Below are positions 1 to 64,000 of a stretch of DNA of 64,000 bases, in pieces. Origin of the DNA: Chitinophaga pinensis. Its GTDB lineage: Bacteria > Bacteroidota > Bacteroidia > UKL13-3. The stretch's first letter is position 1. Each line of letters begins with the position of its first letter. Where the stretch lies: assembly GCA_945870425.1 (NCBI GenBank), contig CAMBSD010000002.1, positions 124,001 through 188,000 of the forward strand, written 5' to 3'. The position numbers and the translations under genes are program-made. Below the pieces are notes generated by a model. That model was not told the DNA's origin and did no database searches. It was given only the letters and a program-made list of their open reading frames with translations.

Positions 1-297
1 GAACTTACGAATCTGTTAAACCAAATGGCAAGTCCTGGATTTAATTCCGCTTCTGATACTGATAGTTCATATAGTAAAATTGATGATGGTGCGGCCACAT
101 CAGAAAAAGAATATTTAAGCCAATTAGCAGCCCGTCAACGTAAGTTTATTGAAAACTTAGAAAATGCTTTAATACGTATCGAAAATAAAACTTATGGTAT
201 TTGTCGTGTTACTGGTAAACTTATCTCTAAAGAGCGTTTAAGAGCTGTACCACACACCACCTTGAGCATGGAAGCTAAATTACAACAATACAAATAG
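1..297 (+). CDS. TraR/DksA-family regulator, 3' part only
   Basis: The reading frame is open to the left edge of the window, so the start is missing; 98 codons plus the stop are visible. The C-terminal part (YGICRVTGKLISKERL, then VPHTTLSMEAK) matches the TraR/DksA zinc-finger region. Of the four zinc cysteines of canonical DksA only one (in GICR) remains; the others are replaced, as is usual in Bacteroidota homologues. The family binds the RNA polymerase secondary channel and tunes transcription; that role here is inferred from family. An acidic, coiled-coil-compatible stretch precedes the finger. A clear terminator follows, so this gene ends its transcript. Confidence 0.85.
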   Translation, partial: ELTNLLNQMASPGFNSASDTDSSYSKIDDGAATSEKEYLSQLAARQRKFIENLENALIRIENKTYGICRVTGKLISKERLRAVPHTTLSMEAKLQQYK

Positions 298-318
298 TTA
301 CTATTCAATAATATATTT

Positions 319-352
319 AAAGCTCGTTGATTTTTTTCAACGAGCTTTTTTA
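319..352 (+). terminator. Rho-independent terminator after the DksA-like gene
   Basis: A 12-bp perfect stem (arms 319-330 and 337-348, core AGCTCGTTGA) with a T-only loop runs into a T-rich tail, 22 bases after the stop codon. Confidence 0.9.
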
Positions 353-649
353 TTAAGATGTTAGTAATACCAATTCTAACAAAATGTGATAATAGCAATC
401 TGAATTATTCAGTGGCTAAGAAAAACTATATAAAAATAGAGGGTTCAGCAACAACCACTCAAGAAAAAATGAATCTATCCTGTTCAGATGCATCGGAACG
501 GAACAATCCTCACATTAAATCTATGAAAATGTAACAATTATGGTCAATTTAGAATTTTTTTCATGCTGGTAAGAGGGCTGTAAGTATTACTAAACTTTTA
601 AGCCAGGTAAACAAAAGCAAATAAATTAGCCCAAAAGGAAGTACTAATC
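353..649. other. Intergenic stretch without a gene
   Basis: About 300 bases between the terminator and the end of the M23 peptidase gene on the other strand. No frame has coding character. It holds one recognisable item, a dispersed repeat copy at 487-503, otherwise AT-rich unique sequence. Confidence 0.6.
487..503 (-). repeat. Dispersed repeat copy (GATGCATCGGAACGGAA)
   Basis: This 17-mer occurs again, exactly and in reverse complement, at 6075-6091 inside the repeat island. There it is part of a GATGCATC-centred palindrome. Both copies are intergenic. Confidence 0.7.
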
Positions 650-1618
650 CTAATCAAACGATTGGGTTTGGCGAGATGCAATATCTCTTATGGCATTGTA
701 ATCATCCTCTGTTATATCGTTAAAGAAATAATTAATCGGATTTACTTTCTTGTTGTTTTTTGCCACCTCATAATGCAAATGAGGAGCAGTAGAAGTGCCA
801 GTACTGCCCACATAGCCGATCAATTCGCCACGTTTAATCTTTTGACGCTCGCTCACTTCAATGCTGCTTAAATGCCCATACAAACTCTCATACCCAAAAC
901 CATGATTAATGATGATATGATTGCCATATCCCCTACCCTCATACTTGGCAATTTCAACTGTGCCATTTCCTGTGGCATACACAGGAGTTCTGCGAGGAGC
1001 AGTAAAATCTATACCTGAGTGAAATTTGTAAGTTTTATAAATAGGATGTACCCTGTACCCAAAACCTGAAGCAATGCGCTTTAGGTCTTTGTTCGCTATA
1101 GGTTGAATTGCTGGAATAGAAGCCAAGAAATCTGTTTTGTTTTGAGCCAATTTTGTCAATTCATCAAAAGATCTATTTTGGGTAATCACCATCCCGGTCA
1201 GCTCATCAATTTTATTTCTCAATTTTTCTAACTCGGCAGCATATTCCAAACCTGCAATGCTTTTGTATTTGTATGAATTGGGATTAACTTTTGTTGATTT
1301 ATACTTAACAGGCTCAGCCTCAAAAATAGCTCGGTATATAGTGGCATCTTTGTCTTGCAACTCAGCCATGCTGGTATTGAGCTCGCTAATTCGGTAGTCC
1401 ATTCTGCGCAATTCTTCACGATATAATTCGTTTTCACGCTTCAATATTCTTTCCTTAGGTGAGTCGATAAAGCTGTATAAAGCCAATACCATGATAGCCC
1501 CTGCCACTATGGAAGCAGAAAGAAACCCAAAAAATCTCAAAATTACGCTTGTAAAACTTGTGCGTACTTTCTCGAAATCGAGTTTATGGGGATTATAAAA
1601 GTATTTTATCTTTGCCAA
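650..1618 (-). CDS. M23-family zinc metallopeptidase, membrane anchored
   Basis: A 322-residue protein that probably trims or remodels peptidoglycan in the periplasm. It has one N-terminal membrane segment (about residues 27-50), a charged coiled-coil region (about 55-95), and a C-terminal M23/LytM domain. Zinc ligands are visible: HSGID (His near 199, Asp four residues later) and the HLH of APHLHYE near 281. This layout matches NlpD/MepM-like endopeptidases, some of which act as activators rather than enzymes; the intact HxxxD and HxH motifs favour an active enzyme. It is transcribed divergently from alaS across 144 bases, a pairing I recall from other Bacteroidota. Confidence 0.9.
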   Translation of the reverse strand: MAKIKYFYNPHKLDFEKVRTSFTSVILRFFGFLSASIVAGAIMVLALYSFIDSPKERILKRENELYREELRRMDYRISELNTSMAELQDKDATIYRAIFEAEPVKYKSTKVNPNSYKYKSIAGLEYAAELEKLRNKIDELTGMVITQNRSFDELTKLAQNKTDFLASIPAIQPIANKDLKRIASGFGYRVHPIYKTYKFHSGIDFTAPRRTPVYATGNGTVEIAKYEGRGYGNHIIINHGFGYESLYGHLSSIEVSERQKIKRGELIGYVGSTGTSTAPHLHYEVAKNNKKVNPINYFFNDITEDDYNAIRDIASRQTQSFD

Positions 1619-1685
1619 CCTTTTATGTTATTGTGTAAATTTCGCTATTATTGAATTTATGTGATAATTTGTAAAAAACAGAATG

Positions 1686-1693
1686 CGAAAGTA
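1686..1693 (-). promoter_or_regulatory. Candidate -7 element for the M23 peptidase gene
   Basis: On the minus strand the sequence reads TACTTTCG, one base off the Bacteroidota TAnnTTTG element, 68 bases before the start codon. No good TTTG at the -33 spacing is present, so this is a weak call. Confidence 0.3.
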
Positions 1694-1762
1694 ATTTTTT
1701 TTTAGCTAAAAATAAGCAGGAATCAATATCGCAATAACTAAATAACGATTAAAAAACCAAGA

Positions 1763-4453
1763 ATGACATCAGCCGAAATTCGCCAACAATTTTTACAATT
1801 TTTCGAAAGCAAAGGACATAAAATAGTGCCTTCAGCCCCTATCGTTGTTAAAAACGACCCCACTTTGATGTTTACCAATGCGGGAATGAACCAATTTAAA
1901 GATTGGTTTTTGGGGAACGAAACACCTAAATACAAGCGTGCGGTAGATACCCAAAAATGCCTTCGCGTGAGCGGAAAACATAATGACTTGGAAGAAGTGG
2001 GTGTAGATACCTACCACCATACCATGTTCGAAATGTTGGGCAATTGGAGCTTTGGCGATTACTTTAAAAAAGAAGCCATCGAATGGGCTTGGGAGCTTTT
2101 GGTGGATGTATACAAGCTACCTAGAGAAAGATTGTATGTGACCGTTTTTGAGGGCGATGCAAAAGAAGGTTTGGCTTTCGACCAAGAAGCTTTTGACAAT
2201 TGGAAATTATGGATTGCAGAAGAGCGCATTTTGAATGGAAATAAAAAAGACAATTTCTGGGAAATGGGTGATACCGGACCATGTGGACCTTGTTCTGAAA
2301 TTCATATTGACTTAAGGACTGATGCAGAGCGAGCTTTGGTGGATGGAAAAACTTTGGTAAACAACGACCACCCTCAAGTGATTGAGATATGGAACAATGT
2401 GTTTATGGAGTTTAACCGTAAGGCGGATGGCAGCCTAGAAAAACTACCTGCCCAACATGTAGACACAGGTATGGGTTTTGAGCGATTGGTGCGTGCCATC
2501 GAAGGAAAAACAAGCAACTACGATACAGATGTGTTTGTACCTACCATCAAATTTATTGAAAATCATTCGGGAATAAAATATAACTTCTCAGCATCTGAGG
2601 ATGAAAGTGTAAGTCATGTCGAGCGGAGACGAGACATTGCCATGCGAGTAATGGCCGATCATATTCGTGCCATAAGCTTTGCCATTGCCGATGGACAATT
2701 GCCTAGCAACAATGGTGCAGGTTATGTAATACGCAGGATATTGCGCAGGGCAGTCCGCTACCAATATCAATTCTTGGGCATTAAAGAACCATTCATGAGT
2801 CAGTTGGCATTATTGATTGCCGATAGCTTTAAAAATGTTTTTCCTGAATTGCATGCACAAAAAGATTTTGTGAGCAAGGTCATAAGAGAGGAAGAAGTTA
2901 GTTTTTTAAAGACTTTAGAAAGAGGAATCGAAATGTTAGAAGCTACCTTTACAATTGATCATGCAAATGATAAAATTTCTAAAGGACAAAGTGATTTAAT
3001 TTTAAATGGAGAGACTTCCTTTCAGCTATATGATACTTTTGGATTTCCAATAGATTTAACTCAATTACTAGCTAAAGAAAATGGTTGGTCTGTTGATATG
3101 GTTGGTTTTGAAGAAGAATTACAAAAACAAAAAGCGCGTTCTCGCAAAGCCACCGAATTAACCACAGACGATTGGATAGAGACCAACTCCCACTCCTTTG
3201 GAGAGGAACGGGGTGAGGCATTTCTAGGCTACGACCAACCCGAAGCAGATATTCAAATTGTGAAATACCGCAAGGTAAAAGCCAAAGGAAAAGAAAGCTA
3301 CCAATTGGTATTTAACCAAACGCCTTTCTACCCTGAAGGTGGCGGACAGATTGGAGATACAGGTTTTATTAGCAATGCCAATGAAAAAATTGCCATTGTT
3401 GATACCAAAAAGGAAAACAACCTAATCATTCATTTTGCCAATGCACTTCCTGAAAATATAGAAGCTAATTTTACAGCAAGCATTGATGATGATAAACGTA
3501 AATTAACTGAAAACAACCACTCAGCCACTCACCTGCTGCATGCCGCTTTGCGTCAGGTTTTGGGCACCCATGTGGCGCAAAAAGGTTCATTGGTAAATGA
3601 TGAATACTTGCGATTCGATTTTTCACATTTTGCGGCCATGAGCAAAGAAGAAATTGCCAAAGTAGAGCAAATCGTTAACAAAAAAATACGCGAAAACATC
3701 AACCTAGATGAGCGCAGAAGTGTGCCTATTGAAGAAGCCAAAACTTTAGGTGCTATGATGTTGTTTGGTGAAAAATATGGCGACTCGGTGCGTGTTATCA
3801 CTTTTGATGACAAGTATAGTCGTGAACTTTGTGGTGGTACCCATGTGAAAGCTACTGGCCAAATTGGTTTATTTAAAATAACCAGTGAAGCGGCTGTGGC
3901 TGCTGGTGTGCGCAGGATTGAAGCCATCACAGCAGATGCTGCTCAAAACTTAGTTGATAGCTGGCAATCATCGGTAGACAGTTTAAGCAAGACCTTAAAC
4001 ACAAAAGACATTGTTAAATCTGTTGAGCAATTGATTGAAGACAAAGCTTCACTTTTGAAAAAATTGGAGGCTTTTGAAAACGAAAAAACAGTTCAATTAA
4101 AAAATGAATTGAAAACAAAAATCGTTTCAACACCATCAAGCAATCAACTTATACAAAACATTGCTATTTCCTCTGCCGAACAATTGAAAAACCTATCCTT
4201 CCAATTGAAAAACGAAGTAGAAAATTTGTTTTGTGTGTTGGGTTGTGATTTAAATGGCAAGCCTATGTTAAGTGTAATCATCAGCGATAATTTAGTGAAA
4301 GAAAAAGGACTTCATGCAGGCAATATCATCAAAGATTTAGCTAAGCATATTCAAGGTGGTGGAGGTGGACAGCCCTTTTATGCAACTGCTGGTGGTAACA
4401 AATTGGAAGGCCTATCAGCAGCTTTGGAAATTGCGAGGGGAATGCTTGCTTAA
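1763..4453 (+). CDS. alaS: Alanine--tRNA ligase
   Basis: An 896-residue cytoplasmic class II synthetase that charges tRNA-Ala. Visible parts in order: the catalytic domain (TNAGMNQFKDWFLG near 38; GDTGPCGPCSE near 168), the tRNA-recognition domain (SNNGAGYVIRRILRRAVRY), the editing domain with the zinc-binding HSATH near 584 and CGGTH near 690, and the C-Ala domain with a glycine-rich GGGGGQPFYATAGG near 866. All key motifs are intact. Two short insertions, at residues about 276-290 and 474-487, are encoded by DNA that looks like dispersed intergenic repeats of Bacteroidota (separate entries). The gene stands alone; the MFS gene follows after 66 bases. Confidence 0.98.
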   Translation: MTSAEIRQQFLQFFESKGHKIVPSAPIVVKNDPTLMFTNAGMNQFKDWFLGNETPKYKRAVDTQKCLRVSGKHNDLEEVGVDTYHHTMFEMLGNWSFGDYFKKEAIEWAWELLVDVYKLPRERLYVTVFEGDAKEGLAFDQEAFDNWKLWIAEERILNGNKKDNFWEMGDTGPCGPCSEIHIDLRTDAERALVDGKTLVNNDHPQVIEIWNNVFMEFNRKADGSLEKLPAQHVDTGMGFERLVRAIEGKTSNYDTDVFVPTIKFIENHSGIKYNFSASEDESVSHVERRRDIAMRVMADHIRAISFAIADGQLPSNNGAGYVIRRILRRAVRYQYQFLGIKEPFMSQLALLIADSFKNVFPELHAQKDFVSKVIREEEVSFLKTLERGIEMLEATFTIDHANDKISKGQSDLILNGETSFQLYDTFGFPIDLTQLLAKENGWSVDMVGFEEELQKQKARSRKATELTTDDWIETNSHSFGEERGEAFLGYDQPEADIQIVKYRKVKAKGKESYQLVFNQTPFYPEGGGQIGDTGFISNANEKIAIVDTKKENNLIIHFANALPENIEANFTASIDDDKRKLTENNHSATHLLHAALRQVLGTHVAQKGSLVNDEYLRFDFSHFAAMSKEEIAKVEQIVNKKIRENINLDERRSVPIEEAKTLGAMMLFGEKYGDSVRVITFDDKYSRELCGGTHVKATGQIGLFKITSEAAVAAGVRRIEAITADAAQNLVDSWQSSVDSLSKTLNTKDIVKSVEQLIEDKASLLKKLEAFENEKTVQLKNELKTKIVSTPSSNQLIQNIAISSAEQLKNLSFQLKNEVENLFCVLGCDLNGKPMLSVIISDNLVKEKGLHAGNIIKDLAKHIQGGGGGQPFYATAGGNKLEGLSAALEIARGMLA
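2615..2636 (+). repeat. Dispersed-repeat-like insertion 1 inside alaS
   Basis: The sequence resembles the GAGCGGAG(T/A)CGA repeat that is intergenic in many Bacteroidota and is present here as a hairpin at 6121-6157. It is read in frame as SHVERRRD just before DIAMRV. Known Bacteroidota AlaRS proteins have only a few residues at this place; this one has about 14 more. The comparison with other AlaRS proteins is from memory. Confidence 0.6.
3187..3218 (+). repeat. Dispersed-repeat-like insertion 2 inside alaS
   Basis: The sequence CTCCTTTGGAGAGGAACGGG and flanks match the type of repeat usually seen as CTCTCCTTTGGAGAGGG...GGGGTGAGG between genes in Bacteroidota. It is translated as SHSFGEERGEA between DDWIE and the conserved LGYD, where relatives have a shorter linker. 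A related intergenic element lies at 5867-5893. Confidence 0.65.
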
Positions 4454-4483
4454 TTAAGAATTAGGAATTATGAATTTTCAATA

Positions 4484-4510
4484 ACGCATTAGCGAAGTAA
4501 CGGGATAACA
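4484..4510. repeat. Copy of a TAACGnAnTAACG-type dispersed repeat
   Basis: ATAACGCATTAGCGAAGTAA and the following CGGGATAAC resemble the reverse complement of the GTTATTTCGTTA repeats at 9728-9765 and 22641-22679. It lies between alaS and the MFS gene. Confidence 0.4.
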
Positions 4511-4519
4511 AAAAACATA

Positions 4520-5728
4520 TTGCAGAAAAACGAACGTGTATTGTTGCTAACACTGGCAGCTCTCAATTTTACCAACATCATGGATTTCATGATAATGATG
4601 CCCTTAGGCCCTCAGCTTATGCGTATCTTCGATATTAGCCCAAAGCAATTTGGAATCATTGTATCGTCTTATACCATAAGCGCAGGAATTTCGGGCTTTT
4701 GTTCGGCTTTTCTAATTGACAAATTTGATCGCAAAACTGCTCTGAGTTTTTTGTACACAGGATTCATCATTGGCACTTTTATGTGTGGCCTTGCACCCAA
4801 TTATGAGATGTTACTTTTTGCACGCATTTTCACTGGTATTTTTGGTGGCGTAATGGGTGCAGTCGTATTATCTATTGTAGGTGATGTAATACCTGTGGAG
4901 CGCAGGGGACAAGCCATGGGGACCTTGATGGCAGCCTTCTCCGTTGCATCGGTATTTGGTGTGCCCTTTGGTTTATTCATTGCCACTCATAGTGAATTGG
5001 GTTGGCATGCACCCTTTTTGTTCTTAGCTATTTGCGGTTTGCCTGTGGCTTATTTTATTTACAAATATGTACCAAGTATCAACAAGCAAATTGAGGCAGG
5101 CAAAGACAATAACCCTTGGCAAATTATTAAGAATGTAACCTCTACAAAAAATCAATTGTGGGCCATGTTACTTATGATTATGATAATGATGGGTCACTTT
5201 GCTATCATACCTTTCTTGAGCCCTTATATGGTATCAAATCTAGGTTTTCAAGAAAGTCAATTGCCTTTGATATACATGATAGGTGGGGCCTTCACTATTT
5301 TCAGTTCACCGCTTATTGGAAAAGCCGCTGATAAATATGGTAAGCTCAATGTTTTTATCGTTTTCATTATACTCTGCGCCATACCTGTTTTAACAATTAC
5401 CAATATGCCAAAGGTGCCTATTTATTATGTGTTGGGTGTTACCTCGCTTTTCTTTGTTTTCTCTGGAGGACGAATGATTCCAGCACAAGCCATGGTTACG
5501 TCTTCGGTTAATCCCATGTATCGTGGTAGTTTTATGAGCATCACTTCAGCCTTGCAACAATTAAGTGCAGGCTTTGCCTCATACATAGCAGGCGTTTTAG
5601 TGCATAAAGACACTCTAACAGGCCAATTAGAAGGCTATCATTATGTAGGTCTATTTAGCGTAACCCTTACCCTACTTAGTATTTTCATAGCCGTTAAAGT
5701 CAGGACTTTTGATGGCAAAAGAATTTAG
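4520..5728 (+). CDS. MFS transporter (DHA1-like)
   Basis: A 402-residue inner-membrane protein with about twelve hydrophobic segments. The loop 2-3 motif A is seen as DKFDRKTAL, and its second-half counterpart as GKAADKYGKLNVF. The fold is that of drug:H+ antiporters and sugar or nucleoside efflux permeases; the substrate cannot be told. The start is TTG at 4520: a stop lies in frame at 4490, there is no ATG between, and the first ATG (codon 21) would cut the first membrane helix. No Shine-Dalgarno sequence is evident. It may be read through from alaS, 66 bases upstream. Confidence 0.85.
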   Translation: MQKNERVLLLTLAALNFTNIMDFMIMMPLGPQLMRIFDISPKQFGIIVSSYTISAGISGFCSAFLIDKFDRKTALSFLYTGFIIGTFMCGLAPNYEMLLFARIFTGIFGGVMGAVVLSIVGDVIPVERRGQAMGTLMAAFSVASVFGVPFGLFIATHSELGWHAPFLFLAICGLPVAYFIYKYVPSINKQIEAGKDNNPWQIIKNVTSTKNQLWAMLLMIMIMMGHFAIIPFLSPYMVSNLGFQESQLPLIYMIGGAFTIFSSPLIGKAADKYGKLNVFIVFIILCAIPVLTITNMPKVPIYYVLGVTSLFFVFSGGRMIPAQAMVTSSVNPMYRGSFMSITSALQQLSAGFASYIAGVLVHKDTLTGQLEGYHYVGLFSVTLTLLSIFIAVKVRTFDGKRI

Positions 5729-5866
5729 TTGATTGTTGGCAGTTGATAAAAATGAGGTCTATGTTTTTAGTACATTGATTCATAAATCACTTAGAGTTAT
5801 TCAAGCATAGAATTTTTCTAATTTCAAAATGTATGTATTTGGAGATATTAAAACGAATGCATTATT

Positions 5867-5893
5867 CCCCTCTAGGGAGGGGTTAGGGGTGGG
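5867..5893. repeat. G/C-rich dispersed repeat (CCCCTCTAGGGAGGGG type)
   Basis: CCCCTCTAGGGAGGGG forms a palindrome and is followed by TTAGGGGTGGG. This is a repeat type I know as widespread between genes of Bacteroidota. A coding relative lies in alaS at 3187-3218. Confidence 0.65.
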
Positions 5894-6047
5894 TTATTTT
5901 GTATTTCAAAAGTGCATTTTCCCCAGCAGGCGTTCTTGCCTTTTAGTAATTCAGTATAATCAAACGAACCTATATTTTATTTTTCTAGCTAAAAGCTAAA
6001 TTATCATTTATCTCAATGTTTTTATTTTTCCTTTTGGGGCATCAAAA

Positions 6048-6063
6048 TCCCGATGAGTCGGGA
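6048..6063. repeat. Palindrome TCCCGATGAGTCGGGA
   Basis: A 16-base near-perfect palindrome in the repeat island, of the same style as the neighbouring GATGCATC-centred one. Confidence 0.5.
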
Positions 6064-6079
6064 CAAAATGCTTCTTCCG

Positions 6080-6095
6080 TTCCGATGCATCGGAA
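6080..6095. repeat. Palindrome TTCCGATGCATCGGAA
   Basis: A perfect 16-base palindrome. With five further bases to the left it gives the 17-mer shared with 487-503. Confidence 0.7.
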
Positions 6096-6120
6096 TCGGA
6101 ATCAAGGTGCCTTATGGTCG

Positions 6121-6157
6121 TTGAGCGGAGTCGAAACGCCATTTCGACTCCGCTCAA
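6121..6157. repeat. 16-bp perfect hairpin repeat (GAGCGGAGTCGA type)
   Basis: Arms 6121-6136 (TTGAGCGGAGTCGAAA) and 6142-6157 are exact inverted complements around a five-base loop. The arm sequence is a common Bacteroidota dispersed repeat, and a related copy is found in alaS at 2615-2636. Confidence 0.8.
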
Positions 6158-6395
6158 TGAACGTTTCGAACAAAAAGATTTTTCCTTGCCGCTGCTTAGT
6201 TTTTGCCGCGTGGCTCTATACAATTCACATGGCAAAACCTAAAAGGCTGCACAAACCCAAGCTTAAAATCTTTTTGCACGCACTGCGAAAATCGCTTCGT
6301 GAGTGGAAAGACTTTACAGCAAAAGCAAACGACATTCATAAAATCTGCCAGAAAATGTCTTTGTTTTTTTGTGGATGGTGGGTTACTTCGTAACA

Positions 6396-7466
6396 CTAAA
6401 AATGCCTCGCAATCGCATCCGCAATTTTAGCTGCTGGCAATTCTTCCATACAACTTGTTCCATCCACACAAGAACCTCTATAAAAACATTTACAAGCTTT
6501 ATTTGGTGCAACAATCTCGCCTTTGCCAAATAAATCAAACTCATGTGGATTGAAGATATTATTCATTAACACAATCTTTTTACCCAATGCCAAAGTGATA
6601 TGCATACCCATGGTAACTTGGGTTATTACCAAATGACATTGGTTTACTAAATTGATAAACTCATACAAACTGAAATAGCCTAAATATAAAGCACCTGAGT
6701 GTGCTTGAATCTCTTTGTTACGAGCATCTTCAGCTTCTCCACCTAGCAATAAAACCTCTGCATCAGGGTGTTGCTTTTTGGTTAATGCCACCAAATCAAC
6801 CCACTTGTCTATACTCCATAAGCGCGTAGTCCATCTACCTCCACAACCTGTATTCATACCTATGATTTTTTTGCCACTTGGCAAGTTCCAAGTATAGCCT
6901 TTCTCGCTATGGGTATCCATCAAATATGGCTCACCTTGGTGGGTATAGCCACATATTTCAAATATCTCTTGTAAATAGCTTTTGGTGTTTGCCTGACTCA
7001 CATCGTCAAACATACCCGTACTAAATTTATGATCCGCTAAATCGTTGTAGGGTTGAATCTCATTATCCTTCAAAACAAAACCAAACTTCTGCTTGGCATC
7101 CACCACTTTTAGCAATGCGCCTGCTTCTTTTTCTTTATCAAGGTTTATAGCTAAGTCCCAAGAACTGTTTTGCGCATAAAAAATGCTGTTAACATCCCAT
7201 TTCAATATTTCGTCAATCTGACTTGAAGGAAGAATATCGGGAGTCCAAGTAAGCCAAGTGATTTTGCAATCAGGAAATTCCTTTTTAAACTTAACCACCA
7301 AAGGTGTGGTGCGAATCACGTCTCCAATAGCGCCTAGTTTTATTATTAAAATTCGTTTTGATATTTTAGTATAGGCAGGACAAGTTTCGCAGTGGTAGCC
7401 ATTTTGTTTGTGAGGCTTGCATGGAATATGTCCTTTAAAATGAAGGCAATCGGATTTGTAAATCAT
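6396..7466 (-). CDS. GT9-family glycosyltransferase (heptosyltransferase-like) with Cys clusters
   Basis: A 356-residue GT-B enzyme of the ADP-heptose:LPS heptosyltransferase family, probably acting at the inner face of the membrane on lipopolysaccharide or a related glycan. Visible are ILIIKLGAIGDVIRTTPL (N-terminal domain start) and the C-terminal nucleotide-sugar region (MNTGCGGRW, LLLGG, then VTMGMHITLALGKKIV). Ahead of the first domain is a Cys/His-rich segment (C7, C16, C26, C29 with several His), and the tail carries CKCFYRGSCVDGTSC. The start ATG at 7466 was preferred over one 25 codons upstream because homologues, as I recall them, begin near this point and the extra residues look unrelated. 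Divergent from sucB. Confidence 0.85.
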   Translation of the reverse strand: MIYKSDCLHFKGHIPCKPHKQNGYHCETCPAYTKISKRILIIKLGAIGDVIRTTPLVVKFKKEFPDCKITWLTWTPDILPSSQIDEILKWDVNSIFYAQNSSWDLAINLDKEKEAGALLKVVDAKQKFGFVLKDNEIQPYNDLADHKFSTGMFDDVSQANTKSYLQEIFEICGYTHQGEPYLMDTHSEKGYTWNLPSGKKIIGMNTGCGGRWTTRLWSIDKWVDLVALTKKQHPDAEVLLLGGEAEDARNKEIQAHSGALYLGYFSLYEFINLVNQCHLVITQVTMGMHITLALGKKIVLMNNIFNPHEFDLFGKGEIVAPNKACKCFYRGSCVDGTSCMEELPAAKIADAIARHF

Positions 7467-7567
7467 AGATGTTTGAGAATCGAACAAACATAAGATAAAG
7501 GCTTCAAAAACACAAAACTGCCTTTTCAATAAAATGAGCACTACCCTATAAAATAATCTTAACTTGA

Positions 7568-7594
7568 TTTGACATTACTTTTCGATTACTTTCG
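7568..7594 (+). promoter_or_regulatory. Candidate promoter of sucB
   Basis: TTTG at 7568-7571 and TACTTTCG at 7587-7594 (one base off TAnnTTTG), spaced 15 bases, 22 bases before the start. The spacing is shorter than the usual 17-23. Confidence 0.4.
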
Positions 7595-7616
7595 TGCCTG
7601 TTTTTAAGAAAATAAT

Positions 7617-8837
7617 ATGCTTGAAATTAAAGTACCTACCGTTGGAGAATCGATTAGCGAAGTAACCATAGCCCGCTGGAATAAAAAAACAGGTGATTAT
7701 GTGCAGATGGACGAATTGTTATGCGAGCTTGAAAGCGATAAAGCTACCTTTGAGTTAAACGCTGAAAAAGCGGGTGTTTTAACCACTGTGGGTGCCGAAG
7801 GCGATACCATTAAAGTGGGTGATGTGATTTGTAAAATAGACACGGATGCGAAGGCTCCTGAAGGCAAAACAGAAGCACCTAAAGCCGAAACTCAAAATAC
7901 CAAACCAGAAGTTAAGACCAGCCAGCCAGAGGCCAATAAACAAATGCCTGAAGCTAACAAGCCTTATCCTTCGCCTGCTGCGGCCAAAATTTTAGCTGAA
8001 AAAGGTATCGACACTAAGGATGTTAAGGGTACAGGAATTGGTGGACGCATTACCAAAGCAGATGCGCTGCATGCACAACTAAAAACAACTAGCAACGAAA
8101 CTAAATCAAGAAACGAACGCAAAGAAAAAATGACTTCACTGCGTAAAACCGTTTCGAAAAGATTGGTTGCCGTGAAAAATGAAACAGCCATGCTCACCAC
8201 TTTTAACGAAGTGGACATGAAGCCTATCATGGATTTACGCAATCAATATAAAAACCAATTTAAAGAAACCCATGGCGTAAACCTTGGTTTCATGAGCTTC
8301 TTCACCAAGGCTGTTACCGTGGCTTTGAAGCAATTCCCTGCCGTGAACGCTTATATTGATGGAGATGAAATCATCTACCACGACTATTGCGATATATCCA
8401 TAGCTGTAAGTGCCCCTAAAGGCCTTGTGGTGCCTGTGATTAGAAATGCTGAAAGCCTAACATTGGCAGGCATCGAATCAGAAGTGGCTCGTTTGGCAGG
8501 CAGAGCCCGCGACAACAAATTGAGCATTGAAGAAATGACAGGAGGTACTTTCACCATCACCAATGGAGGTGTGTTTGGTAGTATGATGAGTACACCTATT
8601 ATCAATGCCCCACAATCGGCTATTTTGGGTATGCACAATATCATCGAAAGACCTGTGGTTAAAGATGGTCAGATAGTGGCTCGCCCTATGATGTATTTGG
8701 CATTGAGCTACGACCACAGAATTATTGATGGTCGTGAGTCTGTAGGATTTTTGGTAAAAGTAAAACAATGCTTAGAAAACCCTATTCTATTGCTTACCGA
8801 AGGCAACGACCCTAACAAAATGGTCTTGGATTTATAG
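7617..8837 (+). CDS. sucB: 2-oxoglutarate dehydrogenase E2 (dihydrolipoyl succinyltransferase)
   Basis: A 406-residue core subunit of the 2-oxoglutarate dehydrogenase complex, which passes the succinyl group from lipoyl to CoA in the TCA cycle. It has one lipoyl domain (residues 1-75, lipoylated Lys in ESDKATFE), a Pro/Lys/Glu-rich linker, an E3/E1-binding domain ([14 protein letters not shown]...[12 protein letters not shown]), and a catalytic domain with the active-site [11 protein letters not shown] near 365. One lipoyl domain, the length and the ESDKATFEL sequence favour SucB over pyruvate E2. No sucA is adjacent, so E1 must be encoded elsewhere. Confidence 0.95.
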
Positions 8838-8981
8838 TTGAAACATTCTGCCCTGCCTGCAGTTGATGGTATCCAACAGCTATGACGCTGCGCTAAAAAC
8901 CAATCATAGGCAAAAGAATGGGATTGCAGTATCGTTTGCCACCAGTAATCATGACAAATTGAAGATATTAATATCAGACAT

Positions 8982-9350
8982 ATGAAAACTAAATCAATCA
9001 TTCTTTCGTGGGTTTGCCTCTTGACATTATCTGTAATTCTTTCATCTTTTATAGATAAGAAAACACCCCATAGTTCCAAAACAGAAGAATACGCAATCGT
9101 AGATGTAATGGACAACGGGAAAAAAAAATTTATTCGCGTTACAAAAGATGATGAAGCTTCAACTGAAATAGAATGGAAAAGGGAAAAAACAGATGATCGC
9201 GATGATTACAGACCCATTCTTAAGGTTTTAAATCAATTAAATGAGCAAGGCTATGAAATGCTTAATTGTTCACTTGCCTACGAGAGCTCTGCTCAGGGAA
9301 ATGGAGGAAATCCCAGACAAACCTATTTTATGGTAAGGAAAATTAAGTAA
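8982..9350 (+). CDS. Small exported protein of unknown function
   Basis: A 122-residue protein with a likely signal peptide or N-terminal anchor (residues 1-23, MKTKSIILSWVCLLTLSVIL). The mature part is charged. It has a predicted beta segment (EYAIVDVMDNGKKKFIRVTK) followed by PILKVLNQLNEQGYEMLN and a final YFMVRKIK. This order, with an Asn/Leu-rich helix and GYE, recurs in small uncharacterised Bacteroidota proteins. I cannot name a family. It follows sucB by 144 bases and could have its own promoter. Confidence 0.7.
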   Translation: MKTKSIILSWVCLLTLSVILSSFIDKKTPHSSKTEEYAIVDVMDNGKKKFIRVTKDDEASTEIEWKREKTDDRDDYRPILKVLNQLNEQGYEMLNCSLAYESSAQGNGGNPRQTYFMVRKIK

Positions 9351-9392
9351 CAAATTTTGCTCTAGGTTGATGATGTTACTAACTGCTCCTCT

Positions 9393-9405
9393 GCTAGCGC
9401 GAGCG
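9393..9405. repeat. GCTAGCGCGAGCG repeat fragment
   Basis: A GC-rich fragment in AT-rich surroundings, of the same kind as the element at 9587-9613. The two flank the outer-membrane-protein remnant. Confidence 0.5.
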
Positions 9406-9475
9406 TTGTATGCTGGTATAGGGTGGTTCGCTTGTGCTTTTTTATTAAACACGACACAATTATAAATACAAAGAA

Positions 9476-9583
9476 TCAATTAAACATATAACCTATTCCG
9501 ATATGCGAATTTATTATGTTTTGATTATATTTAACTTCAGTAGTTGGATAGCTATACGAAGCATCTGTAGTGTATGATGGTTT
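9476..9583 (-). pseudogene. 3' remnant of an outer-membrane beta-barrel protein gene
   Basis: Read on the minus strand this stretch gives about 35 codons ending in a stop. The peptide ends ...INSHIGIGYMFN, which has the alternating, aromatic-ended form of a last beta strand of an outer-membrane barrel. There is no start codon; upstream the frame runs into a stop within a GCTAGCG repeat. I read it as the tail of a lost gene. The short length makes chance a real alternative. Confidence 0.4.
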
Positions 9584-9586
9584 CCG

Positions 9587-9613
9587 CACTCGCTAGCGTC
9601 CCGCTAGTGAGCC
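9587..9613. repeat. CGCTAGCG-type dispersed repeat
   Basis: CACTCGCTAGCGTCCCGCTA followed by GTGAGC contains the palindrome CGCTAGCG and an outer inverted CACT/AGTG. It sits at the broken 5' end of the outer-membrane-protein remnant. Confidence 0.5.
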
Positions 9614-9651
9614 TATTGATAAGCCTATGGCTTCTTATATTATTTATCATG

Positions 9652-9723
9652 CGGCCCTGCCAAGAATCGAACTTGGATTTTGAGCTTCGGAAACTCACGC
9701 ACTATCCATTGTACTACAAGGCC
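9652..9723 (-). tRNA. tRNA-Arg (anticodon CCG)
   Basis: A 72-base cloverleaf on the minus strand. The acceptor is GGCCTTG/CAGGGCC with one G-U pair; the anticodon loop is TTCCGAA on a TGAGT/GCTCA stem; the T arm is CCAAG-TTCGATT-CTTGG; the discriminator is G. It reads CGG. CCA is not encoded. It stands apart from the other tRNAs. Confidence 0.92.
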
Positions 9724-9727
9724 TGTT

Positions 9728-9765
9728 GGTTATTTCGTTATTGGGTTAATGGTTATTTCGTTATT
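9728..9765. repeat. Direct repeat GGTTATTTCGTTATT (two copies, 23-base period)
   Basis: Copies lie at 9728-9742 and 9751-9765, right beside the 5' end of tRNA-Arg. The same GTTATTTCGTTA core occurs in the spacer between two tRNAs at 22645-22656. Confidence 0.75.
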
Positions 9766-9831
9766 CATTATTGCGTTAAATGGCTACTGCGTAAATTAAT
9801 AGCAACTATACTGTAACAGTTACACCTCACA

Positions 9832-9872
9832 AAATAAAAAGTCGGTTGACATTTATGCCTAACCGACTTTTT
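9832..9872 (-). terminator. Terminator of the tuf-rpoC operon
   Basis: Arms AAAAAGTCGGTT (9836-9847) and AACCGACTTTTT (9861-9872) form a 12-bp stem with T-rich sequence on both sides, 25 bases past the rpoC stop. The symmetry allows action in both directions. Confidence 0.9.
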
Positions 9873-9896
9873 AAATTTTATAGTTTTAACTAATTA

Positions 9897-12800
9897 TTAT
9901 TCGCCTTTTGAAGCAGCTAGTGCATCAAATTCTTCTTTCGAACCAACTATTAGTTTTTCGTACTCACGCATACCTGTACCTGCAGGAATTAAATGTCCAA
10001 CGATAACGTTTTCTTTTAATCCCATCATGTGATCTACTTTGCCTGAAATAGCAGCTTCGTTCAACACTTTGGTAGTTTCCTGGAATGACGCGGCACTCAT
10101 AAAGCTTTGTGTACCCAAACTTGCTTTGGTAATACCCATGATAACTTGAACGGCAGTTGCTGATTCAGCATCGCGCACTTCAACTAATTTCATGTCTTTA
10201 CGTTTTAACATTGAGTTCTCGTCACGTAATTTACGTAAGCTTATAATCTGACCAGGTTTAACATTGGTTGAGTCACCAGACTCTAAAACTACTTTCTTAT
10301 CAAAGATCCAATCGTTGGTGTCTTTGAAAGTATAACGATCTACGTTTTCACCTTCTAGTAATAAGGTATCTCCTGGATCAATTACTTCCAATTTACTCAT
10401 CATCTGACGGGTAATTACCTCGATATGCTTATCAGAGATTTTTACACCTTGCAAACGATACACCTCTTGGATACCATTTAAGATATAACGTTGAACAGCT
10501 TGTGGCCCTTCAATACGTAAGATATCTTGAGGTGATATAGAACCATCACTTAATGATGAACCTGCTTTTACGAAGTCATTTTCTTGAACAAGTATATGTT
10601 TAGAAAGTGGCACCATGTATTTTTTAACCTCAGCATCTTTTGATGTGATTACTATTTCGCGGTTACCACGTTTGATACCACCAAATGTAACTACACCATC
10701 AATCTCGGTAACAACAGCAGGGTTTGAAGGATTACGTGCTTCGAATAACTCGGTAACACGTGGTAAACCTCCTGTGATATCTCGGGTTTTACCAACCACA
10801 CGAGGAATCTTAACTAAGATACCACCCGCAGTTAATTCAGCACCCTCTTCAACCACGATATGCGCACCCACTGGTAAATTGTATTCTTTCTGTGGTGCAC
10901 CTTTTTTGTCAACCATAATAATGGATGCAATCTTGGTTTTATCTTTACTTTCAATAACTACTTTCTCGCGGTGACCAGTTTGCTCATCACTTTCGTCCTT
11001 GTAGGTAATGTTCTCGATTAAACTTTCGAACTTAACCTTACCAGGCTGCTCGCAAAGGATTACCGCATTGTATGGATCCCAACTACAAATAGCATCTCCT
11101 TTGGCAATTTTCTGACCGTCTTTAACAACCAAATGCGCACCGTAAGGAATGTTTATAGCCATGATAGGGTTACGAGTAACCTCATCCAAAATTCTTATCT
11201 CACCTTGACGACCTAAAACAGTATCCACTTTCACACCATCTATTTCGCTCTTCACTGTTCTAATCTCTTCAAATTCTAATATACCAGCGAATTTAGCAGT
11301 CATCTTGCTTTCAGTAGCAATGTTTGATGCCGCACCACCCACGTGGAATGTACGAAGTGTTAACTGTGTACCTGGCTCTCCGATTGACTGCGCTGCAATT
11401 ACACCCACAGAGTCACCTCTCTGAGCTAAGCGGCCTGTAGCCAAGTTTCTTCCATAACATTTTGCACAAACACCAATCTTAGCTTCGCAAGTTAATGCCG
11501 AACGAATCTCCATGATTTCAATTGGAGATGCTTCTATTTTATGAGCAATTTTCTCAACGATTAACTCACCTGATTTGCAATATAATTCTCCTGTTAATGG
11601 ATCATAAACATCATGCAAGCTTGTACGACCCAAAATACGTTCGAATAATGGCTCAACAACTTCTTCATTATCTTTAAGAGCTGAAATTGGAATACCACGA
11701 AGGGTTCCACAATCTTGCTCGTTAATTACCACATCTTGTGCTACGTCATGTAACCTACGTGTTAAGTAACCCGCATCCGCAGTTTTCAAAGCGGTATCGG
11801 CCAAACCTTTACGCGCACCGTGGGTAGAGATAAAGTATTCGATAACGGATAGTCCTTCACGGAAGTTCGATAAAATTGGATTCTCGATGATCTCTCCGGT
11901 TCCACCCACAAGATTTTTTTGTGGTTTTGCCATCAATCCCCTCATACCACCCAACTGACGAATTTGCTCTTTACTACCACGCGCTCCAGAATCCAACATC
12001 ATATAAACGGGATTAAATCCTTGTTGATCTTCACGTAATTGTTTTAATAATGTATCGGCTAACTTATTGTTAACACGTGTCCAAACGTCAATTACTTGGT
12101 TATAACGCTCGTTGTTGGTGATGAAACCTTGCTCGTAGTTGCTACGAATTTCATCAACTTCAGCTTGAGCAGCATTTACAAATTTTGCTTTTTCATCAGG
12201 AATTTTAACATAACTTAAGTTAAATGATAAACCTCCTTTGAAAGCGGCTTGGTATCCTAATTCTTTGATAGCATCAAGGAACTTAGCACATTTATCCATA
12301 CCACAAACAGTGACTACTTCACCGATGATATCACGTAAGTTTTTCTTAGTTAAGATATCGTTGATATAGCCAAACTCTTCAGGTACCACAAGATTGAATA
12401 AAATCCTACCCATTGTAGTATCGATGATTTTGCTTACCAATACATCATCTTCCATCACATTCACACGGCATTTAACGCTAGCGTGCATGTGCACTCTACC
12501 TTCGTTGTAAGCAATAATTGCTTCTTCTGAAGAATAGAAATGTAAGCCTTCACCTTTGATTGGGTATTCTTCAGTGTGTTTGCGTTGTTTGGTGATGTAG
12601 TACAATCCCAAAACCATGTCTTGAGAAGGTACTGCAATAGGAGCACCATTAGCAGGGTTCAAAATATTATGCGGTGCAAGCATCAATAACTGAGCTTCCA
12701 AAATAGCTGCATTTCCAAGTGGAACGTGAACAGCCATCTGATCACCGTCAAAATCCGCATTAAAACCTGTACACACCAAAGGATGTAACTGAATAGCTTT

Positions 12801-14174
12801 TCCTTCGATTAATTTTGGTTGAAATGCTTGAATACCTAATCTATGTAGTGTAGGAGCACGGTTAAGTAAAATAGGATGTCCTTTTAAAATGTTTTCTAAA
12901 ATATCCCAAATCACCGGTTCTTTTCTATCAACTAATTTCTTAGCGGATTTAACCGTTTTAACAATACCACGCTCTAATAATTTACGAATAACAAATGGCT
13001 TGAATAACTCCGCAGCCATGTTTTTAGGAATACCACACTCGTGTAATTTCAATTGTGGTCCTACAACAATTACCGAACGACCAGAATAATCAACACGCTT
13101 ACCTAATAAGTTTTGACGGAAACGTCCTTGTTTACCTTTTAGCATATCGCTTAAAGATTTCAAAGGACGGTTACCTTCAGTTTTAACAGCACTTACTCTT
13201 CTTGTGTTATCAAAAAGTGAATCTACTGCTTCTTGTAACATACGTTTTTCGTTACGTAAGATTACTTCAGGTGCTTTGATTTCCATCAAACGCTTCAAAC
13301 GGTTGTTACGGATAATAACGCGTCTGTATAAATCGTTCAAATCAGAAGTAGCAAAACGGCCACCTTCTAATGGAACTAAAGGACGTAATTCTGGTGGAAT
13401 AACCGGAAGGATTTTAACCACCATCCACTCTGGACGGTTTTCGCCACGCTCTTGAGCGTTTCTGAATCCTTCGATTACTTTCAAACGCTTCAATGCTTCG
13501 TTTTTACGTTGTTGGCTGGTTTCGTTGCTAGCCTTGTTACGTAAATCGAAAGATAAAGCATCTAAATCAATTCTAGATAACATGAACCATAAAGCATCAC
13601 CACCCATTTTAGCGATGAATTTTTTAGGATCGTTATCATCTAACATTTGGTTATCCTTTGGTAACGAATCAAGAATATCTAAATACTCTTCTTCAGTTAA
13701 CAAATCATTGATAATAACTCCATCTGAATCTTTGATACCTGGTTGACAAACTATATAACGCTCATAGTAAACCACCATATCAAGTTTCTTAGTAGGCACG
13801 CCTAATAAGTAACCAATTTTGTTTGGCAATGAACGGAAGTACCAAATATGAGCAACAGGAACGATCAAGTTGATATGTCCCATACGCTCTCTACGCACTT
13901 TCTTTTCAGTAACTTCCACACCACATCTATCGCACACGATGCCTTTGTAGCGAATGCGTTTGTATTTACCGCAATGACATTCGTAATCCTTTATAGGGCC
14001 AAAAATACGCTCACAGAACAATCCACCCATTTCTGGTTTGAATGATCTGTAGTTGATAGTTTCAGGCTTTGTTACCTCACCAAAAGAACGTTGTAAAGTT
14101 GACTCTGGAGAAGCCAAACCAATACGAATCTTGGTAAAGTTACTTTTTAATTTCTGATCTTTTTTTATTGACAT
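9897..14174 (-). CDS. rpoC: DNA-directed RNA polymerase subunit beta'
   Basis: A 1425-residue catalytic subunit of RNA polymerase. Visible landmarks: the N-terminal zinc ribbon (CHCGKY...CDRCGV, residues about 66-85), the Mg-binding NADFDGDQM near 470, the bridge-helix/trigger-loop region ([20 protein letters not shown]), the second zinc site ([14 protein letters not shown] near 898) and [18 protein letters not shown]. Length is normal for Bacteroidota. It is the last gene of the operon, 84 bases after rpoB, with a stem-loop in that gap and a strong terminator behind. Confidence 0.98.
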
Positions 14175-14212
14175 TTTTTCAATTTAAGAATGTGAGAATT
14201 TGAAAATTTGAA

Positions 14213-14246
14213 AATGTGTGTACATGAATTTTCAGGTACACACATT
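14213..14246 (-). other. Stem-loop in the rpoB-rpoC gap
   Basis: Arms AATGTGTGTAC (14213-14223) and GTACACACATT (14236-14246) pair perfectly over 11 bp around a 12-base loop. No T-tract follows, so it is not a standard terminator. Between it and rpoC lies a run of TTTTCAAATT-type units, a motif also found at 49988-50013 behind secA. Confidence 0.75.
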
Positions 14247-14258
14247 CACACATTAAAT

Positions 14259-17200
14259 TTATTCTAAGGTTAAATCTAAACCTAAGCCCCTTAACTCATG
14301 AACCAATACATTGAATGATTCAGGAATACCAGGTTGAGGTAAATTATCACCTTTAACAATAGCCTCATAAGTTTTAGCTCTACCGATAATATCATCCGAC
14401 TTAATGGTTAATATTTCTTGTAGAATGTTAGATGCACCGTATGCTTCAAGTGCCCAAACCTCCATCTCACCAAAACGCTGACCTCCAAATTGAGCTTTAC
14501 CACCCAATGGCTGTTGTGTAATCAATGAGTATGGTCCGATTGAACGTGCATGCATCTTATCATCAACCATGTGACCTAATTTAATCATATAAATTACTCC
14601 CACAGTGGTTGGCTGATCGAAACGCTCGCCTGACAATCCATTGTATAAATAAGTCTTACCCCAATCAGGAATACCAGCTTCGCGTGTATACTTTAATACA
14701 TCATCGTCACTCGCTCCATCAAAAATTGGCGTAGCAAATTTTACTCCTAATTCTTTAGCTGCCCAACCTAAAACAGTTTCGTAAATCTGTCCTAAGTTCA
14801 TACGTGATGGAACACCTAGCGGGTTCAATACGATATCTACTGGTGTTCCATCTTCCATAAATGGTAAGTTTTCTTCACGCTCAATACGCGCAACAATACC
14901 TTTATTTCCGTGGCGACCAGCCATCTTATCCCCTACTTTCAATTTACGTTTTTGAGCAACATAAACTTTGGCTAATTTCAATATACCTGTTGGTAATTCA
15001 TCGCCTACGCTTACTGCAAACTCTTTGCGTTTGAAAGCAGCTATTTCTTGGTTCAATCTGTTTTTGTAGTTACCCAAAATCAAACGAATTACTTCGTTTT
15101 TCTCTGAATCAGTTGTCCAATTAGTAGCATTAACATTGGTGTAATCAACATCGTTCAAGTTTTTCATAGTGAACTTGGTTCCTTTAGGAATCATTTCTTC
15201 ACCATAAACATTTAATACACCTTGAGATGTTTTACCTGATAGAATACCAAACAACTTCTCTACTAAAATATCTTTAATTGCTTTAGAATGTTTGTCGTGT
15301 TCTGCAGAAAGTTTTGCAATTTTTGTTTTCTCGTCTGCACGAGAAGATTTCTCTTTCTTAGCACGAGCAAATAATTTTTTATCAATTACAATTCCTCCAG
15401 ATGAAGGACCTGCTTTCAACGAAGCATCTTTCACATCACCCGCTTTGTCACCAAAGATAGCACGTAATAGTTTTTCTTCAGGAGAAGGCTCAGTTTCACC
15501 CTTAGGTGTGATTTTACCAATTAAGATATCACCCTCACCTATTTCACATCCTACACGAATCAATCCGTTTTCATCCAAGTTTTTAGTAGCATCTTCACTA
15601 ACATTCGGAATATCGTTTGTTAATTCTTCTTCTCCACGTTTTGTATCACGAACCTCAAGTTCGTATTCAGTTACGTGTAATGAAGTAAAGATATCTTCTT
15701 TCGCTACTTTTTCGCTGATAACAATCGCATCCTCGAAGTTATATCCTTGCCAAGGCATGAATGCTACTTTCAAGTTACGTCCGATTGCTAATTCGCCACC
15801 TTGTGTTGCATATCCTTCACACATCACCTGACCTTTGGTCACTTTAGTACCTTTTTTAACAATTGGTCTTAAGTTAACACAAGTATTTTGGTTGGTTCTG
15901 CGGAATTTTATAATATCATACGTTTTGGTATCAGTTCCAAAGCTGATTAATTTATCAGTTTCAGTTTGCTCGTAACGAACACGTATTTCTTTTGCATCAA
16001 CATATTCGACAACACCATTGCCTTCAGCTACAATTAAATTGCGGCTATCGCGTGCAACACGACCCTCAAGACCTGTACCCACAACTGGAGCTTCTGGTCT
16101 TAATAGAGGTACTGCTTGACGTTGCATGTTCGATCCCATCAAGGCACGATTCGCATCGTTATGCTCTAGGAAAGGAATCAATGAAGCTGCTATCGATACA
16201 ATTTGATTTGGAGCAATATCCATGAAATCAATTTTGTCTGGCTCAAGCATCGGAAAGTCACCTTCGTATCTAGCTTTTACTCTTGTATCAACAAAATTTC
16301 CTTCTTCATCATAAATCGCATTCGACTGTGCAATCGTTTTTCCTTCTTCATCTTCAGCACTAAGGTAAGTAACAGTTTCGTTGATAGAAACTTTACCATT
16401 TACCACTTTACGGTAAGGAGTTTCAATGAAACCCATTCCATTGATTTTTGCATGCACACAAAGTGAAGAAATCAAACCAATATTTGGACCCTCTGGTGTT
16501 TCAATTGTACATAAACGACCGTAGTGGGTATAATGTACGTCACGCACCTCGAAACCTGCTCTCTCACGAGAAAGACCGCCTGGCCCAAGAGCAGACATTC
16601 TTCTTTTGTGAGTAATCTCTGCCAATGGATTGGTTTGATCCATAAATTGAGATAACTGATTGGTTCCAAAGAATGAATTGATTACAGAAGATAAAGTCTT
16701 AGCATTAATCAAATCTGCTGGAGTAAACACCTCGTTGTCGCGGATGTTCATACGCTCACGAATTGTACGTGCCATACGAGCCAAACCAACACCAAACTGA
16801 GAATACAATTGCTCGCCAACTGTACGAACACGTCTGTTACTCAAGTGATCAATATCATCCACATCTGCACGTGAATTAGCTAATTCAATTAGATATTTTA
16901 TGATTGAAACAATATCATCTTTGCTAAGAACGCGAACGTCCATGCCTTCAGATTTGTTCAATTTTCTATTAATACGGTATCTACCAACTTCTCCCAAATC
17001 GTAACGTTTGTCAGAGAAGAATAATTTTTCGATTACACCTTTTGCGGTTTCTTCATCAGGTGGATCTGCATTCCTCAACTGACGATAGATATGCTCATGT
17101 GCTTCTTTTGCACTGTTTGATGTATCTTTTTGTAAAGTATTTAAGATGGTAGCAAATTCACTGTGATTTGATTCATTCTTATGAAGGATAATGGCTTTCA

Positions 17201-18074
17201 CTTCAGCTTCAAGAATCATATCAATATGCTCTTCTTCCAGGGTGGTATCACGCTCGATAATAACTTCGTTACGCTCGATAGAAACAACCTCTCCAGTATC
17301 CTCATCAACGAAATCTTCAAACCAAGTGCGAAGCACCCTAGCCGCTAATTTACGTCCAAGAACTTTTTTCAAACCTGCTTTGCTTACCTTAACCTCTTCA
17401 GCCAAATCAAATAAATTCAAAATATCTTTATCTGATTCGAAACCGATGGCACGAAGCAATGTAGTTACTGGAAACTTCTTTTTACGATCGATATAAGCAT
17501 ACATTACGTTGTTTACATCTGTTGCAAATTCTATCCAGCTACCTTTAAAAGGAATAACACGCGCTGAATACAATTTAGTACCATTGGTATGGTACGATTG
17601 ACCAAAGAAAACACCAGGAGAACGATGTAACTGAGATACAATAACACGTTCAGCACCATTAATACAGAAAGTACCACTTGGTGTCATGTAAGGAATTGTA
17701 CCTAAATAAACATCCTGAACGATGGTTTGAAAATCTTCATGCTCAGGGTCGTTACAACTAAGTTTTAATTTGGCTTTTAATGGAATTGAGTATGTCAATC
17801 CACGTTCGATGCACTCTTCGATCGAGTAGCGTGGCGGATCAACGAAGTAATCAAGAAACTCTAAAGTAAAAATATTTCTTGTATCACTAATTGGGAAGTT
17901 TTCCATAAACACCTTGTAAAGACCCTCATTCGAGCGACTTTCAGAGGTAGTGTCTAACTGAAAAAATTCTTTAAAAGATTGTAATTGAACATCCAAAAAA
18001 TCAGGATAATCAATCACTTGTTTTACTGAAGCAAAGGAAATCCTTCCTTCGGGAGTTATATTTTTATTGGCCAA
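14259..18074 (-). CDS. rpoB: DNA-directed RNA polymerase subunit beta
   Basis: A 1271-residue RNA polymerase subunit. The rifampicin region near residues 470-505 reads [13 protein letters not shown] then [20 protein letters not shown]. The positions most often mutated in resistant strains (Q513, D516, H526, S531 in E. coli numbering) carry the sensitive residues. Also visible are the conserved [12 protein letters not shown], the [12 protein letters not shown] block and the C-terminal [12 protein letters not shown] and [26 protein letters not shown] region (quoted in parts). It follows rplL by 110 bases, a gap with a hairpin. Confidence 0.98.
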
Positions 18075-18135
18075 TGTAATATTTTTTTTAAAAGTGAATT
18101 GGAGTTAATAACTCAATAGGTATAAACAGCAAATA

Positions 18136-18158
18136 GACCCACGGCATAGGCCGGGGTC
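18136..18158 (-). other. Hairpin in the rplL-rpoB gap
   Basis: On the minus strand GACCC-C-GGC-CTAT-GCC-GT-GGGTC folds into an 8-bp stem with a small internal loop. It is GC-rich in an AT-rich gap and lacks a T-tract. The position matches the attenuator/processing region between rplL and rpoB of E. coli; a similar role is inference. Confidence 0.6.
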
Positions 18159-18184
18159 AAATTACGTTTCGTGCTCTGAATGAA

Positions 18185-18562
18185 TTACTTCAATTCGATT
18201 TCAGCACCAGCTTCCTCAAGCTTAGCTTTTAAAGTGTTAGCTTCATCTTTGCTAACGCCTTCTTTAACTGGCTTAGGTGCACCGTCTACAAGTTCTTTAG
18301 CTTCTTTTAATCCAAGACCAGTTAAGTCTTTAACTAATTTCACTACATTTAATTTTGCAGCACCTGCATTTTTAAGAATTACATCAAAAGATGTTTGTTC
18401 TTCAGCAGCAGGAGCAGCTGCACCAGCAGGAGCAGCAGCAACAGCTACAGCTGCAGCAGCAGGCTCTATACCGTACTCGTCTTTTAAAATTTGAGCTAAC
18501 TCATTTACTTCTTTTACTGATAAGTTTACCAACTGCTCAGCAAACGCTTTTAAATCTGCCAT
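18185..18562 (-). CDS. rplL: 50S ribosomal protein L7/L12
   Basis: A 125-residue ribosomal stalk protein that recruits translation GTPases. It shows the N-terminal dimerisation domain ([19 protein letters not shown]), an alanine-rich hinge (residues about 35-50, [10 protein letters not shown]) and the C-terminal factor-binding domain ([37 protein letters not shown]). It lies 51 bases after rplJ. Confidence 0.98.
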
Positions 18563-18613
18563 TTGTAATTTAAATTTAAATTGTTATTAATTATTGATTT
18601 GTTTTTATTTTTA

Positions 18614-19144
18614 TTATTCAGGTTTCTCAGATAATGTTTTAACAATACCTGCCAGTTTATTACCGCCCGATTGAAGTGCGCTAATAACATTTTGAGCTGG
18701 AGATTGCAACAATCCGATGATTTCACCGATAAGCTCATTTTTAGTTTTAAGTGCTATCAATGCGTCTAATTGGTCATCGCCTATAAATGCATCAGTATCA
18801 ATCAATGCACCTTTTAAATATGGCTTAGGATCACCTTTAGTGCCTTTACGGAAATCTTTGATAGCTTTTGCTGGAGCCTTCATATCAGCACTAAACATTA
18901 GAGCTGTATTTCCAACAAGGGTATCTGCTAAGCCTCCGAAATTACGACCACTTTTTTCCATTGCTTTTTCAATCAAGGTATTTTTTGCCATTTGCATTTC
19001 GATACCTTCTTTAAAAAGTAAACGTCTTAAGTCGCTTGTTCTTTTTGCATTCAAACTTGCGATATCAGTGATATAAACATTTTGATATTCAGCAAATTTT
19101 TCAGACAACTGATTTATTACTTGTGATTTTTGATCTTTATTCAT
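18614..19144 (-). CDS. rplJ: 50S ribosomal protein L10
   Basis: A 176-residue ribosomal stalk base protein. The N-terminal rRNA-binding domain has KRTSDLRRLLFKEG and KNTLIEKAM. The C-terminal helix that binds L12 dimers is shorter and less regular than in E. coli. It starts only 13 bases after rplA. In E. coli the L10-L12 complex represses its own leader; such a leader would have to lie within the end of rplA here. Confidence 0.96.
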   Translation of the reverse strand: MNKDQKSQVINQLSEKFAEYQNVYITDIASLNAKRTSDLRRLLFKEGIEMQMAKNTLIEKAMEKSGRNFGGLADTLVGNTALMFSADMKAPAKAIKDFRKGTKGDPKPYLKGALIDTDAFIGDDQLDALIALKTKNELIGEIIGLLQSPAQNVISALQSGGNKLAGIVKTLSEKPE

Positions 19145-19157
19145 AACGCCCCTTTAA

Positions 19158-19856
19158 TTAAATGCCCGGAATAGATTTAGTATCAACTTTAATACCAGGA
19201 CTCATGGTGCTAGAAATATTAACACCTCTGAAATAAGTACCTTTAGCTGAAGATGGTTTTAATTTAGCAATTGATTGAATTAACTCAACTGCATTTTCCA
19301 TCAATTTCTCAGGAGCAAATGAAGTTTTTCCAATTGATGTATGGATGGCTCCTTCTTTATCAACTTTGAAATCAATTTTACCAGCTTTTACTTCTTTAAT
19401 GGTTTTAGCCACATCGGTAGTAACAGTGCCAGATTTAGGGTTTGGCATTAGGTTACGAGGTCCTAATACTCTACCTAATTTACCTAATTTAGCCATAACT
19501 GCAGGCATTGTGATGATGATATCTACATCTACCCATCCGCCTTCAATTTTTGTAATATATTCGTCTAATCCAACAAAGTCAGCTCCTGCTTCTTTTGCTT
19601 CTGCTTCTTTATCTGCTGGAACCAATGCCAATACACGAACAGTTTTACCTGTACCATGCGGCAATGAAACCACACCACGAACCATTTGATTAGCTTTCTT
19701 AGGGTCAACACCTAAACGAACATCAATATCCACTGATGATTCAAACTTAGTATATGAAATCTCATTAACTAATTTTGAAGCCTCGGTAAGCGAATAAGAT
19801 TTAGTTTGGTCAACTTTCTTTAAAGCCTCTTTTCTTTTTTTACTTATGCGTGCCAT
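19158..19856 (-). CDS. rplA: 50S ribosomal protein L1
   Basis: A 232-residue protein of the L1 stalk, which moves deacylated tRNA out of the E site. It has the typical [26 protein letters not shown] and [19 protein letters not shown] blocks. In many bacteria L1 represses the rplKA message. It starts 23 bases after rplK. Confidence 0.98.
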
Positions 19857-19879
19857 TTTTAATTATTTTTTCCTTTTGA

Positions 19880-20320
19880 CTAATTAAAAGGATTTTCGCC
19901 TTTTACCTCTAAACCCATGCTTCGAGCCGACCCAGCAACCATTTTCATGGCAGATTCAACTTTAAAGCAATTCATATCTTGCATTTTATCAGAAGCAATT
20001 GCTCTTACTTGCTCCCAAGTAACTGAACCAACTTTTTTACGGTTAGATTCTGCTGATCCTTTAGCCGCTTTAGAAGCTTCTAACAATTGAGAAGCAACTG
20101 GAGGAGTTTTAATTACAAAATCAAATGATTTATCGCTATAAACAGAGATAACTACTGGTAATATTTTACCTGCTTTATCTTGAGTACGAGCATTGAACTG
20201 CTTGCAAAACTCCATGATGTTAACACCTTTAGAACCCAAAGCAGGTCCAATTGGAGGTGCAGGATTGGCAGCGCCACCTTTAACTTGTAATTTAATAAAA
20301 CCGGTTAATTCTTTAGCCAT
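19880..20320 (-). CDS. rplK: 50S ribosomal protein L11
   Basis: A 146-residue component of the GTPase-associated centre. It has the conserved [20 protein letters not shown] (thiostrepton-contact region) and the C-terminal rRNA-binding domain with [13 protein letters not shown] and [10 protein letters not shown]. It lies 77 bases after nusG. Confidence 0.98.
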
Positions 20321-20397
20321 AATCTATAATTTATTAGTATCGTAATTTGTTTGCTCTAAAATTTAGATTTTTCAGGCATTCAAATGAATTATATTTC

Positions 20398-20943
20398 TTA
20401 ATTTTCTTTTTCTACTTGTACAAAATTCAACTCTAATGGTGTTCTTCTTCCAAAGATTTTCACCATTACTTTTAATTTTTTCTTCTCTTCACTAACCTCT
20501 TCAATTATCCCACTGAATCCGCTAAATGGTCCATCATTTACCTTAACGCTCTCCCCTACTATAAATGGCTCAAGTATTGTTTCACCATTTTCAGAAATTT
20601 GATCTACATTACCTAAGATACGAGAAACTTCATTTGCTCTCAATGGAACTGGAGTTGATTTGCCACCTAAGAAACCAACAACACCATTTACAGAGTCAAT
20701 TATGTGCCCAACTTCACCAACTATTTCTGCCTGAATTAAAATATAACCAGGTAAATAAGCTTTCTCCTTAATTAACTTCTTACCATTTTTCACGGTGTAA
20801 ACTTTTTCGGTAGGAATAAGTATTTGCGGCACATGATGAGTTAAGCCAGCTCTTTCAAGTTCTACCTCCATTTGAGCTTTAATCTTTTTCTCTTGACCAG
20901 TAATTACTCTAGCCACATACCATTTAAATTGTTCTTCCAACAT
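20398..20943 (-). CDS. nusG: Transcription termination/antitermination factor NusG
   Basis: A 181-residue factor that binds RNA polymerase and links it to Rho or to the ribosome. The NGN domain opens with [15 protein letters not shown] and has [10 protein letters not shown]. The KOW domain is at residues about 125-160 ([18 protein letters not shown]). It lies 23 bases after secE. Confidence 0.97.
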
Positions 20944-20966
20944 TGTAAATATTTACACCCTTTAAA

Positions 20967-21164
20967 TTATCCTTGGAAAATTTGGTAAAAAAATCCAAGT
21001 GCACTACTACTAACTATATCAATAACATAAATAACAAGAGCAATAAGCAAAGAAGCTATCATAACAATAAGCGTGCTCTCCTGTAGCTCTTCCCATGTAG
21101 GCCAAGTTACTTTATTTACCAATTCATCGGTAGATAGTTTTATGTATTCTCTGATTTTATTCAT
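20967..21164 (-). CDS. secE: Preprotein translocase subunit SecE
   Basis: A 65-residue, single-membrane-span subunit of SecYEG (MNKIREYIKLSTDELVNKV, then WPTWEEL, then a hydrophobic helix). This is the short one-helix form usual outside Enterobacteria. ATG at 21164 was chosen: a start 12 codons further up would overlap the 3' end of tRNA-Trp. Confidence 0.94.
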   Translation of the reverse strand: MNKIREYIKLSTDELVNKVTWPTWEELQESTLIVMIASLLIALVIYVIDIVSSSALGFFYQIFQG

Positions 21165-21189
21165 GAGATTGTATTTTGTTGTTAACTTG

Positions 21190-21260
21190 CACGGGCACAA
21201 GGATTCGAACCCTGATCAGCGGTTTTGGAGACCGACATTCTACCATTGAACTATGCCCGT
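21190..21260 (-). tRNA. tRNA-Trp (anticodon CCA)
   Basis: A 71-base cloverleaf with acceptor ACGGGCA/TGCCCGT, anticodon loop CTCCAAA and T loop TTCGAAT. It sits between tuf and secE, the position seen in many bacteria. Discriminator G. Confidence 0.95.
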
Positions 21261-21273
21261 ATATTGACAATAA

Positions 21274-21302
21274 ATGTTGGCTAACATGTCGTTAGCCAAC
21301 AT
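21274..21302 (-). other. 12-bp perfect stem-loop between tuf and tRNA-Trp
   Basis: Arms ATGTTGGCTAAC (21274-21285) and GTTAGCCAACAT (21291-21302) with a five-base loop. The minus-strand tail is TTTATTGTC, a poor T-tract. It may be a partial terminator or a processing signal that separates tuf mRNA from tRNA-Trp. Confidence 0.75.
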
Positions 21303-21323
21303 CTAAAGTCTTAATATACAGAA

Positions 21324-22511
21324 TTAATCTAAAATTTCAGTTACCTGACCCGCACCAATTGTACGACCACCTTCACGGATTGCAAAACGTAAGTTTTTCT
21401 CCATTGCGATAGGGGCAATCAATTGAACAGTTACAGTTACGTTATCACCGGGCATGATCATTTCCATACCATCTGGCAACATTACCTCTCCAGTTACGTC
21501 AGTTGTACGTAAGTAGAACTGTGGACGGTATTTGTTGAAGAAAGGAGTATGACGTCCACCTTCGTCTTTTGATAATACATAAACTTCAGCTTTGAATTTA
21601 GTATGCGGTGTTACTGAACCTGGCTTGCAAATAACCATACCTCTACGGATTTGGTTTTTGTCGATACCACGTAATAATAAACCTACGTTATCACCAGCTT
21701 CACCTCTGTCTAATATTTTACGGAACATTTCAACACCAGTTACAACTGATTGTAATTTTTCAGCACCTAAACCAATGATATCAACAGTCTCATTTGAGTT
21801 AACGATACCACGCTCGATACGACCAGTAGCAACAGTACCACGACCTGTAATCGAGAATACGTCTTCAACTGGCATTAAGAAAGGAAGTTCAGTTAAACGC
21901 GGAGGAACCGGAATGTATGCATCAACTGCAGCCATCAATTCCATGATTTTTTCAACCCATTTAGCGTCACCATTCAAACCACCCAAAGCAGAACCTTGAA
22001 TAATTGGAATTTCATCACCAGGGAAATCATATTTGCTTAACAAATCGCGGATTTCCATCTCAACGATTTCTAGTAATTCAGCATCGTCAACCATATCCAC
22101 TTTGTTCATGAATACAACGATACGAGGTACACCAACCTGACGAGCTAATAGAATGTGCTCGCGAGTTTGAGGCATAGGTCCATCAGTAGAAGCAACCACA
22201 AGGATAGCTCCGTCCATTTGGGCAGCACCAGTTACCATGTTTTTAACATAATCAGCGTGACCTGGACAGTCAACGTGAGCGTAGTGACGATTTGCAGTAG
22301 AATATTCTACGTGCGCTGTGTTAATCGTAATACCGCGTTCTTTTTCTTCAGGAGCTGAATCGATTGAATCGAATGAACGTGCTTCTGATAAACCTGCATC
22401 AGCTAATACTTTAGTAATTGCTGCTGTTAAGGTTGTTTTCCCGTGATCTACGTGACCGATAGTACCAATGTTTACGTGAGGTTTACTGCGGTCAAATTTT
22501 TCTTTAGCCAT
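21324..22511 (-). CDS. tuf: Elongation factor Tu
   Basis: A 395-residue GTPase that delivers aminoacyl-tRNA to the ribosome. G motifs: GHVDHGKTT (residues 19-27), [12 protein letters not shown], and NKVDM. Domains 2 and 3 are complete. It is the only tuf in the window. It lies directly behind four tRNA genes, as tufB does in E. coli. Confidence 0.99.
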
Positions 22512-22549
22512 AGTTATATTTGTTTATTTAGTTTTTCTTTTTCTTTTTG

Positions 22550-22621
<72 letters not shown>

Positions 22622-22640
22622 TTAATTAACTTTCAACTGC

Positions 22641-22679
22641 TATTAGTTATTTCGTTAATCGTTATCCGAATAACTAATA
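22641..22679. repeat. Inverted repeat in the spacer between two tRNA genes
   Basis: TATTAGTTATT (22641-22651) and AATAACTAATA (22669-22679) are exact inverted copies. The spacer contains GTTATTTCGTTA, shared with the direct repeat beside tRNA-Arg at 9728-9765. Confidence 0.7.
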
Positions 22680-22702
22680 ACGTAACAACTATGCTCTACA
22701 TG

Positions 22703-22775
22703 AGCGAGAGACGAGGCTCGAACCCGCGACCTACAGCTTGGAAGGCTGTCGCTCTACCAACTGAGCTACTCTCGC
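22703..22775 (-). tRNA. tRNA-Gly (anticodon TCC)
   Basis: A 73-base cloverleaf, acceptor GCGAGAG/CTCTCGC, anticodon loop CTTCCAA on an ACAGC/GCTGT stem, T loop TTCGAGC. Confidence 0.95.
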
Positions 22776-22837
22776 ATAAACTAAGATAAAGTTAATCGAA
22801 TCAAATTCAACTAACTTTTCATAATATATTTCTTGTG

Positions 22838-22918
22838 TGGGGAGAGAAGGATTCGAACCTTCGTAGCTCTCGCAGCAGATTTACAGTCTGCCCCATTTGA
22901 CCGCTCTGGTATCTCCCC
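22838..22918 (-). tRNA. tRNA-Tyr (anticodon GTA)
   Basis: An 81-base class II tRNA with a long variable arm, acceptor GGGGAGA/TCTCCCC and anticodon loop CTGTAAA on a GCAGA/TCTGC stem. Confidence 0.95.
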
Positions 22919-22947
22919 AACTGTGATTACATGGTGGTAATTACTGG

Positions 22948-23020
22948 AGCCACTTGCCGGAATCGAACCAGCGACCTACTGATTACAAATCAGTTGCTCT
23001 ACCAGCTGAGCTAAAGTGGC
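22948..23020 (-). tRNA. tRNA-Thr (anticodon TGT)
   Basis: A 73-base cloverleaf, acceptor GCCACTT/AAGTGGC and anticodon loop TTTGTAA on an ACTGA/TCAGT stem. First gene of the tRNA-tuf-rpoC operon. Confidence 0.95.
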
Positions 23021-23432
23021 ATTTATCAATAAATGTTATATTTTAAGCCGTTACAGATGGTAATGAACCAATCTTTCGATATCACTCGAAAATGGCAAAA
23101 AATCAAGGTATTTCCTACAAAGAACTCAATTTACAAGTCTATCTTTCTCACAAAAAGGACTGCAAATGTAGTATTTCATAGGATGAATACAAATTTGGAA
23201 GCAAAAAAAATCAAAAAACTTTTAAAAAACTTTTCTGATGTGTGTAACAGCGGTGCAAAGGTGCATTTCGTATTTGTAAAATGCAAGTGTCGCATTAAAT
23301 TTTGTTGTGCGAAATGAAGATTTGAATGATTTTTAATTAGTTATCAAAACCTTTACATTTATTATCGGCCTTGATTATTAAAAACAAATATTTTTCAAGA
23401 GCAACAATCTTTAACTGTGGGTGCAATTTTGT
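23021..23432. other. Intergenic leader region of the tRNA-tuf operon
   Basis: Some 410 bases without a gene. A 94-codon open frame on the plus strand here is Lys-rich and lacks coding character. The region holds the operon promoter (23163-23193) and, beyond it, AT-rich sequence up to the end of the di-heme protein gene. Confidence 0.6.
23163..23193 (-). promoter_or_regulatory. Promoter of the tRNA-tuf-rpoBC operon
   Basis: On the minus strand TTTG (23190-23193) is followed after 19 bases by TACATTTG (23163-23170), an exact match to the Bacteroidota -33/-7 pattern. It lies about 140 bases before the first tRNA. A T-rich stretch (TTTTGATTTTTTTTGC) lies directly upstream and could act as an UP-like element. 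Confidence 0.75.
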
Positions 23433-24452
23433 TTAATAGGTATTTGGGTCTGCAAATCTCCGATCGTGAAGGTAATCCATATCTGTTAAGGTTTTTAAGA
23501 ATGCTATTAATTCGGTCTTTTCAGAGTCATCAAACTTCTTGTTACTACAAGATTGTGATGCTGCATAATGATTCATTACTTCCTTCAAATTTCTGTACCT
23601 TCCATCATGCATGTATGGGTAAGTCATTTCAACATTTCGCAAACTTGGGGTTTTGAACTTAAAATAATCTTCTTTAAAAGATGTAATAGTCATTCTCCCG
23701 TTATCGTTTAAATTAGAATCTGGTTTCAAGCCAATATTGTAGTAATTATTATCTGTAAATAGAGGTGGTGGATGACAAGTAACACAATTGCTTTTAAAAA
23801 GATTCAAACCTTTTTCCTCAATGCTAGTAAATGTATCTACTCCTGCTATAAATTTATCATATCTTGAGTTACAAGAAATCATCAATGATAAGAATTGAGA
23901 TAGTGATTTCATCAGCATTTCTGTAGTAATTGTAGAGTCTTGAAAAGCTTTATAAAACATCCGTTTATAGGTAGAATTAGCTTGCAACTTCTTTATTACA
24001 TTCGGTAGGTTTTCTCCCATTTCAGAGACACTTGTGATAGGTGCAAGTGGTTGTAAATCCAAATGATTAATTGCTCCATCGGCCATAAAAGCATCTTTCC
24101 AAATTAAGTTCTGAAGTGAGGGTACATTCCGGATACCTAACCTCCCTCCTATTCCATGGCTTAATGGATGGTCAATATGAGCAAATGCTGCAAACTGTTG
24201 GTGACAAGTAGCACAACTTGTAAAATAATCAGCCGATAAAATTGGATCATAAAACAATTTGCGCCCTAAGGTAAATCCCTCTACACTTGGTTTGTTTTTA
24301 GACAAATCATAAAAAGGCTTTGGAAAACCCTTCGGATTAACAAATACTATATCCTTGTTGGTGATTTTAAAATATGGATTTTCATCCATAATAAATGCTG
24401 ATAGCAATACAAAAAATAAAATAGATGAAAGAATTAGCAACTTTGGCTTCAT
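23433..24452 (-). CDS. Di-heme cytochrome c peroxidase/MauG family protein (MbnH-like)
   Basis: A 339-residue exported protein with a signal peptide (MKPKLLILSSILFFVLLSAF). It has two haem c sites, CATCH near residue 80 and CVTCH near 222. Conserved blocks of the family are present: GIGGRLGIRNVPSL, SVSEMGEN, TPSLRNV and PYMHDGRY. The family includes H2O2-reducing peroxidases and MauG/MbnH enzymes that oxidise protein Trp. The MbnP-like gene 21 bases upstream makes an MbnH-like role (oxidising a Trp of the partner) the better guess. The ATG at 24452 was taken rather than a TTG six codons earlier, because it begins the signal peptide. Confidence 0.85.
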   Translation of the reverse strand: MKPKLLILSSILFFVLLSAFIMDENPYFKITNKDIVFVNPKGFPKPFYDLSKNKPSVEGFTLGRKLFYDPILSADYFTSCATCHQQFAAFAHIDHPLSHGIGGRLGIRNVPSLQNLIWKDAFMADGAINHLDLQPLAPITSVSEMGENLPNVIKKLQANSTYKRMFYKAFQDSTITTEMLMKSLSQFLSLMISCNSRYDKFIAGVDTFTSIEEKGLNLFKSNCVTCHPPPLFTDNNYYNIGLKPDSNLNDNGRMTITSFKEDYFKFKTPSLRNVEMTYPYMHDGRYRNLKEVMNHYAASQSCSNKKFDDSEKTELIAFLKTLTDMDYLHDRRFADPNTY

Positions 24453-24473
24453 AGTAAATTCAGTTTCCAATTA

Positions 24474-25217
24474 CTATTTAATTACACTAAACATATCTGC
24501 GTAGTTATCAGCTATCATAGTAGCATTGTTAAAATCAGTTACTGATGAAAGTTCTTTAAAATCAATACTTTTAGGTGTTTTTAAAACCTCTGAAATATCA
24601 ACTAATATGGATAAAAAATCTGCATCATCACCTACCTTTTGGAAAGATTTTTCAGTTAAATCTAAAGTTACTTGCCTTATGCAATTATTGGGTTGTTTAA
24701 ATCCACCAATATGATATTCAAAAATATTAGATGGTGATTTTGAATAGGTAGATTTCCCCTCTAACTTTAAGAAAATATAACCTGTATTCCATGCCCAAAA
24801 CATTCCTTTTACTGGATCTAAAACTCCTTTTTGCAATCCACTGCAATTGCGCAAACTATCTACTCCAATTGTGAAAGAAATTGATGAATAATAGCCCTTT
24901 TCATGAATTACGATTTGTTGTGATTCTTGATCTTCTGCATCTATCAGAAAATATTCATTTGAAACGTACTCAGTTCCATCTTTTCTCTTTAACTTTATAT
25001 TGCTGATATAATACCTAAACTTACTAATGCTGTAACTTTGCTTAAATTCATTTTTATACATTAGTGAATCTAAAATCAATTTATCATTTCCTACAAAATG
25101 ATTAAATTCAATTACTAAAGAATGTCCATTTTTGATCTCAGAGAATTTGAATGAAAACAAAAAAAATAAGCCTATCGTAAATAGGCTGTACTTAAATATT
25201 GCTCTTTGGTATTTCAT
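24474..25217 (-). CDS. MbnP-like protein (putative copper binding)
   Basis: A 247-residue protein with an N-terminal hydrophobic export signal. The mature part carries what I recognise as MbnP family features: FRYYISNIKLK near residue 70, GVDSLRNCSG, GVLDPVKGMFWAWNTGYIFL and EYHIGG. In Methylosinus the MbnP protein binds copper after its partner MbnH turns a Trp into kynurenine; GMFWAWNTG offers candidate tryptophans here, which is inference. No lipobox is seen. It lies between the YHYH gene (58 bases up) and the di-heme gene (21 bases down), probably in one transcript. The ATG at 25217 fits a signal peptide better than one ten codons earlier. Confidence 0.8.
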   Translation of the reverse strand: MKYQRAIFKYSLFTIGLFFLFSFKFSEIKNGHSLVIEFNHFVGNDKLILDSLMYKNEFKQSYSISKFRYYISNIKLKRKDGTEYVSNEYFLIDAEDQESQQIVIHEKGYYSSISFTIGVDSLRNCSGLQKGVLDPVKGMFWAWNTGYIFLKLEGKSTYSKSPSNIFEYHIGGFKQPNNCIRQVTLDLTEKSFQKVGDDADFLSILVDISEVLKTPKSIDFKELSSVTDFNNATMIADNYADMFSVIK

Positions 25218-25275
25218 TACTCCAAAACTATTGAAAATATTATACATCGCAACAATTTACTAAACTGTAGTTGCA

Positions 25276-26520
25276 TTATTTAGTTTTTAGAAACTTATGA
25301 ACCACTTTTTGGTTATCCGTTTCAAGATACAAGAAATATAGGCCATCTTGATAGTTTGACAAATCAAATGAATAGGCGATACTAGGCTGAACAAAATCTC
25401 GTTTTTCAATTAAACTTCCTTTGCTATCAAAAATACTAGCTTTCACATTGTTAATACTATTTTCATCCATATAAATATGCAAATAATCGCTGCTTGGATT
25501 TGGCAATATTCTATATTGTATTTTATTCGAAATATTATCTATGCCAGTATTAGTTCCATTGTAAACAGTTGTTGCTTCTGAAATGGTAACATGACCTGAA
25601 CCTGGACCTGTATTACCTATTTGAACTGTGCCATAATAAGTATCACCGATAACGAATGGGTAAACGGGTTTCAAATTGACATCTATAGTTACGAAATAGG
25701 CATAAATTCCATTAGGGTATTCTGGTGTTTGGCAGAAACGTCCATTGTGTTCATCTAAATCACCTAACCCTTGCACATATTCCCAATCTTGAAGAAAATT
25801 GCCAATAGGGTATGTAGAATTTATAGCAGGTCCTACTTTTGAAGCTATATTACCATTTGGCAAAGTAGTTCTTTGGGTAATATTCCTTGTACGAAAGGAA
25901 GACACCATTCGTTTAATAGCACCCGTGCCATCGATATTGGTGTATGCGTATGCCCCATAAACAGGATAACCATCAAACATATATCCAATAATGGGCGAAT
26001 GATGTGTGCTGTCTTTGTCATTATATAAGCATGTAGGATTCACATGATGATGATATTCGCCTCTTTGCTGTGGATGTCCCAAACAATTATCAAAACTAAC
26101 TCCTTCATACACCAATGCATTACGTTTCCAAACCCCTTCATTGTTATAGGTCATAGCATCCCAAGCATTATCAATACTCACACCATTACTCCATATGCCC
26201 ACATGCCCAAGTCCTACATTAGTTAATGTGCCTGTGTTAGGTTTAGGTTTTCTGGTTATCTTAAATACAAAATTTTGGTTTATCGGAATATTGGGGTTAT
26301 TTAACCAAGGACCAATACTGTATCCAGGAATACAAGAACAACTTACGTATACATTATCAGCTGAATACTGCACTTTTTGAACATTTGCACTGATATTATT
26401 ATATCCAGTTAAACCAGTCGTATTTCTAACCCAAGATGATATTTCAGGGGTTACAGGCTGTGCTGCCAAAAAATGCATAGCAGCCAAGAAAATAGCAATG
26501 CTTGTAAAAAATTTCTTCAT
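25276..26520 (-). CDS. YHYH-domain protein with T9SS C-terminal sorting domain
   Basis: A 414-residue secreted protein. It has a signal peptide (MKKFFTSIAIFLAAMHFLAAQ). A YHYH-type domain has the signature GEYHHHVNP near residue 167, with GYMFDGYPVYGAY and DEHNGRFCQTPEYP further on. The last about 75 residues are a Por/T9SS type A sorting domain (YRILPNPSSDYLHIY to KFLK). YHYH proteins are of unknown function but carry many possible metal ligands (His clusters, CSC). With the MbnP-like and di-heme genes behind it, a metal-related role at the cell surface is plausible. The ATG at 26520 begins the signal peptide. Confidence 0.85.
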   Translation of the reverse strand: MKKFFTSIAIFLAAMHFLAAQPVTPEISSWVRNTTGLTGYNNISANVQKVQYSADNVYVSCSCIPGYSIGPWLNNPNIPINQNFVFKITRKPKPNTGTLTNVGLGHVGIWSNGVSIDNAWDAMTYNNEGVWKRNALVYEGVSFDNCLGHPQQRGEYHHHVNPTCLYNDKDSTHHSPIIGYMFDGYPVYGAYAYTNIDGTGAIKRMVSSFRTRNITQRTTLPNGNIASKVGPAINSTYPIGNFLQDWEYVQGLGDLDEHNGRFCQTPEYPNGIYAYFVTIDVNLKPVYPFVIGDTYYGTVQIGNTGPGSGHVTISEATTVYNGTNTGIDNISNKIQYRILPNPSSDYLHIYMDENSINNVKASIFDSKGSLIEKRDFVQPSIAYSFDLSNYQDGLYFLYLETDNQKVVHKFLKTK

Positions 26521-26537
26521 AGTATTTCTTTTATTTT

Positions 26538-26545
26538 CAAATTTA
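26538..26545 (-). promoter_or_regulatory. Candidate -7 element of the YHYH-MbnP-di-heme cluster
   Basis: Minus-strand TAAATTTG matches TAnnTTTG, 17 bases before the start codon. No TTTG at the expected spacing is seen. Confidence 0.35.
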
Positions 26546-26574
26546 GAATACAAATAACATAAAAACTTTTGCTA

Positions 26575-26600
26575 CCAATGAAATATATTTTTTTCATTGG
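26575..26600. promoter_or_regulatory. Dyad CCAATGAAA-N8-TTTCATTGG between divergent genes
   Basis: A perfect 9-bp inverted repeat in the 137-base divergent region between the YHYH gene and the DUF5329 gene. Size and place suit an operator; no regulator gene is adjacent. Confidence 0.5.
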
Positions 26601-26657
26601 AGAAGTGTCTGTTCTTTTATTTTAATTCGTTAAGTTAATTATTCATTGAATTAGAAT

Positions 26658-27035
26658 ATGAAAATCTTACTTTTTTTAAGTTTTTTGTTCTTTAGTTTGC
26701 CCATATTCTTAGAGCGCATTCGGCATATGCCCTGTGAGTTCCAACAGAATCTTAGTGAGGAGCAAAAAATCGAAAAACTAATTGCCTATATCGAAAACAG
26801 TAATGCGAAATTTATTAGAAATGGCTCAGAATATATAGCCAAAGAAGCAGCTGAGCACATCAGAATGAAAAGAAGAAAAGCAGGATCAAAAATCAAAACA
26901 GCCAAAGATTTTATCGACCATATTGCAAGTAAATCATACATGAGTGGAGAACCCTATCAAATGAAATTTAGCAATGGAAGTATAATAAATACCCGAGATA
27001 TATTGTACCATGAACTAAAAAAGATAGAAAAGTGA
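26658..27035 (+). CDS. DUF5329-family protein
   Basis: A 125-residue protein with an N-terminal hydrophobic signal (MKILLFLSFLFFSLPIFL). The rest matches what I know as DUF5329: KIEKLIAYIENSNAKFIRNG, then EAAEHIRMK, TAKDFIDHIASKSYMSGEPY and a C-terminal helix. Function unknown; probably periplasmic. It is divergent from the YHYH cluster. Confidence 0.75.
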   Translation: MKILLFLSFLFFSLPIFLERIRHMPCEFQQNLSEEQKIEKLIAYIENSNAKFIRNGSEYIAKEAAEHIRMKRRKAGSKIKTAKDFIDHIASKSYMSGEPYQMKFSNGSIINTRDILYHELKKIEK

Positions 27036-27169
27036 GCAAAAACTTACTTACAAAAAGTCAGCAATTGGAAAAATTTCATAATAGCAAGTAGACAGAATAG
27101 CAGAAATATCATAGGTTTTGCGCCAAAACAACATAATATGGCCGGTGGAATACATATTGACGAATTTAT

Positions 27170-27203
27170 GTTAACAAATAACATGTTAAAAGTTAAGGTT
27201 AAC
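27170..27203. promoter_or_regulatory. Four GTTAA boxes upstream of clpB
   Basis: GTTAA occurs at 27170, 27185, 27192 and 27198, the outer two as the palindrome GTTAAC, ending 23 bases before the clpB start. It could be an operator or chance in AT-rich DNA. No CIRCE element was seen. Confidence 0.3.
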
Positions 27204-27226
27204 CACTTGAGATAATAATAACTCCC

Positions 27227-29824
27227 ATGAATTTAAATAACTTCACAATCAAATCACAAGAAGCGGTTCAAGAAGCCGTTCAAATTGCTTTGCAAAATGG
27301 ACAACAATCAATTGAGCCTGCTCACATAATAAAAGCTCTTATACAAACAGATGAGAACGTAATTTCTTATTTATTTAAAAAGCTTAATGCCAATCAAAGT
27401 AGGATTGAATCTGCTATTGATGCCATGATAAAAGGCTTTCCCAAAGTGTCGGGTCAGGGCCAATATTTATCAAATGATGCCAATCAAGTATTACTAAAAG
27501 CACAATCGTACTTAAAAGAATTCGAAGACGAGTTTGTTTCAGTAGAGCACATTCTCCTAGCCACGCTTGATGGCAAAAATCAAGTAGCAAATCTTTTAAA
27601 GGATGCAGGCTTAAACGAAAAAACACTGAAACTTGCAATTACGGAATTGCGTGGTGGCAATAAAGTTACCTCTCAAAATGCAGAAATGCAATACAATGCT
27701 TTGAATAAATATGCCAAAAACTTAAACGATTTGGCACAACAGGGAAAGCTTGACCCTGTAATAGGTAGAGATGAGGAAATTCGAAGAGTACTTCAAATAT
27801 TATCTCGCAGAACTAAAAACAATCCAGTACTTATTGGAGAACCAGGTGTTGGTAAAACTGCTATTGCTGAAGGATTGGCGCATAGAATTGTCAATGGTGA
27901 TGTGCCAGAAAATCTAAAAACCAAAAAAATTTTCTCCTTGGATATGGGATCACTTATCGCAGGAGCTAAATACAAAGGAGAGTTTGAAGAGAGGCTTAAA
28001 TCGGTGGTAAAAGAAGTGATTTCAGCAGATGGAGAGATTATCTTATTTATTGATGAAATACATACTTTGGTAGGAGCTGGTGGCGGTGGTGAAGGGGCAA
28101 TGGATGCAGCAAATATTCTAAAACCAGCCTTAGCTCGTGGTGAATTGAGAAGCATTGGCGCTACCACACTTGCAGAATACCAGAGATACATTGAAAAAGA
28201 CAAAGCCCTTGAACGAAGGTTCCAAAAGGTGTATGTGGAAGAGCCGGATACAGAAGATGCCATATCCATCCTTCGTGGCTTAAAAGAGCGTTATGAAGTG
28301 CATCACAAAGTGCGAATTAAAGATGAAGCTATCATTGCTGCTGTCGAGCTATCGCAACGATATATATCAGATCGTTTTTTACCAGATAAAGCCATTGATT
28401 TAATGGACGAAGCAGCATCAAAACTTCGTTTAGAAATTGACTCAGTTCCTGAAGAGTTAGATCAATTAGATAGACGAATAATGCAATTAGAAATTGAGCG
28501 CGAAGCCATAAAACGAGAAGGAGATGATGATAAAGTTAAAAACCTAGGTGTAGAAATAGCCAATTTACAAACAGAAAGGAACTCTTTAAAAGCAAAATGG
28601 CAAAGCGAAAAGGCAGTTGTTGAAGGTATTCAATCCACAAAAAAAGAGATAGAAAACTTAAAACATGAAGCCGACCAAGCAGAAAGAAATGGAGAATTTG
28701 CAAAGGTAGCCGAAATTAGATATGGCAAGGTGAAAGAAGCTGAAAAAAGGCTTGATGAATTTAAAGCCAAGTTGGATGAAGCCCAAAACCACTCACCCAT
28801 GGTGAAGGAAGAAGTAACTGCAGATGATATTGCGGATGTAGTAGCAAGGTGGACTGGTATTCCCATTACTAGAATGTTACAAAGCGAAAAAGAAAAACTG
28901 CTTAGTCTTGAAGAAGAATTGCATAAACGAGTAGTAGGTCAGGAGGAAGCTATTTCAGCTATAAGTGATGCGATTCGAAGAAGCAGAGCAGGGCTTAGCG
29001 ACCCAAAGAAACCAATTGGCTCGTTTATTTTCTTGGGAACAACTGGAGTTGGGAAAACTGAATTAGCTAAGGCCTTGGCAGAGTTCTTATTCAATCAAGA
29101 AAGTGCCTTGGTACGAATTGATATGAGTGAATACCAAGAAAAACATACTGTAAGTAGGCTGATTGGAGCACCTCCGGGATATGTTGGTTATGAAGAGAGT
29201 GGTCAACTAACCGAAGCTATTCGTAGAAGACCATATAGCGTGGTATTGCTAGATGAGATTGAAAAAGCACATCCTGATGTATTCAATATTTTATTACAAG
29301 TTTTGGATGATGGCAGATTAACCGATAACAAGGGTCGAACAGCCAATTTTAAAAATACCATTGTTATCATGACTTCTAACATTGGTTCTCATATTATTCA
29401 AGAGGGTTTTGATAATATGGATGAATCCAACTATGATGAAACACTAGCCAAAACTAAAAACAATGTGATGGAACTTTTGCGAAAGCAAATACGACCAGAG
29501 TTTTTAAATAGGATTGATGATATCATCATGTTTACCCCACTTAATCGTGAAAACGTAAGAGAAATTGTGAACATGCAATTCGAGGGTATTAAACAAACCT
29601 TATTAAACCAACAAATAGATTTAAAGATAACAGATGAAGCTTTAGATTGGTTGGCTCAGTTGGGTTATGACCCACAATATGGTGCAAGACCTTTGAAAAG
29701 GGTTTTACAACGCAGGATTTTGAATGAGTTATCGAAAGCTATTCTATCTGGAGCAGTAAAAAAAGACTCAAACATTTTGATAAGTTTGGATAACAAACAA
29801 CAGTTTGTTTTTGAGAATAAATAA
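27227..29824 (+). CDS. clpB: Chaperone ClpB (protein disaggregase)
   Basis: An 865-residue hexameric AAA+ disaggregase that works with DnaK on heat-aggregated proteins. Order: N domain (residues 1-145), NBD1 with GEPGVGKTA near 204, the coiled-coil M domain (about 410-525, Glu/Lys-rich), and NBD2 with GTTGVGKTE near 604 and GAPPGYVGY. The full M domain separates it from ClpA and ClpC. It stands alone with its own terminator. Confidence 0.98.
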
Positions 29825-29830
29825 TGGAGT

Positions 29831-29873
29831 AAAAGAGGAGCTAAATTCAATGAACATAGCTCCTCTTTTTTTG
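29831..29873 (+). terminator. Terminator of clpB
   Basis: Arms AAAAGAGGAGCTA (29831-29843) and TAGCTCCTCTTTT (29857-29869) followed by T residues. Confidence 0.92.
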
Positions 29874-29891
29874 TATGAATCAGTAAAATAA

Positions 29892-29927
29892 AAAAGCGGA
29901 TATTGAAATATTTCAATATCCGCTTTT
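29892..29927. terminator. Bidirectional terminator between clpB and the T9SS gene
   Basis: A 17-bp perfect inverted repeat (arms 29892-29908 and 29911-29927, AAAAGCGGATATTGAAA) with T/A-rich ends on both strands. It serves the minus-strand gene and backs up the clpB terminator. Confidence 0.88.
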
Positions 29928-29945
29928 AATATAATTTATATAGAA

Positions 29946-31949
29946 TTATTTTTTGATAAACTTAACAGTAAATGCTTCGTTTGCTTCATCAATAACTGAT
30001 AACATATACATTCCAGCTGCTAATTCTGAAACATTGATTTCATTAATATTTGTAGTTCCAACTTTCACAACATCTCCAGTTAAATTCATAACCTTAAAAG
30101 TTACTGCTGCAAAATTCAAGTTAGAGTTAGTTATTGAAATTTTTTCAGTTGTAGGATTAGGATAAACTACAACTTCATTAGATGAATTCTCATCAGCAAT
30201 TTTGATGGTGTTTGAATACTTGTATTTACCATCAAAATCTACCATTTTTAATCTATAATATCTGATAGCTTGTTTGCTTGCTGCAAAATCAACAAATGAG
30301 TAGGCTATTAACTTATTTGTATTTCCAAAAGCTCTAACAGTACCAATCTGATTAAAGACACCACCATTATCCATTCTTTCAACTTGGAATTCTTTGGCGT
30401 TGATTTCGCTAGCTGTTTTCCAATTTAACTCTACAGAAGATGCTTTTTTAGCACCAGTGAAAGACATTAAACTGATAGGTAAAGTTCCTGAGCTAGCAAC
30501 TCCAAAAGAATTAAAACTACTGTATAATACAACACCATTTAAAGTTTGTATATAGGGTGATGAGCCTGAAGCAGCAGTTTGAGCAGCTGGTATCCATTTA
30601 CCTAAATTATTAATATATGATATATATGAATTTGATCTGGCGAAAGATGGCAACTCATCAGCTGCATTCCATTGCAAATTCAAAATTAACACAGCAGTTC
30701 CTGGATTATTTTCAGTAATCTTCCAAGTTTTTTTAACAGCATTAGCTGTTAGTCCAGCTCCTGCAACCATGATGGTATCAGCAACCGAAACTTGGAAATT
30801 ATCTGTAAGAGCTAAATTTTGAAGAGTAGCAGGATTATAGCCAGTTGCTGTTCCAACAGGGAAAGTAACAGGTGTCGCTCCAATGTTGCTCATATTTAAT
30901 GTACCTGTACCATTTGTAACAATATATGAAGTTGAACTGCCATTAAATCTTTTTGCCGAACTTCCCATTATCAAATTATTATTTGATAAAAACATATTTC
31001 CATTGGTTAAACTCAATGTATCGTTAACAGTTAAACTACCGCCTAATGCTAGCCCTAAACTACTATTAATAGCTACCCTATTGGCTACCAAGGCACTATT
31101 AGTAGTTTGCCTAGTAAAGGCATTTCCCAAAAATCGAATAGTACCAGCAGAACTAGACAAAACACCATTTGCAAAAACATTTCCAGATACATTTAGAATT
31201 CCTGAATTTAAGGTATGAGTGGTGCCAGACCACAAATTATAATGTCTACAACTAAAACCGTCCGCAACGATTCCAGTATAAACAACCGCGTCTAGGGTTG
31301 CTGCAGGTGTGGGCGTTACAGAAGCATTTGTGGTTTGATTAGCAGTTCGCCAAACAGTTCCATTCCAATAGATAGGGGTATAACAAAATGCTTGATTGGC
31401 TAATACTGCTGTAGTTCCTATATTTGATACAACTCCAGCAGAGTTTCCAGAACCATCTGTATAGATAAACCCTGCAGCAGGGGCGGTGGAGGTATATTTC
31501 CAAGCAAATCTTGGAGGAACTGTTGTGGAATATGCTACAGTATTAGTTAAAACTATGGTGAAACATTTAACAACCGAATTAGCTGGAATGGTGGTTCCAA
31601 CGGTAGCACCAACAGTTGTAATAATTTTTCTAAAGTAGGCTGCAGCTGTAGCTGTTTGCTGAGCAAAACTGGCAATACTTGTTTGCTGACTTGCAACCAA
31701 GCCACTTGAAGGCGTTGTAACGGTTAAGGTACCTCTGCGAGACCATGCAGTGTCTATCATAAAAGCAATAGTACCGCCTCTCAACTCAAAGGCCGTAGAA
31801 CCAGTATTATAAATATTCACATCAAATTGATAGGTAGTAGCACTTGTCAATTGCTCATTTTCTAATCTCCACTCAAAAGTGGGTAATTGAGCAAAAGCAA
31901 ACATGCTCATTACAGTTAAAAGTAGGGTTGATAGTAAATTTTTTTTCAT
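29946..31949 (-). CDS. Secreted T9SS-sorted surface protein
   Basis: A 667-residue protein with a signal peptide (to FAFAQ) and a C-terminal Por/T9SS type A sorting domain (VVVYPNPTTEKISI, ending AGMYMLSVID...FIKK). The middle is Thr/Ser/Asn-rich beta sequence with no enzyme motif. The region before the sorting domain (LPISLMSFTGAKKASSVELN, WKTASEINAKEFQVER) is the common pre-sorting FN3-like segment of the phylum. Likely attached to the outer surface; function unknown. It lies behind the giant surface gene, 118 bases apart. Confidence 0.85.
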   Translation of the reverse strand: MKKNLLSTLLLTVMSMFAFAQLPTFEWRLENEQLTSATTYQFDVNIYNTGSTAFELRGGTIAFMIDTAWSRRGTLTVTTPSSGLVASQQTSIASFAQQTATAAAYFRKIITTVGATVGTTIPANSVVKCFTIVLTNTVAYSTTVPPRFAWKYTSTAPAAGFIYTDGSGNSAGVVSNIGTTAVLANQAFCYTPIYWNGTVWRTANQTTNASVTPTPAATLDAVVYTGIVADGFSCRHYNLWSGTTHTLNSGILNVSGNVFANGVLSSSAGTIRFLGNAFTRQTTNSALVANRVAINSSLGLALGGSLTVNDTLSLTNGNMFLSNNNLIMGSSAKRFNGSSTSYIVTNGTGTLNMSNIGATPVTFPVGTATGYNPATLQNLALTDNFQVSVADTIMVAGAGLTANAVKKTWKITENNPGTAVLILNLQWNAADELPSFARSNSYISYINNLGKWIPAAQTAASGSSPYIQTLNGVVLYSSFNSFGVASSGTLPISLMSFTGAKKASSVELNWKTASEINAKEFQVERMDNGGVFNQIGTVRAFGNTNKLIAYSFVDFAASKQAIRYYRLKMVDFDGKYKYSNTIKIADENSSNEVVVYPNPTTEKISITNSNLNFAAVTFKVMNLTGDVVKVGTTNINEINVSELAAGMYMLSVIDEANEAFTVKFIKK

Positions 31950-31980
31950 ATTATTTTTTGTTTTTTTAATAATAGCTTAT

Positions 31981-32051
31981 GGAACAAATATACAAATCTT
32001 TTGAACTTTTGATATTTGTTCAAAAATTTTTACGAAAAGTATATTTGTTCC
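31981..32051. promoter_or_regulatory. Inverted and repeated GAACAAATAT boxes, with -7 element
   Basis: GGAACAAATATAC (31981-31993) and GTATATTTGTTCC (32039-32051) are perfect 13-base inverted copies. A third ATATTTGTTC lies at 32012-32021. The first copy contains minus-strand TATATTTG (31985-31992), a match to the -7 element, 36 bases before the T9SS gene. The boxes could bind a regulator. Confidence 0.45.
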
Positions 32052-32067
32052 AATTACAAATTATATA

Positions 32068-35000
32068 TTATGGTGTTATTGAAATAATACCATTAGAACT
32101 ATTCACATCAAGGCTTGGATAGTCATTAAAATCGACTGAAGCGTCTCCGTTCAAATCACAAGGTAAATAACCTAATTCACCATTTGAACTGCTTACATCT
32201 AAGTCTGGATAATCATTAAAATCGACTGAACCATCTTGGTTAATATCACCAGTATAAATTAAACACACACCATTTATATCAGTTGCAACATTGCTTCCTG
32301 CTGATTGAGTTGTAGCATTTGCAAAATTATATGAATTACCAGTTACTCCCAATGTAACAGCAACAGCACTCCAAGTCGCTATAGAATTGCGGTGTTTGAT
32401 AACAATATAATAGGTATTACCAATTGCTGCTGCTGGGAAAACAGGAGTAGCAATACCACTAGTACTTAAAGTGGTGGTATTAGAATAAACCAAAGCCTGA
32501 GTCAAATTATTATGCAATTCTACTGCAATGGTATCAGCAATGGTGTTTGAAGTAGCACCATCAGCGTTAAAAGGAGCAGCAGTCATGGTAGAATTTCCAA
32601 CATACAATCCTTGTAAAAATGAAGTAATTGAAATAGTTACGTTACCTGAAACATTTGTAGGAACTAATTCACCAGTTGAAAGCAACAAAGCACCAGGAAT
32701 AGAATAACCAGTAAACACAATTTGTGACAATTGAGCTGAGGTTAACCCTGAAGCATTATTTCCAACAAAAATTCTTCCAGCAGTTCCAGCAGTACCAGCA
32801 GTACCAGACCATCCATTGATAGTAAGAATTTTTCCTGCACTCCAAATTGCTGCGTTGCTATTTGCAAACACCAAATAATGTGTACCAGAAACTAACGTAG
32901 TAGATGAGTTTTCAGTTAAAGTTAATACACCTAAAGTATCTGAAAATCCTGTTGTAGCGCCTGTCGTAAGATTTCCTCCAGACAAGTCAAGTGCACCAGC
33001 ATTTGCAAACACATTCGAAGCAGCCATTTGTATAGTTCCTCCTGAGATAGTGGTACCACCAGTGTATGTATTTGCACCTGATAACTTCAAGGTACCAGTG
33101 CCGCTTCTCACCAATGCTGTCTTATTGGTTGTTCCATCGGCAATTACAAAACCATAAGGCATAGTTGGGGTAAATGAACCGTTTATTGTTAAGATTGCAT
33201 CGGTGTTACCATTATTTCTAATTGAACCAACACCGATATCACTTCTTAAAGAAGAAACAGTTTGGTTTTTACCATTTAAATCAAGGATACCACCAAAGTT
33301 TGAGGAATAACCCATTGTCAAATCTGTAGTTGTTGGTAAAGCATTGTTTGCTCCCAATTTAACCACACCAGAGCTTGACATATTAAAGAAAGTTGCGCCT
33401 GTATATGTATTTTGAGCATTCAAATTTATTGTACCAGCTCCGCCAGGTGCGCCTGATTGGAATTGTAATCCAGCAGTTCCACCAATTACACCATTAAGAG
33501 TTAAATCATTACCTGAAGTAGCTCCTAAAACGGTGTTATATGAGGTATTGTTAGTAAGTGTAGCCCCAGATGACAAGCTTGTTCCTGTAGCTGTTGCAAC
33601 AATACCTATTTGACCATATGAAGTTGAGTTTGTTTGACCATAGATTGTAACTGGCACATTAATGCTACTCGAGGCAGAGCTTAAATTTACCCTAGTAATA
33701 CCACCAGAACTTTGTCCTCCTAATATGGTTAACGAAGACCCAACACCACCTAATATGCTTCCACCAATGTTTAGTGTTCTACTTGAACTAGCGCCATTTG
33801 CTGAAAGTGTTGAATCCATTAAATATAGTTTAACACCATCTGCTAACTGTATAGGACCATTATGACTTCTTGTTGTGGTGTTTGCATCTGTAAGCAAAGT
33901 ATAACCACTTGTGTTAAAATAAGAGCGTGTTGGAGAAACAGCAGTTGAACCAATTGTTACAAACCCTGGGTTGCCTTGAAAAATTGCATTATTTGAGTTT
34001 GCCCAAGTAGCTTGTGCACCTGTATCAGATGGTTGTCTCCAGTTATTAGCTGTTACCCATTGTCCTGATCCACCCATTGCTGGTTTGGCAGTATTAGTTG
34101 CACCATTCCAAAAATAACCTGTTAAAATTGGTGTGGCATCCACTTCAAAACCAGCAGACCATGTAGTACCTAGTCTAGTGAATACTTTAAAGAAATATTG
34201 AGTTCCGTTTGTTAATCCAGTAACAACGACTGAGCTAGCAGTACCTTTATAAACTACTACTCCAGTAGTATCAAATGTTGAATTCAAAATATTTGAGAAA
34301 GAAGAGCTATTAGCAATATATGCCGATCCATCTCCAGAAGGTGCAGTTCCTATTGAGTTTAATGGTTTTGCTACCACCATCACTTGGTCATAGCAACCAG
34401 CAGGAACCACCCAATTCAAAGTAGTTTGTAAATTAGCAGCAGTAGGAACTAAAGAAATAATACCATTTGGATTTGCGGCATTAATTGTCAATACACCACC
34501 AGAGGTAAACCCTGAACCCGATTTTGTTCCAGCTGACAATGTAACATCAGCAGTAGAAATTGCATTTACTTCAATAGTATTATTAACAATTGAACCGCAT
34601 AAAATATCAGCCGTTAAAAAAACGTAATTTGTTCCAACATCAAAAGATTGGGTTAAACCAGTAAAATTAATTGCTCCAGCTCCAAGGTTAGTAGTTTTGG
34701 TTGATAATAAAACTGGGGTTCCAGTAGTTAATGATGCATTGTTATGGTACCATAATTTTATGTTATTTAAATCTGAAGCGGAGTAACTGCCAGTAGTAGT
34801 AAATTGAATGGCGTTTAATGTTGTTGCTGCATTAGTTACTGCAAAGTCTACTCTGTATAACTCCACATTTGTATGTCCTTGATTTGGATTTGTAGCTTGT
34901 GCAGTACCATTTGAAAAAGCAATGCTTGGCGGAATGGCAGCAAAATTTTGTAATCCAGCTGCACTTATATTACCCGAAGGAGCACCCAATACAAATGAAA

Positions 35001-38000
35001 AATTACTAGCTGTTAACGCATTGGCATTAATATTTCTAGAAGTATTAGCGGTTGCTGCTACATTAACTGTTATCCAATAGTATCTGCTAGTGTTTTGTGA
35101 AATTGTATCAGATAAAGAATTAAAGGTAATAGTTTCTCCTGCACCAGTTGAAGTAGCAGATTTGCTAGAAATAGCTGTAGCTGTTACAAATGAATTGGTA
35201 TTGCTTGCGTATAATTTAATGCCATTGGCAGAAATATCGGAAGCTAAATAATTACCCGATAATGGAACAGTTAACTGACTTAATATCCCTGAATTTGAAT
35301 TCCCTTCATTGATTACAAATGTTTGAATAATATTGTTTGTTGAACTTAGGGTAATATTTCCAGCAGTTGGTTGAGCACCATTATCATTAAAAGTTAAAGT
35401 TGGTAAGGCAGGCAGCGGCACTATCTCCCCTGAAGGCAATATTTGAGCACCAGGATTAAAACCAGCGAATGTAATTTGAGCTAACTGTGCACTTGATAAA
35501 CCTGCCGTTGAAGTTCCGAAGAAAACTTTACCTGATGTGCCTGTATATCCTGCTGTACCAACCCATCCATAAATAGTTAGGATAGCAGCAGCATTCCATG
35601 TTATAGCACTGCTGTTTGCAAAAATTAAACTATGATTACCGGAACCTAAACCAATATTTGCATTAGCATTTAATGTCAATGTTCCAACTGTTTCAGTAAA
35701 ACCTGCAGTTCCAGCTGAACCTGTGGCAAATGTTCCTCCTTCTAAAATTATAGCTCCAGTGTTAGCTAAAACACCAGCAGCACCTATAATTAGCGAATCG
35801 CTGTAAATAATTGTACCGCCAGTATATGTATTAGCTCCAGATAATTTGGTTGAACCTGAACCTTTTCTTACAAGAGTAATTTTTTTGGTTGGACCCCCAT
35901 CAGAAATAACCAAACCAAAAGCATTTGGTCTTCCGGAGCCACTTATGGTCAGAGTATCACTAAACAAACCAGTATTTGTGATTGAACCTCCGCCAGCAAC
36001 AGTAGTCAAAGATGAAATTTCTTGGTTATACCCATTTAAATCTAATATTCCGCCAGTACCAGTAAGATACCCTATGGTTACATCTGTGCTTGTTGGTAGA
36101 GCATTATTTACACCTAATTTTATTGTTGCTGTGGTACTTGAATTGAAAATAGTAGCACCCCTATAAGTATTAGCGGCATTCAACGTAATTGTACCTGCTC
36201 CTCCTCCATTTGATCCTGTTTGGAAAATCAAATCAGAAGAGCCAGTAATTATTGAATTTACTGTAATATCATTACCCGATGTTGCTCCAAGCATTGTTTT
36301 TATTGAACCCGTATTATTTGTAATGGTTGCATTGCTAGCAATGCTTGTTCCCGTTGCATTGCCCACATATCCCACTGCTGATAAATTTCCTGGAGACCCT
36401 GTTAATGCAGCAATGGTTGTAGGCACACTAATGACTGTATTTGTTGCGGCCAAGTTAATCCTTTGAGCCACGGCAGTAGAAGAAGTAGCTGAAAGCAAAG
36501 TTAAACCAGCTGTGCCTGTTCCAGAAACGCTACCAATACCCATTGTTCCATTTGATTGAAAAGAAGCAGGGAAAGGCTTAACATTGGCTGCTAGATTCAA
36601 ATTAACATTGTTAGCTAAAACAATCGAACCTGTTAATGTTTGTGTTGAAGTACACGCCAAAGTATAATCTGTTGTATTGAAATTAACTGAACTAGCAGTT
36701 CTAGAGGCATCCAGTGTAACAGTGTCTCCAGTACCCGCAAATACGGCTCTATTTCCATCTACCCAACCCGATTGGCTTCCTGTTGAAGTGGGTTGTCTCC
36801 AAACATTTGTTCCGCCCCAAATACCCTTACCACCAGCTGCAGGATTTGAATTTATATTTCCACCATTCCAAAAATAACCTGTAACATCCGGCATAGCATT
36901 TACCTCAACACCTGCGCTCCAATTAGATCCTGAACGGGTAAATAATTTAAAATAATATGTCGTAAGATTTGTTAAACTAGTTACGGTGGTTGATGTTCCA
37001 GTTCCCTTGTAAACAACTGCTCCAGTAGCATCAAATACATCATTAGAAGGATCGGTAAAAGATTGACTATTTACATTATAACTTGTTCCAAAGGGTGAAG
37101 CTGAAATACTAGAATTGGGTTTTACAACCAACATCACTTCGTCATAGCAGCCAGTTGGCAATGTCCACGATACTGTTGCTTGTGTATTACCTGCAGACGC
37201 AATATTATTAGTCACATCATTTGCTGTTGCTGAAGAAAGACTAACTGCGCTTGCATTATAACCAGAACCAGAAACGCTTCCTGAAGCAAAACTCAAATCA
37301 GAATTTGAAATAGCATCAACCTGTATAACATTTAAACCTGCTAAACAAGGCAAATCTGTTGTGAGGAAAATATAATTGGTTCCTATGGCAAAAGATTGCG
37401 ATAATCCTGAGAAGGTTTTTAGACCAGAGCCTAAACCAGTTGATTTAGTATCGATTAGAATGGGCGTACCAGTTGTAAATGATGAATTTGTATGATACCA
37501 TATTTTAAAATTACTTACATCAGATGCAGTGTAAGTACCTGATGTTGTAAACTGAATTGAATTCAAAACGGCAGCAATATTGGCAACTGAAATATCAACG
37601 CGATATAAAACTACGTTTGAAGTTCCTTGGGCAGGATTAGTTATTGGCGCTGTTGCATTAGATAAAGAAATTGACGGAGTAATTGCAGCAATGGTTTGTA
37701 AGTTACTAGCAGCAACTGGATTAGTTCCAACCTTGGTTGGCGTACCTCCAATTGAAATGTTACTGAATGCTGTCGTTGAAACACCAATGGTATTTCCTAT
37801 GGAGGCTCCTGAAGCTATATTTGCAGTCAATAATAAATATCTAGTAGTGCCATTACTAATAGTTTGTGTTAATCCAGAAACAGAAATTGTTCCTCCAGAT
37901 GCTACAGATGCTTGACTTGCACCCAATTGCGTTGCACCTGCAAGATCATTGGTATTGTTTATCCAAACTTTGAATCCATTAGATTGAATATCTGATAATG

Positions 38001-38874
38001 TATAGGTTCCAGATGTTGTAAATGAAACCCCATTTAAAGTTGCATTGGCATTTGAAACAGCTAATTGAAGACTACCAACAATATTGTTAGTTGAGTTCTG
38101 ATTAATATTTCCAGTAACTGGATGAGCATCAGTAATATCTACAGTCGGATTATTAGCCGCTGTAACAGTTACATTATCAATCGATATTTTAGGTCTTGAA
38201 CCTGATGATCCGCCAGTACCATTGTGGTAATAAAATCTCAATCTACATGTTGAAGTATTATTAAAAGCAGAGGGCAATTTCACCCTAATATTTGCCGATG
38301 CTGAAACATTATTTGTAGCAACAAAGGGCAAATTGGTAGCAGTTAACTCAGTAAATGTTGTTCCATTTATTGACCAATAAACCTTTAATGAACCCATTCT
38401 ATTGCCCGTAGAATTAATTACAGTGGCAGCATCAAAAACCAAACTATCAGCGTTAGTTCCTGTATAATCCATAAGAAAATCAATTGCGCAAGCTGTGGTG
38501 TTGTTTGTTGTTCCAGTTGTCAATAAAACGAGGGTACCCGGCACATTTCCTGACAAACTACCTCTTTGCACGCCTGCGCTAGAGGCACTAGTAGTAAATG
38601 CGGTAGTGGCTGCAGTAGTGGCTGAAGCATTTGGAATTGTTCCTGTACCTGCAGCTACACTGGCCCATCTCGTTGCTCCAGTTCCTATTGTATACCCTGA
38701 ACCAGCAGAAGCCGAGTTTGCCCAATTGGCAATGTCAGCAAAATTTTCGGTATAAGTTAAACCTGATTGCGAGACCATAGGCACAGGGGTTTGAGAAAAC
38801 CCTATGGCTGGAAGTAGAATTAAAGCCACAAGAAATAGTGAGGCCTTTAATGATTTTAGTCTGTGTTTTAACAT
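32068..38874 (-). CDS. Giant secreted protein with duplicated beta-rich unit and dockerin-like end
   Basis: A 2268-residue protein with a signal peptide (to IGFSQ). After an N-terminal domain (to about 240) come two homologous units, about 240-1150 and 1154-2071. Each has two Ig-like segments (TTSGTYTASDVSNFKIWYHT and its twin TTTGSYSASDLNNIKLWYHN), an FN3-like segment (TGCYDEVMLVVKP; AGCYDQVMVVAKP), a GYFWNG...WRQP block, and autotransporter-associated beta-strand repeats (ANTYTGGT, LDLNG). The C terminus has two EF-hand/dockerin-like loops (DINQDGSVDFND near 2210, DLNGDASVDFND near 2240). There is no T9SS type A domain, so the secretion route is open. A surface adhesin or matrix protein is likely. 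Confidence 0.85.
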   Translation of the reverse strand: MLKHRLKSLKASLFLVALILLPAIGFSQTPVPMVSQSGLTYTENFADIANWANSASAGSGYTIGTGATRWASVAAGTGTIPNASATTAATTAFTTSASSAGVQRGSLSGNVPGTLVLLTTGTTNNTTACAIDFLMDYTGTNADSLVFDAATVINSTGNRMGSLKVYWSINGTTFTELTATNLPFVATNNVSASANIRVKLPSAFNNTSTCRLRFYYHNGTGGSSGSRPKISIDNVTVTAANNPTVDITDAHPVTGNINQNSTNNIVGSLQLAVSNANATLNGVSFTTSGTYTLSDIQSNGFKVWINNTNDLAGATQLGASQASVASGGTISVSGLTQTISNGTTRYLLLTANIASGASIGNTIGVSTTAFSNISIGGTPTKVGTNPVAASNLQTIAAITPSISLSNATAPITNPAQGTSNVVLYRVDISVANIAAVLNSIQFTTSGTYTASDVSNFKIWYHTNSSFTTGTPILIDTKSTGLGSGLKTFSGLSQSFAIGTNYIFLTTDLPCLAGLNVIQVDAISNSDLSFASGSVSGSGYNASAVSLSSATANDVTNNIASAGNTQATVSWTLPTGCYDEVMLVVKPNSSISASPFGTSYNVNSQSFTDPSNDVFDATGAVVYKGTGTSTTVTSLTNLTTYYFKLFTRSGSNWSAGVEVNAMPDVTGYFWNGGNINSNPAAGGKGIWGGTNVWRQPTSTGSQSGWVDGNRAVFAGTGDTVTLDASRTASSVNFNTTDYTLACTSTQTLTGSIVLANNVNLNLAANVKPFPASFQSNGTMGIGSVSGTGTAGLTLLSATSSTAVAQRINLAATNTVISVPTTIAALTGSPGNLSAVGYVGNATGTSIASNATITNNTGSIKTMLGATSGNDITVNSIITGSSDLIFQTGSNGGGAGTITLNAANTYRGATIFNSSTTATIKLGVNNALPTSTDVTIGYLTGTGGILDLNGYNQEISSLTTVAGGGSITNTGLFSDTLTISGSGRPNAFGLVISDGGPTKKITLVRKGSGSTKLSGANTYTGGTIIYSDSLIIGAAGVLANTGAIILEGGTFATGSAGTAGFTETVGTLTLNANANIGLGSGNHSLIFANSSAITWNAAAILTIYGWVGTAGYTGTSGKVFFGTSTAGLSSAQLAQITFAGFNPGAQILPSGEIVPLPALPTLTFNDNGAQPTAGNITLSSTNNIIQTFVINEGNSNSGILSQLTVPLSGNYLASDISANGIKLYASNTNSFVTATAISSKSATSTGAGETITFNSLSDTISQNTSRYYWITVNVAATANTSRNINANALTASNFSFVLGAPSGNISAAGLQNFAAIPPSIAFSNGTAQATNPNQGHTNVELYRVDFAVTNAATTLNAIQFTTTGSYSASDLNNIKLWYHNNASLTTGTPVLLSTKTTNLGAGAINFTGLTQSFDVGTNYVFLTADILCGSIVNNTIEVNAISTADVTLSAGTKSGSGFTSGGVLTINAANPNGIISLVPTAANLQTTLNWVVPAGCYDQVMVVAKPLNSIGTAPSGDGSAYIANSSSFSNILNSTFDTTGVVVYKGTASSVVVTGLTNGTQYFFKVFTRLGTTWSAGFEVDATPILTGYFWNGATNTAKPAMGGSGQWVTANNWRQPSDTGAQATWANSNNAIFQGNPGFVTIGSTAVSPTRSYFNTSGYTLLTDANTTTRSHNGPIQLADGVKLYLMDSTLSANGASSSRTLNIGGSILGGVGSSLTILGGQSSGGITRVNLSSASSSINVPVTIYGQTNSTSYGQIGIVATATGTSLSSGATLTNNTSYNTVLGATSGNDLTLNGVIGGTAGLQFQSGAPGGAGTINLNAQNTYTGATFFNMSSSGVVKLGANNALPTTTDLTMGYSSNFGGILDLNGKNQTVSSLRSDIGVGSIRNNGNTDAILTINGSFTPTMPYGFVIADGTTNKTALVRSGTGTLKLSGANTYTGGTTISGGTIQMAASNVFANAGALDLSGGNLTTGATTGFSDTLGVLTLTENSSTTLVSGTHYLVFANSNAAIWSAGKILTINGWSGTAGTAGTAGRIFVGNNASGLTSAQLSQIVFTGYSIPGALLLSTGELVPTNVSGNVTISITSFLQGLYVGNSTMTAAPFNADGATSNTIADTIAVELHNNLTQALVYSNTTTLSTSGIATPVFPAAAIGNTYYIVIKHRNSIATWSAVAVTLGVTGNSYNFANATTQSAGSNVATDINGVCLIYTGDINQDGSVDFNDYPDLDVSSSNGELGYLPCDLNGDASVDFNDYPSLDVNSSNGIISITP

Positions 38875-38899
38875 ATTAAGTTTTGGTGGTTTTGGTCTT

Positions 38900-38907
38900 C
38901 AAATGTA
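38900..38907 (-). promoter_or_regulatory. Candidate -7 element of the giant surface gene
   Basis: Minus-strand TACATTTG fits TAnnTTTG, 25 bases before the start codon; no clear -33 box. Confidence 0.35.
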
Positions 38908-39001
38908 TACTAATAAACTATCATACTTGGTATTGAAGTATTATGAATTTTTAAACTAAATATTAACGAATTGTTAACTACAAATGTTCATAAAGTGTTG
39001 A

Positions 39002-39403
39002 TTATCTTTCCTGACAAAGTTCAATTAGAACGCTGTTGCTGCTTTTAGGGTGCAAAAAAACAACCAACTTGTTATCAGCGCCTTGCTTAGGAGTTTCATT
39101 AATAAAAACAAACCCTTCAGATTTTAACCTATCAACTTCATATAAAATGTCTTTTACAGCAAAGGCAATATGATGAATCCCTTCACCTTTTTTCTCAATA
39201 AATTTAGCAATTGCACTTTCCGAACTAATTGCTTCTAAAAGTTCTATTTTACTTTCCCCTGTTTGAAAGAAAACAGTATTTACATTTTCACTGCTAACTG
39301 CCTCTTCTTTATAGGGTTCTTGATTTAGTAGTAATGAAAAAAGGTTTTTACTTACTGCCATATCTTTTACAGCAATTCCTATGTGTTCAATTTTATCAAA
39401 CAT
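39002..39403 (-). CDS. mce: Methylmalonyl-CoA epimerase
   Basis: A 133-residue enzyme of the glyoxalase/VOC fold that interconverts (R)- and (S)-methylmalonyl-CoA in the propionate pathway. Metal ligands are at the expected places: HIGIAV (His7), GIHHIAFAV, and Glu in LIELCQE at the end. It is 23 bases behind mgtE, probably in the same transcript. No methylmalonyl-CoA mutase is in the window. Confidence 0.92.
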   Translation of the reverse strand: MFDKIEHIGIAVKDMAVSKNLFSLLLNQEPYKEEAVSSENVNTVFFQTGESKIELLEAISSESAIAKFIEKKGEGIHHIAFAVKDILYEVDRLKSEGFVFINETPKQGADNKLVVFLHPKSSNSVLIELCQER

Positions 39404-39426
39404 TGTTTTGTTATTTAATTATCAGT

Positions 39427-40785
39427 TTATAAATTATATAAAATATGGCCAAGACTAAAATATATCGCCAATCCCAATAAGTCATTGGTAGTAGTAATAA
39501 ACGGTCCCGTTGCAATGGCAGGGTCAATTTTCACACGGTTTAGCAGCAAAGGAACAACGGTTCCAAACAAAGAAGCAAAAATGATAACTGAAATTAAAGA
39601 TATACTTACAGTATAAGCAAGGTTTATAGAATCGTTAAAGACCAAATTATAAGCAAGGATTAAACCTGCACAGACAATACCGTTGAGCAATGCCACCCTA
39701 ATTTCTTTAAGTAATTTTGAAATTATGCTTTTAGTTCCCAAGGTATTATTCGCCAAACTTTGCACCACTATGGCAGAAGATTGAACCCCCGCATTGCCGC
39801 CCATAGCAGCAATCAAAGGCATAAAAAAGGCCATCTCAGGATGGATATGAAGCTGATCTTCGTATATTTCAATAAATCTTGAAGAGGCTATTCCTCCAAA
39901 TAAGCCAATCAGTAACCAAGGCAACCTTGCCCTAGATAATACCCATACCTTATCTGATGAGTCAACATCTGAGGTAATACCACTCATTAGTTGGTAATCT
40001 TCATCAGCCTCCTCCTTGATAACATCTACCACATCATCCACAGTAATTCTTCCAACCAACCTTCCAAGGACATCTACCACCGGAATCGCAACCAAATCAT
40101 ATTTCTTAAAGATATTAGCAATAAACTCGTTATCATCTGAGGTATTCACCGAAATAACCTCATCGTTAAGTACTTCAGATATTTTAGCACTAGGTGCTGA
40201 AAGAATTAAATTTTTAAGTGTAATCAAACCTAATAAGCGCTTCAAATCATCTACCACATATACCACATAAATAACGTCAACATTTTCTGATTGAACCCTA
40301 ATCTCCTCAACACATTGTGCCACTGTCCAATTGATATTGGCACTAATAAGTTCCACAGCCATCATACTTCCAGCCGTATTTTCATCATAGCTCATCAATG
40401 CAAGCAATTGACTTGCATATTCAATGTCAGACAAACTGCTAATTACATTGTCCTTTATTTTGTTTGGCAGATGGCTTAAGATAAAAGCTGCATCATCCGA
40501 ATCTATCTTCATTATAAATTCCTCAGCTATTTCACTAGGCTTGTAGATTGATAGAAAATCTTCTCTAGCATTTTCTTCCATCTCCACCAAAACCTTAACA
40601 ACTTTTTCCTTTTCAACCAAGCTCATGAGGTAACGAGCCGATTCAATATCTATCTTATCAATTACTTCAGCAATGTCCTGAGGGTACAGTTCCTCGATAT
40701 TAACAGCAATTTCATCAGATGCTTCTTGATCAATCCAAAGTTTTAACTGCTTAATAAATTTTTTATCTACCTCTATTTTATCCAT
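39427..40785 (-). CDS. mgtE: Magnesium transporter MgtE
   Basis: A 452-residue Mg2+ channel of the inner membrane. Order: the acidic N domain (residues 1-130), a CBS pair (about 135-255) that closes the channel at high Mg2+, a plug helix, and a five-helix membrane domain with PLIAAMGGNAGVQSSAIVVQ, the conserved pore region. It starts 42 bases from the divergent methyltransferase gene. No M-box riboswitch is seen in that short gap. Confidence 0.95.
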   Translation of the reverse strand: MDKIEVDKKFIKQLKLWIDQEASDEIAVNIEELYPQDIAEVIDKIDIESARYLMSLVEKEKVVKVLVEMEENAREDFLSIYKPSEIAEEFIMKIDSDDAAFILSHLPNKIKDNVISSLSDIEYASQLLALMSYDENTAGSMMAVELISANINWTVAQCVEEIRVQSENVDVIYVVYVVDDLKRLLGLITLKNLILSAPSAKISEVLNDEVISVNTSDDNEFIANIFKKYDLVAIPVVDVLGRLVGRITVDDVVDVIKEEADEDYQLMSGITSDVDSSDKVWVLSRARLPWLLIGLFGGIASSRFIEIYEDQLHIHPEMAFFMPLIAAMGGNAGVQSSAIVVQSLANNTLGTKSIISKLLKEIRVALLNGIVCAGLILAYNLVFNDSINLAYTVSISLISVIIFASLFGTVVPLLLNRVKIDPAIATGPFITTTNDLLGLAIYFSLGHILYNL

Positions 40786-40857
40786 TAAATTGATATTCTA
40801 AAATTTAGCAAGTGTATAAATTTTTATTTGCTTTACCTTTCGCCCAAAATTAAGAAA

Positions 40858-42036
40858 TTGCCTAATCATAATACAACACCATTTAACATTGTTGCCAAAA
40901 CCCAACAAGGTCTTGAACCCATATTAGCAGATGAACTTGCAAAACTTGGAGCAACAAATATAGAACTTCACAAGCGTGCCGTAAGTTTTTATGGAGATAA
41001 TTTAGTTTTATACAAAGCTAATTTGCATGCGCGAACTGCCCTCAGAGTTTTGGTTCCTATAAAAAAATTTAGCGCCAGCAATGAACAACAGCTTTATGAT
41101 GAGGTTAAAAAAATTAATTGGGATGAGTATTTGGATGCAAATGATACCCTATCGGTAGAAGCTAGCTCTAATTCAGATTTTTTTAATCATACCAAATACA
41201 TCGCATTAAAAACAAAAGATGCCATAGTAGACCAATTTAGGGAAAAATATGGGGTTAGACCCAACGTGGATTTAGAACAGCCTATATTAAAACTCAATCT
41301 ACACATTTTTCAAAACGAATGCACCCTTTCATTGGATAGCTCAGGTGAGTCTTTACACAGAAGAGGCTATAGAGCTGATGCTAATTTAGCACCATTGAAT
41401 GAGGTGACTGCAGCCGCACTCATTATTCATTCTGGATGGAATGGAGAAGGTAATTTTGTGGATGGCATGTGTGGCAGCGGAACCATATTAATCGAAGCCG
41501 CTATGTTTGCTAAAAATATCCCAGCCAATATGGCCAGAAAATGGTTTGGATTTATGGGTTGGAAAAATTTTGATGCCAAACTATGGGATGAAATTAAATA
41601 TGAAGCGGAGAATAATATAAGACCAAGTAAGGCTCAATTCATTGGAAATGATGCTGTGTTTAAGGTAATTGAAATAGCAAGAGGCAATTTAATAAAAGCT
41701 GGTTTAGAAAACGATATTAAACTGAGCAACATGCGCTTTGAAGAACAAAAAGCACCTGAAGGTGGTGGAATTTTAATAATGAATCCGCCATATGGAGAGC
41801 GAATTGAAATGGAAGATGTAAATGGATTCTATCGCATGATTGGAGATACACTTAAGAAAAACTTTACAGGTTATGATGCATGGATAATTTCGTCCAACAA
41901 AGAGGCATTGAAACATATGCACCTAACTGCTTCCAAAAAGCTTGTTGTTTGGAATGGACAGTTAGAATGCAAATTTCATAAATACCAAATGTACAGAGGA
42001 ACAATGCGCACCGATAAAGAAGTTGTGCAGTCTTAA
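40858..42036 (+). CDS. rlmL: THUMP-domain 23S rRNA guanine methyltransferase (RlmL-like)
   Basis: A SAM-dependent RNA methyltransferase with an N-terminal THUMP domain (FNIVAKTQQGLEPILADEL onward) and a Rossmann domain with DGMCGSGTILIEAA and the N6/N2-type motif NPPYGER. It corresponds to the RlmL half of the E. coli fusion RlmKL (m2G2445); the RlmK half is missing, as often outside Proteobacteria. There is no ATG in the right place. TTG at 40858 gives a start just before the THUMP domain; another TTG lies at 40828. A TACCTTTC stretch at 40834, like a -7 element, would favour the downstream one. Its stop directly abuts the stop of the convergent protease gene. Confidence 0.85.
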   Translation: MPNHNTTPFNIVAKTQQGLEPILADELAKLGATNIELHKRAVSFYGDNLVLYKANLHARTALRVLVPIKKFSASNEQQLYDEVKKINWDEYLDANDTLSVEASSNSDFFNHTKYIALKTKDAIVDQFREKYGVRPNVDLEQPILKLNLHIFQNECTLSLDSSGESLHRRGYRADANLAPLNEVTAAALIIHSGWNGEGNFVDGMCGSGTILIEAAMFAKNIPANMARKWFGFMGWKNFDAKLWDEIKYEAENNIRPSKAQFIGNDAVFKVIEIARGNLIKAGLENDIKLSNMRFEEQKAPEGGGILIMNPPYGERIEMEDVNGFYRMIGDTLKKNFTGYDAWIISSNKEALKHMHLTASKKLVVWNGQLECKFHKYQMYRGTMRTDKEVVQS

Positions 42037-43470
42037 CTAATTTGAATAGAAAGAAAATACGCCTCTTCCTCCATTAGGAAAAATTCCGTCAATAACAATT
42101 TGTCCTCTCACTTTTTCCAAATCTTTGATAAGCTCATCAGGCTTTTCATATTCTTTTTTGTTCAAACTAATGATAATAAACCCATCACTTAGTCCCATGC
42201 CAGCCATCCTACCTTGACGAAGATTACTAATTCTGATTCCATTTTTGATACCTAATTTATCTTTCTCAATCTTTGGAACAGCCTGAAAATCGGCACCTAA
42301 AATATCGCTGCTCACTGTACCTTTGCGCATGATGGCAGTAGTACCTTCTCTGTTTAATAAACTTACTGCAAACTCCATTTCTTTGCCATTACGAACAATC
42401 GTCATTTTGGCTTTTTCACCCGGACGTAAATATTCAATATGTTCATCAAAAATGGATTTGCTATCAATATCTCTTCCATTTACTTTAATAATGATATCTC
42501 CTGCTCTCAACCCTGCATTATCAGCCGGACCTTCTGCCAATACAGAAGATACATATACTCCAAGATTATTGTTAATATTTAGCTTTTTTGCCAACTCGGC
42601 ATCAATATCCTTAACCTCCATACCCGTGAAGCCTCTTTGAACTTCCTTGAATTCAATCAAGTCTTTAACAATTTTAGAAACAATATTCACAGGAATTGCA
42701 AACCCATATCCATTATAACTTCCTGTATTGGATGCTATAGCTGTATTGATTCCAATCAATTTACCATTTAAATCAACCAATGCACCACCGCTATTTCCTG
42801 GATTAATGGCCGCATCAGTTTGTATAAATGATTCGATTGGGAATTGATTATTAACTATATTAATATTCCTGCCTTTGGCACTGACAATTCCTGCAGTAAC
42901 AGTAGAAGTGAGATTGAATGGATTACCCACTGCAATTACCCATTCACCAATTTCCACATTATCAGAATTGCCTAATGTTAAATGAGGTAGGTTAGAACCT
43001 TCTATTTTCAACAAAGCGAGATCTGTAGAAGGGTCTGCTCCAATAATCTTCGCTTTATAGGATTGTTTTTGATTGTTTGTTATAACTTCAATAACGTCCG
43101 CATCTTTTACCACATGATTATTTGTAACAATGTATCCATCTTCAGTAAGAATAACACCGCTCCCACTGCTAGCAACAGGGCCTCTCCTACCAAAAAAATC
43201 CATGTTGTTCCAAAAATCAAAAAACGGGTCAACATAATTTCTTTGATTACTTAATGTTTTGATAAAAACTACCGCGGGTGTTGCATCTTTAGAGGCTTTA
43301 ACAAAACTACTACTTTCAAGCATGGTAGAATTGTAATTTGCAGAGCTAACACTATTTTGAGAATCAGCACTAACTTGATACAAAACGGTATTTGGCTTTA
43401 ATTCAGAAAAAACAAAAGCACCTACGATACCACTGATAAAACTAACAGATATTATGGTCCACTTTTTCAT
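42037..43470 (-). CDS. degP: DegP/HtrA-family serine protease
   Basis: A 477-residue periplasmic quality-control protease. It has an N-terminal signal or anchor (residues 5-25). The trypsin-like domain has a complete triad: His in VTNNHVV near 117, Asp in DPSTDLALLKI near 147, Ser in GNSGGALVD near 225. Two PDZ domains follow (residues about 275-370 and 385-475), the second more divergent. The size and the two PDZ domains fit the Do/DegP type. Confidence 0.93.
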   Translation of the reverse strand: MKKWTIISVSFISGIVGAFVFSELKPNTVLYQVSADSQNSVSSANYNSTMLESSSFVKASKDATPAVVFIKTLSNQRNYVDPFFDFWNNMDFFGRRGPVASSGSGVILTEDGYIVTNNHVVKDADVIEVITNNQKQSYKAKIIGADPSTDLALLKIEGSNLPHLTLGNSDNVEIGEWVIAVGNPFNLTSTVTAGIVSAKGRNINIVNNQFPIESFIQTDAAINPGNSGGALVDLNGKLIGINTAIASNTGSYNGYGFAIPVNIVSKIVKDLIEFKEVQRGFTGMEVKDIDAELAKKLNINNNLGVYVSSVLAEGPADNAGLRAGDIIIKVNGRDIDSKSIFDEHIEYLRPGEKAKMTIVRNGKEMEFAVSLLNREGTTAIMRKGTVSSDILGADFQAVPKIEKDKLGIKNGIRISNLRQGRMAGMGLSDGFIIISLNKKEYEKPDELIKDLEKVRGQIVIDGIFPNGGRGVFSFYSN

Positions 43471-43493
43471 AAATATAAAAAATATTAAATTAA

Positions 43494-44579
43494 CTATTCC
43501 GCAGGGAGTACGTATGATTTGATAGTTAGAGGGAAATTGCTATTCTTTGGGTCATTCGTAATAATATTAATGAATCTTTCGTCTACACCAATATATTTCC
43601 TTGGTGAATACTTAACCACTAAAGTAGTGAATTCCCCCTTTTTAATAGTCATTTTATCCGATTCCACCTCCAAACACTCACATTGATTTACAATCTTATG
43701 AATTATCAAATCTGACTTACCCTTATTAGTCATTTTAAACATGACTGTTTTAGTATCATTATCAGAAACTGTACCAAATTGTTCCTCTGTTTTATCAAAT
43801 GACAATATAGGAGCCTTTCTAAGTTGTTTTGGTGTCAATTTTGAAAAATCTTCCTCAACAACTGACAATAGAGAAAACGTTTTGAGTGCCAAGGTATCAT
43901 CATTTGTTAATATTTTTATTTCGTGTAGATTTTCTCCAAAAATAGTGGGTCGGATTGGTGAGTATGTAAAATTCAAAATCAATTCTTCCTCGATTCCAAT
44001 TGTTGTGGATTCATAAGTGATTTTTATGTTAGAAGCATGGAAAATCTTTCTAATTACTATTGGTTTCTTTCCAATATTTGCAAGGGGTATTTCAAATTTG
44101 TAACTACTATTTTCCTTTATGTTACCAATCTCAATTTTATTCGTAACAACAGCCAAATTTCCATATTGCAGTTTATACTTACTTCTTTGCCATTTATTTG
44201 AAACAACCTCTCCTTTCATCGTAAGAGTAAAAACAGCAGGATTAGAATTTGTTTTTACTGTCACATATTTAGAATTTGGTCCTAATTTTCCTTTAGGGTC
44301 AAATTTTACTTTAACAAATCCTGATTTGCCAGGCAAAATAGATTGAGTGGACCATTCAGCTGCAGTACATCCGCAGCTAGGTAAAACCTCTGTTATTTTT
44401 ACAGGCTCATCTCCTACATTCATAAATTTATAGATATGACCAACAACCCCTTGCTCCATAATTATCTTACCCCATATCCAATTTTCATCCTCCCATTGAA
44501 TCTTAGGTCCTATTTTATACTGAGCAAAACCTATAAATGAAATAAGAAATAATAAAATAACCAGAAGTATTTTTTTCAT
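43494..44579 (-). CDS. DUF1573-domain exported protein
   Basis: A 361-residue protein with a signal peptide (MKKILLVILLFLISFIGFAQ). It has three Ig-like segments of the DUF1573/ASH type, the first with the mark PSCGCTAAEW near 70 and the last with NQCECLEVESDK. DUF1573 proteins are abundant in Bacteroidota and of unknown function. The CGC motif suggests a disulphide or metal site. The gene lies between the choice-of-anchor-B protein and degP (23 bases). Confidence 0.85.
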   Translation of the reverse strand: MKKILLVILLFLISFIGFAQYKIGPKIQWEDENWIWGKIIMEQGVVGHIYKFMNVGDEPVKITEVLPSCGCTAAEWSTQSILPGKSGFVKVKFDPKGKLGPNSKYVTVKTNSNPAVFTLTMKGEVVSNKWQRSKYKLQYGNLAVVTNKIEIGNIKENSSYKFEIPLANIGKKPIVIRKIFHASNIKITYESTTIGIEEELILNFTYSPIRPTIFGENLHEIKILTNDDTLALKTFSLLSVVEEDFSKLTPKQLRKAPILSFDKTEEQFGTVSDNDTKTVMFKMTNKGKSDLIIHKIVNQCECLEVESDKMTIKKGEFTTLVVKYSPRKYIGVDERFINIITNDPKNSNFPLTIKSYVLPAE

Positions 44580-44648
44580 ATGAGGAAGATGTATAATTGA
44601 ATGTTATCGTTGCAATATGGCAAAATAATACTTTTCAAAAAACTAAAA

Positions 44649-46061
44649 CTATTGCTTAATAAACTTTAGAGCTTTGGAGTAATATTCAGACTGAATTAAA
44701 AGAAAATAAACGCCTGGATTCAATGTTTTAATATCTATCGATTTATCATAGAGAGAATCTATGAATTCCAATTCTATTCGCTCACCCTTTACAGAAAAAC
44801 AATATATTTTCACCTCTTCAATATTTATTCCTTCAAAATTCAAAAACAATTCTTGTTTCGATGGATTTGGATATAAGTGGATGCCAATATTTGAAGTTAA
44901 ATTATCATTACTAACATTAGAAATTGTTGAATCGGGTTTCAAAACAAAAATACCATTCATTCTATCACTTGCAATTATATTTCCAGAAGGAAGAAATGGA
45001 TAAACACCCCAACACCCTTCATAGGTGGGATTAAATATGGTGTCATTTTGCGGATAAGTATCATAAAAGGCAGCTACTCGGGGATTCCTTGGATTGCTTG
45101 CATCCCAGATATATACACCATCCTGATAACTAGATTGATAAATATAATTGTTTACCCAAAAACAATTATGAGGGGTAGCCTTTGGATGAGAATTAAATAA
45201 GCTTAATAATTTGGGATTACGAAAATCACTGATGTCAAATATTTTAGCAGCAAGTCCTGTTGGCACTTCATCATTCACCACAATGTATTTACCTGTTTTA
45301 TCAAGCCAAGAAGTATGATTATAACCAGCTTGCGCATAATTGGTAATAACACCTAATAATTTTTGTTGATTCAAATTAGTCAAATCATAAATAAATAGCC
45401 CTTGATATTCTGCTGAACAATAGGCGGTATCATTTCTTGTAAATACCTCATGAACATTGTTAAAAACGGGTTGACCATTTATTTTTTTGGGAACATCAAG
45501 CCTAGCTAAAAAGGTAGGAATTTCAGGATTTTCAAGAGACAATATATCCATTGCACTGCTAAAAGTAGCGGGTCGCCCGAATTTATTAGAACACATATAC
45601 AAGCGTTTGCTGGCAGACTCTATATGCATACTATGAGTATTCATACCAAGGGTATCACTTTCAAAAACCTTATGAACAGAGTCAGGCAGATATTGCAAAT
45701 CAAAAACCTGAAGGGCTGCAAAACCCTGGTCGGCAACACAATAAGCATAATGACCATATGTCTCGTAATCACGATTGATGGCTCCACGGGCCTTTCCATC
45801 TTCAACAGCAACTAAGGAGATTTTAGTTGGTATTGTTATATCAAAAAAATAGATTGAATCACCTGTGCCTGCAATAGCATATTCACGATTTTTAATACCA
45901 TCATGCCAACCGGTAATCTCATTCCAAATACTTCCCAATCCATCTACCTTAGACAGGTTTGGATTATTCCAATTACTGAGTAAATTGATATGAAATCTAT
46001 TTTGAGATTTGAGAATGCAAAGATTGCAAAATAAGATTAATGTTAATGCAATTACTCTCAT
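44649..46061 (-). CDS. Choice-of-anchor-B/LVIVD-repeat protein with T9SS sorting domain
   Basis: A 470-residue secreted protein: signal peptide (MRVIALTLILFCNLCILKSQ), a beta-propeller-like body and a C-terminal T9SS type A domain (IHLYPNPSKQELFLNF to ALKFIKQ). The body shows choice-of-anchor-B hallmarks: GSIWNEITGWHDGIKNREYA, YFFDITIP, HTSWLDKTGKYIVVNDE and HNCFWVNNYIYQSSYQDGVY. Function unknown; cell-surface location likely. The ATG at 46061 begins the signal peptide; a TTG five codons earlier was rejected. Confidence 0.88.
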   Translation of the reverse strand: MRVIALTLILFCNLCILKSQNRFHINLLSNWNNPNLSKVDGLGSIWNEITGWHDGIKNREYAIAGTGDSIYFFDITIPTKISLVAVEDGKARGAINRDYETYGHYAYCVADQGFAALQVFDLQYLPDSVHKVFESDTLGMNTHSMHIESASKRLYMCSNKFGRPATFSSAMDILSLENPEIPTFLARLDVPKKINGQPVFNNVHEVFTRNDTAYCSAEYQGLFIYDLTNLNQQKLLGVITNYAQAGYNHTSWLDKTGKYIVVNDEVPTGLAAKIFDISDFRNPKLLSLFNSHPKATPHNCFWVNNYIYQSSYQDGVYIWDASNPRNPRVAAFYDTYPQNDTIFNPTYEGCWGVYPFLPSGNIIASDRMNGIFVLKPDSTISNVSNDNLTSNIGIHLYPNPSKQELFLNFEGINIEEVKIYCFSVKGERIELEFIDSLYDKSIDIKTLNPGVYFLLIQSEYYSKALKFIKQ

Positions 46062-46083
46062 ATTTCCTCTTATCAAAAATTAA

Positions 46084-46698
46084 TCAATTATAATAAGAAA
46101 ATCTTCCATTTTTAGGTGTAAGCAAAACAAATAAACACAAAAAGAAACTTGTAATGAAGGGGACAATACAATTAATTATGAATATTAGACCCTCTCCTTC
46201 TAGAAGAAGATTATTGAACTCATTGTAAAAAAACAACAATATTACTAGTAAAAAAGAAAAGAATGTTGAAGAATATCGGTACCTTGATCTAAGGTTTAAT
46301 TGTATAAAAAGAAAATATAAAAGTCCGAAAATAATTGGGGTTAAAACCAAATAAGATAATAGAGAGTATCCGTTGTACTTCAAATCATTTTCTAATAATA
46401 GAGATTCTGCAGAAAGGGTAAATCCTCTGACTCTATTAGTACGATGCAATGAATTGTATTTGTATACCATTGCAACTTGTGTATTTATATCACTTTCTAT
46501 TTTATTATTAGTAACATATCTATAGTAAATCATAAAAGTAAGCATATTTGTCAAATGATAATTACAGTATAAAATAATTGTTACACCTGAAAAAATTATC
46601 GCTTCCTTTGCTTGCAAGAGCACAAATGAAATCCTTAAGCCATCAAATTTTATAGCTTTTTTATTATGTATTTCATTTTTATCCTTATTGATTTCCAC
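46084..46698 (-). CDS. Unknown membrane protein
   Basis: A 204-residue protein with about four hydrophobic segments (residues about 33-55, 113-133, 145-163 and 175-195) and no recognisable motif. The start is GTG at 46698. It lies 22 bases before the choice-of-anchor-B gene in the same direction. I do not recognise the family. Confidence 0.6.
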   Translation of the reverse strand: MEINKDKNEIHNKKAIKFDGLRISFVLLQAKEAIIFSGVTIILYCNYHLTNMLTFMIYYRYVTNNKIESDINTQVAMVYKYNSLHRTNRVRGFTLSAESLLLENDLKYNGYSLLSYLVLTPIIFGLLYFLFIQLNLRSRYRYSSTFFSFLLVILLFFYNEFNNLLLEGEGLIFIINCIVPFITSFFLCLFVLLTPKNGRFSYYN

Positions 46699-46817
46699 TT
46701 AATATTCTTCGATATTGTTATTCTATTTTACTTTCGAGAACAACAACTCCAAAAGTATAAATTTTTCATCAAAAAACATATAAATATTATAAAAAAATAA
46801 CACAGCATTGAATTTGC

Positions 46818-46858
46818 AAAAAAAATAAAAAAAGGGCATGATTTTACTCATGTCCTTT
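46818..46858 (-). terminator. Terminator of cspA
   Basis: On the minus strand AAAGGACATGA (46848-46858) pairs with TCATGCCCTTT (46831-46841) with one mismatch, followed by a T-rich run. It stands 17 bases after the cspA stop. Confidence 0.82.
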
Positions 46859-46875
46859 CAATTGAATTTAATGAT

Positions 46876-47070
46876 TTATTTAATCGTTTGTACGTTTATA
46901 GCATTAATTCCTTTTTGACCTCTTTCAGTTTCAAACTGTACTTTGTCGTTTTCTCTGATACGATCAATTAAACCTGATGAATGTACGAAAATGTCTTCAC
47001 GACCTTCATTAGGAGTGATAAATCCAAAGCCTTTTGTTTCGTTAAAAAACTTTACTGTTCCTTCTTGCAT
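46876..47070 (-). CDS. Cold-shock protein, CspA family
   Basis: A 64-residue single cold-shock domain that binds single-stranded RNA. RNP1 is KGFGFI and RNP2 is DIFVHSS. It is a few residues shorter than E. coli CspA. The leader to the next gene is only 65 bases, too short for the long thermosensor leader of E. coli cspA. Confidence 0.95.
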   Translation of the reverse strand: MQEGTVKFFNETKGFGFITPNEGREDIFVHSSGLIDRIRENDKVQFETERGQKGINAINVQTIK

Positions 47071-47135
47071 TGTGTTATTTATTAATTTTGAGTTCGCAAG
47101 ATATGTAATTAATTGATAAACATTTTTTTTATTCT

Positions 47136-47849
47136 CTATAGGGTAATATATTCACCATTCATCCTCGGTAAAACGGGACAAATATTTTTTTGCAAACAGA
47201 ATTCAACATCATCAGTTTGAAAGTTTAATAACGTAAATCTCTTGGCATGGGATGATTTTCTTACCATTTCGAGTAATTTGTTTTGGTTATTCTCGTATAG
47301 ATTCTCAGCGCTAATTGCTGCATCACAATCTATTTCAAACCCATGTTTTATAGCTGACACAACTGCACCAGCAAAAAGAGCATCTTCAATGTTGAACTTA
47401 TCCTTCCATCCAGCACATAGTAAAATGATTGATTTATCTTGCTCTAGTAGCCAATTGCAAAGTATTTCAATATTTAAAAATGACCCAATCACAATTTCAT
47501 CTGCCTCCATTTTTTGAGAAAGTTTGATTGCCTTGGTGCCATTGGTGGTTGTAAAGGCTATACTTTTACCAATCAATAAAGGATTTTGATACTCGAAAGG
47601 TGAATTTCCCATGTCAAATCCTTCAACCTTCGTAGCGTTTCTTTCAGCAGAAATGATAAAATCAAAATCCTTGAAAATTTTACACTCTTCAGGTGAGCTT
47701 AACGGCAATATTCGCTTCACCCCTGTTTGAAAGGCTACACACATGGTACTTGTTGCCCTTAAAATATCAATAATTATAACTATTTTACCTTTCACATCAT
47801 ACAATGGCAATAAAGCCGGTGTATAAACAACTTCTATCGATTTCATCAA
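47136..47849 (-). CDS. comB: 2-phosphosulfolactate phosphatase (ComB family)
   Basis: A 237-residue protein matching ComB: IIIDILRATSTMCVAFQTG, SAERNATKVEGFDMGNSPFE, TTTNGTKAI and the C-terminal FCLQ...CPVLPRMNGEYI. The family removes phosphate from 2-phospho-3-sulfolactate, a step in archaeal coenzyme M synthesis. Bacteroidota make no coenzyme M; a part in sulfolactate or sulfonolipid metabolism is a possible reason for the gene, but this is inference. It is the last gene of the deoC-SPOR-FAH-comB operon, 6 bases after the FAH gene. Confidence 0.85.
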   Translation of the reverse strand: MMKSIEVVYTPALLPLYDVKGKIVIIIDILRATSTMCVAFQTGVKRILPLSSPEECKIFKDFDFIISAERNATKVEGFDMGNSPFEYQNPLLIGKSIAFTTTNGTKAIKLSQKMEADEIVIGSFLNIEILCNWLLEQDKSIILLCAGWKDKFNIEDALFAGAVVSAIKHGFEIDCDAAISAENLYENNQNKLLEMVRKSSHAKRFTLLNFQTDDVEFCLQKNICPVLPRMNGEYITL

Positions 47850-47855
47850 TTCCTT

Positions 47856-48866
47856 CTAATTATGCATTTTTTTCAATGCCAAAATTGAAAAATCGATGTT
47901 TTCTTTTTTTATGGTATTGCTTAGATGTCCTAAACCAGTTATTTCCATTTCAACCAAATCTCCATTTTGAAGCCATTGCGGTGTATAGTTTGGATCATTT
48001 AACAATCCGGTACCATTTAACTCTAAAAAGCATCCTGTACCCACTGTGCCACTTCCAATAACGTCACCAGGCAATATATCTGCACCATAAGCACATCTTT
48101 CTACTATTTCTGCAAAGGTCCAGTCCATATCACCCATATTTCCTTCACTCACCAGCTTACCGTTTACCCAACATTTCATGCTAAGATTATATGCATTTCC
48201 AATGTGTCCCTTTTTGGGTTCTATTTTGTATGGCTCAAGTTCGTCAGGTGTTACAAAATAAGGTCCTATTACAGTAGAGAAATCTTTGCCTTTAGCAGGT
48301 CCAAGGTTTAGGAGCATTTCCTCCATTTGAAGGGTTCTTGCGCTCATATCATTCATAATCATATAACCTGCAATATATTTATCTGCATCTGCAGCTTTTA
48401 CATTTCTTCCTTTTTTGCCAATAACGATAGCCGCTTCCAATTCGAAATCCAACTTTTGAAAATGGTCAGGCATGCACATAATATCGCCAGGACCTTGAAT
48501 AGCATTGTGGTTTGTGAAATAAACAATTGGATATTGATCAAACTCTGCAATCATTTCTACTTTTCTGTTCCTTCTGGCGGCTGCGACATGTTGTCTAAAA
48601 GCATAGCCATCTCGGCAAGAAGTTGGTTGAGGAACTGGGGCTTCAAGCACCACATCTTTTTCTAGTACAAATGGTTTATTTACCCTACCCAATTTAATCT
48701 GTTCATCCCATTTCTTTGCCTTTTCCATCATGCTTTCACCAGCAAATAAAAATTTGCGCATTTTATCAGGAAACGAAGCATCTAATTCCTTAAGAGAAAA
48801 AATTTTGCCATCATGTAAAATGCCTAATTGGCTTGATTTGTTGTGTATATAACTTACTAATTTCAT
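47856..48866 (-). CDS. Fumarylacetoacetate hydrolase family protein
   Basis: A 336-residue member of the FAH family, which cleaves or hydrates C-C bonds of 2-oxo acids. The core carries KLDFELEAAIVIGKKGRNV (metal-ligand Glu residues) and GYMIMNDMSAR. It is longer at the N terminus than the small FAHD1-like enzymes. The substrate cannot be told. The ATG at 48866 leaves 13 bases to the SPOR gene; the longer frame would overlap that gene. Confidence 0.85.
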   Translation of the reverse strand: MKLVSYIHNKSSQLGILHDGKIFSLKELDASFPDKMRKFLFAGESMMEKAKKWDEQIKLGRVNKPFVLEKDVVLEAPVPQPTSCRDGYAFRQHVAAARRNRKVEMIAEFDQYPIVYFTNHNAIQGPGDIMCMPDHFQKLDFELEAAIVIGKKGRNVKAADADKYIAGYMIMNDMSARTLQMEEMLLNLGPAKGKDFSTVIGPYFVTPDELEPYKIEPKKGHIGNAYNLSMKCWVNGKLVSEGNMGDMDWTFAEIVERCAYGADILPGDVIGSGTVGTGCFLELNGTGLLNDPNYTPQWLQNGDLVEMEITGLGHLSNTIKKENIDFSILALKKMHN

Positions 48867-48879
48867 CTTGGAAAAGTTT

Positions 48880-49275
48880 TTAGTTGATTTTAGGTAGATT
48901 GATTTTATCGGGAATAATGATGACCTGTCCGAAGTCATCTTGTAATTTATAAAAAATATTTTGTGCTTCTATCTTTGTTCGATAATCTCCAACGCGCAAT
49001 TTAAAGTATGGCTGCTGATAAATTAAATAGGCAGGTGTTTCTGGATAAAGCTTTAAAAATTTCGTTTTTAAAGCATTTGCATTATTTCTTTCTGAGCCAG
49101 AAAACAACTGAATTCTATAACCATCAATTATGTTTGCAATTTTATTTTTATCAATATTTTTCTGGATAGCAGTATCTAAGTAAGCATCATTGTTTACTGT
49201 CAACTTAGGTTTTTGAGCATAGGAGATAAAAGTAAGAAAAATCAAAATCGATAGTAAGAAAAGAAACTTGTTCAT
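48880..49275 (-). CDS. SPOR-domain exported protein
   Basis: A 131-residue protein with a signal peptide (MNKFLFLLSILIFLTFISYAQ) and a SPOR domain (GYRIQLFSGSERNNANALKT, then YFKLRVGDYRTKIEAQNI). SPOR domains bind glycan strands without stem peptides at division sites. It is a small stand-alone SPOR protein of a type frequent in Bacteroidota. It sits in an operon with metabolic genes. Confidence 0.88.
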   Translation of the reverse strand: MNKFLFLLSILIFLTFISYAQKPKLTVNNDAYLDTAIQKNIDKNKIANIIDGYRIQLFSGSERNNANALKTKFLKLYPETPAYLIYQQPYFKLRVGDYRTKIEAQNIFYKLQDDFGQVIIIPDKINLPKIN

Positions 49276-49286
49276 TGCTAATTTTT

Positions 49287-49940
49287 TTAGATCTTTTCTG
49301 TTAACATTTTCACACTTGCCGATGCTCCTATTCTATCAGCTCCAGCTGCTATTAATTTTTCTGCAAATGCAGCATCTCTGATACCTCCTGCAGCCTTAAT
49401 TTTAACTTTGGGAGGAAGCGTTTTTCTCATTAATTCAACAGCTTCTATAGTTGCACCGCTGCTTGCAAATCCTGTTGACGTTTTTACAAAATCTGCTTCA
49501 CAATTTGCACAAATTTTGCACGCTTGGATGATTTCTTCTTCGCTTAAATAGGCTGTTTCAATTATAACTTTCACCTGCTTGTTTTGCAAATGGCAGGCTG
49601 TAGTTACAGATTGAATATCATTTTGAACTGATACAATATCACCACTTTTAAAGGCAGCGATATTCATTACCATATCCACTTCGTGGGCTCCTGAAGTAAT
49701 TGCCTTCTTAGTTTCTTCAACTTTGGATGAAACTGAATTATACCCTAAAGGAAAACCTATAACGGTTATAATTTTAACATCTGCCTTTTTAATGGCTTTC
49801 TTAGCCAATTGTACAAAAAATGGGGGTACACAAACGCCATAGAACTTGTGTTCTATAGCCTCATTGCATAAATCGATTATTTCACCTTCAGTACAATTTG
49901 GTTTGAGCATGGTATGCTCAAGGTATTTATTTAATTCCAT
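49287..49940 (-). CDS. deoC: Deoxyribose-phosphate aldolase
   Basis: A 217-residue class I aldolase that splits 2-deoxyribose 5-phosphate into glyceraldehyde 3-phosphate and acetaldehyde. The Schiff-base Lys is in VKTSTGFASSGAT near 151; the helper Lys is in KIKAAGGIRD near 180. It is the first gene of the deoC-SPOR-FAH-comB operon, 79 bases after secA. Confidence 0.95.
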   Translation of the reverse strand: MELNKYLEHTMLKPNCTEGEIIDLCNEAIEHKFYGVCVPPFFVQLAKKAIKKADVKIITVIGFPLGYNSVSSKVEETKKAITSGAHEVDMVMNIAAFKSGDIVSVQNDIQSVTTACHLQNKQVKVIIETAYLSEEEIIQACKICANCEADFVKTSTGFASSGATIEAVELMRKTLPPKVKIKAAGGIRDAAFAEKLIAAGADRIGASASVKMLTEKI

Positions 49941-49987
49941 TTTTAGTTTTTAAACAATGGTTGTTAATTGAAAAAGTAATCAACAAT

Positions 49988-50013
49988 TTCATTTTCAAAT
50001 TCACAAATTCTCA
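49988..50013. repeat. TTTTCAAATT-type repeat behind secA
   Basis: CATTTTCAAATTCACAAATTCTCA resembles the run in the rpoB-rpoC gap (14180-14213, TTGAAAATTTGAAAA). Low complexity makes common origin uncertain. Confidence 0.35.
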
Positions 50014-50019
50014 AAATAA

Positions 50020-53000
50020 TTATGCTTCTTCTTTTCCATGACACGACTTGTATTTTTTGCCGCTTCCACACGGACAAACGTCATTTCTACCAATTTTCGG
50101 ACCGCTGAAAATTTGATGTTGCTTTGGTTGTTCGCTTACACCCTCCGCAGCTTGTCTTGTCATTTGTTGGGATTGAGCTAAATCGTCCGTACGACTTGTT
50201 TTAAGTTTACTTGTATCTTGCTTTCTTTCTTCAACTTGTCTAACTTCAGTGGCATTTTCAACAGGAATATAAGCTCTAAATAAAAGACTTAATACTTCTT
50301 TATTCAACCTTGAAAGCATTGATTTAAACAAGTTGAAGGATTCCAATTTATAAATCAATAAAGGATCTTTTTGCTCAAACACTGCATTCTGCGAAGATTG
50401 CTTCAATTCATCCATTTCTCTTAAATGCTCTTTCCACTCATCATCAATTAGCATTAGAGTTGCAAATTTCTCTAAGGTCTTACTTATTTCTTTGCCCTTA
50501 TTTTCATAAGCTCTTTTTAGGTTAACAGGCAATTGCATGCTACGAAGTCCATCTGTAATAGGCACTCCAATAATTTCATATTGCTGACCTCTGTTATTGT
50601 ATACATCCTCAATTACAGGCCATGCTTGCGCTCCAACCGACTCTATTTTACACTTATAATGATCGAACAGTTCATCAAATAATTTATCTGCTACTGTATC
50701 ATGTTTACCATTCAACAATTCATTTTCAGTAATGGCTGTTTCGTGTGAAAACAACCTGATTAATTCTAATGTAAATTCAGAATAGCTTCTTAATTCTTGG
50801 TAAGTTGATATCAGTTCATCGCAGATATCAGACATCATATTTTGAATATCCAATTCCAATTTATCGCCATAAAGGGCATTGCGTCTTTTCGAGTAAATAA
50901 CCTCTCTCTGAGAATTCATTACATCATCATACTCCAACAATCTTTTACGAATACCAAAGTTATTTTGCTCAACCTTGCGTTGGGCGCTTTCAATATTTTT
51001 AGTAATTAATGAGTGTTCAATATTTTCACCTTCTTTCATCCCCAACTTATCCATCACACTAGCTATACGCTCACTACCAAACAACCTCATCAAGTCATCT
51101 TCAAGAGACACATAAAAACGACTGCTCCCCGGATCACCCTGTCTACCAGCACGTCCACGCAACTGTCTATCTACGCGTCTTGACTCATGTCTTTCTGTAC
51201 CAATAATGGCCAAACCTCCAGAGTCTTTAACTCCTTCGCCAAGCTTAATATCCGTTCCTCGACCAGCCATATTGGTAGCAATGGTTACTGTACTTTTTTG
51301 ACCAGCTTCTGCAACAATATCAGCCTCTCTTTGATTTTGCTTTGCATTCAATACATTATGCTTTATTTTTCGCTGAGACAACATTCTGCTTAATAATTCT
51401 GAAACCTCAACAGAAGTTGTACCTACTAAAACAGGACGACCTGCTTCCGCCAATGCACTTACTTCATCAATTACTGCATTATATTTTTCTCTCCTGGTTT
51501 TATAAATGACATCATTTTCATCCTTACGAGATATCTTTTGATTGGTCGGAATCTCAATAACATCCAATTTGTAAATTTCCCATAATTCGCCAGCTTCGGT
51601 AATTGCGGTACCTGTCATACCTGCGAGTTTATGGTACATCCTGAAAAAATTCTGTAAAGTTATAGTAGCATATGTTTGAGTGGCTGCCTCTACTTTTACA
51701 TTTTCTTTAGCTTCAATTGCTTGATGTAAACCATCTGAATAGCGTCTTCCATCTAGCACACGACCTGTTTGTTCATCTACAATTTTAATCTTACCTTCTT
51801 GTATGATATATTCAACATCTCTGTCAAACATACAATAGGCTTTTAGTAATTGATTGATGGTATGAATCCTCTCAGATTTAATAGTAAAATCAATCATCAA
51901 TTGTTCTTTTGATTTGATTTTATCTTCATCTGAAATTTCAGCGCTTTCTATCTGTGCAATGGCACTTCCAACATCAGGAATAATAAAGAAATGTGGATCT
52001 TCACCCGAACTAGTAATAAGTTCAACTCCTTTTTCTGATAAGTCTACCGAGTTTTGCTTTTCGTCAATTACAAAATACAAATCAGCATCTATTTTATGCA
52101 TTTCTTTTTGTTGATCTTGCAAATAATACGATTCTGTTTTTAAGAGTATTTGTCTAACACCTTGCTCACCTAAAAATTTAATTACAGCACTATTCTTAGG
52201 CAAACCTCTATGGGCCTGTAACAATTTAAAACCACCATTTTTTTCATCACCCGCAGCTAATAATCTTTTAGCATCTGCTAAGGCAGTATTAACAAATGCT
52301 TTTTGAGCATTTACCAATCTTTCTATTCTTGGTTTTAAAGCATAAAACTGTTGCTCATCTCCTTTTGGAATAGGCCCTGAAATAATCAATGGGGTTCTGG
52401 CATCATCCACTAAAACTGAATCCACCTCATCCACCATAGCATAGTGATGCTTGCGTTGCACCAATTCTTCCAAATTGCTACTCATGTTGTCACGCAAATA
52501 ATCAAAACCAAATTCGTTATTTGTTCCATAAGTAATATCGGCCAAATAGGCATTTCTTCTTTCAGCAGAGTTTGGCTGATGGTAATCAATACAATCAACC
52601 CTTAATCCATGAAATTCAAACAGAGGTCCATTCCATTCACAATCCCTTCTAGCCAAATAGTCATTCACGGTTACGATATGAACCCCTTGTCCAGCAATGG
52701 CATTCAAATAGGCAGGTAAGGTTGAAACCAATGTTTTGCCTTCACCTGTTGCCATTTCCGATATTTTACCACTATGCAACACCATACCACCAATTAGCTG
52801 CACATTGTAGTGCACCATATTCCAATTAACAGTGGTACCTGCGGCCTCCCAACTATTTGCCCAAATGGCTTTCTCACCTTGAATGGTAACTGGCTTCACA
52901 GGTTTCGTAAGAGTTGCCATTTTCCTATCAAAATCAGTGGCTGTAACTTCAATGGTTTTGTTTTCCGAAAATCTTCTTGCAGTTTCCTTAACTACAGCAA

Positions 53001-53343
53001 ATGCTTGAGGTAGCAATTCGTCTAAAACTTCCTCTAGCTTAGCATCTCTGTCTTTTTTAAGAACATCAATCTGTTTAAACAAAGTCTCTTTATCCGATAG
53101 TTTGGTTTCTTCGCTTTCAGTTTGAGATTTAACTTCAGCAATCTCTTCATCTATGCTAGCAAGTCTCTCGGCAATGATGGCTTTAAATTCAATTGTTTTA
53201 GCTCTAAGTTCATCATTACTTAAACTGCTTAGTTTTCTGTATTCTGCATTTATCGCCTCAACTCTGGGGTATAAGGGCTTCAAGTCTCTTTCAGACTTAC
53301 TACCAAAAATCTTTGTTAATCCTTTAAATAAACTATCTAACAT
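50020..53343 (-). CDS. secA: Protein translocase ATPase SecA
   Basis: An 1107-residue motor of the Sec pathway. Landmarks: Walker [18 protein letters not shown] near 198, [28 protein letters not shown], and the C-terminal zinc/SecB-binding SEC-C motif [14 protein letters not shown]. It is about 200 residues longer than E. coli SecA through insertions, one between about residues 330 and 440, as is usual in Bacteroidota. Confidence 0.98.
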
Positions 53344-53536
53344 AATTAATTATTTTGACTTGAAAATGTATTAAAATCAAGGGCGGTAAAAATAAGGTTT
53401 TTGCCCAATTTACCTAAGTATTTATTGAAGATTTAGCTCAATAAAACTTTCTCGTAGAGTCATAAATAAAGCCAAAAGCAATTTATAGACAGTTTGGCAG
53501 ATGGTGAATTATTTAGGGAAAAGCAAAAATAATTAA

Positions 53537-55018
53537 CTAATAAGCCTTAGCAAACAATACCCTTTGTTTTGAAGGGTTTCCCGTATAAACACATTTACCC
53601 TCTTCCAACGCACTATCCAATGGTATACAACGAATGGTAGCCTTGGTTTCTTCTTTAATTTTGGTCTCAGTTTCACTCGTTCCATCCCAATGAGCCAAAA
53701 TGAATCCTGGTTTATTTTCTAGTACATTTTTGAACTCGTCCCAAGTATTAACTGTTGTGATATTCTCAGCTCTAAAGTCCAAGGCCTTTTGATAGATATT
53801 TTGTTGTATTTGAGTCAATAAATGTTCAATTTTATGAACCAAATCAACCTCAGCCATCACTTGTTTTTCTTTGGTATCTCTTCTTGCCACTTCTACAGTT
53901 TGATTTTGAACATCTCTTGGACCAATGGCTATTCTAACAGGCACACCTTTCAATTCATATTCTGCAAATTTAAACCCTGGAGATTGTCCTTCTCTGTCAT
54001 CTAACTTCACTGAAATTCCTTTTGACTTAAGTGCATTGGCATACTCTCTTGCTTTTTCAAGCACAGCCATTTTCTCTTCTTCTTTTCTAAAAATAGGCAC
54101 AATTACGACTTGGATAGGCGCTAATTTTGGAGGCAAAACCAATCCCTCATCATCGCTATGGCTCATGATAAGGGCACCCATCAAACGAGTTGAAACGCCC
54201 CAACTTGTTGCCCACACGTAATCCTTTTTATTTTCTTTGCTCACAAATTTCACATCAAAAGCTTTGGCAAAATTTTGTCCCAAAAAGTGCGAAGTACCCA
54301 TTTGAAGCGCTTTTCCATCTTGCATCAATCCTTCTATACAAAAAGTTTCATCCGCACCTGCAAATCTTTCATTTTCGGTTTTAACACCTTTTATTACTGG
54401 CACAGCCATAAAATTTTCTGCAAAATCAGCGTATACCTCTAACATTTGTTTGGTTTCAGCAAGTGCTTCTTCTTTTGTGGCATGGGCTGTATGTCCCTCT
54501 TGCCACAGAAACTCTGCTGTTCGTAAAAATAATCTGGTTCTCATTTCCCATCTTACCACATTCGCCCATTGGTTAATCAAAATTGGCAAATCGCGATATG
54601 ATTGAATCCAATCTCTGTATGTGTTCCAAATTATAGCTTCACTTGTAGGCCTAACGATTAGTTCTTCTTCTAATTTAGCATCAGGATCAACCATTAATTT
54701 TCCTTTGTTATCAGGGTCGGTTTTCAAACGATAATGCGTAACAATAGCACATTCCTTGGCAAAACCTTCAGCATTTTTCTCTTCGGCTTCAAACAAACTT
54801 TTTGGCACAAACAAAGGGAAATAAGCATTTTGATGACCTGTTTCTTTAAACTGTCTATCAAGCTCTGCTTGCATTTTCTCCCAAATGGCATATCCATAGG
54901 GCTTAATAACCATGCAGCCCTTCACAGCAGAATGCTCTGCCAAATCAGCTTGTTTTACCAAATTATTATACCATTCAGAATAATTTTCGCTACGTTTTAC
55001 TTTTTTTACTTCGACCAT
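53537..55018 (-). CDS. proS: Proline--tRNA ligase (archaeal/eukaryotic type)
   Basis: A 493-residue class II synthetase. Motif 2 is in [28 protein letters not shown] (shown for position, residues about 145-172), motif 3 in [20 protein letters not shown]. An anticodon-binding domain and a C-terminal domain ending in Tyr follow. The insertion editing domain of E. coli ProRS is absent, as in the archaeal/eukaryotic type; mischarged Ala-tRNA-Pro would need a separate trans-editing protein, none of which is in the window. Confidence 0.95.
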
Positions 55019-55079
55019 ATCAGGCGCAAATTAATTGAATTCTTCATGAATTTAAAGCCTATTTGCTTTAAGGCTATTT

Positions 55080-55207
55080 AAGTATTCGAAAAATACAAAA
55101 ATGGAACGGTATTTGTATTTTGTTAAACAATTAAAAATCAGTATTATTTTTTTACACCAATTATACTGGAATATCGTTTATTTTTGAAAGTATAAAATTA
55201 TAGCACA
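55080..55207. promoter_or_regulatory. Upstream region of the lipoprotein gene with a -7 element
   Basis: TATTTTTG at 55180-55187 fits TAnnTTTG, 20 bases before the start codon. A TTTG at the usual -33 spacing is not seen. Confidence 0.35.
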
Positions 55208-56458
55208 ATGAATAACTTACGAATTCTAACAATTGTATTATTTATAAGCGTTTTAGCAGCTTGTGGTACTGTGCAAAATAAATACCAACTAGAAGATGAT
55301 GATGCTTATTTTTCAAGGAAGCAATCTGGAAAAAAAGCCATCATTACTCCTAATGTAGATATTAATAAAATCATGCAACAATACCCTTCAAAAGTTAACG
55401 AAGGAACCTTTGACAACAGACCAATTGATGTTAATCCTAATGCTGCTATGGCTTATGGAAAATACAGAGCAGATACAGACACCTTGTATGAGAAAAATCC
55501 GCAATTAGCCGCCAATTACAACCTATACAAAGCACCTGTTTTTGATGAGCGAGAAGAAGCAAGGCGTTTAAGAAGATTAAATAATTTATACAACAATAAT
55601 TATTCTAATTCTTCTTGGGGCTTTAGTAATTATAATCATTTTGGGTGGAATAATTATGGGTATAATAGATGGAATAATTACTCTCCAGGTTGGAATTTTG
55701 GCTTGGGGCTGGGCTTATTTAACAATTTTAATTATGGATTTGGATACAACTCTGGCTGGGGTAATACCAATTTCTACAACCCCTTCAATAATTTTGGATG
55801 GGGAGGCTCATATTACAATGATTGGGGCTATTGTCCATTTTATGGCTCATACAACCCATATTTTGGAGGATACAATCCATACTTTGGAAATTATTATCCA
55901 TTTTATAACCACATAACAATTGACAATAAGCCAAGTGGGCCTGCACCCATTAATCGCCCAAGGGTTATGAATGGTTCAGATATACCTCCTACAATTAATG
56001 GGGTTACAGGCGGTGTCAGCGCGAGACCCGGACAACTGATGGAACGTGGCTCTCAGCCAGCTACTGATGCAAATACTAATTTACCATCTCAATCATACAA
56101 CAATCGTGGAGCAACTTTAATAAGGGATGAGTCTGGCACCTATCAATATAGCCCACCATCTAACTACAACAGAGCAACCGGTGCAACAGAAACACCAAAT
56201 TACAGCAATTACTCTGGATATAGTAGAGACAATCAACCCAGTGCACCCTCATTTCGCAATGATAATAGTGTAACACCAAGCGAGCAAAGAAAAAATAACT
56301 TCCAAAATAATCAGCAACAAACCCCTAACTACAATAGACAAAACCAACAACCTGAAAATAATTTTTCTCGTCCAAATTACAGTGCTCCTTCATTTTCAGT
56401 TCCATCGGCACCAAGAAATGGTGGCGGAGGAGGCGGAGGTTCAAGACCTAGAATGTAA
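55208..56458 (+). CDS. Lipoprotein with Asn/Tyr/Gly/Trp-rich region
   Basis: A 416-residue protein with a lipoprotein signal (lipobox LAAC, Cys19). A charged segment (about 20-120) leads into a low-complexity region (about 120-235) made of N, Y, G, W, F and S, with units such as NPYFGGYNPYFGNYYPF. A Pro/Asn/Gln/Ser-rich tail ends in GGGGGGGSRPRM. The composition is that of prion-like or adhesive sequences. No enzyme domain is seen. It is 17 bases upstream of the FadL-like gene, so the two are likely co-expressed in the outer membrane. Confidence 0.85.
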   Translation: MNNLRILTIVLFISVLAACGTVQNKYQLEDDDAYFSRKQSGKKAIITPNVDINKIMQQYPSKVNEGTFDNRPIDVNPNAAMAYGKYRADTDTLYEKNPQLAANYNLYKAPVFDEREEARRLRRLNNLYNNNYSNSSWGFSNYNHFGWNNYGYNRWNNYSPGWNFGLGLGLFNNFNYGFGYNSGWGNTNFYNPFNNFGWGGSYYNDWGYCPFYGSYNPYFGGYNPYFGNYYPFYNHITIDNKPSGPAPINRPRVMNGSDIPPTINGVTGGVSARPGQLMERGSQPATDANTNLPSQSYNNRGATLIRDESGTYQYSPPSNYNRATGATETPNYSNYSGYSRDNQPSAPSFRNDNSVTPSEQRKNNFQNNQQQTPNYNRQNQQPENNFSRPNYSAPSFSVPSAPRNGGGGGGGSRPRM

Positions 56459-56475
56459 ATTCAATTAATAATTAT

Positions 56476-57966
56476 ATGAAAAAGTTAATAGTAGCAATCA
56501 CTTTATTAATAGCTACATGGAAGGGCTTCGCTCAAAATGTAGAAGACATTGTAAGAATATCAAAAACTGATGCAATTGGCTCAGCTAGGGTGCTAGGAGC
56601 TGGGGGAGCTTGGGGGGCGGTAGGAGCAGATTTATCTTCAGCATCAATCAACCCAGCAGGTTTAGGATTTTATAGAAGAAATGAGCTTTTAGGCTCAATG
56701 GCTGTTACAGCTAATTATGCAGATGCCACGTTCTTAGGTAGCCTAAGAAATGAAAGCAGAACAAATTTCAACATTCCCAATATCGGTGCCGTGTTTAGTT
56801 ATGTAAATCAAGAAAGGGGAAAAGATGCCAAAAATGGTTGGATTAGTGCCTCATTTGCAGTGGGAATGAATCGACTTGCTGATTTTCAGCAAAACACTTT
56901 TTATTCAGGAATAAGCAAAAACAATTCTATTGGTGAAAGTTTAGCTCAGCAGTCCAATAATGTTGGATTAGATACAAATTATTTCAAAAATTCCTATAAT
57001 TTTAATGACTTAAGAAGTTTAGCTTGGTATAGCTATTTAACAAATAATGTTCCTAATAGAAGTGATAGCTTTGATTCTTGGTTTGGAAGATATGGAGATA
57101 CAAACTATTCTGTTAATCAAACTCAAACAACCCAATTGAGAGGAAGAATGAATGAGTGGTATTTTGGTGTGGGTACAAACATTAGCAATTTCTTATATCT
57201 GGGAGCTAGTTTGGTGCTAAAAAATACAATTATCACAAAAACCACTTCATTTACTGAAAGTACCAACACGATTAGCGTTAAATCAAATCCTTACATAGGT
57301 AGTGTTTACAATACCTCAATTACGACCTCAGGATCAGGTGTTGGAGGAAGATTTGGAATTATTTTAAGTCCTATCGACTATTTCAGATTAGGTTTATCAT
57401 ACCAAACACCCATTCGGGTTAACTTATCAGATGATTACAATTTATCATTAACTACCAATTTAGTGAATAATTCATTTAATATTCCTAGCGGACAATTTAC
57501 AAGCAATTATCAAATTTTAACTCCTGGTAAAATTACTTTAAGTGGCGTGATAATGATTCCAAATCATGGTTTTATTTCTGTCGATTATGAAATGATGGAC
57601 TACAGAGATGGTCAAATTAAATCAACTGAATTTCAAAGTGATTTCGACAAAACAAATACTAATGCTAGAAAAAATTTGACACAAGCAGGTAATTTAAGGA
57701 TTGGGGGAGAATATCGTTGGGACAATTATAGATTAAGAGGAGGATATAACTTAATTAATTCTCCCTATGCAAGTGACCTTAAAAGTACAAAACAACAATC
57801 CATTTCTGCTGGTTTGGGAATGCTTTGGGGCAACGGCTATTTTATTGATGCTGCATGTATTAGATCATGGGGCACAGTATATAACAGTCCATATGATGTT
57901 AAACAATCTTCACAAATTGATTTAACCAAATATACATTTATGGTATCAGGAGGTATTAGATTTTAG
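56476..57966 (+). CDS. OmpP1/FadL-like outer-membrane protein
   Basis: A 496-residue beta-barrel protein with a signal peptide (to KGFAQ). The N-terminal plug region has IGSARVLGAGGAWGAVGADL and SSASINPAGLGFYR, typical of the OmpP1/FadL/TodX family in Bacteroidota. Alternating strands follow (LSYQTPIRVNLSDDYNLSL, GGEYRWDNYRLRGGYNLI) and a last strand ending in FMVSGGIRF. The family takes up hydrophobic compounds; the substrate is unknown. Second gene of a two-gene operon. Confidence 0.85.
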   Translation: MKKLIVAITLLIATWKGFAQNVEDIVRISKTDAIGSARVLGAGGAWGAVGADLSSASINPAGLGFYRRNELLGSMAVTANYADATFLGSLRNESRTNFNIPNIGAVFSYVNQERGKDAKNGWISASFAVGMNRLADFQQNTFYSGISKNNSIGESLAQQSNNVGLDTNYFKNSYNFNDLRSLAWYSYLTNNVPNRSDSFDSWFGRYGDTNYSVNQTQTTQLRGRMNEWYFGVGTNISNFLYLGASLVLKNTIITKTTSFTESTNTISVKSNPYIGSVYNTSITTSGSGVGGRFGIILSPIDYFRLGLSYQTPIRVNLSDDYNLSLTTNLVNNSFNIPSGQFTSNYQILTPGKITLSGVIMIPNHGFISVDYEMMDYRDGQIKSTEFQSDFDKTNTNARKNLTQAGNLRIGGEYRWDNYRLRGGYNLINSPYASDLKSTKQQSISAGLGMLWGNGYFIDAACIRSWGTVYNSPYDVKQSSQIDLTKYTFMVSGGIRF

Positions 57967-57982
57967 AAACCAAATAATTTCC

Positions 57983-58020
57983 AAAGAAAAAGCCATTCAA
58001 ATTTGAATGGCTTTTTCTTT
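57983..58020. terminator. Bidirectional terminator between convergent genes
   Basis: A perfect 19-bp inverted repeat (AAAGAAAAAGCCATTCAAA, arms 57983-58001 and 58002-58020) with T/A ends on both strands, between the FadL-like gene and the dehydratase gene. Confidence 0.92.
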
Positions 58021-58026
58021 TATATA

Positions 58027-60015
58027 TCAATCGTTTAATTTAGATTGTTTTGAAAGTAAATTCTCAACAGTAGTTTTTGAAAGCTCAACTTTTTTATCAA
58101 GGCTCTCATAAACCGAATTTTTGCTTTGAAACTCAGGCACAATCTCCTTCATTTTAGCAACAATAGCCATTTGATTTTGGTTGTTATAAAGGCCTAATAA
58201 ATCGTTTGTAGAATTTTGTACTTCTTTGAAATTATACAACCTTACTTTTCCAATCATTATTTTAGGGTGATGTGTTGGCAAGGTATTTTCCCCATCATTA
58301 AGTAATTCCTCATATATTTTTTCACCAGGGCGCAAACCAGTATAAGCAATATTGATATCCTTGCCTAACGTTAATCCTGACAATTTAACCATTTTCTTAG
58401 CCAAGTCTATAATTTTTACAGACTTACCCATATCAAAGACAAAAATCTCGCCTCCTTTACCCATATATCCTGCCTCAAGAACTAATTGACAAGCCTCAGG
58501 AATGGTCATAAAATATCTTGTAATTTCAGGATGTGTTACTGTAATAGGACCTCCTTCATTAATTTGTTTTCTGAACTTTGGTATAACAGAACCACTTGAA
58601 CCAAGAACATTTCCAAATCGAGTCGTAATAAATTTTGTGTTTGCTTTTTGATTTAATAGCAACTCGTTATTCAAGGATTGGACATAAATTTCAGCTATGC
58701 GCTTAGATGCGCCCATCACGTTTGTTGGATTAACTGCCTTATCAGTAGAAACCATAACAAACTTTTCAATGCCAAAGTCAATTGATAAATCTGCTATATT
58801 CTTAGTACCCCCTACATTTGTCTTAATAGCTTCTGAAGGGTTATTTTCCATCAAAGGAACATGTTTATAGGCAGCAGCATGATAAACTATCTCTGGTCTA
58901 AATTTCTCGAAAATATTTCGCATTCTATTTTCGTTTCCAATATCTGCTAATATTAATTCAGTACACCTTAAAAACTCATTTTTATGCCTATCTAATAACT
59001 CATGTTCTAAATCGTAAAGTTTTATTTCAGAGCTATCAATGGCTAGCAATTTTTTAGGTCTAAAATTGAGTATTTGATTAACCATTTCACTACCAATTGA
59101 ACCTGCAGCTCCAGTTACCATAACTACCTTTCCATTTAATTGGCTGCTAATTCCCTGCTTATCCAATTCAATTGTATCACGTTCGATCAAGTCTTCTATG
59201 TTAACGTTTTTAATCTGGTTAAAACTCAATTCTCCATTAATCCATTTCTCTACAGGAGGCACTGTTCTCACATTAACATTAAAGTTTAAGCACTTTTCGA
59301 TAATTTCTTGTTTTCTATTTTTACTTAGATTGGTAGGTGTTAGGATAAGAGTATCTAAATTATATTTTTTAATTACATTTTCAAAATCATTATCAAAATT
59401 AAATATCTCAATTCCATCAATTGATTTGCGAATTTTCTTTGGATTATCATCAAAAAAAGCAGCAACCTTGGTATTTATCGCTCTGTGTTGGTCCAATTTC
59501 TTTTTAGTAGTAATTCCAGCCTCTCCGGCTCCAAAGATGGCATAAGTAATTTGTTCTCCTTTTGCAGTTTGGTAATACATTTTTAAAAAAGCCACTTTTA
59601 CTGTCATTCTGAAGGAAGCAAGCAAAAAAGCACTTATAATAAAATCAAGCACAACAATAGAAAGTGGAATATATGCAGATTTATCTGGACTAAAGGACCT
59701 ATAAAAAAAATCTATGGTAATTAAAGCCAACGAACTCAAAAAAGTAGTATACAAAATCTTGATACCGTCCTGCACACCTGTATGTCTAACAATTCCAGAA
59801 TACAGCCTGAAATAGGTCATAAATAAAGTTTTTACAATAATTACAACAGGAAGAACTCTGAAAACGGCCTCAAATATTCTTGAATCAAATTTAAAACTAT
59901 ATCGCAAAACAACAGACAAAACAAATGCAGCTGCACAAATTGCTAAGTCGAAAGCAAATATTAACCATCGCGGGATACTATTAGAATGATTAAATAGTAA
60001 TTTTAAATACTTCAT
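58027..60015 (-). CDS. WbpM/FlaA1-type nucleotide-sugar 4,6-dehydratase, membrane bound
   Basis: A 662-residue inner-membrane enzyme that probably makes a UDP-4-keto-6-deoxy-HexNAc for surface glycan. It has four N-terminal membrane helices (residues about 10-130), a first Rossmann-like domain (GAGEAGITTKKK), and a catalytic SDR domain with VTGAAGSIGSE near 300 and STDKAVNPTNVMGASK near 434. In that motif Met replaces the usual catalytic Tyr, as known for WbpM (Ser-Met-Lys triad). The ATG at 60015 was chosen over a TTG six codons up. The other glycan genes lie upstream on the same strand. Confidence 0.92.
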   Translation of the reverse strand: MKYLKLLFNHSNSIPRWLIFAFDLAICAAAFVLSVVLRYSFKFDSRIFEAVFRVLPVVIIVKTLFMTYFRLYSGIVRHTGVQDGIKILYTTFLSSLALITIDFFYRSFSPDKSAYIPLSIVVLDFIISAFLLASFRMTVKVAFLKMYYQTAKGEQITYAIFGAGEAGITTKKKLDQHRAINTKVAAFFDDNPKKIRKSIDGIEIFNFDNDFENVIKKYNLDTLILTPTNLSKNRKQEIIEKCLNFNVNVRTVPPVEKWINGELSFNQIKNVNIEDLIERDTIELDKQGISSQLNGKVVMVTGAAGSIGSEMVNQILNFRPKKLLAIDSSEIKLYDLEHELLDRHKNEFLRCTELILADIGNENRMRNIFEKFRPEIVYHAAAYKHVPLMENNPSEAIKTNVGGTKNIADLSIDFGIEKFVMVSTDKAVNPTNVMGASKRIAEIYVQSLNNELLLNQKANTKFITTRFGNVLGSSGSVIPKFRKQINEGGPITVTHPEITRYFMTIPEACQLVLEAGYMGKGGEIFVFDMGKSVKIIDLAKKMVKLSGLTLGKDINIAYTGLRPGEKIYEELLNDGENTLPTHHPKIMIGKVRLYNFKEVQNSTNDLLGLYNNQNQMAIVAKMKEIVPEFQSKNSVYESLDKKVELSKTTVENLLSKQSKLND

Positions 60016-60117
60016 AATTAATTGATTTGGCAAAATTAAACACTTCTATATATAATTAGCAGCTATATCATAATTTTACAATTCAAAAATAAGCCTTATA
60101 TCGGTAATAATTTAATT

Positions 60118-61788
60118 TTATTGGTTATTTATTGTAAAACCATCCTTTAAATTTTCCGTCCTCTGAGAAATTCTTAGATGGAAATCCTTCAACATAACTT
60201 TTTCATAACCAATTGACATACAAGGCAAACTGACATTCCAACAATATCTATTTTGGGTAGGGTGGTAGTAATACTTATTATTTATAAGAATGCTATCAAC
60301 ATCATTGAAAACATATTGACTTGCTGGCAAAATAAGTGTTTCGGAGGTTAATCTATCTACTTGTCCGATTTCCTTACTGGTGCTTCCAGATGAAATATTA
60401 ATCCCAAATAAACCAACCAAAAACATGATGGAATAAAACCCTATCAAAAAATTAGTTACCCAATTATTGTTTTTAATGATTGGTTTATCGAAAGCATAAT
60501 AAATAAGGAGCGATATATAAAAAACGAAAACAGGTAGTATAAATCTGTATTGTGGTGCAAACAATAACCAAATAATAAAATTTAGGAAACCAAAAATTAG
60601 CATTATTGATTCGCTAAATGATAACCTTTTTCGAACTCCCTCTCTAACAAATACCATCAATGAAATTAAGGCCGTACCTAAGATGAATTTATTTATTAAT
60701 CCTTTTGTCCCTCCCCTACCTAATAGCAAGATTAATTCATTAATTATATCTTTTTTATACTGATTTTCAACCTCTAATGGTTTATATTCATCAGAATAAG
60801 ACCAAGATTTAATGCCATGTATGAAATAATCAATAACGGGTTCGGGTGTTATCCAATCTAATTGATTTATTGAAAAAGCTTTTATTGGGTATAATGGATA
60901 GCCCGTTTGAAAAATATTTTTAGATATGTGAAGGGTAAAAATTGCTGCTATCATTAATAGTAAAAAAGGACTTGCTATTTTTTTTTTTCGCTCCATAAAA
61001 AAACAGTATCCGCCTAAGCACAACAAAAAAATAGCAGAGATTTTTATGGTGATACCGAAGAAAGCAATTAATAAAATTCCTTTATAGTTTTCTTTCAACA
61101 TAAACAGGTCTAATGCTATGGCAGTGAATACAATAACAGGGAAGTCAGGATTGGGTGCTGAAAGAAATGGCACTGATAAAAAAAGTACCACAGAATATTG
61201 GGTTATAGAAAATAGTGTGATTGTTTTATTTGCAATTCTTGACACAATAAGAAAGGTATATATTAAAAAAACAAAACCATTCAAGTCATTGGTGTAAACT
61301 GAATCTGAAAAGATATATACCGATTGAAGAATATGCCATGCAGAGGATAGCCCTAAAGAAACATGAAGATTTGATATTCCATGAACAAAACCATACTCTC
61401 CCAGCCATTTAATTGTTTGTGTATAATACAATCCATCATCATTTATTTTAGATGATGATGATGAATAAATGGCTAAAACTATTGATGCAAGAAAAAGCAT
61501 GAATAATTGCTTTGTATTCAGCCTATGTTTAATTGTTGCTATTAACTTCATATAATAGGAAAAATCAAAAACCAAAAGTGACGTATTCAGTAAACATAAT
61601 CCATATAGTATGTTTGAATTAATGGGCATAAAAAAAGCCAAAGTACTCATAATAATTGAGTTGAAGATTAATCCCACAATCACATTTTGAACTAAATTAA
61701 TATCATTCTTAATCCGAATATTGACTATTCTGCCAATTGGATAACTGCTTACAAAAATTATTAGCCAATTTATCAATACGAATAACAT
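60118..61788 (-). CDS. Polytopic membrane protein, GT-C-like (LIC_10190-like family)
   Basis: A 556-residue protein with about twelve membrane segments and a C-terminal soluble tail. The stretch NDDGLYYTQTIKWLGEYG then LHVSLGLSSAWH carries an acidic motif in the first large outer loop, the layout of GT-C lipid-linked sugar transferases. I recall the pattern from LIC_10190-type proteins of glycan loci. An enzymatic role is inference. It follows the exosortase-associated gene by 4 bases. Confidence 0.7.
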   Translation of the reverse strand: MLFVLINWLIIFVSSYPIGRIVNIRIKNDINLVQNVIVGLIFNSIIMSTLAFFMPINSNILYGLCLLNTSLLVFDFSYYMKLIATIKHRLNTKQLFMLFLASIVLAIYSSSSSKINDDGLYYTQTIKWLGEYGFVHGISNLHVSLGLSSAWHILQSVYIFSDSVYTNDLNGFVFLIYTFLIVSRIANKTITLFSITQYSVVLFLSVPFLSAPNPDFPVIVFTAIALDLFMLKENYKGILLIAFFGITIKISAIFLLCLGGYCFFMERKKKIASPFLLLMIAAIFTLHISKNIFQTGYPLYPIKAFSINQLDWITPEPVIDYFIHGIKSWSYSDEYKPLEVENQYKKDIINELILLLGRGGTKGLINKFILGTALISLMVFVREGVRKRLSFSESIMLIFGFLNFIIWLLFAPQYRFILPVFVFYISLLIYYAFDKPIIKNNNWVTNFLIGFYSIMFLVGLFGINISSGSTSKEIGQVDRLTSETLILPASQYVFNDVDSILINNKYYYHPTQNRYCWNVSLPCMSIGYEKVMLKDFHLRISQRTENLKDGFTINNQ

Positions 61789-61792
61789 GAAT

Positions 61793-62224
61793 CTATAATT
61801 TTCGGGATTTAAAATAGTATGAGACGCCCAGTATGAAAGGGAGTATAGGATTCAACAGAATAATATTAAGTTTTTGGTAAAGTTGCTTTAGGAGCAAAAC
61901 ATCTGAAAAAGCGAAATAGAGAAAGAATGGAAAGAAGGTAATCAGGACAAGTGACTGGATGAAAGTTACAGCCTTCGAAAATTTGCTATCCTTAAAGACT
62001 GCATGGATAATTGCAACTGAAGATAAAGAATTAAGTAGGTACCTCAATAGTTTATTTAATGCAAAATTTACTTGATTGTGGTTATTAGAATTGAAATCAT
62101 AAAAGCCACTTTGATTAAAGCATAAACACAGTACATCAAAATTTTGAAACAAAAAAGCAGTAGCTAATCCTACTATACCAATTAAGACAAATAACAATTT
62201 TGTAGAATAATTATTATACGGCAT
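61793..62224 (-). CDS. Exosortase F system-associated protein
   Basis: A 143-residue membrane protein with about four hydrophobic segments. Size, layout (FALNKLLRYLLNSLSSVAII, then a phenylalanine-rich pair of helices) and position directly behind xrtF fit the XrtF-associated family. Function unknown. The start ATG at 62224 overlaps the end of xrtF by 11 bases, which implies coupled translation. Confidence 0.8.
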   Translation of the reverse strand: MPYNNYSTKLLFVLIGIVGLATAFLFQNFDVLCLCFNQSGFYDFNSNNHNQVNFALNKLLRYLLNSLSSVAIIHAVFKDSKFSKAVTFIQSLVLITFFPFFLYFAFSDVLLLKQLYQKLNIILLNPILPFILGVSYYFKSRKL

Positions 62225-62744
62225 CTTCGTTAAAATTTGACCCACCATATGTATTTACCCAAAAAATAAACAGTAAAAATACTAAGGTATAAATAAGCGC
62301 TGTGAAGGCATATTCATGAAAGAAAGAAAACCATTCGTGATGATTCAAGGCCACATAAAATAAGGTAGAAACCCTCAAAACATTTAATAAGAAAACACCA
62401 AATAGTCCAATGGATAAAAATAGAACTTTTGATTTTATTGCTCCTTTAAATGACAATATGGATGCAAAAAAGATAATCATGACACTTACTCCATTGCATC
62501 CTTCACTCACTGTTATATAATTCACATTGTTTAAGTAAAATAAAATTCGTGGTTGTAAATCTGAGTATAACAGCGAAACATCATAACCTATTGAAATCAA
62601 TATTTTCTGAGAAACCATTGCAACCAATTCAGAAATTCCATCAATTTGATTGCCTAAAAAACTTATCCAAAGCAAATAAAGAAGGTTTAGGAGAAGATAA
62701 ATACCTATAAATTTTGAAGCAAAAACAATAAGTTTCTTTTGCAT
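62214..62744 (-). CDS. xrtF: Exosortase, XrtF family
   Basis: A 176-residue polytopic inner-membrane transpeptidase/peptidase. The exosortase catalytic residues are all present: Cys in SEGCNGVS near 83, Arg in NVLRVSTL near 125 and His in HEYAFTALIY near 145. Exosortases cut and re-attach C-terminally tagged proteins, often onto glycan; the tag and target of XrtF are not known to me. The ATG at 62744 lies 12 bases after the aminotransferase stop; the longer frame would run into that gene. Confidence 0.88.
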   Translation of the reverse strand: MQKKLIVFASKFIGIYLLLNLLYLLWISFLGNQIDGISELVAMVSQKILISIGYDVSLLYSDLQPRILFYLNNVNYITVSEGCNGVSVMIIFFASILSFKGAIKSKVLFLSIGLFGVFLLNVLRVSTLFYVALNHHEWFSFFHEYAFTALIYTLVFLLFIFWVNTYGGSNFNEDAV

Positions 62745-62755
62745 AATAAAAACAA

Positions 62756-63904
62756 TTATGACAGACCTTGAGACCTTAGTCCCCCAATCAAATTTCCACA
62801 AATTTCCTTTAACAATGTTTCATTCATTTCTGTATGAATAGGCAATGATAGCACTGATTGGGTGGCGAGTTCTGACATTGGAAAATCTAAAATATTATTA
62901 TTTTTTGAAGAGTAAGCCAATTGATTACACGCAACTATCGGGTAATAAATCATGGTTTGAATTCCCCTTTCTAATAAATAACTTCGTAGTTTATTCCTAT
63001 CAACTTTTTTTGACAAGCTAATGGTATATTGATGGAAAACATGTGTTGAATACCTATTTCTAAAAGGGATTTTTACATATTCATTATTTTCAAAGTATGA
63101 ATCATAGTGTTTAGCTGCCTCATTCCTTTTGGCTTCGTAAGAATCTAAATGTTTTAGTTTGACCCTTAATATGGCAGCTTGCAAACTATCTAATCTCGAA
63201 TTAACTCCAATCATTTCATGAACGTATAGTTCTTTTTGACCATGATTGGCTATCTTTCTTATTTTCCGAGCTAATTCATCATCATTGGTCATGATTGCCC
63301 CTCCATCTCCCATGCAACCTAAGTTTTTCGATGGAAAAAAAGAAGTCGTACCTATATGTCCAATGGCACCTGTTCGCTTTTTATCACCATTAGAAAAAGT
63401 ATAAACTGTACCTAAAGATTGAGCATTATCTTCAATGATAAATAGATTGTATTTTATAGCTATCTGAACAATTGCCTCCATTTCAGAACTCTGCCCAAAA
63501 AGATGAACTGGAATAATTGCTTTGGTTCTAGAAGTTATTTTTGATTCAATTTTTCTTACATCTATGTTGTAGGATTGAATATCAATATCAACCATTATTG
63601 GGCTGAGACCTAGCAAAATAATAACTTCAATGGCTGATGGGTAAGTAAAAGCAGGAACAATCACTTCATCACCATATTTCAATCCTAATGCCAATAATGC
63701 AATTTGAATGGCATCTGTACCATTACCACATCCAATGATATGCTTTACTCCTAAATAATTGGATAGCTCATTTTCAAAATAAGCAACTTCCTTTCCTTTT
63801 ACAAAAATTGAACTTTCGATTACATCTTGGATAGCATTGCCTAGTTCGGATTTTATTTTTGCATGCTGACTTTTAAGGTCAACCATTTGAATTTTCACAT
63901 CCAT
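62756..63904 (-). CDS. DegT/DnrJ/EryC1/StrS-family sugar aminotransferase
   Basis: A 382-residue PLP enzyme that aminates a keto sugar nucleotide. The PLP Lys is in SFFPSKNLGCMGDGGA near 190; GCGNGTDAIQIALLAL and PAFTYPSAIEVI are typical of the WbpE/ArnB-like group. It probably uses the keto sugar made by the WbpM-type dehydratase in this locus. Its ATG overlaps the stop of the gene before it (TAATG). Confidence 0.93.
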   Translation of the reverse strand: MDVKIQMVDLKSQHAKIKSELGNAIQDVIESSIFVKGKEVAYFENELSNYLGVKHIIGCGNGTDAIQIALLALGLKYGDEVIVPAFTYPSAIEVIILLGLSPIMVDIDIQSYNIDVRKIESKITSRTKAIIPVHLFGQSSEMEAIVQIAIKYNLFIIEDNAQSLGTVYTFSNGDKKRTGAIGHIGTTSFFPSKNLGCMGDGGAIMTNDDELARKIRKIANHGQKELYVHEMIGVNSRLDSLQAAILRVKLKHLDSYEAKRNEAAKHYDSYFENNEYVKIPFRNRYSTHVFHQYTISLSKKVDRNKLRSYLLERGIQTMIYYPIVACNQLAYSSKNNNILDFPMSELATQSVLSLPIHTEMNETLLKEICGNLIGGLRSQGLS

Positions 63905-64000
63905 TAATTTTCTTTAACTACCTTTCCTTCATTTAGCAAATACTTAGATGAGGTTTCAAAGCACAAAGCAATTCCATTTTCATCAAATTGCAATTTATTT
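63904..64000 (-). CDS. 3' end of a further gene of the glycan operon
   Basis: The minus-strand frame is open to the right edge and gives 31 residues ending ...FETSSKYLLNEGKVVKEN before a TAA that shares its last A with the aminotransferase ATG. This coupling shows it is a real operon gene. Too little is visible to name it. Confidence 0.7.
   Translation of the reverse strand, partial: NKLQFDENGIALCFETSSKYLLNEGKVVKEN

Follow-up and report, generated by a model that had tools for sequence, protein, structure and literature searches.

A YHYH-family protein encoded beside an MbnP/MbnH-like pair in Bacteroidota: a candidate surface metal module

Three adjacent minus-strand genes at 23433-26520 of the window (the whole 64,000-nucleotide stretch of Chitinophaga pinensis DNA analyzed here) encode, in gene order, a YHYH-family protein, an MbnP-family protein, and a di-heme MauG/MbnH-like enzyme. 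The same three families are found side by side in relatives, in two gene orders. On a slight balance of probability, the trio is an export module for a metal, probably copper, in which a kynurenine-type Cu(I) site is combined with a separately secreted YHYH protein that carries a metal site. YHYH as a recurrent third partner seems to be the new part; the MbnP/MbnH pair itself is already known. No report of a YHYH partner of MbnP/MbnH was found in the literature searched, the reach of which stopped short of the main MbnP/MbnH papers.

The genes are closely spaced (Table 1). The gap between the YHYH and MbnP genes is 28 bp, and that between the MbnP and MauG-like genes is 3-21 bp, depending on the choice of start. 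The YHYH gene begins with an ATG at 26520, and a TTG at 26553 is an alternative. Upstream of the trio lies a divergent DUF5329 gene; downstream, beyond a gap of about 900 bp, EF-Tu and ribosomal genes follow on the same strand. An earlier note, made from the sequence alone, had described this arrangement and had ascribed export signals to all three products, and both descriptions hold. The signal peptide of the YHYH protein is clear, and the other two proteins, with alternative starts at 25217 and 24452, have hydrophobic N-termini. The note's assignment of the YHYH protein to type IX sorting is likewise upheld. The C-terminal tail matches Por_Secre_tail (PF18962, 8.7e-13) and scores above the TIGR04183 cut-off. 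SprA is encoded in the genome, and type IX secretion is therefore plausible.

Table 1. Features of the three-gene locus, in window coordinates.
Feature	Position	Strand	Basis
YHYH-family protein (Sec signal peptide, T9SS type A tail)	25276..26520	-	PF14240, PF18962, TIGR04183, AF2
YHYH domain, residues 97-294	25672..26265	-	Pfam match
T9SS C-terminal sorting domain of the YHYH protein, residues 350-421	25291..25506	-	PF18962
Candidate metal site segment D155, H160, Y167, H168, H170 (D...H...YHxH)	26044..26091	-	Invariance
MbnP-family protein, likely start ATG 25217	24474..25247	-	PF20243, AF2 match to 7l6g
M149-F-W151-A-W153 motif	24789..24803	-	Invariant in two alignments; D. radiodurans MbnP as bridge to 7l6g
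H179, with M149 a candidate ligand of copper	24711..24713	-	Invariant His; ligand role inferred
Di-heme CCP_MauG / MbnH-like enzyme, likely start ATG 24452	23433..24470	-	PF03150, 6e1c match
Heme motif 1, CATCH, residues 86-90	24201..24215	-	CxxCH invariant in enzyme family alignment
Heme motif 2, CVTCH, residues 229-233	23772..23786	-	CxxCH invariant in enzyme family alignment
Y302, at the position of the Tyr that ligates the six-coordinate heme in MauG/MbnH	23565..23567	-	Invariant; aligned with 6e1c Tyr
A130, MauG Trp93 / BthA Ser257 position, inter-heme Trp missing	24081..24083	-	Pattern scoring and spacing to E150
Perfect 9-bp inverted repeat CCAATGAAA-N8-TTTCATTGG, candidate operator	26575..26600	.	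Between YHYH gene and divergent DUF5329 gene

The middle gene encodes a protein of MbnP type, as had been proposed from its motifs. It matches PF20243 at 2.7e-51 (175 bits against a Pfam cut-off of 27). The AF2 model (pLDDT 86.3) is predicted to have the MbnP fold; its fold search returned six chains of Methylosinus MbnP, 7l6g (best E 6.7e-9, TM 0.56), and no other significant match. No MbnP chain came up when the window protein and two family profiles were searched directly against PDB sequences, and the tie to 7l6g is by fold and through a Deinococcus MbnP. In MbnP, kynurenine forms from the first Trp of a WxW motif, and Cu(I) is bound through a His and a Met. The D. radiodurans MbnP bridges GMFWAWNTGY of the window protein to GMAWNWQAG of 7l6g. 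M149, W151, W153, and H179 are invariant among 26 MbnP homologues picked by similarity rather than by motif, and again in a wider, motif-selected second alignment. By alignment, W151 is the predicted counterpart of the Trp that turns into kynurenine, a residue whose retention the earlier note had wished to see checked. Met and His are both present in 51 of the 52 WxW-bearing MbnP proteins at trio loci; in a wider MbnP sample, Asp replaces the His in 12/49. The same genome encodes a second MbnP-MauG pair (L006:472-2287) without YHYH. In the MbnP of this pair, MxWxW is kept but the conserved His is replaced by Asp; close to the pair is a TonB-dependent-receptor-like gene.

The third gene encodes an enzyme with two CxxCH motifs that matches PF03150 (CCP_MauG) at 1e-46, in agreement with the di-heme MauG/MbnH-like identity first suggested for it. 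It could be read instead as an ordinary bacterial cytochrome c peroxidase (bCcP), which would make the cluster an oxidative-stress unit without protein modification. The enzyme and bCcP belong to a common fold family, and redoxins are among the neighbors of some copies. However, when the family alignment was compared with the PDB, 6e1c, presumably MbnH, was the best of all chains and outranked every bCcP chain. The Y302 position is Tyr in 52/52 scorable relatives, and canonical bCcP chains differ at this six-coordinate heme position. Moreover, the trio loci always pair the enzyme with an MbnP in which the modified Trp is retained. A plain peroxidase is thus improbable, and the enzyme is of the Tyr-ligated MauG type. 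The column of the catalytic Glu, E150, is also invariant in the family alignment.

The enzyme departs from MauG at the inter-heme Trp. The window has Ala at this position and the sister species Ser, against Trp in 47 of 55 pattern-scored matches; of the eight non-Trp matches, two (in L129 and L157) either were scored by the pattern at a wrong or out-of-register position or are remoter from the trio. A130 sits 20 residues ahead of E150, as S257 sits ahead of E277 in BthA of Burkholderia (6nx0). The BthA report equates Ser257 with MauG Trp93 and describes bis-Fe(IV) as still being formed without the inter-heme Trp (PMC6405878). As BthA shows, enzymes without this Trp can still attain a high-valent state. 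In the window enzyme, the missing Trp may alter or impair the high-valent chemistry. BthA resembles the window enzyme as a Tyr-ligated MauG-type di-heme enzyme without the inter-heme Trp. It differs in its longer chain and in being a far weaker match than MbnH, and the passages of the BthA report consulted mention no MbnP partner. These observations point to di-heme enzymes of the same family that lack the inter-heme Trp.

The closest characterized system is MbnP/MbnH of Methylosinus trichosporium (7l6g, 6e1c; TIGR04052/TIGR04039, GenProp0940). Common to both are the predicted MbnP fold, MxWxW with the kynurenine Trp, a two-CxxCH MauG-type partner with a Tyr ligand, and the adjacency of the genes. 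The window differs in its third gene, YHYH, in the Ala that replaces the inter-heme Trp, and in the lack of methanobactin genes. Its scores also fall under the equivalog cut-offs (44.5 bits against 140 for TIGR04052; 182 bits against 363 for TIGR04039), and the functional identity of the pair is therefore not assured. MbnB (TIGR04159) is absent from the genome, which does not qualify as holding a methanobactin operon. The earlier note had proposed a methanobactin-independent version of MbnP/MbnH; as far as MbnB tells, the independence stands. It is not new, however: such pairs outside methanobactin operons and producers have already been described (PMC3621798).

Methanotrophs have surface copper proteins of the kynurenine type, among them MopE/SACCP and CorA/CorB; in these systems a kynurenine lies close to Cu(I), and the protein is accompanied by a di-heme partner (PMC3912023). 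In sequence, MopE and CorA show no marked similarity to MbnP (PMC3621798). The window differs from these systems in that the candidate kynurenine is in the MbnP protein, whereas the surface protein is YHYH. If oxidized as proposed, the window protein would extend to freshwater Bacteroidota a kynurenine-copper chemistry that has been studied in methanotrophs.

The first gene of the trio encodes a member of PF14240, a family whose function is unknown and which occurs widely, in bacteria, phages, and diatoms. The match is at 1.1e-51, with 176 bits against a curated cut-off of 25. The AF2 model has a pLDDT of 85.9; the domain is confident, with most blocks above 90. Fold searches of the PDB gave convincing matches for the tail only, to the T9SS C-terminal domains 8gl6 and 8glk, and none for the main domain. 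The name-giving motif reads YHHH in the window (residues 167-170), and the C-terminal "YHYH" position is YAYF. D155, H160, Y167, H168, H170, and D194 are invariant in an alignment of YHYH proteins and again in a comparison of YHYH proteins of trios with solo ones, and this set includes three His and an Asp (D155, H160, H168, and H170). For the YHYH domain, published work on phage proteins predicts a hydrolase function and a Zn site made up of an Asp and three His (PMC7824862). We infer that the four window residues are the ones meant there. Full-text literature searches on YHYH turned up only reports on phages and diatoms, besides unrelated uses of the term. The window protein is like other PF14240 proteins in its domain match and invariant three His and Asp. 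It differs from the reported ones, which are phage tail fusions or noted for their abundance in diatoms, in its T9SS sorting, its link to MbnP/MbnH, and its YHHH motif.

Two further YHYH proteins have unusual features. The second family member of the same genome (L005:588-1928) is T9SS-tailed, has true YHYH motifs, and contains a MopE-type metal-binding repeat (PF11617, 6.2e-8). At L151:6344-8533, a YHYH protein has a long N-terminal part that, judged by eye, may resemble a metallo-beta-lactamase-type domain.

The neighbors of YHYH in relatives include genes of metal regulation. An ECF sigma factor, a small membrane protein, and a Metal_resist protein (PF13801, up to 6e-12) are often encoded directly upstream of YHYH, and this cassette precedes trio and solo YHYH genes alike. 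In other relatives, T9SS-tailed multicopper oxidases and redoxins adjoin YHYH, and sulfatase and arylsulfotransferase-like genes stand beside some copies. A D. radiodurans plasmid carries an MbnP-MauG pair with CopC and CopD genes after it. On a Deinococcus plasmid (L246:5845-7921), a HupE/UreJ-family gene directly follows the YHYH gene, a hint of metal context. CnrYXH is a regulatory system of the ECF sigma type. Several relatives resemble it in having ECF sigma, small membrane protein, and Metal_resist genes in a row upstream; the window differs, as no such cassette is beside its genes. Neither a Metal_resist nor a multicopper oxidase gene was detectable in the window's own genome. The copper link therefore rests on the relatives and on MbnP itself, and their metal context applies to the window trio by analogy only. 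Because of the invariant three His and Asp and these metal-regulation neighbors, it is plausible that YHYH is a metal-site protein. To this extent the suggestion that YHYH is a third part of the system, possibly a metal carrier, stays plausible.

The association of YHYH with the pair is recurrent in Bacteroidota. In 58 relatives, 29 full-length YHYH genes were found, of which 20 have an MbnP gene near on the same strand, six do not, and three are cut off by contig ends and were left unjudged. MbnP is thus nearby in 20 of the 26 testable genes, against a chance expectation of roughly 1% or less per gene. As the relatives cannot count as independent, the tree carries more weight than the chance figure. 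In the tree built from 83 YHYH proteins, the association (trio versus solo) changes at least 11 times, and eight of these changes are forced by well-supported branches. Among the nearest 80 YHYH loci from named genomes, 28 hold the full trio; a cultivable relative that has it is Hymenobacter negativus (L236). Both gene orders are common (YHYH-MbnP-MauG in 27 copies, MbnP-MauG-YHYH in 25), and both occur within the supported three-member clade that holds the window. At one locus (L129:4411-12964), two MbnP genes and three MauG-like genes surround a YHYH gene. In an even sample of the phylum (296 genomes), 22 have full-length YHYH, with MbnP nearby in 8/22. In this sample, several YHYH genomes lack MbnP altogether, and the majority of MbnP genes stand without a YHYH neighbor; YHYH is therefore a frequent but optional partner. 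The adjacency, which the earlier note had wanted to see in more than one genome, is accordingly widespread, and the modified Trp is kept.

This pattern bears on a further possibility, that YHYH is a secreted metal-dependent hydrolase that belongs to the same metal-stress regulon as the MbnP/MbnH pair, with no direct functional link to it. The Zn-type three His and Asp site and the hydrolase prediction (PMC7824862) agree with this, as do the presence of YHYH in phage tails and diatoms, the ECF/Metal_resist cassette ahead of solo genes, and the sulfatase and arylsulfotransferase-like neighbors. No substrate is known, however. Moreover, a functional tie is suggested by the many times that the linkage was gained or retained and by its persistence when the gene order changes. 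A hydrolase of this kind is therefore considered doubtful, though it is the most serious competitor among the three alternatives weighed here.

The linkage also bears on the proposal that the di-heme enzyme has a second protein substrate in YHYH and oxidizes a Trp or Tyr of it before secretion. The YHYH gene is adjacent to and tightly spaced with the enzyme gene, MauG-type enzymes modify other proteins, and W41 and W142 of YHYH are nearly invariant. However, W41 and W142 are equally conserved in YHYH proteins whose genes have no MbnP/MauG neighbor, and no Trp is specific to the trio copies. YHYH is widespread without MbnP or MauG and occurs in genomes that have no MbnP gene at all. Trp conservation thus offers no sequence argument for oxidation of YHYH, and leaves oxidation itself conceivable. 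The second-substrate role, which the earlier note had offered beside that of metal carrier, finds no support here and is unlikely.

The export-module reading can be put as a series of steps. The MbnH-like di-heme enzyme would act in the periplasm and oxidize W151 of the MbnP-like protein to kynurenine. The oxidized protein would then hold Cu(I) through M149 and H179. YHYH would cross the outer membrane by type IX secretion, bearing its own metal site (D155, H160, H168, and H170). At the cell surface, it would most likely capture or buffer the same metal and would be no substrate of the enzyme. More tentatively, and with considerably less confidence, the trio may be a three-part Bacteroidota system in which metal passes between the sites of a periplasmic kynurenine-Cu(I) protein and a T9SS-displayed YHYH outer receptor. 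If true, this would make YHYH a new family of surface proteins that bind copper or another metal. The recurrent link to a kynurenine-copper pair gives YHYH a concrete, testable role in metal handling.

The intergenic region upstream of YHYH contains the perfect inverted repeat listed in Table 1, which is present as a single copy genome-wide. Scans for sigma-70 promoters and terminators gave results no better than shuffles. The sister species keeps the repeat with a longer spacer, and the repeat is a possible operator. Elsewhere in the window, two more T9SS-tailed secreted proteins of unknown function are encoded at 29946-31949 and 44649-46076.
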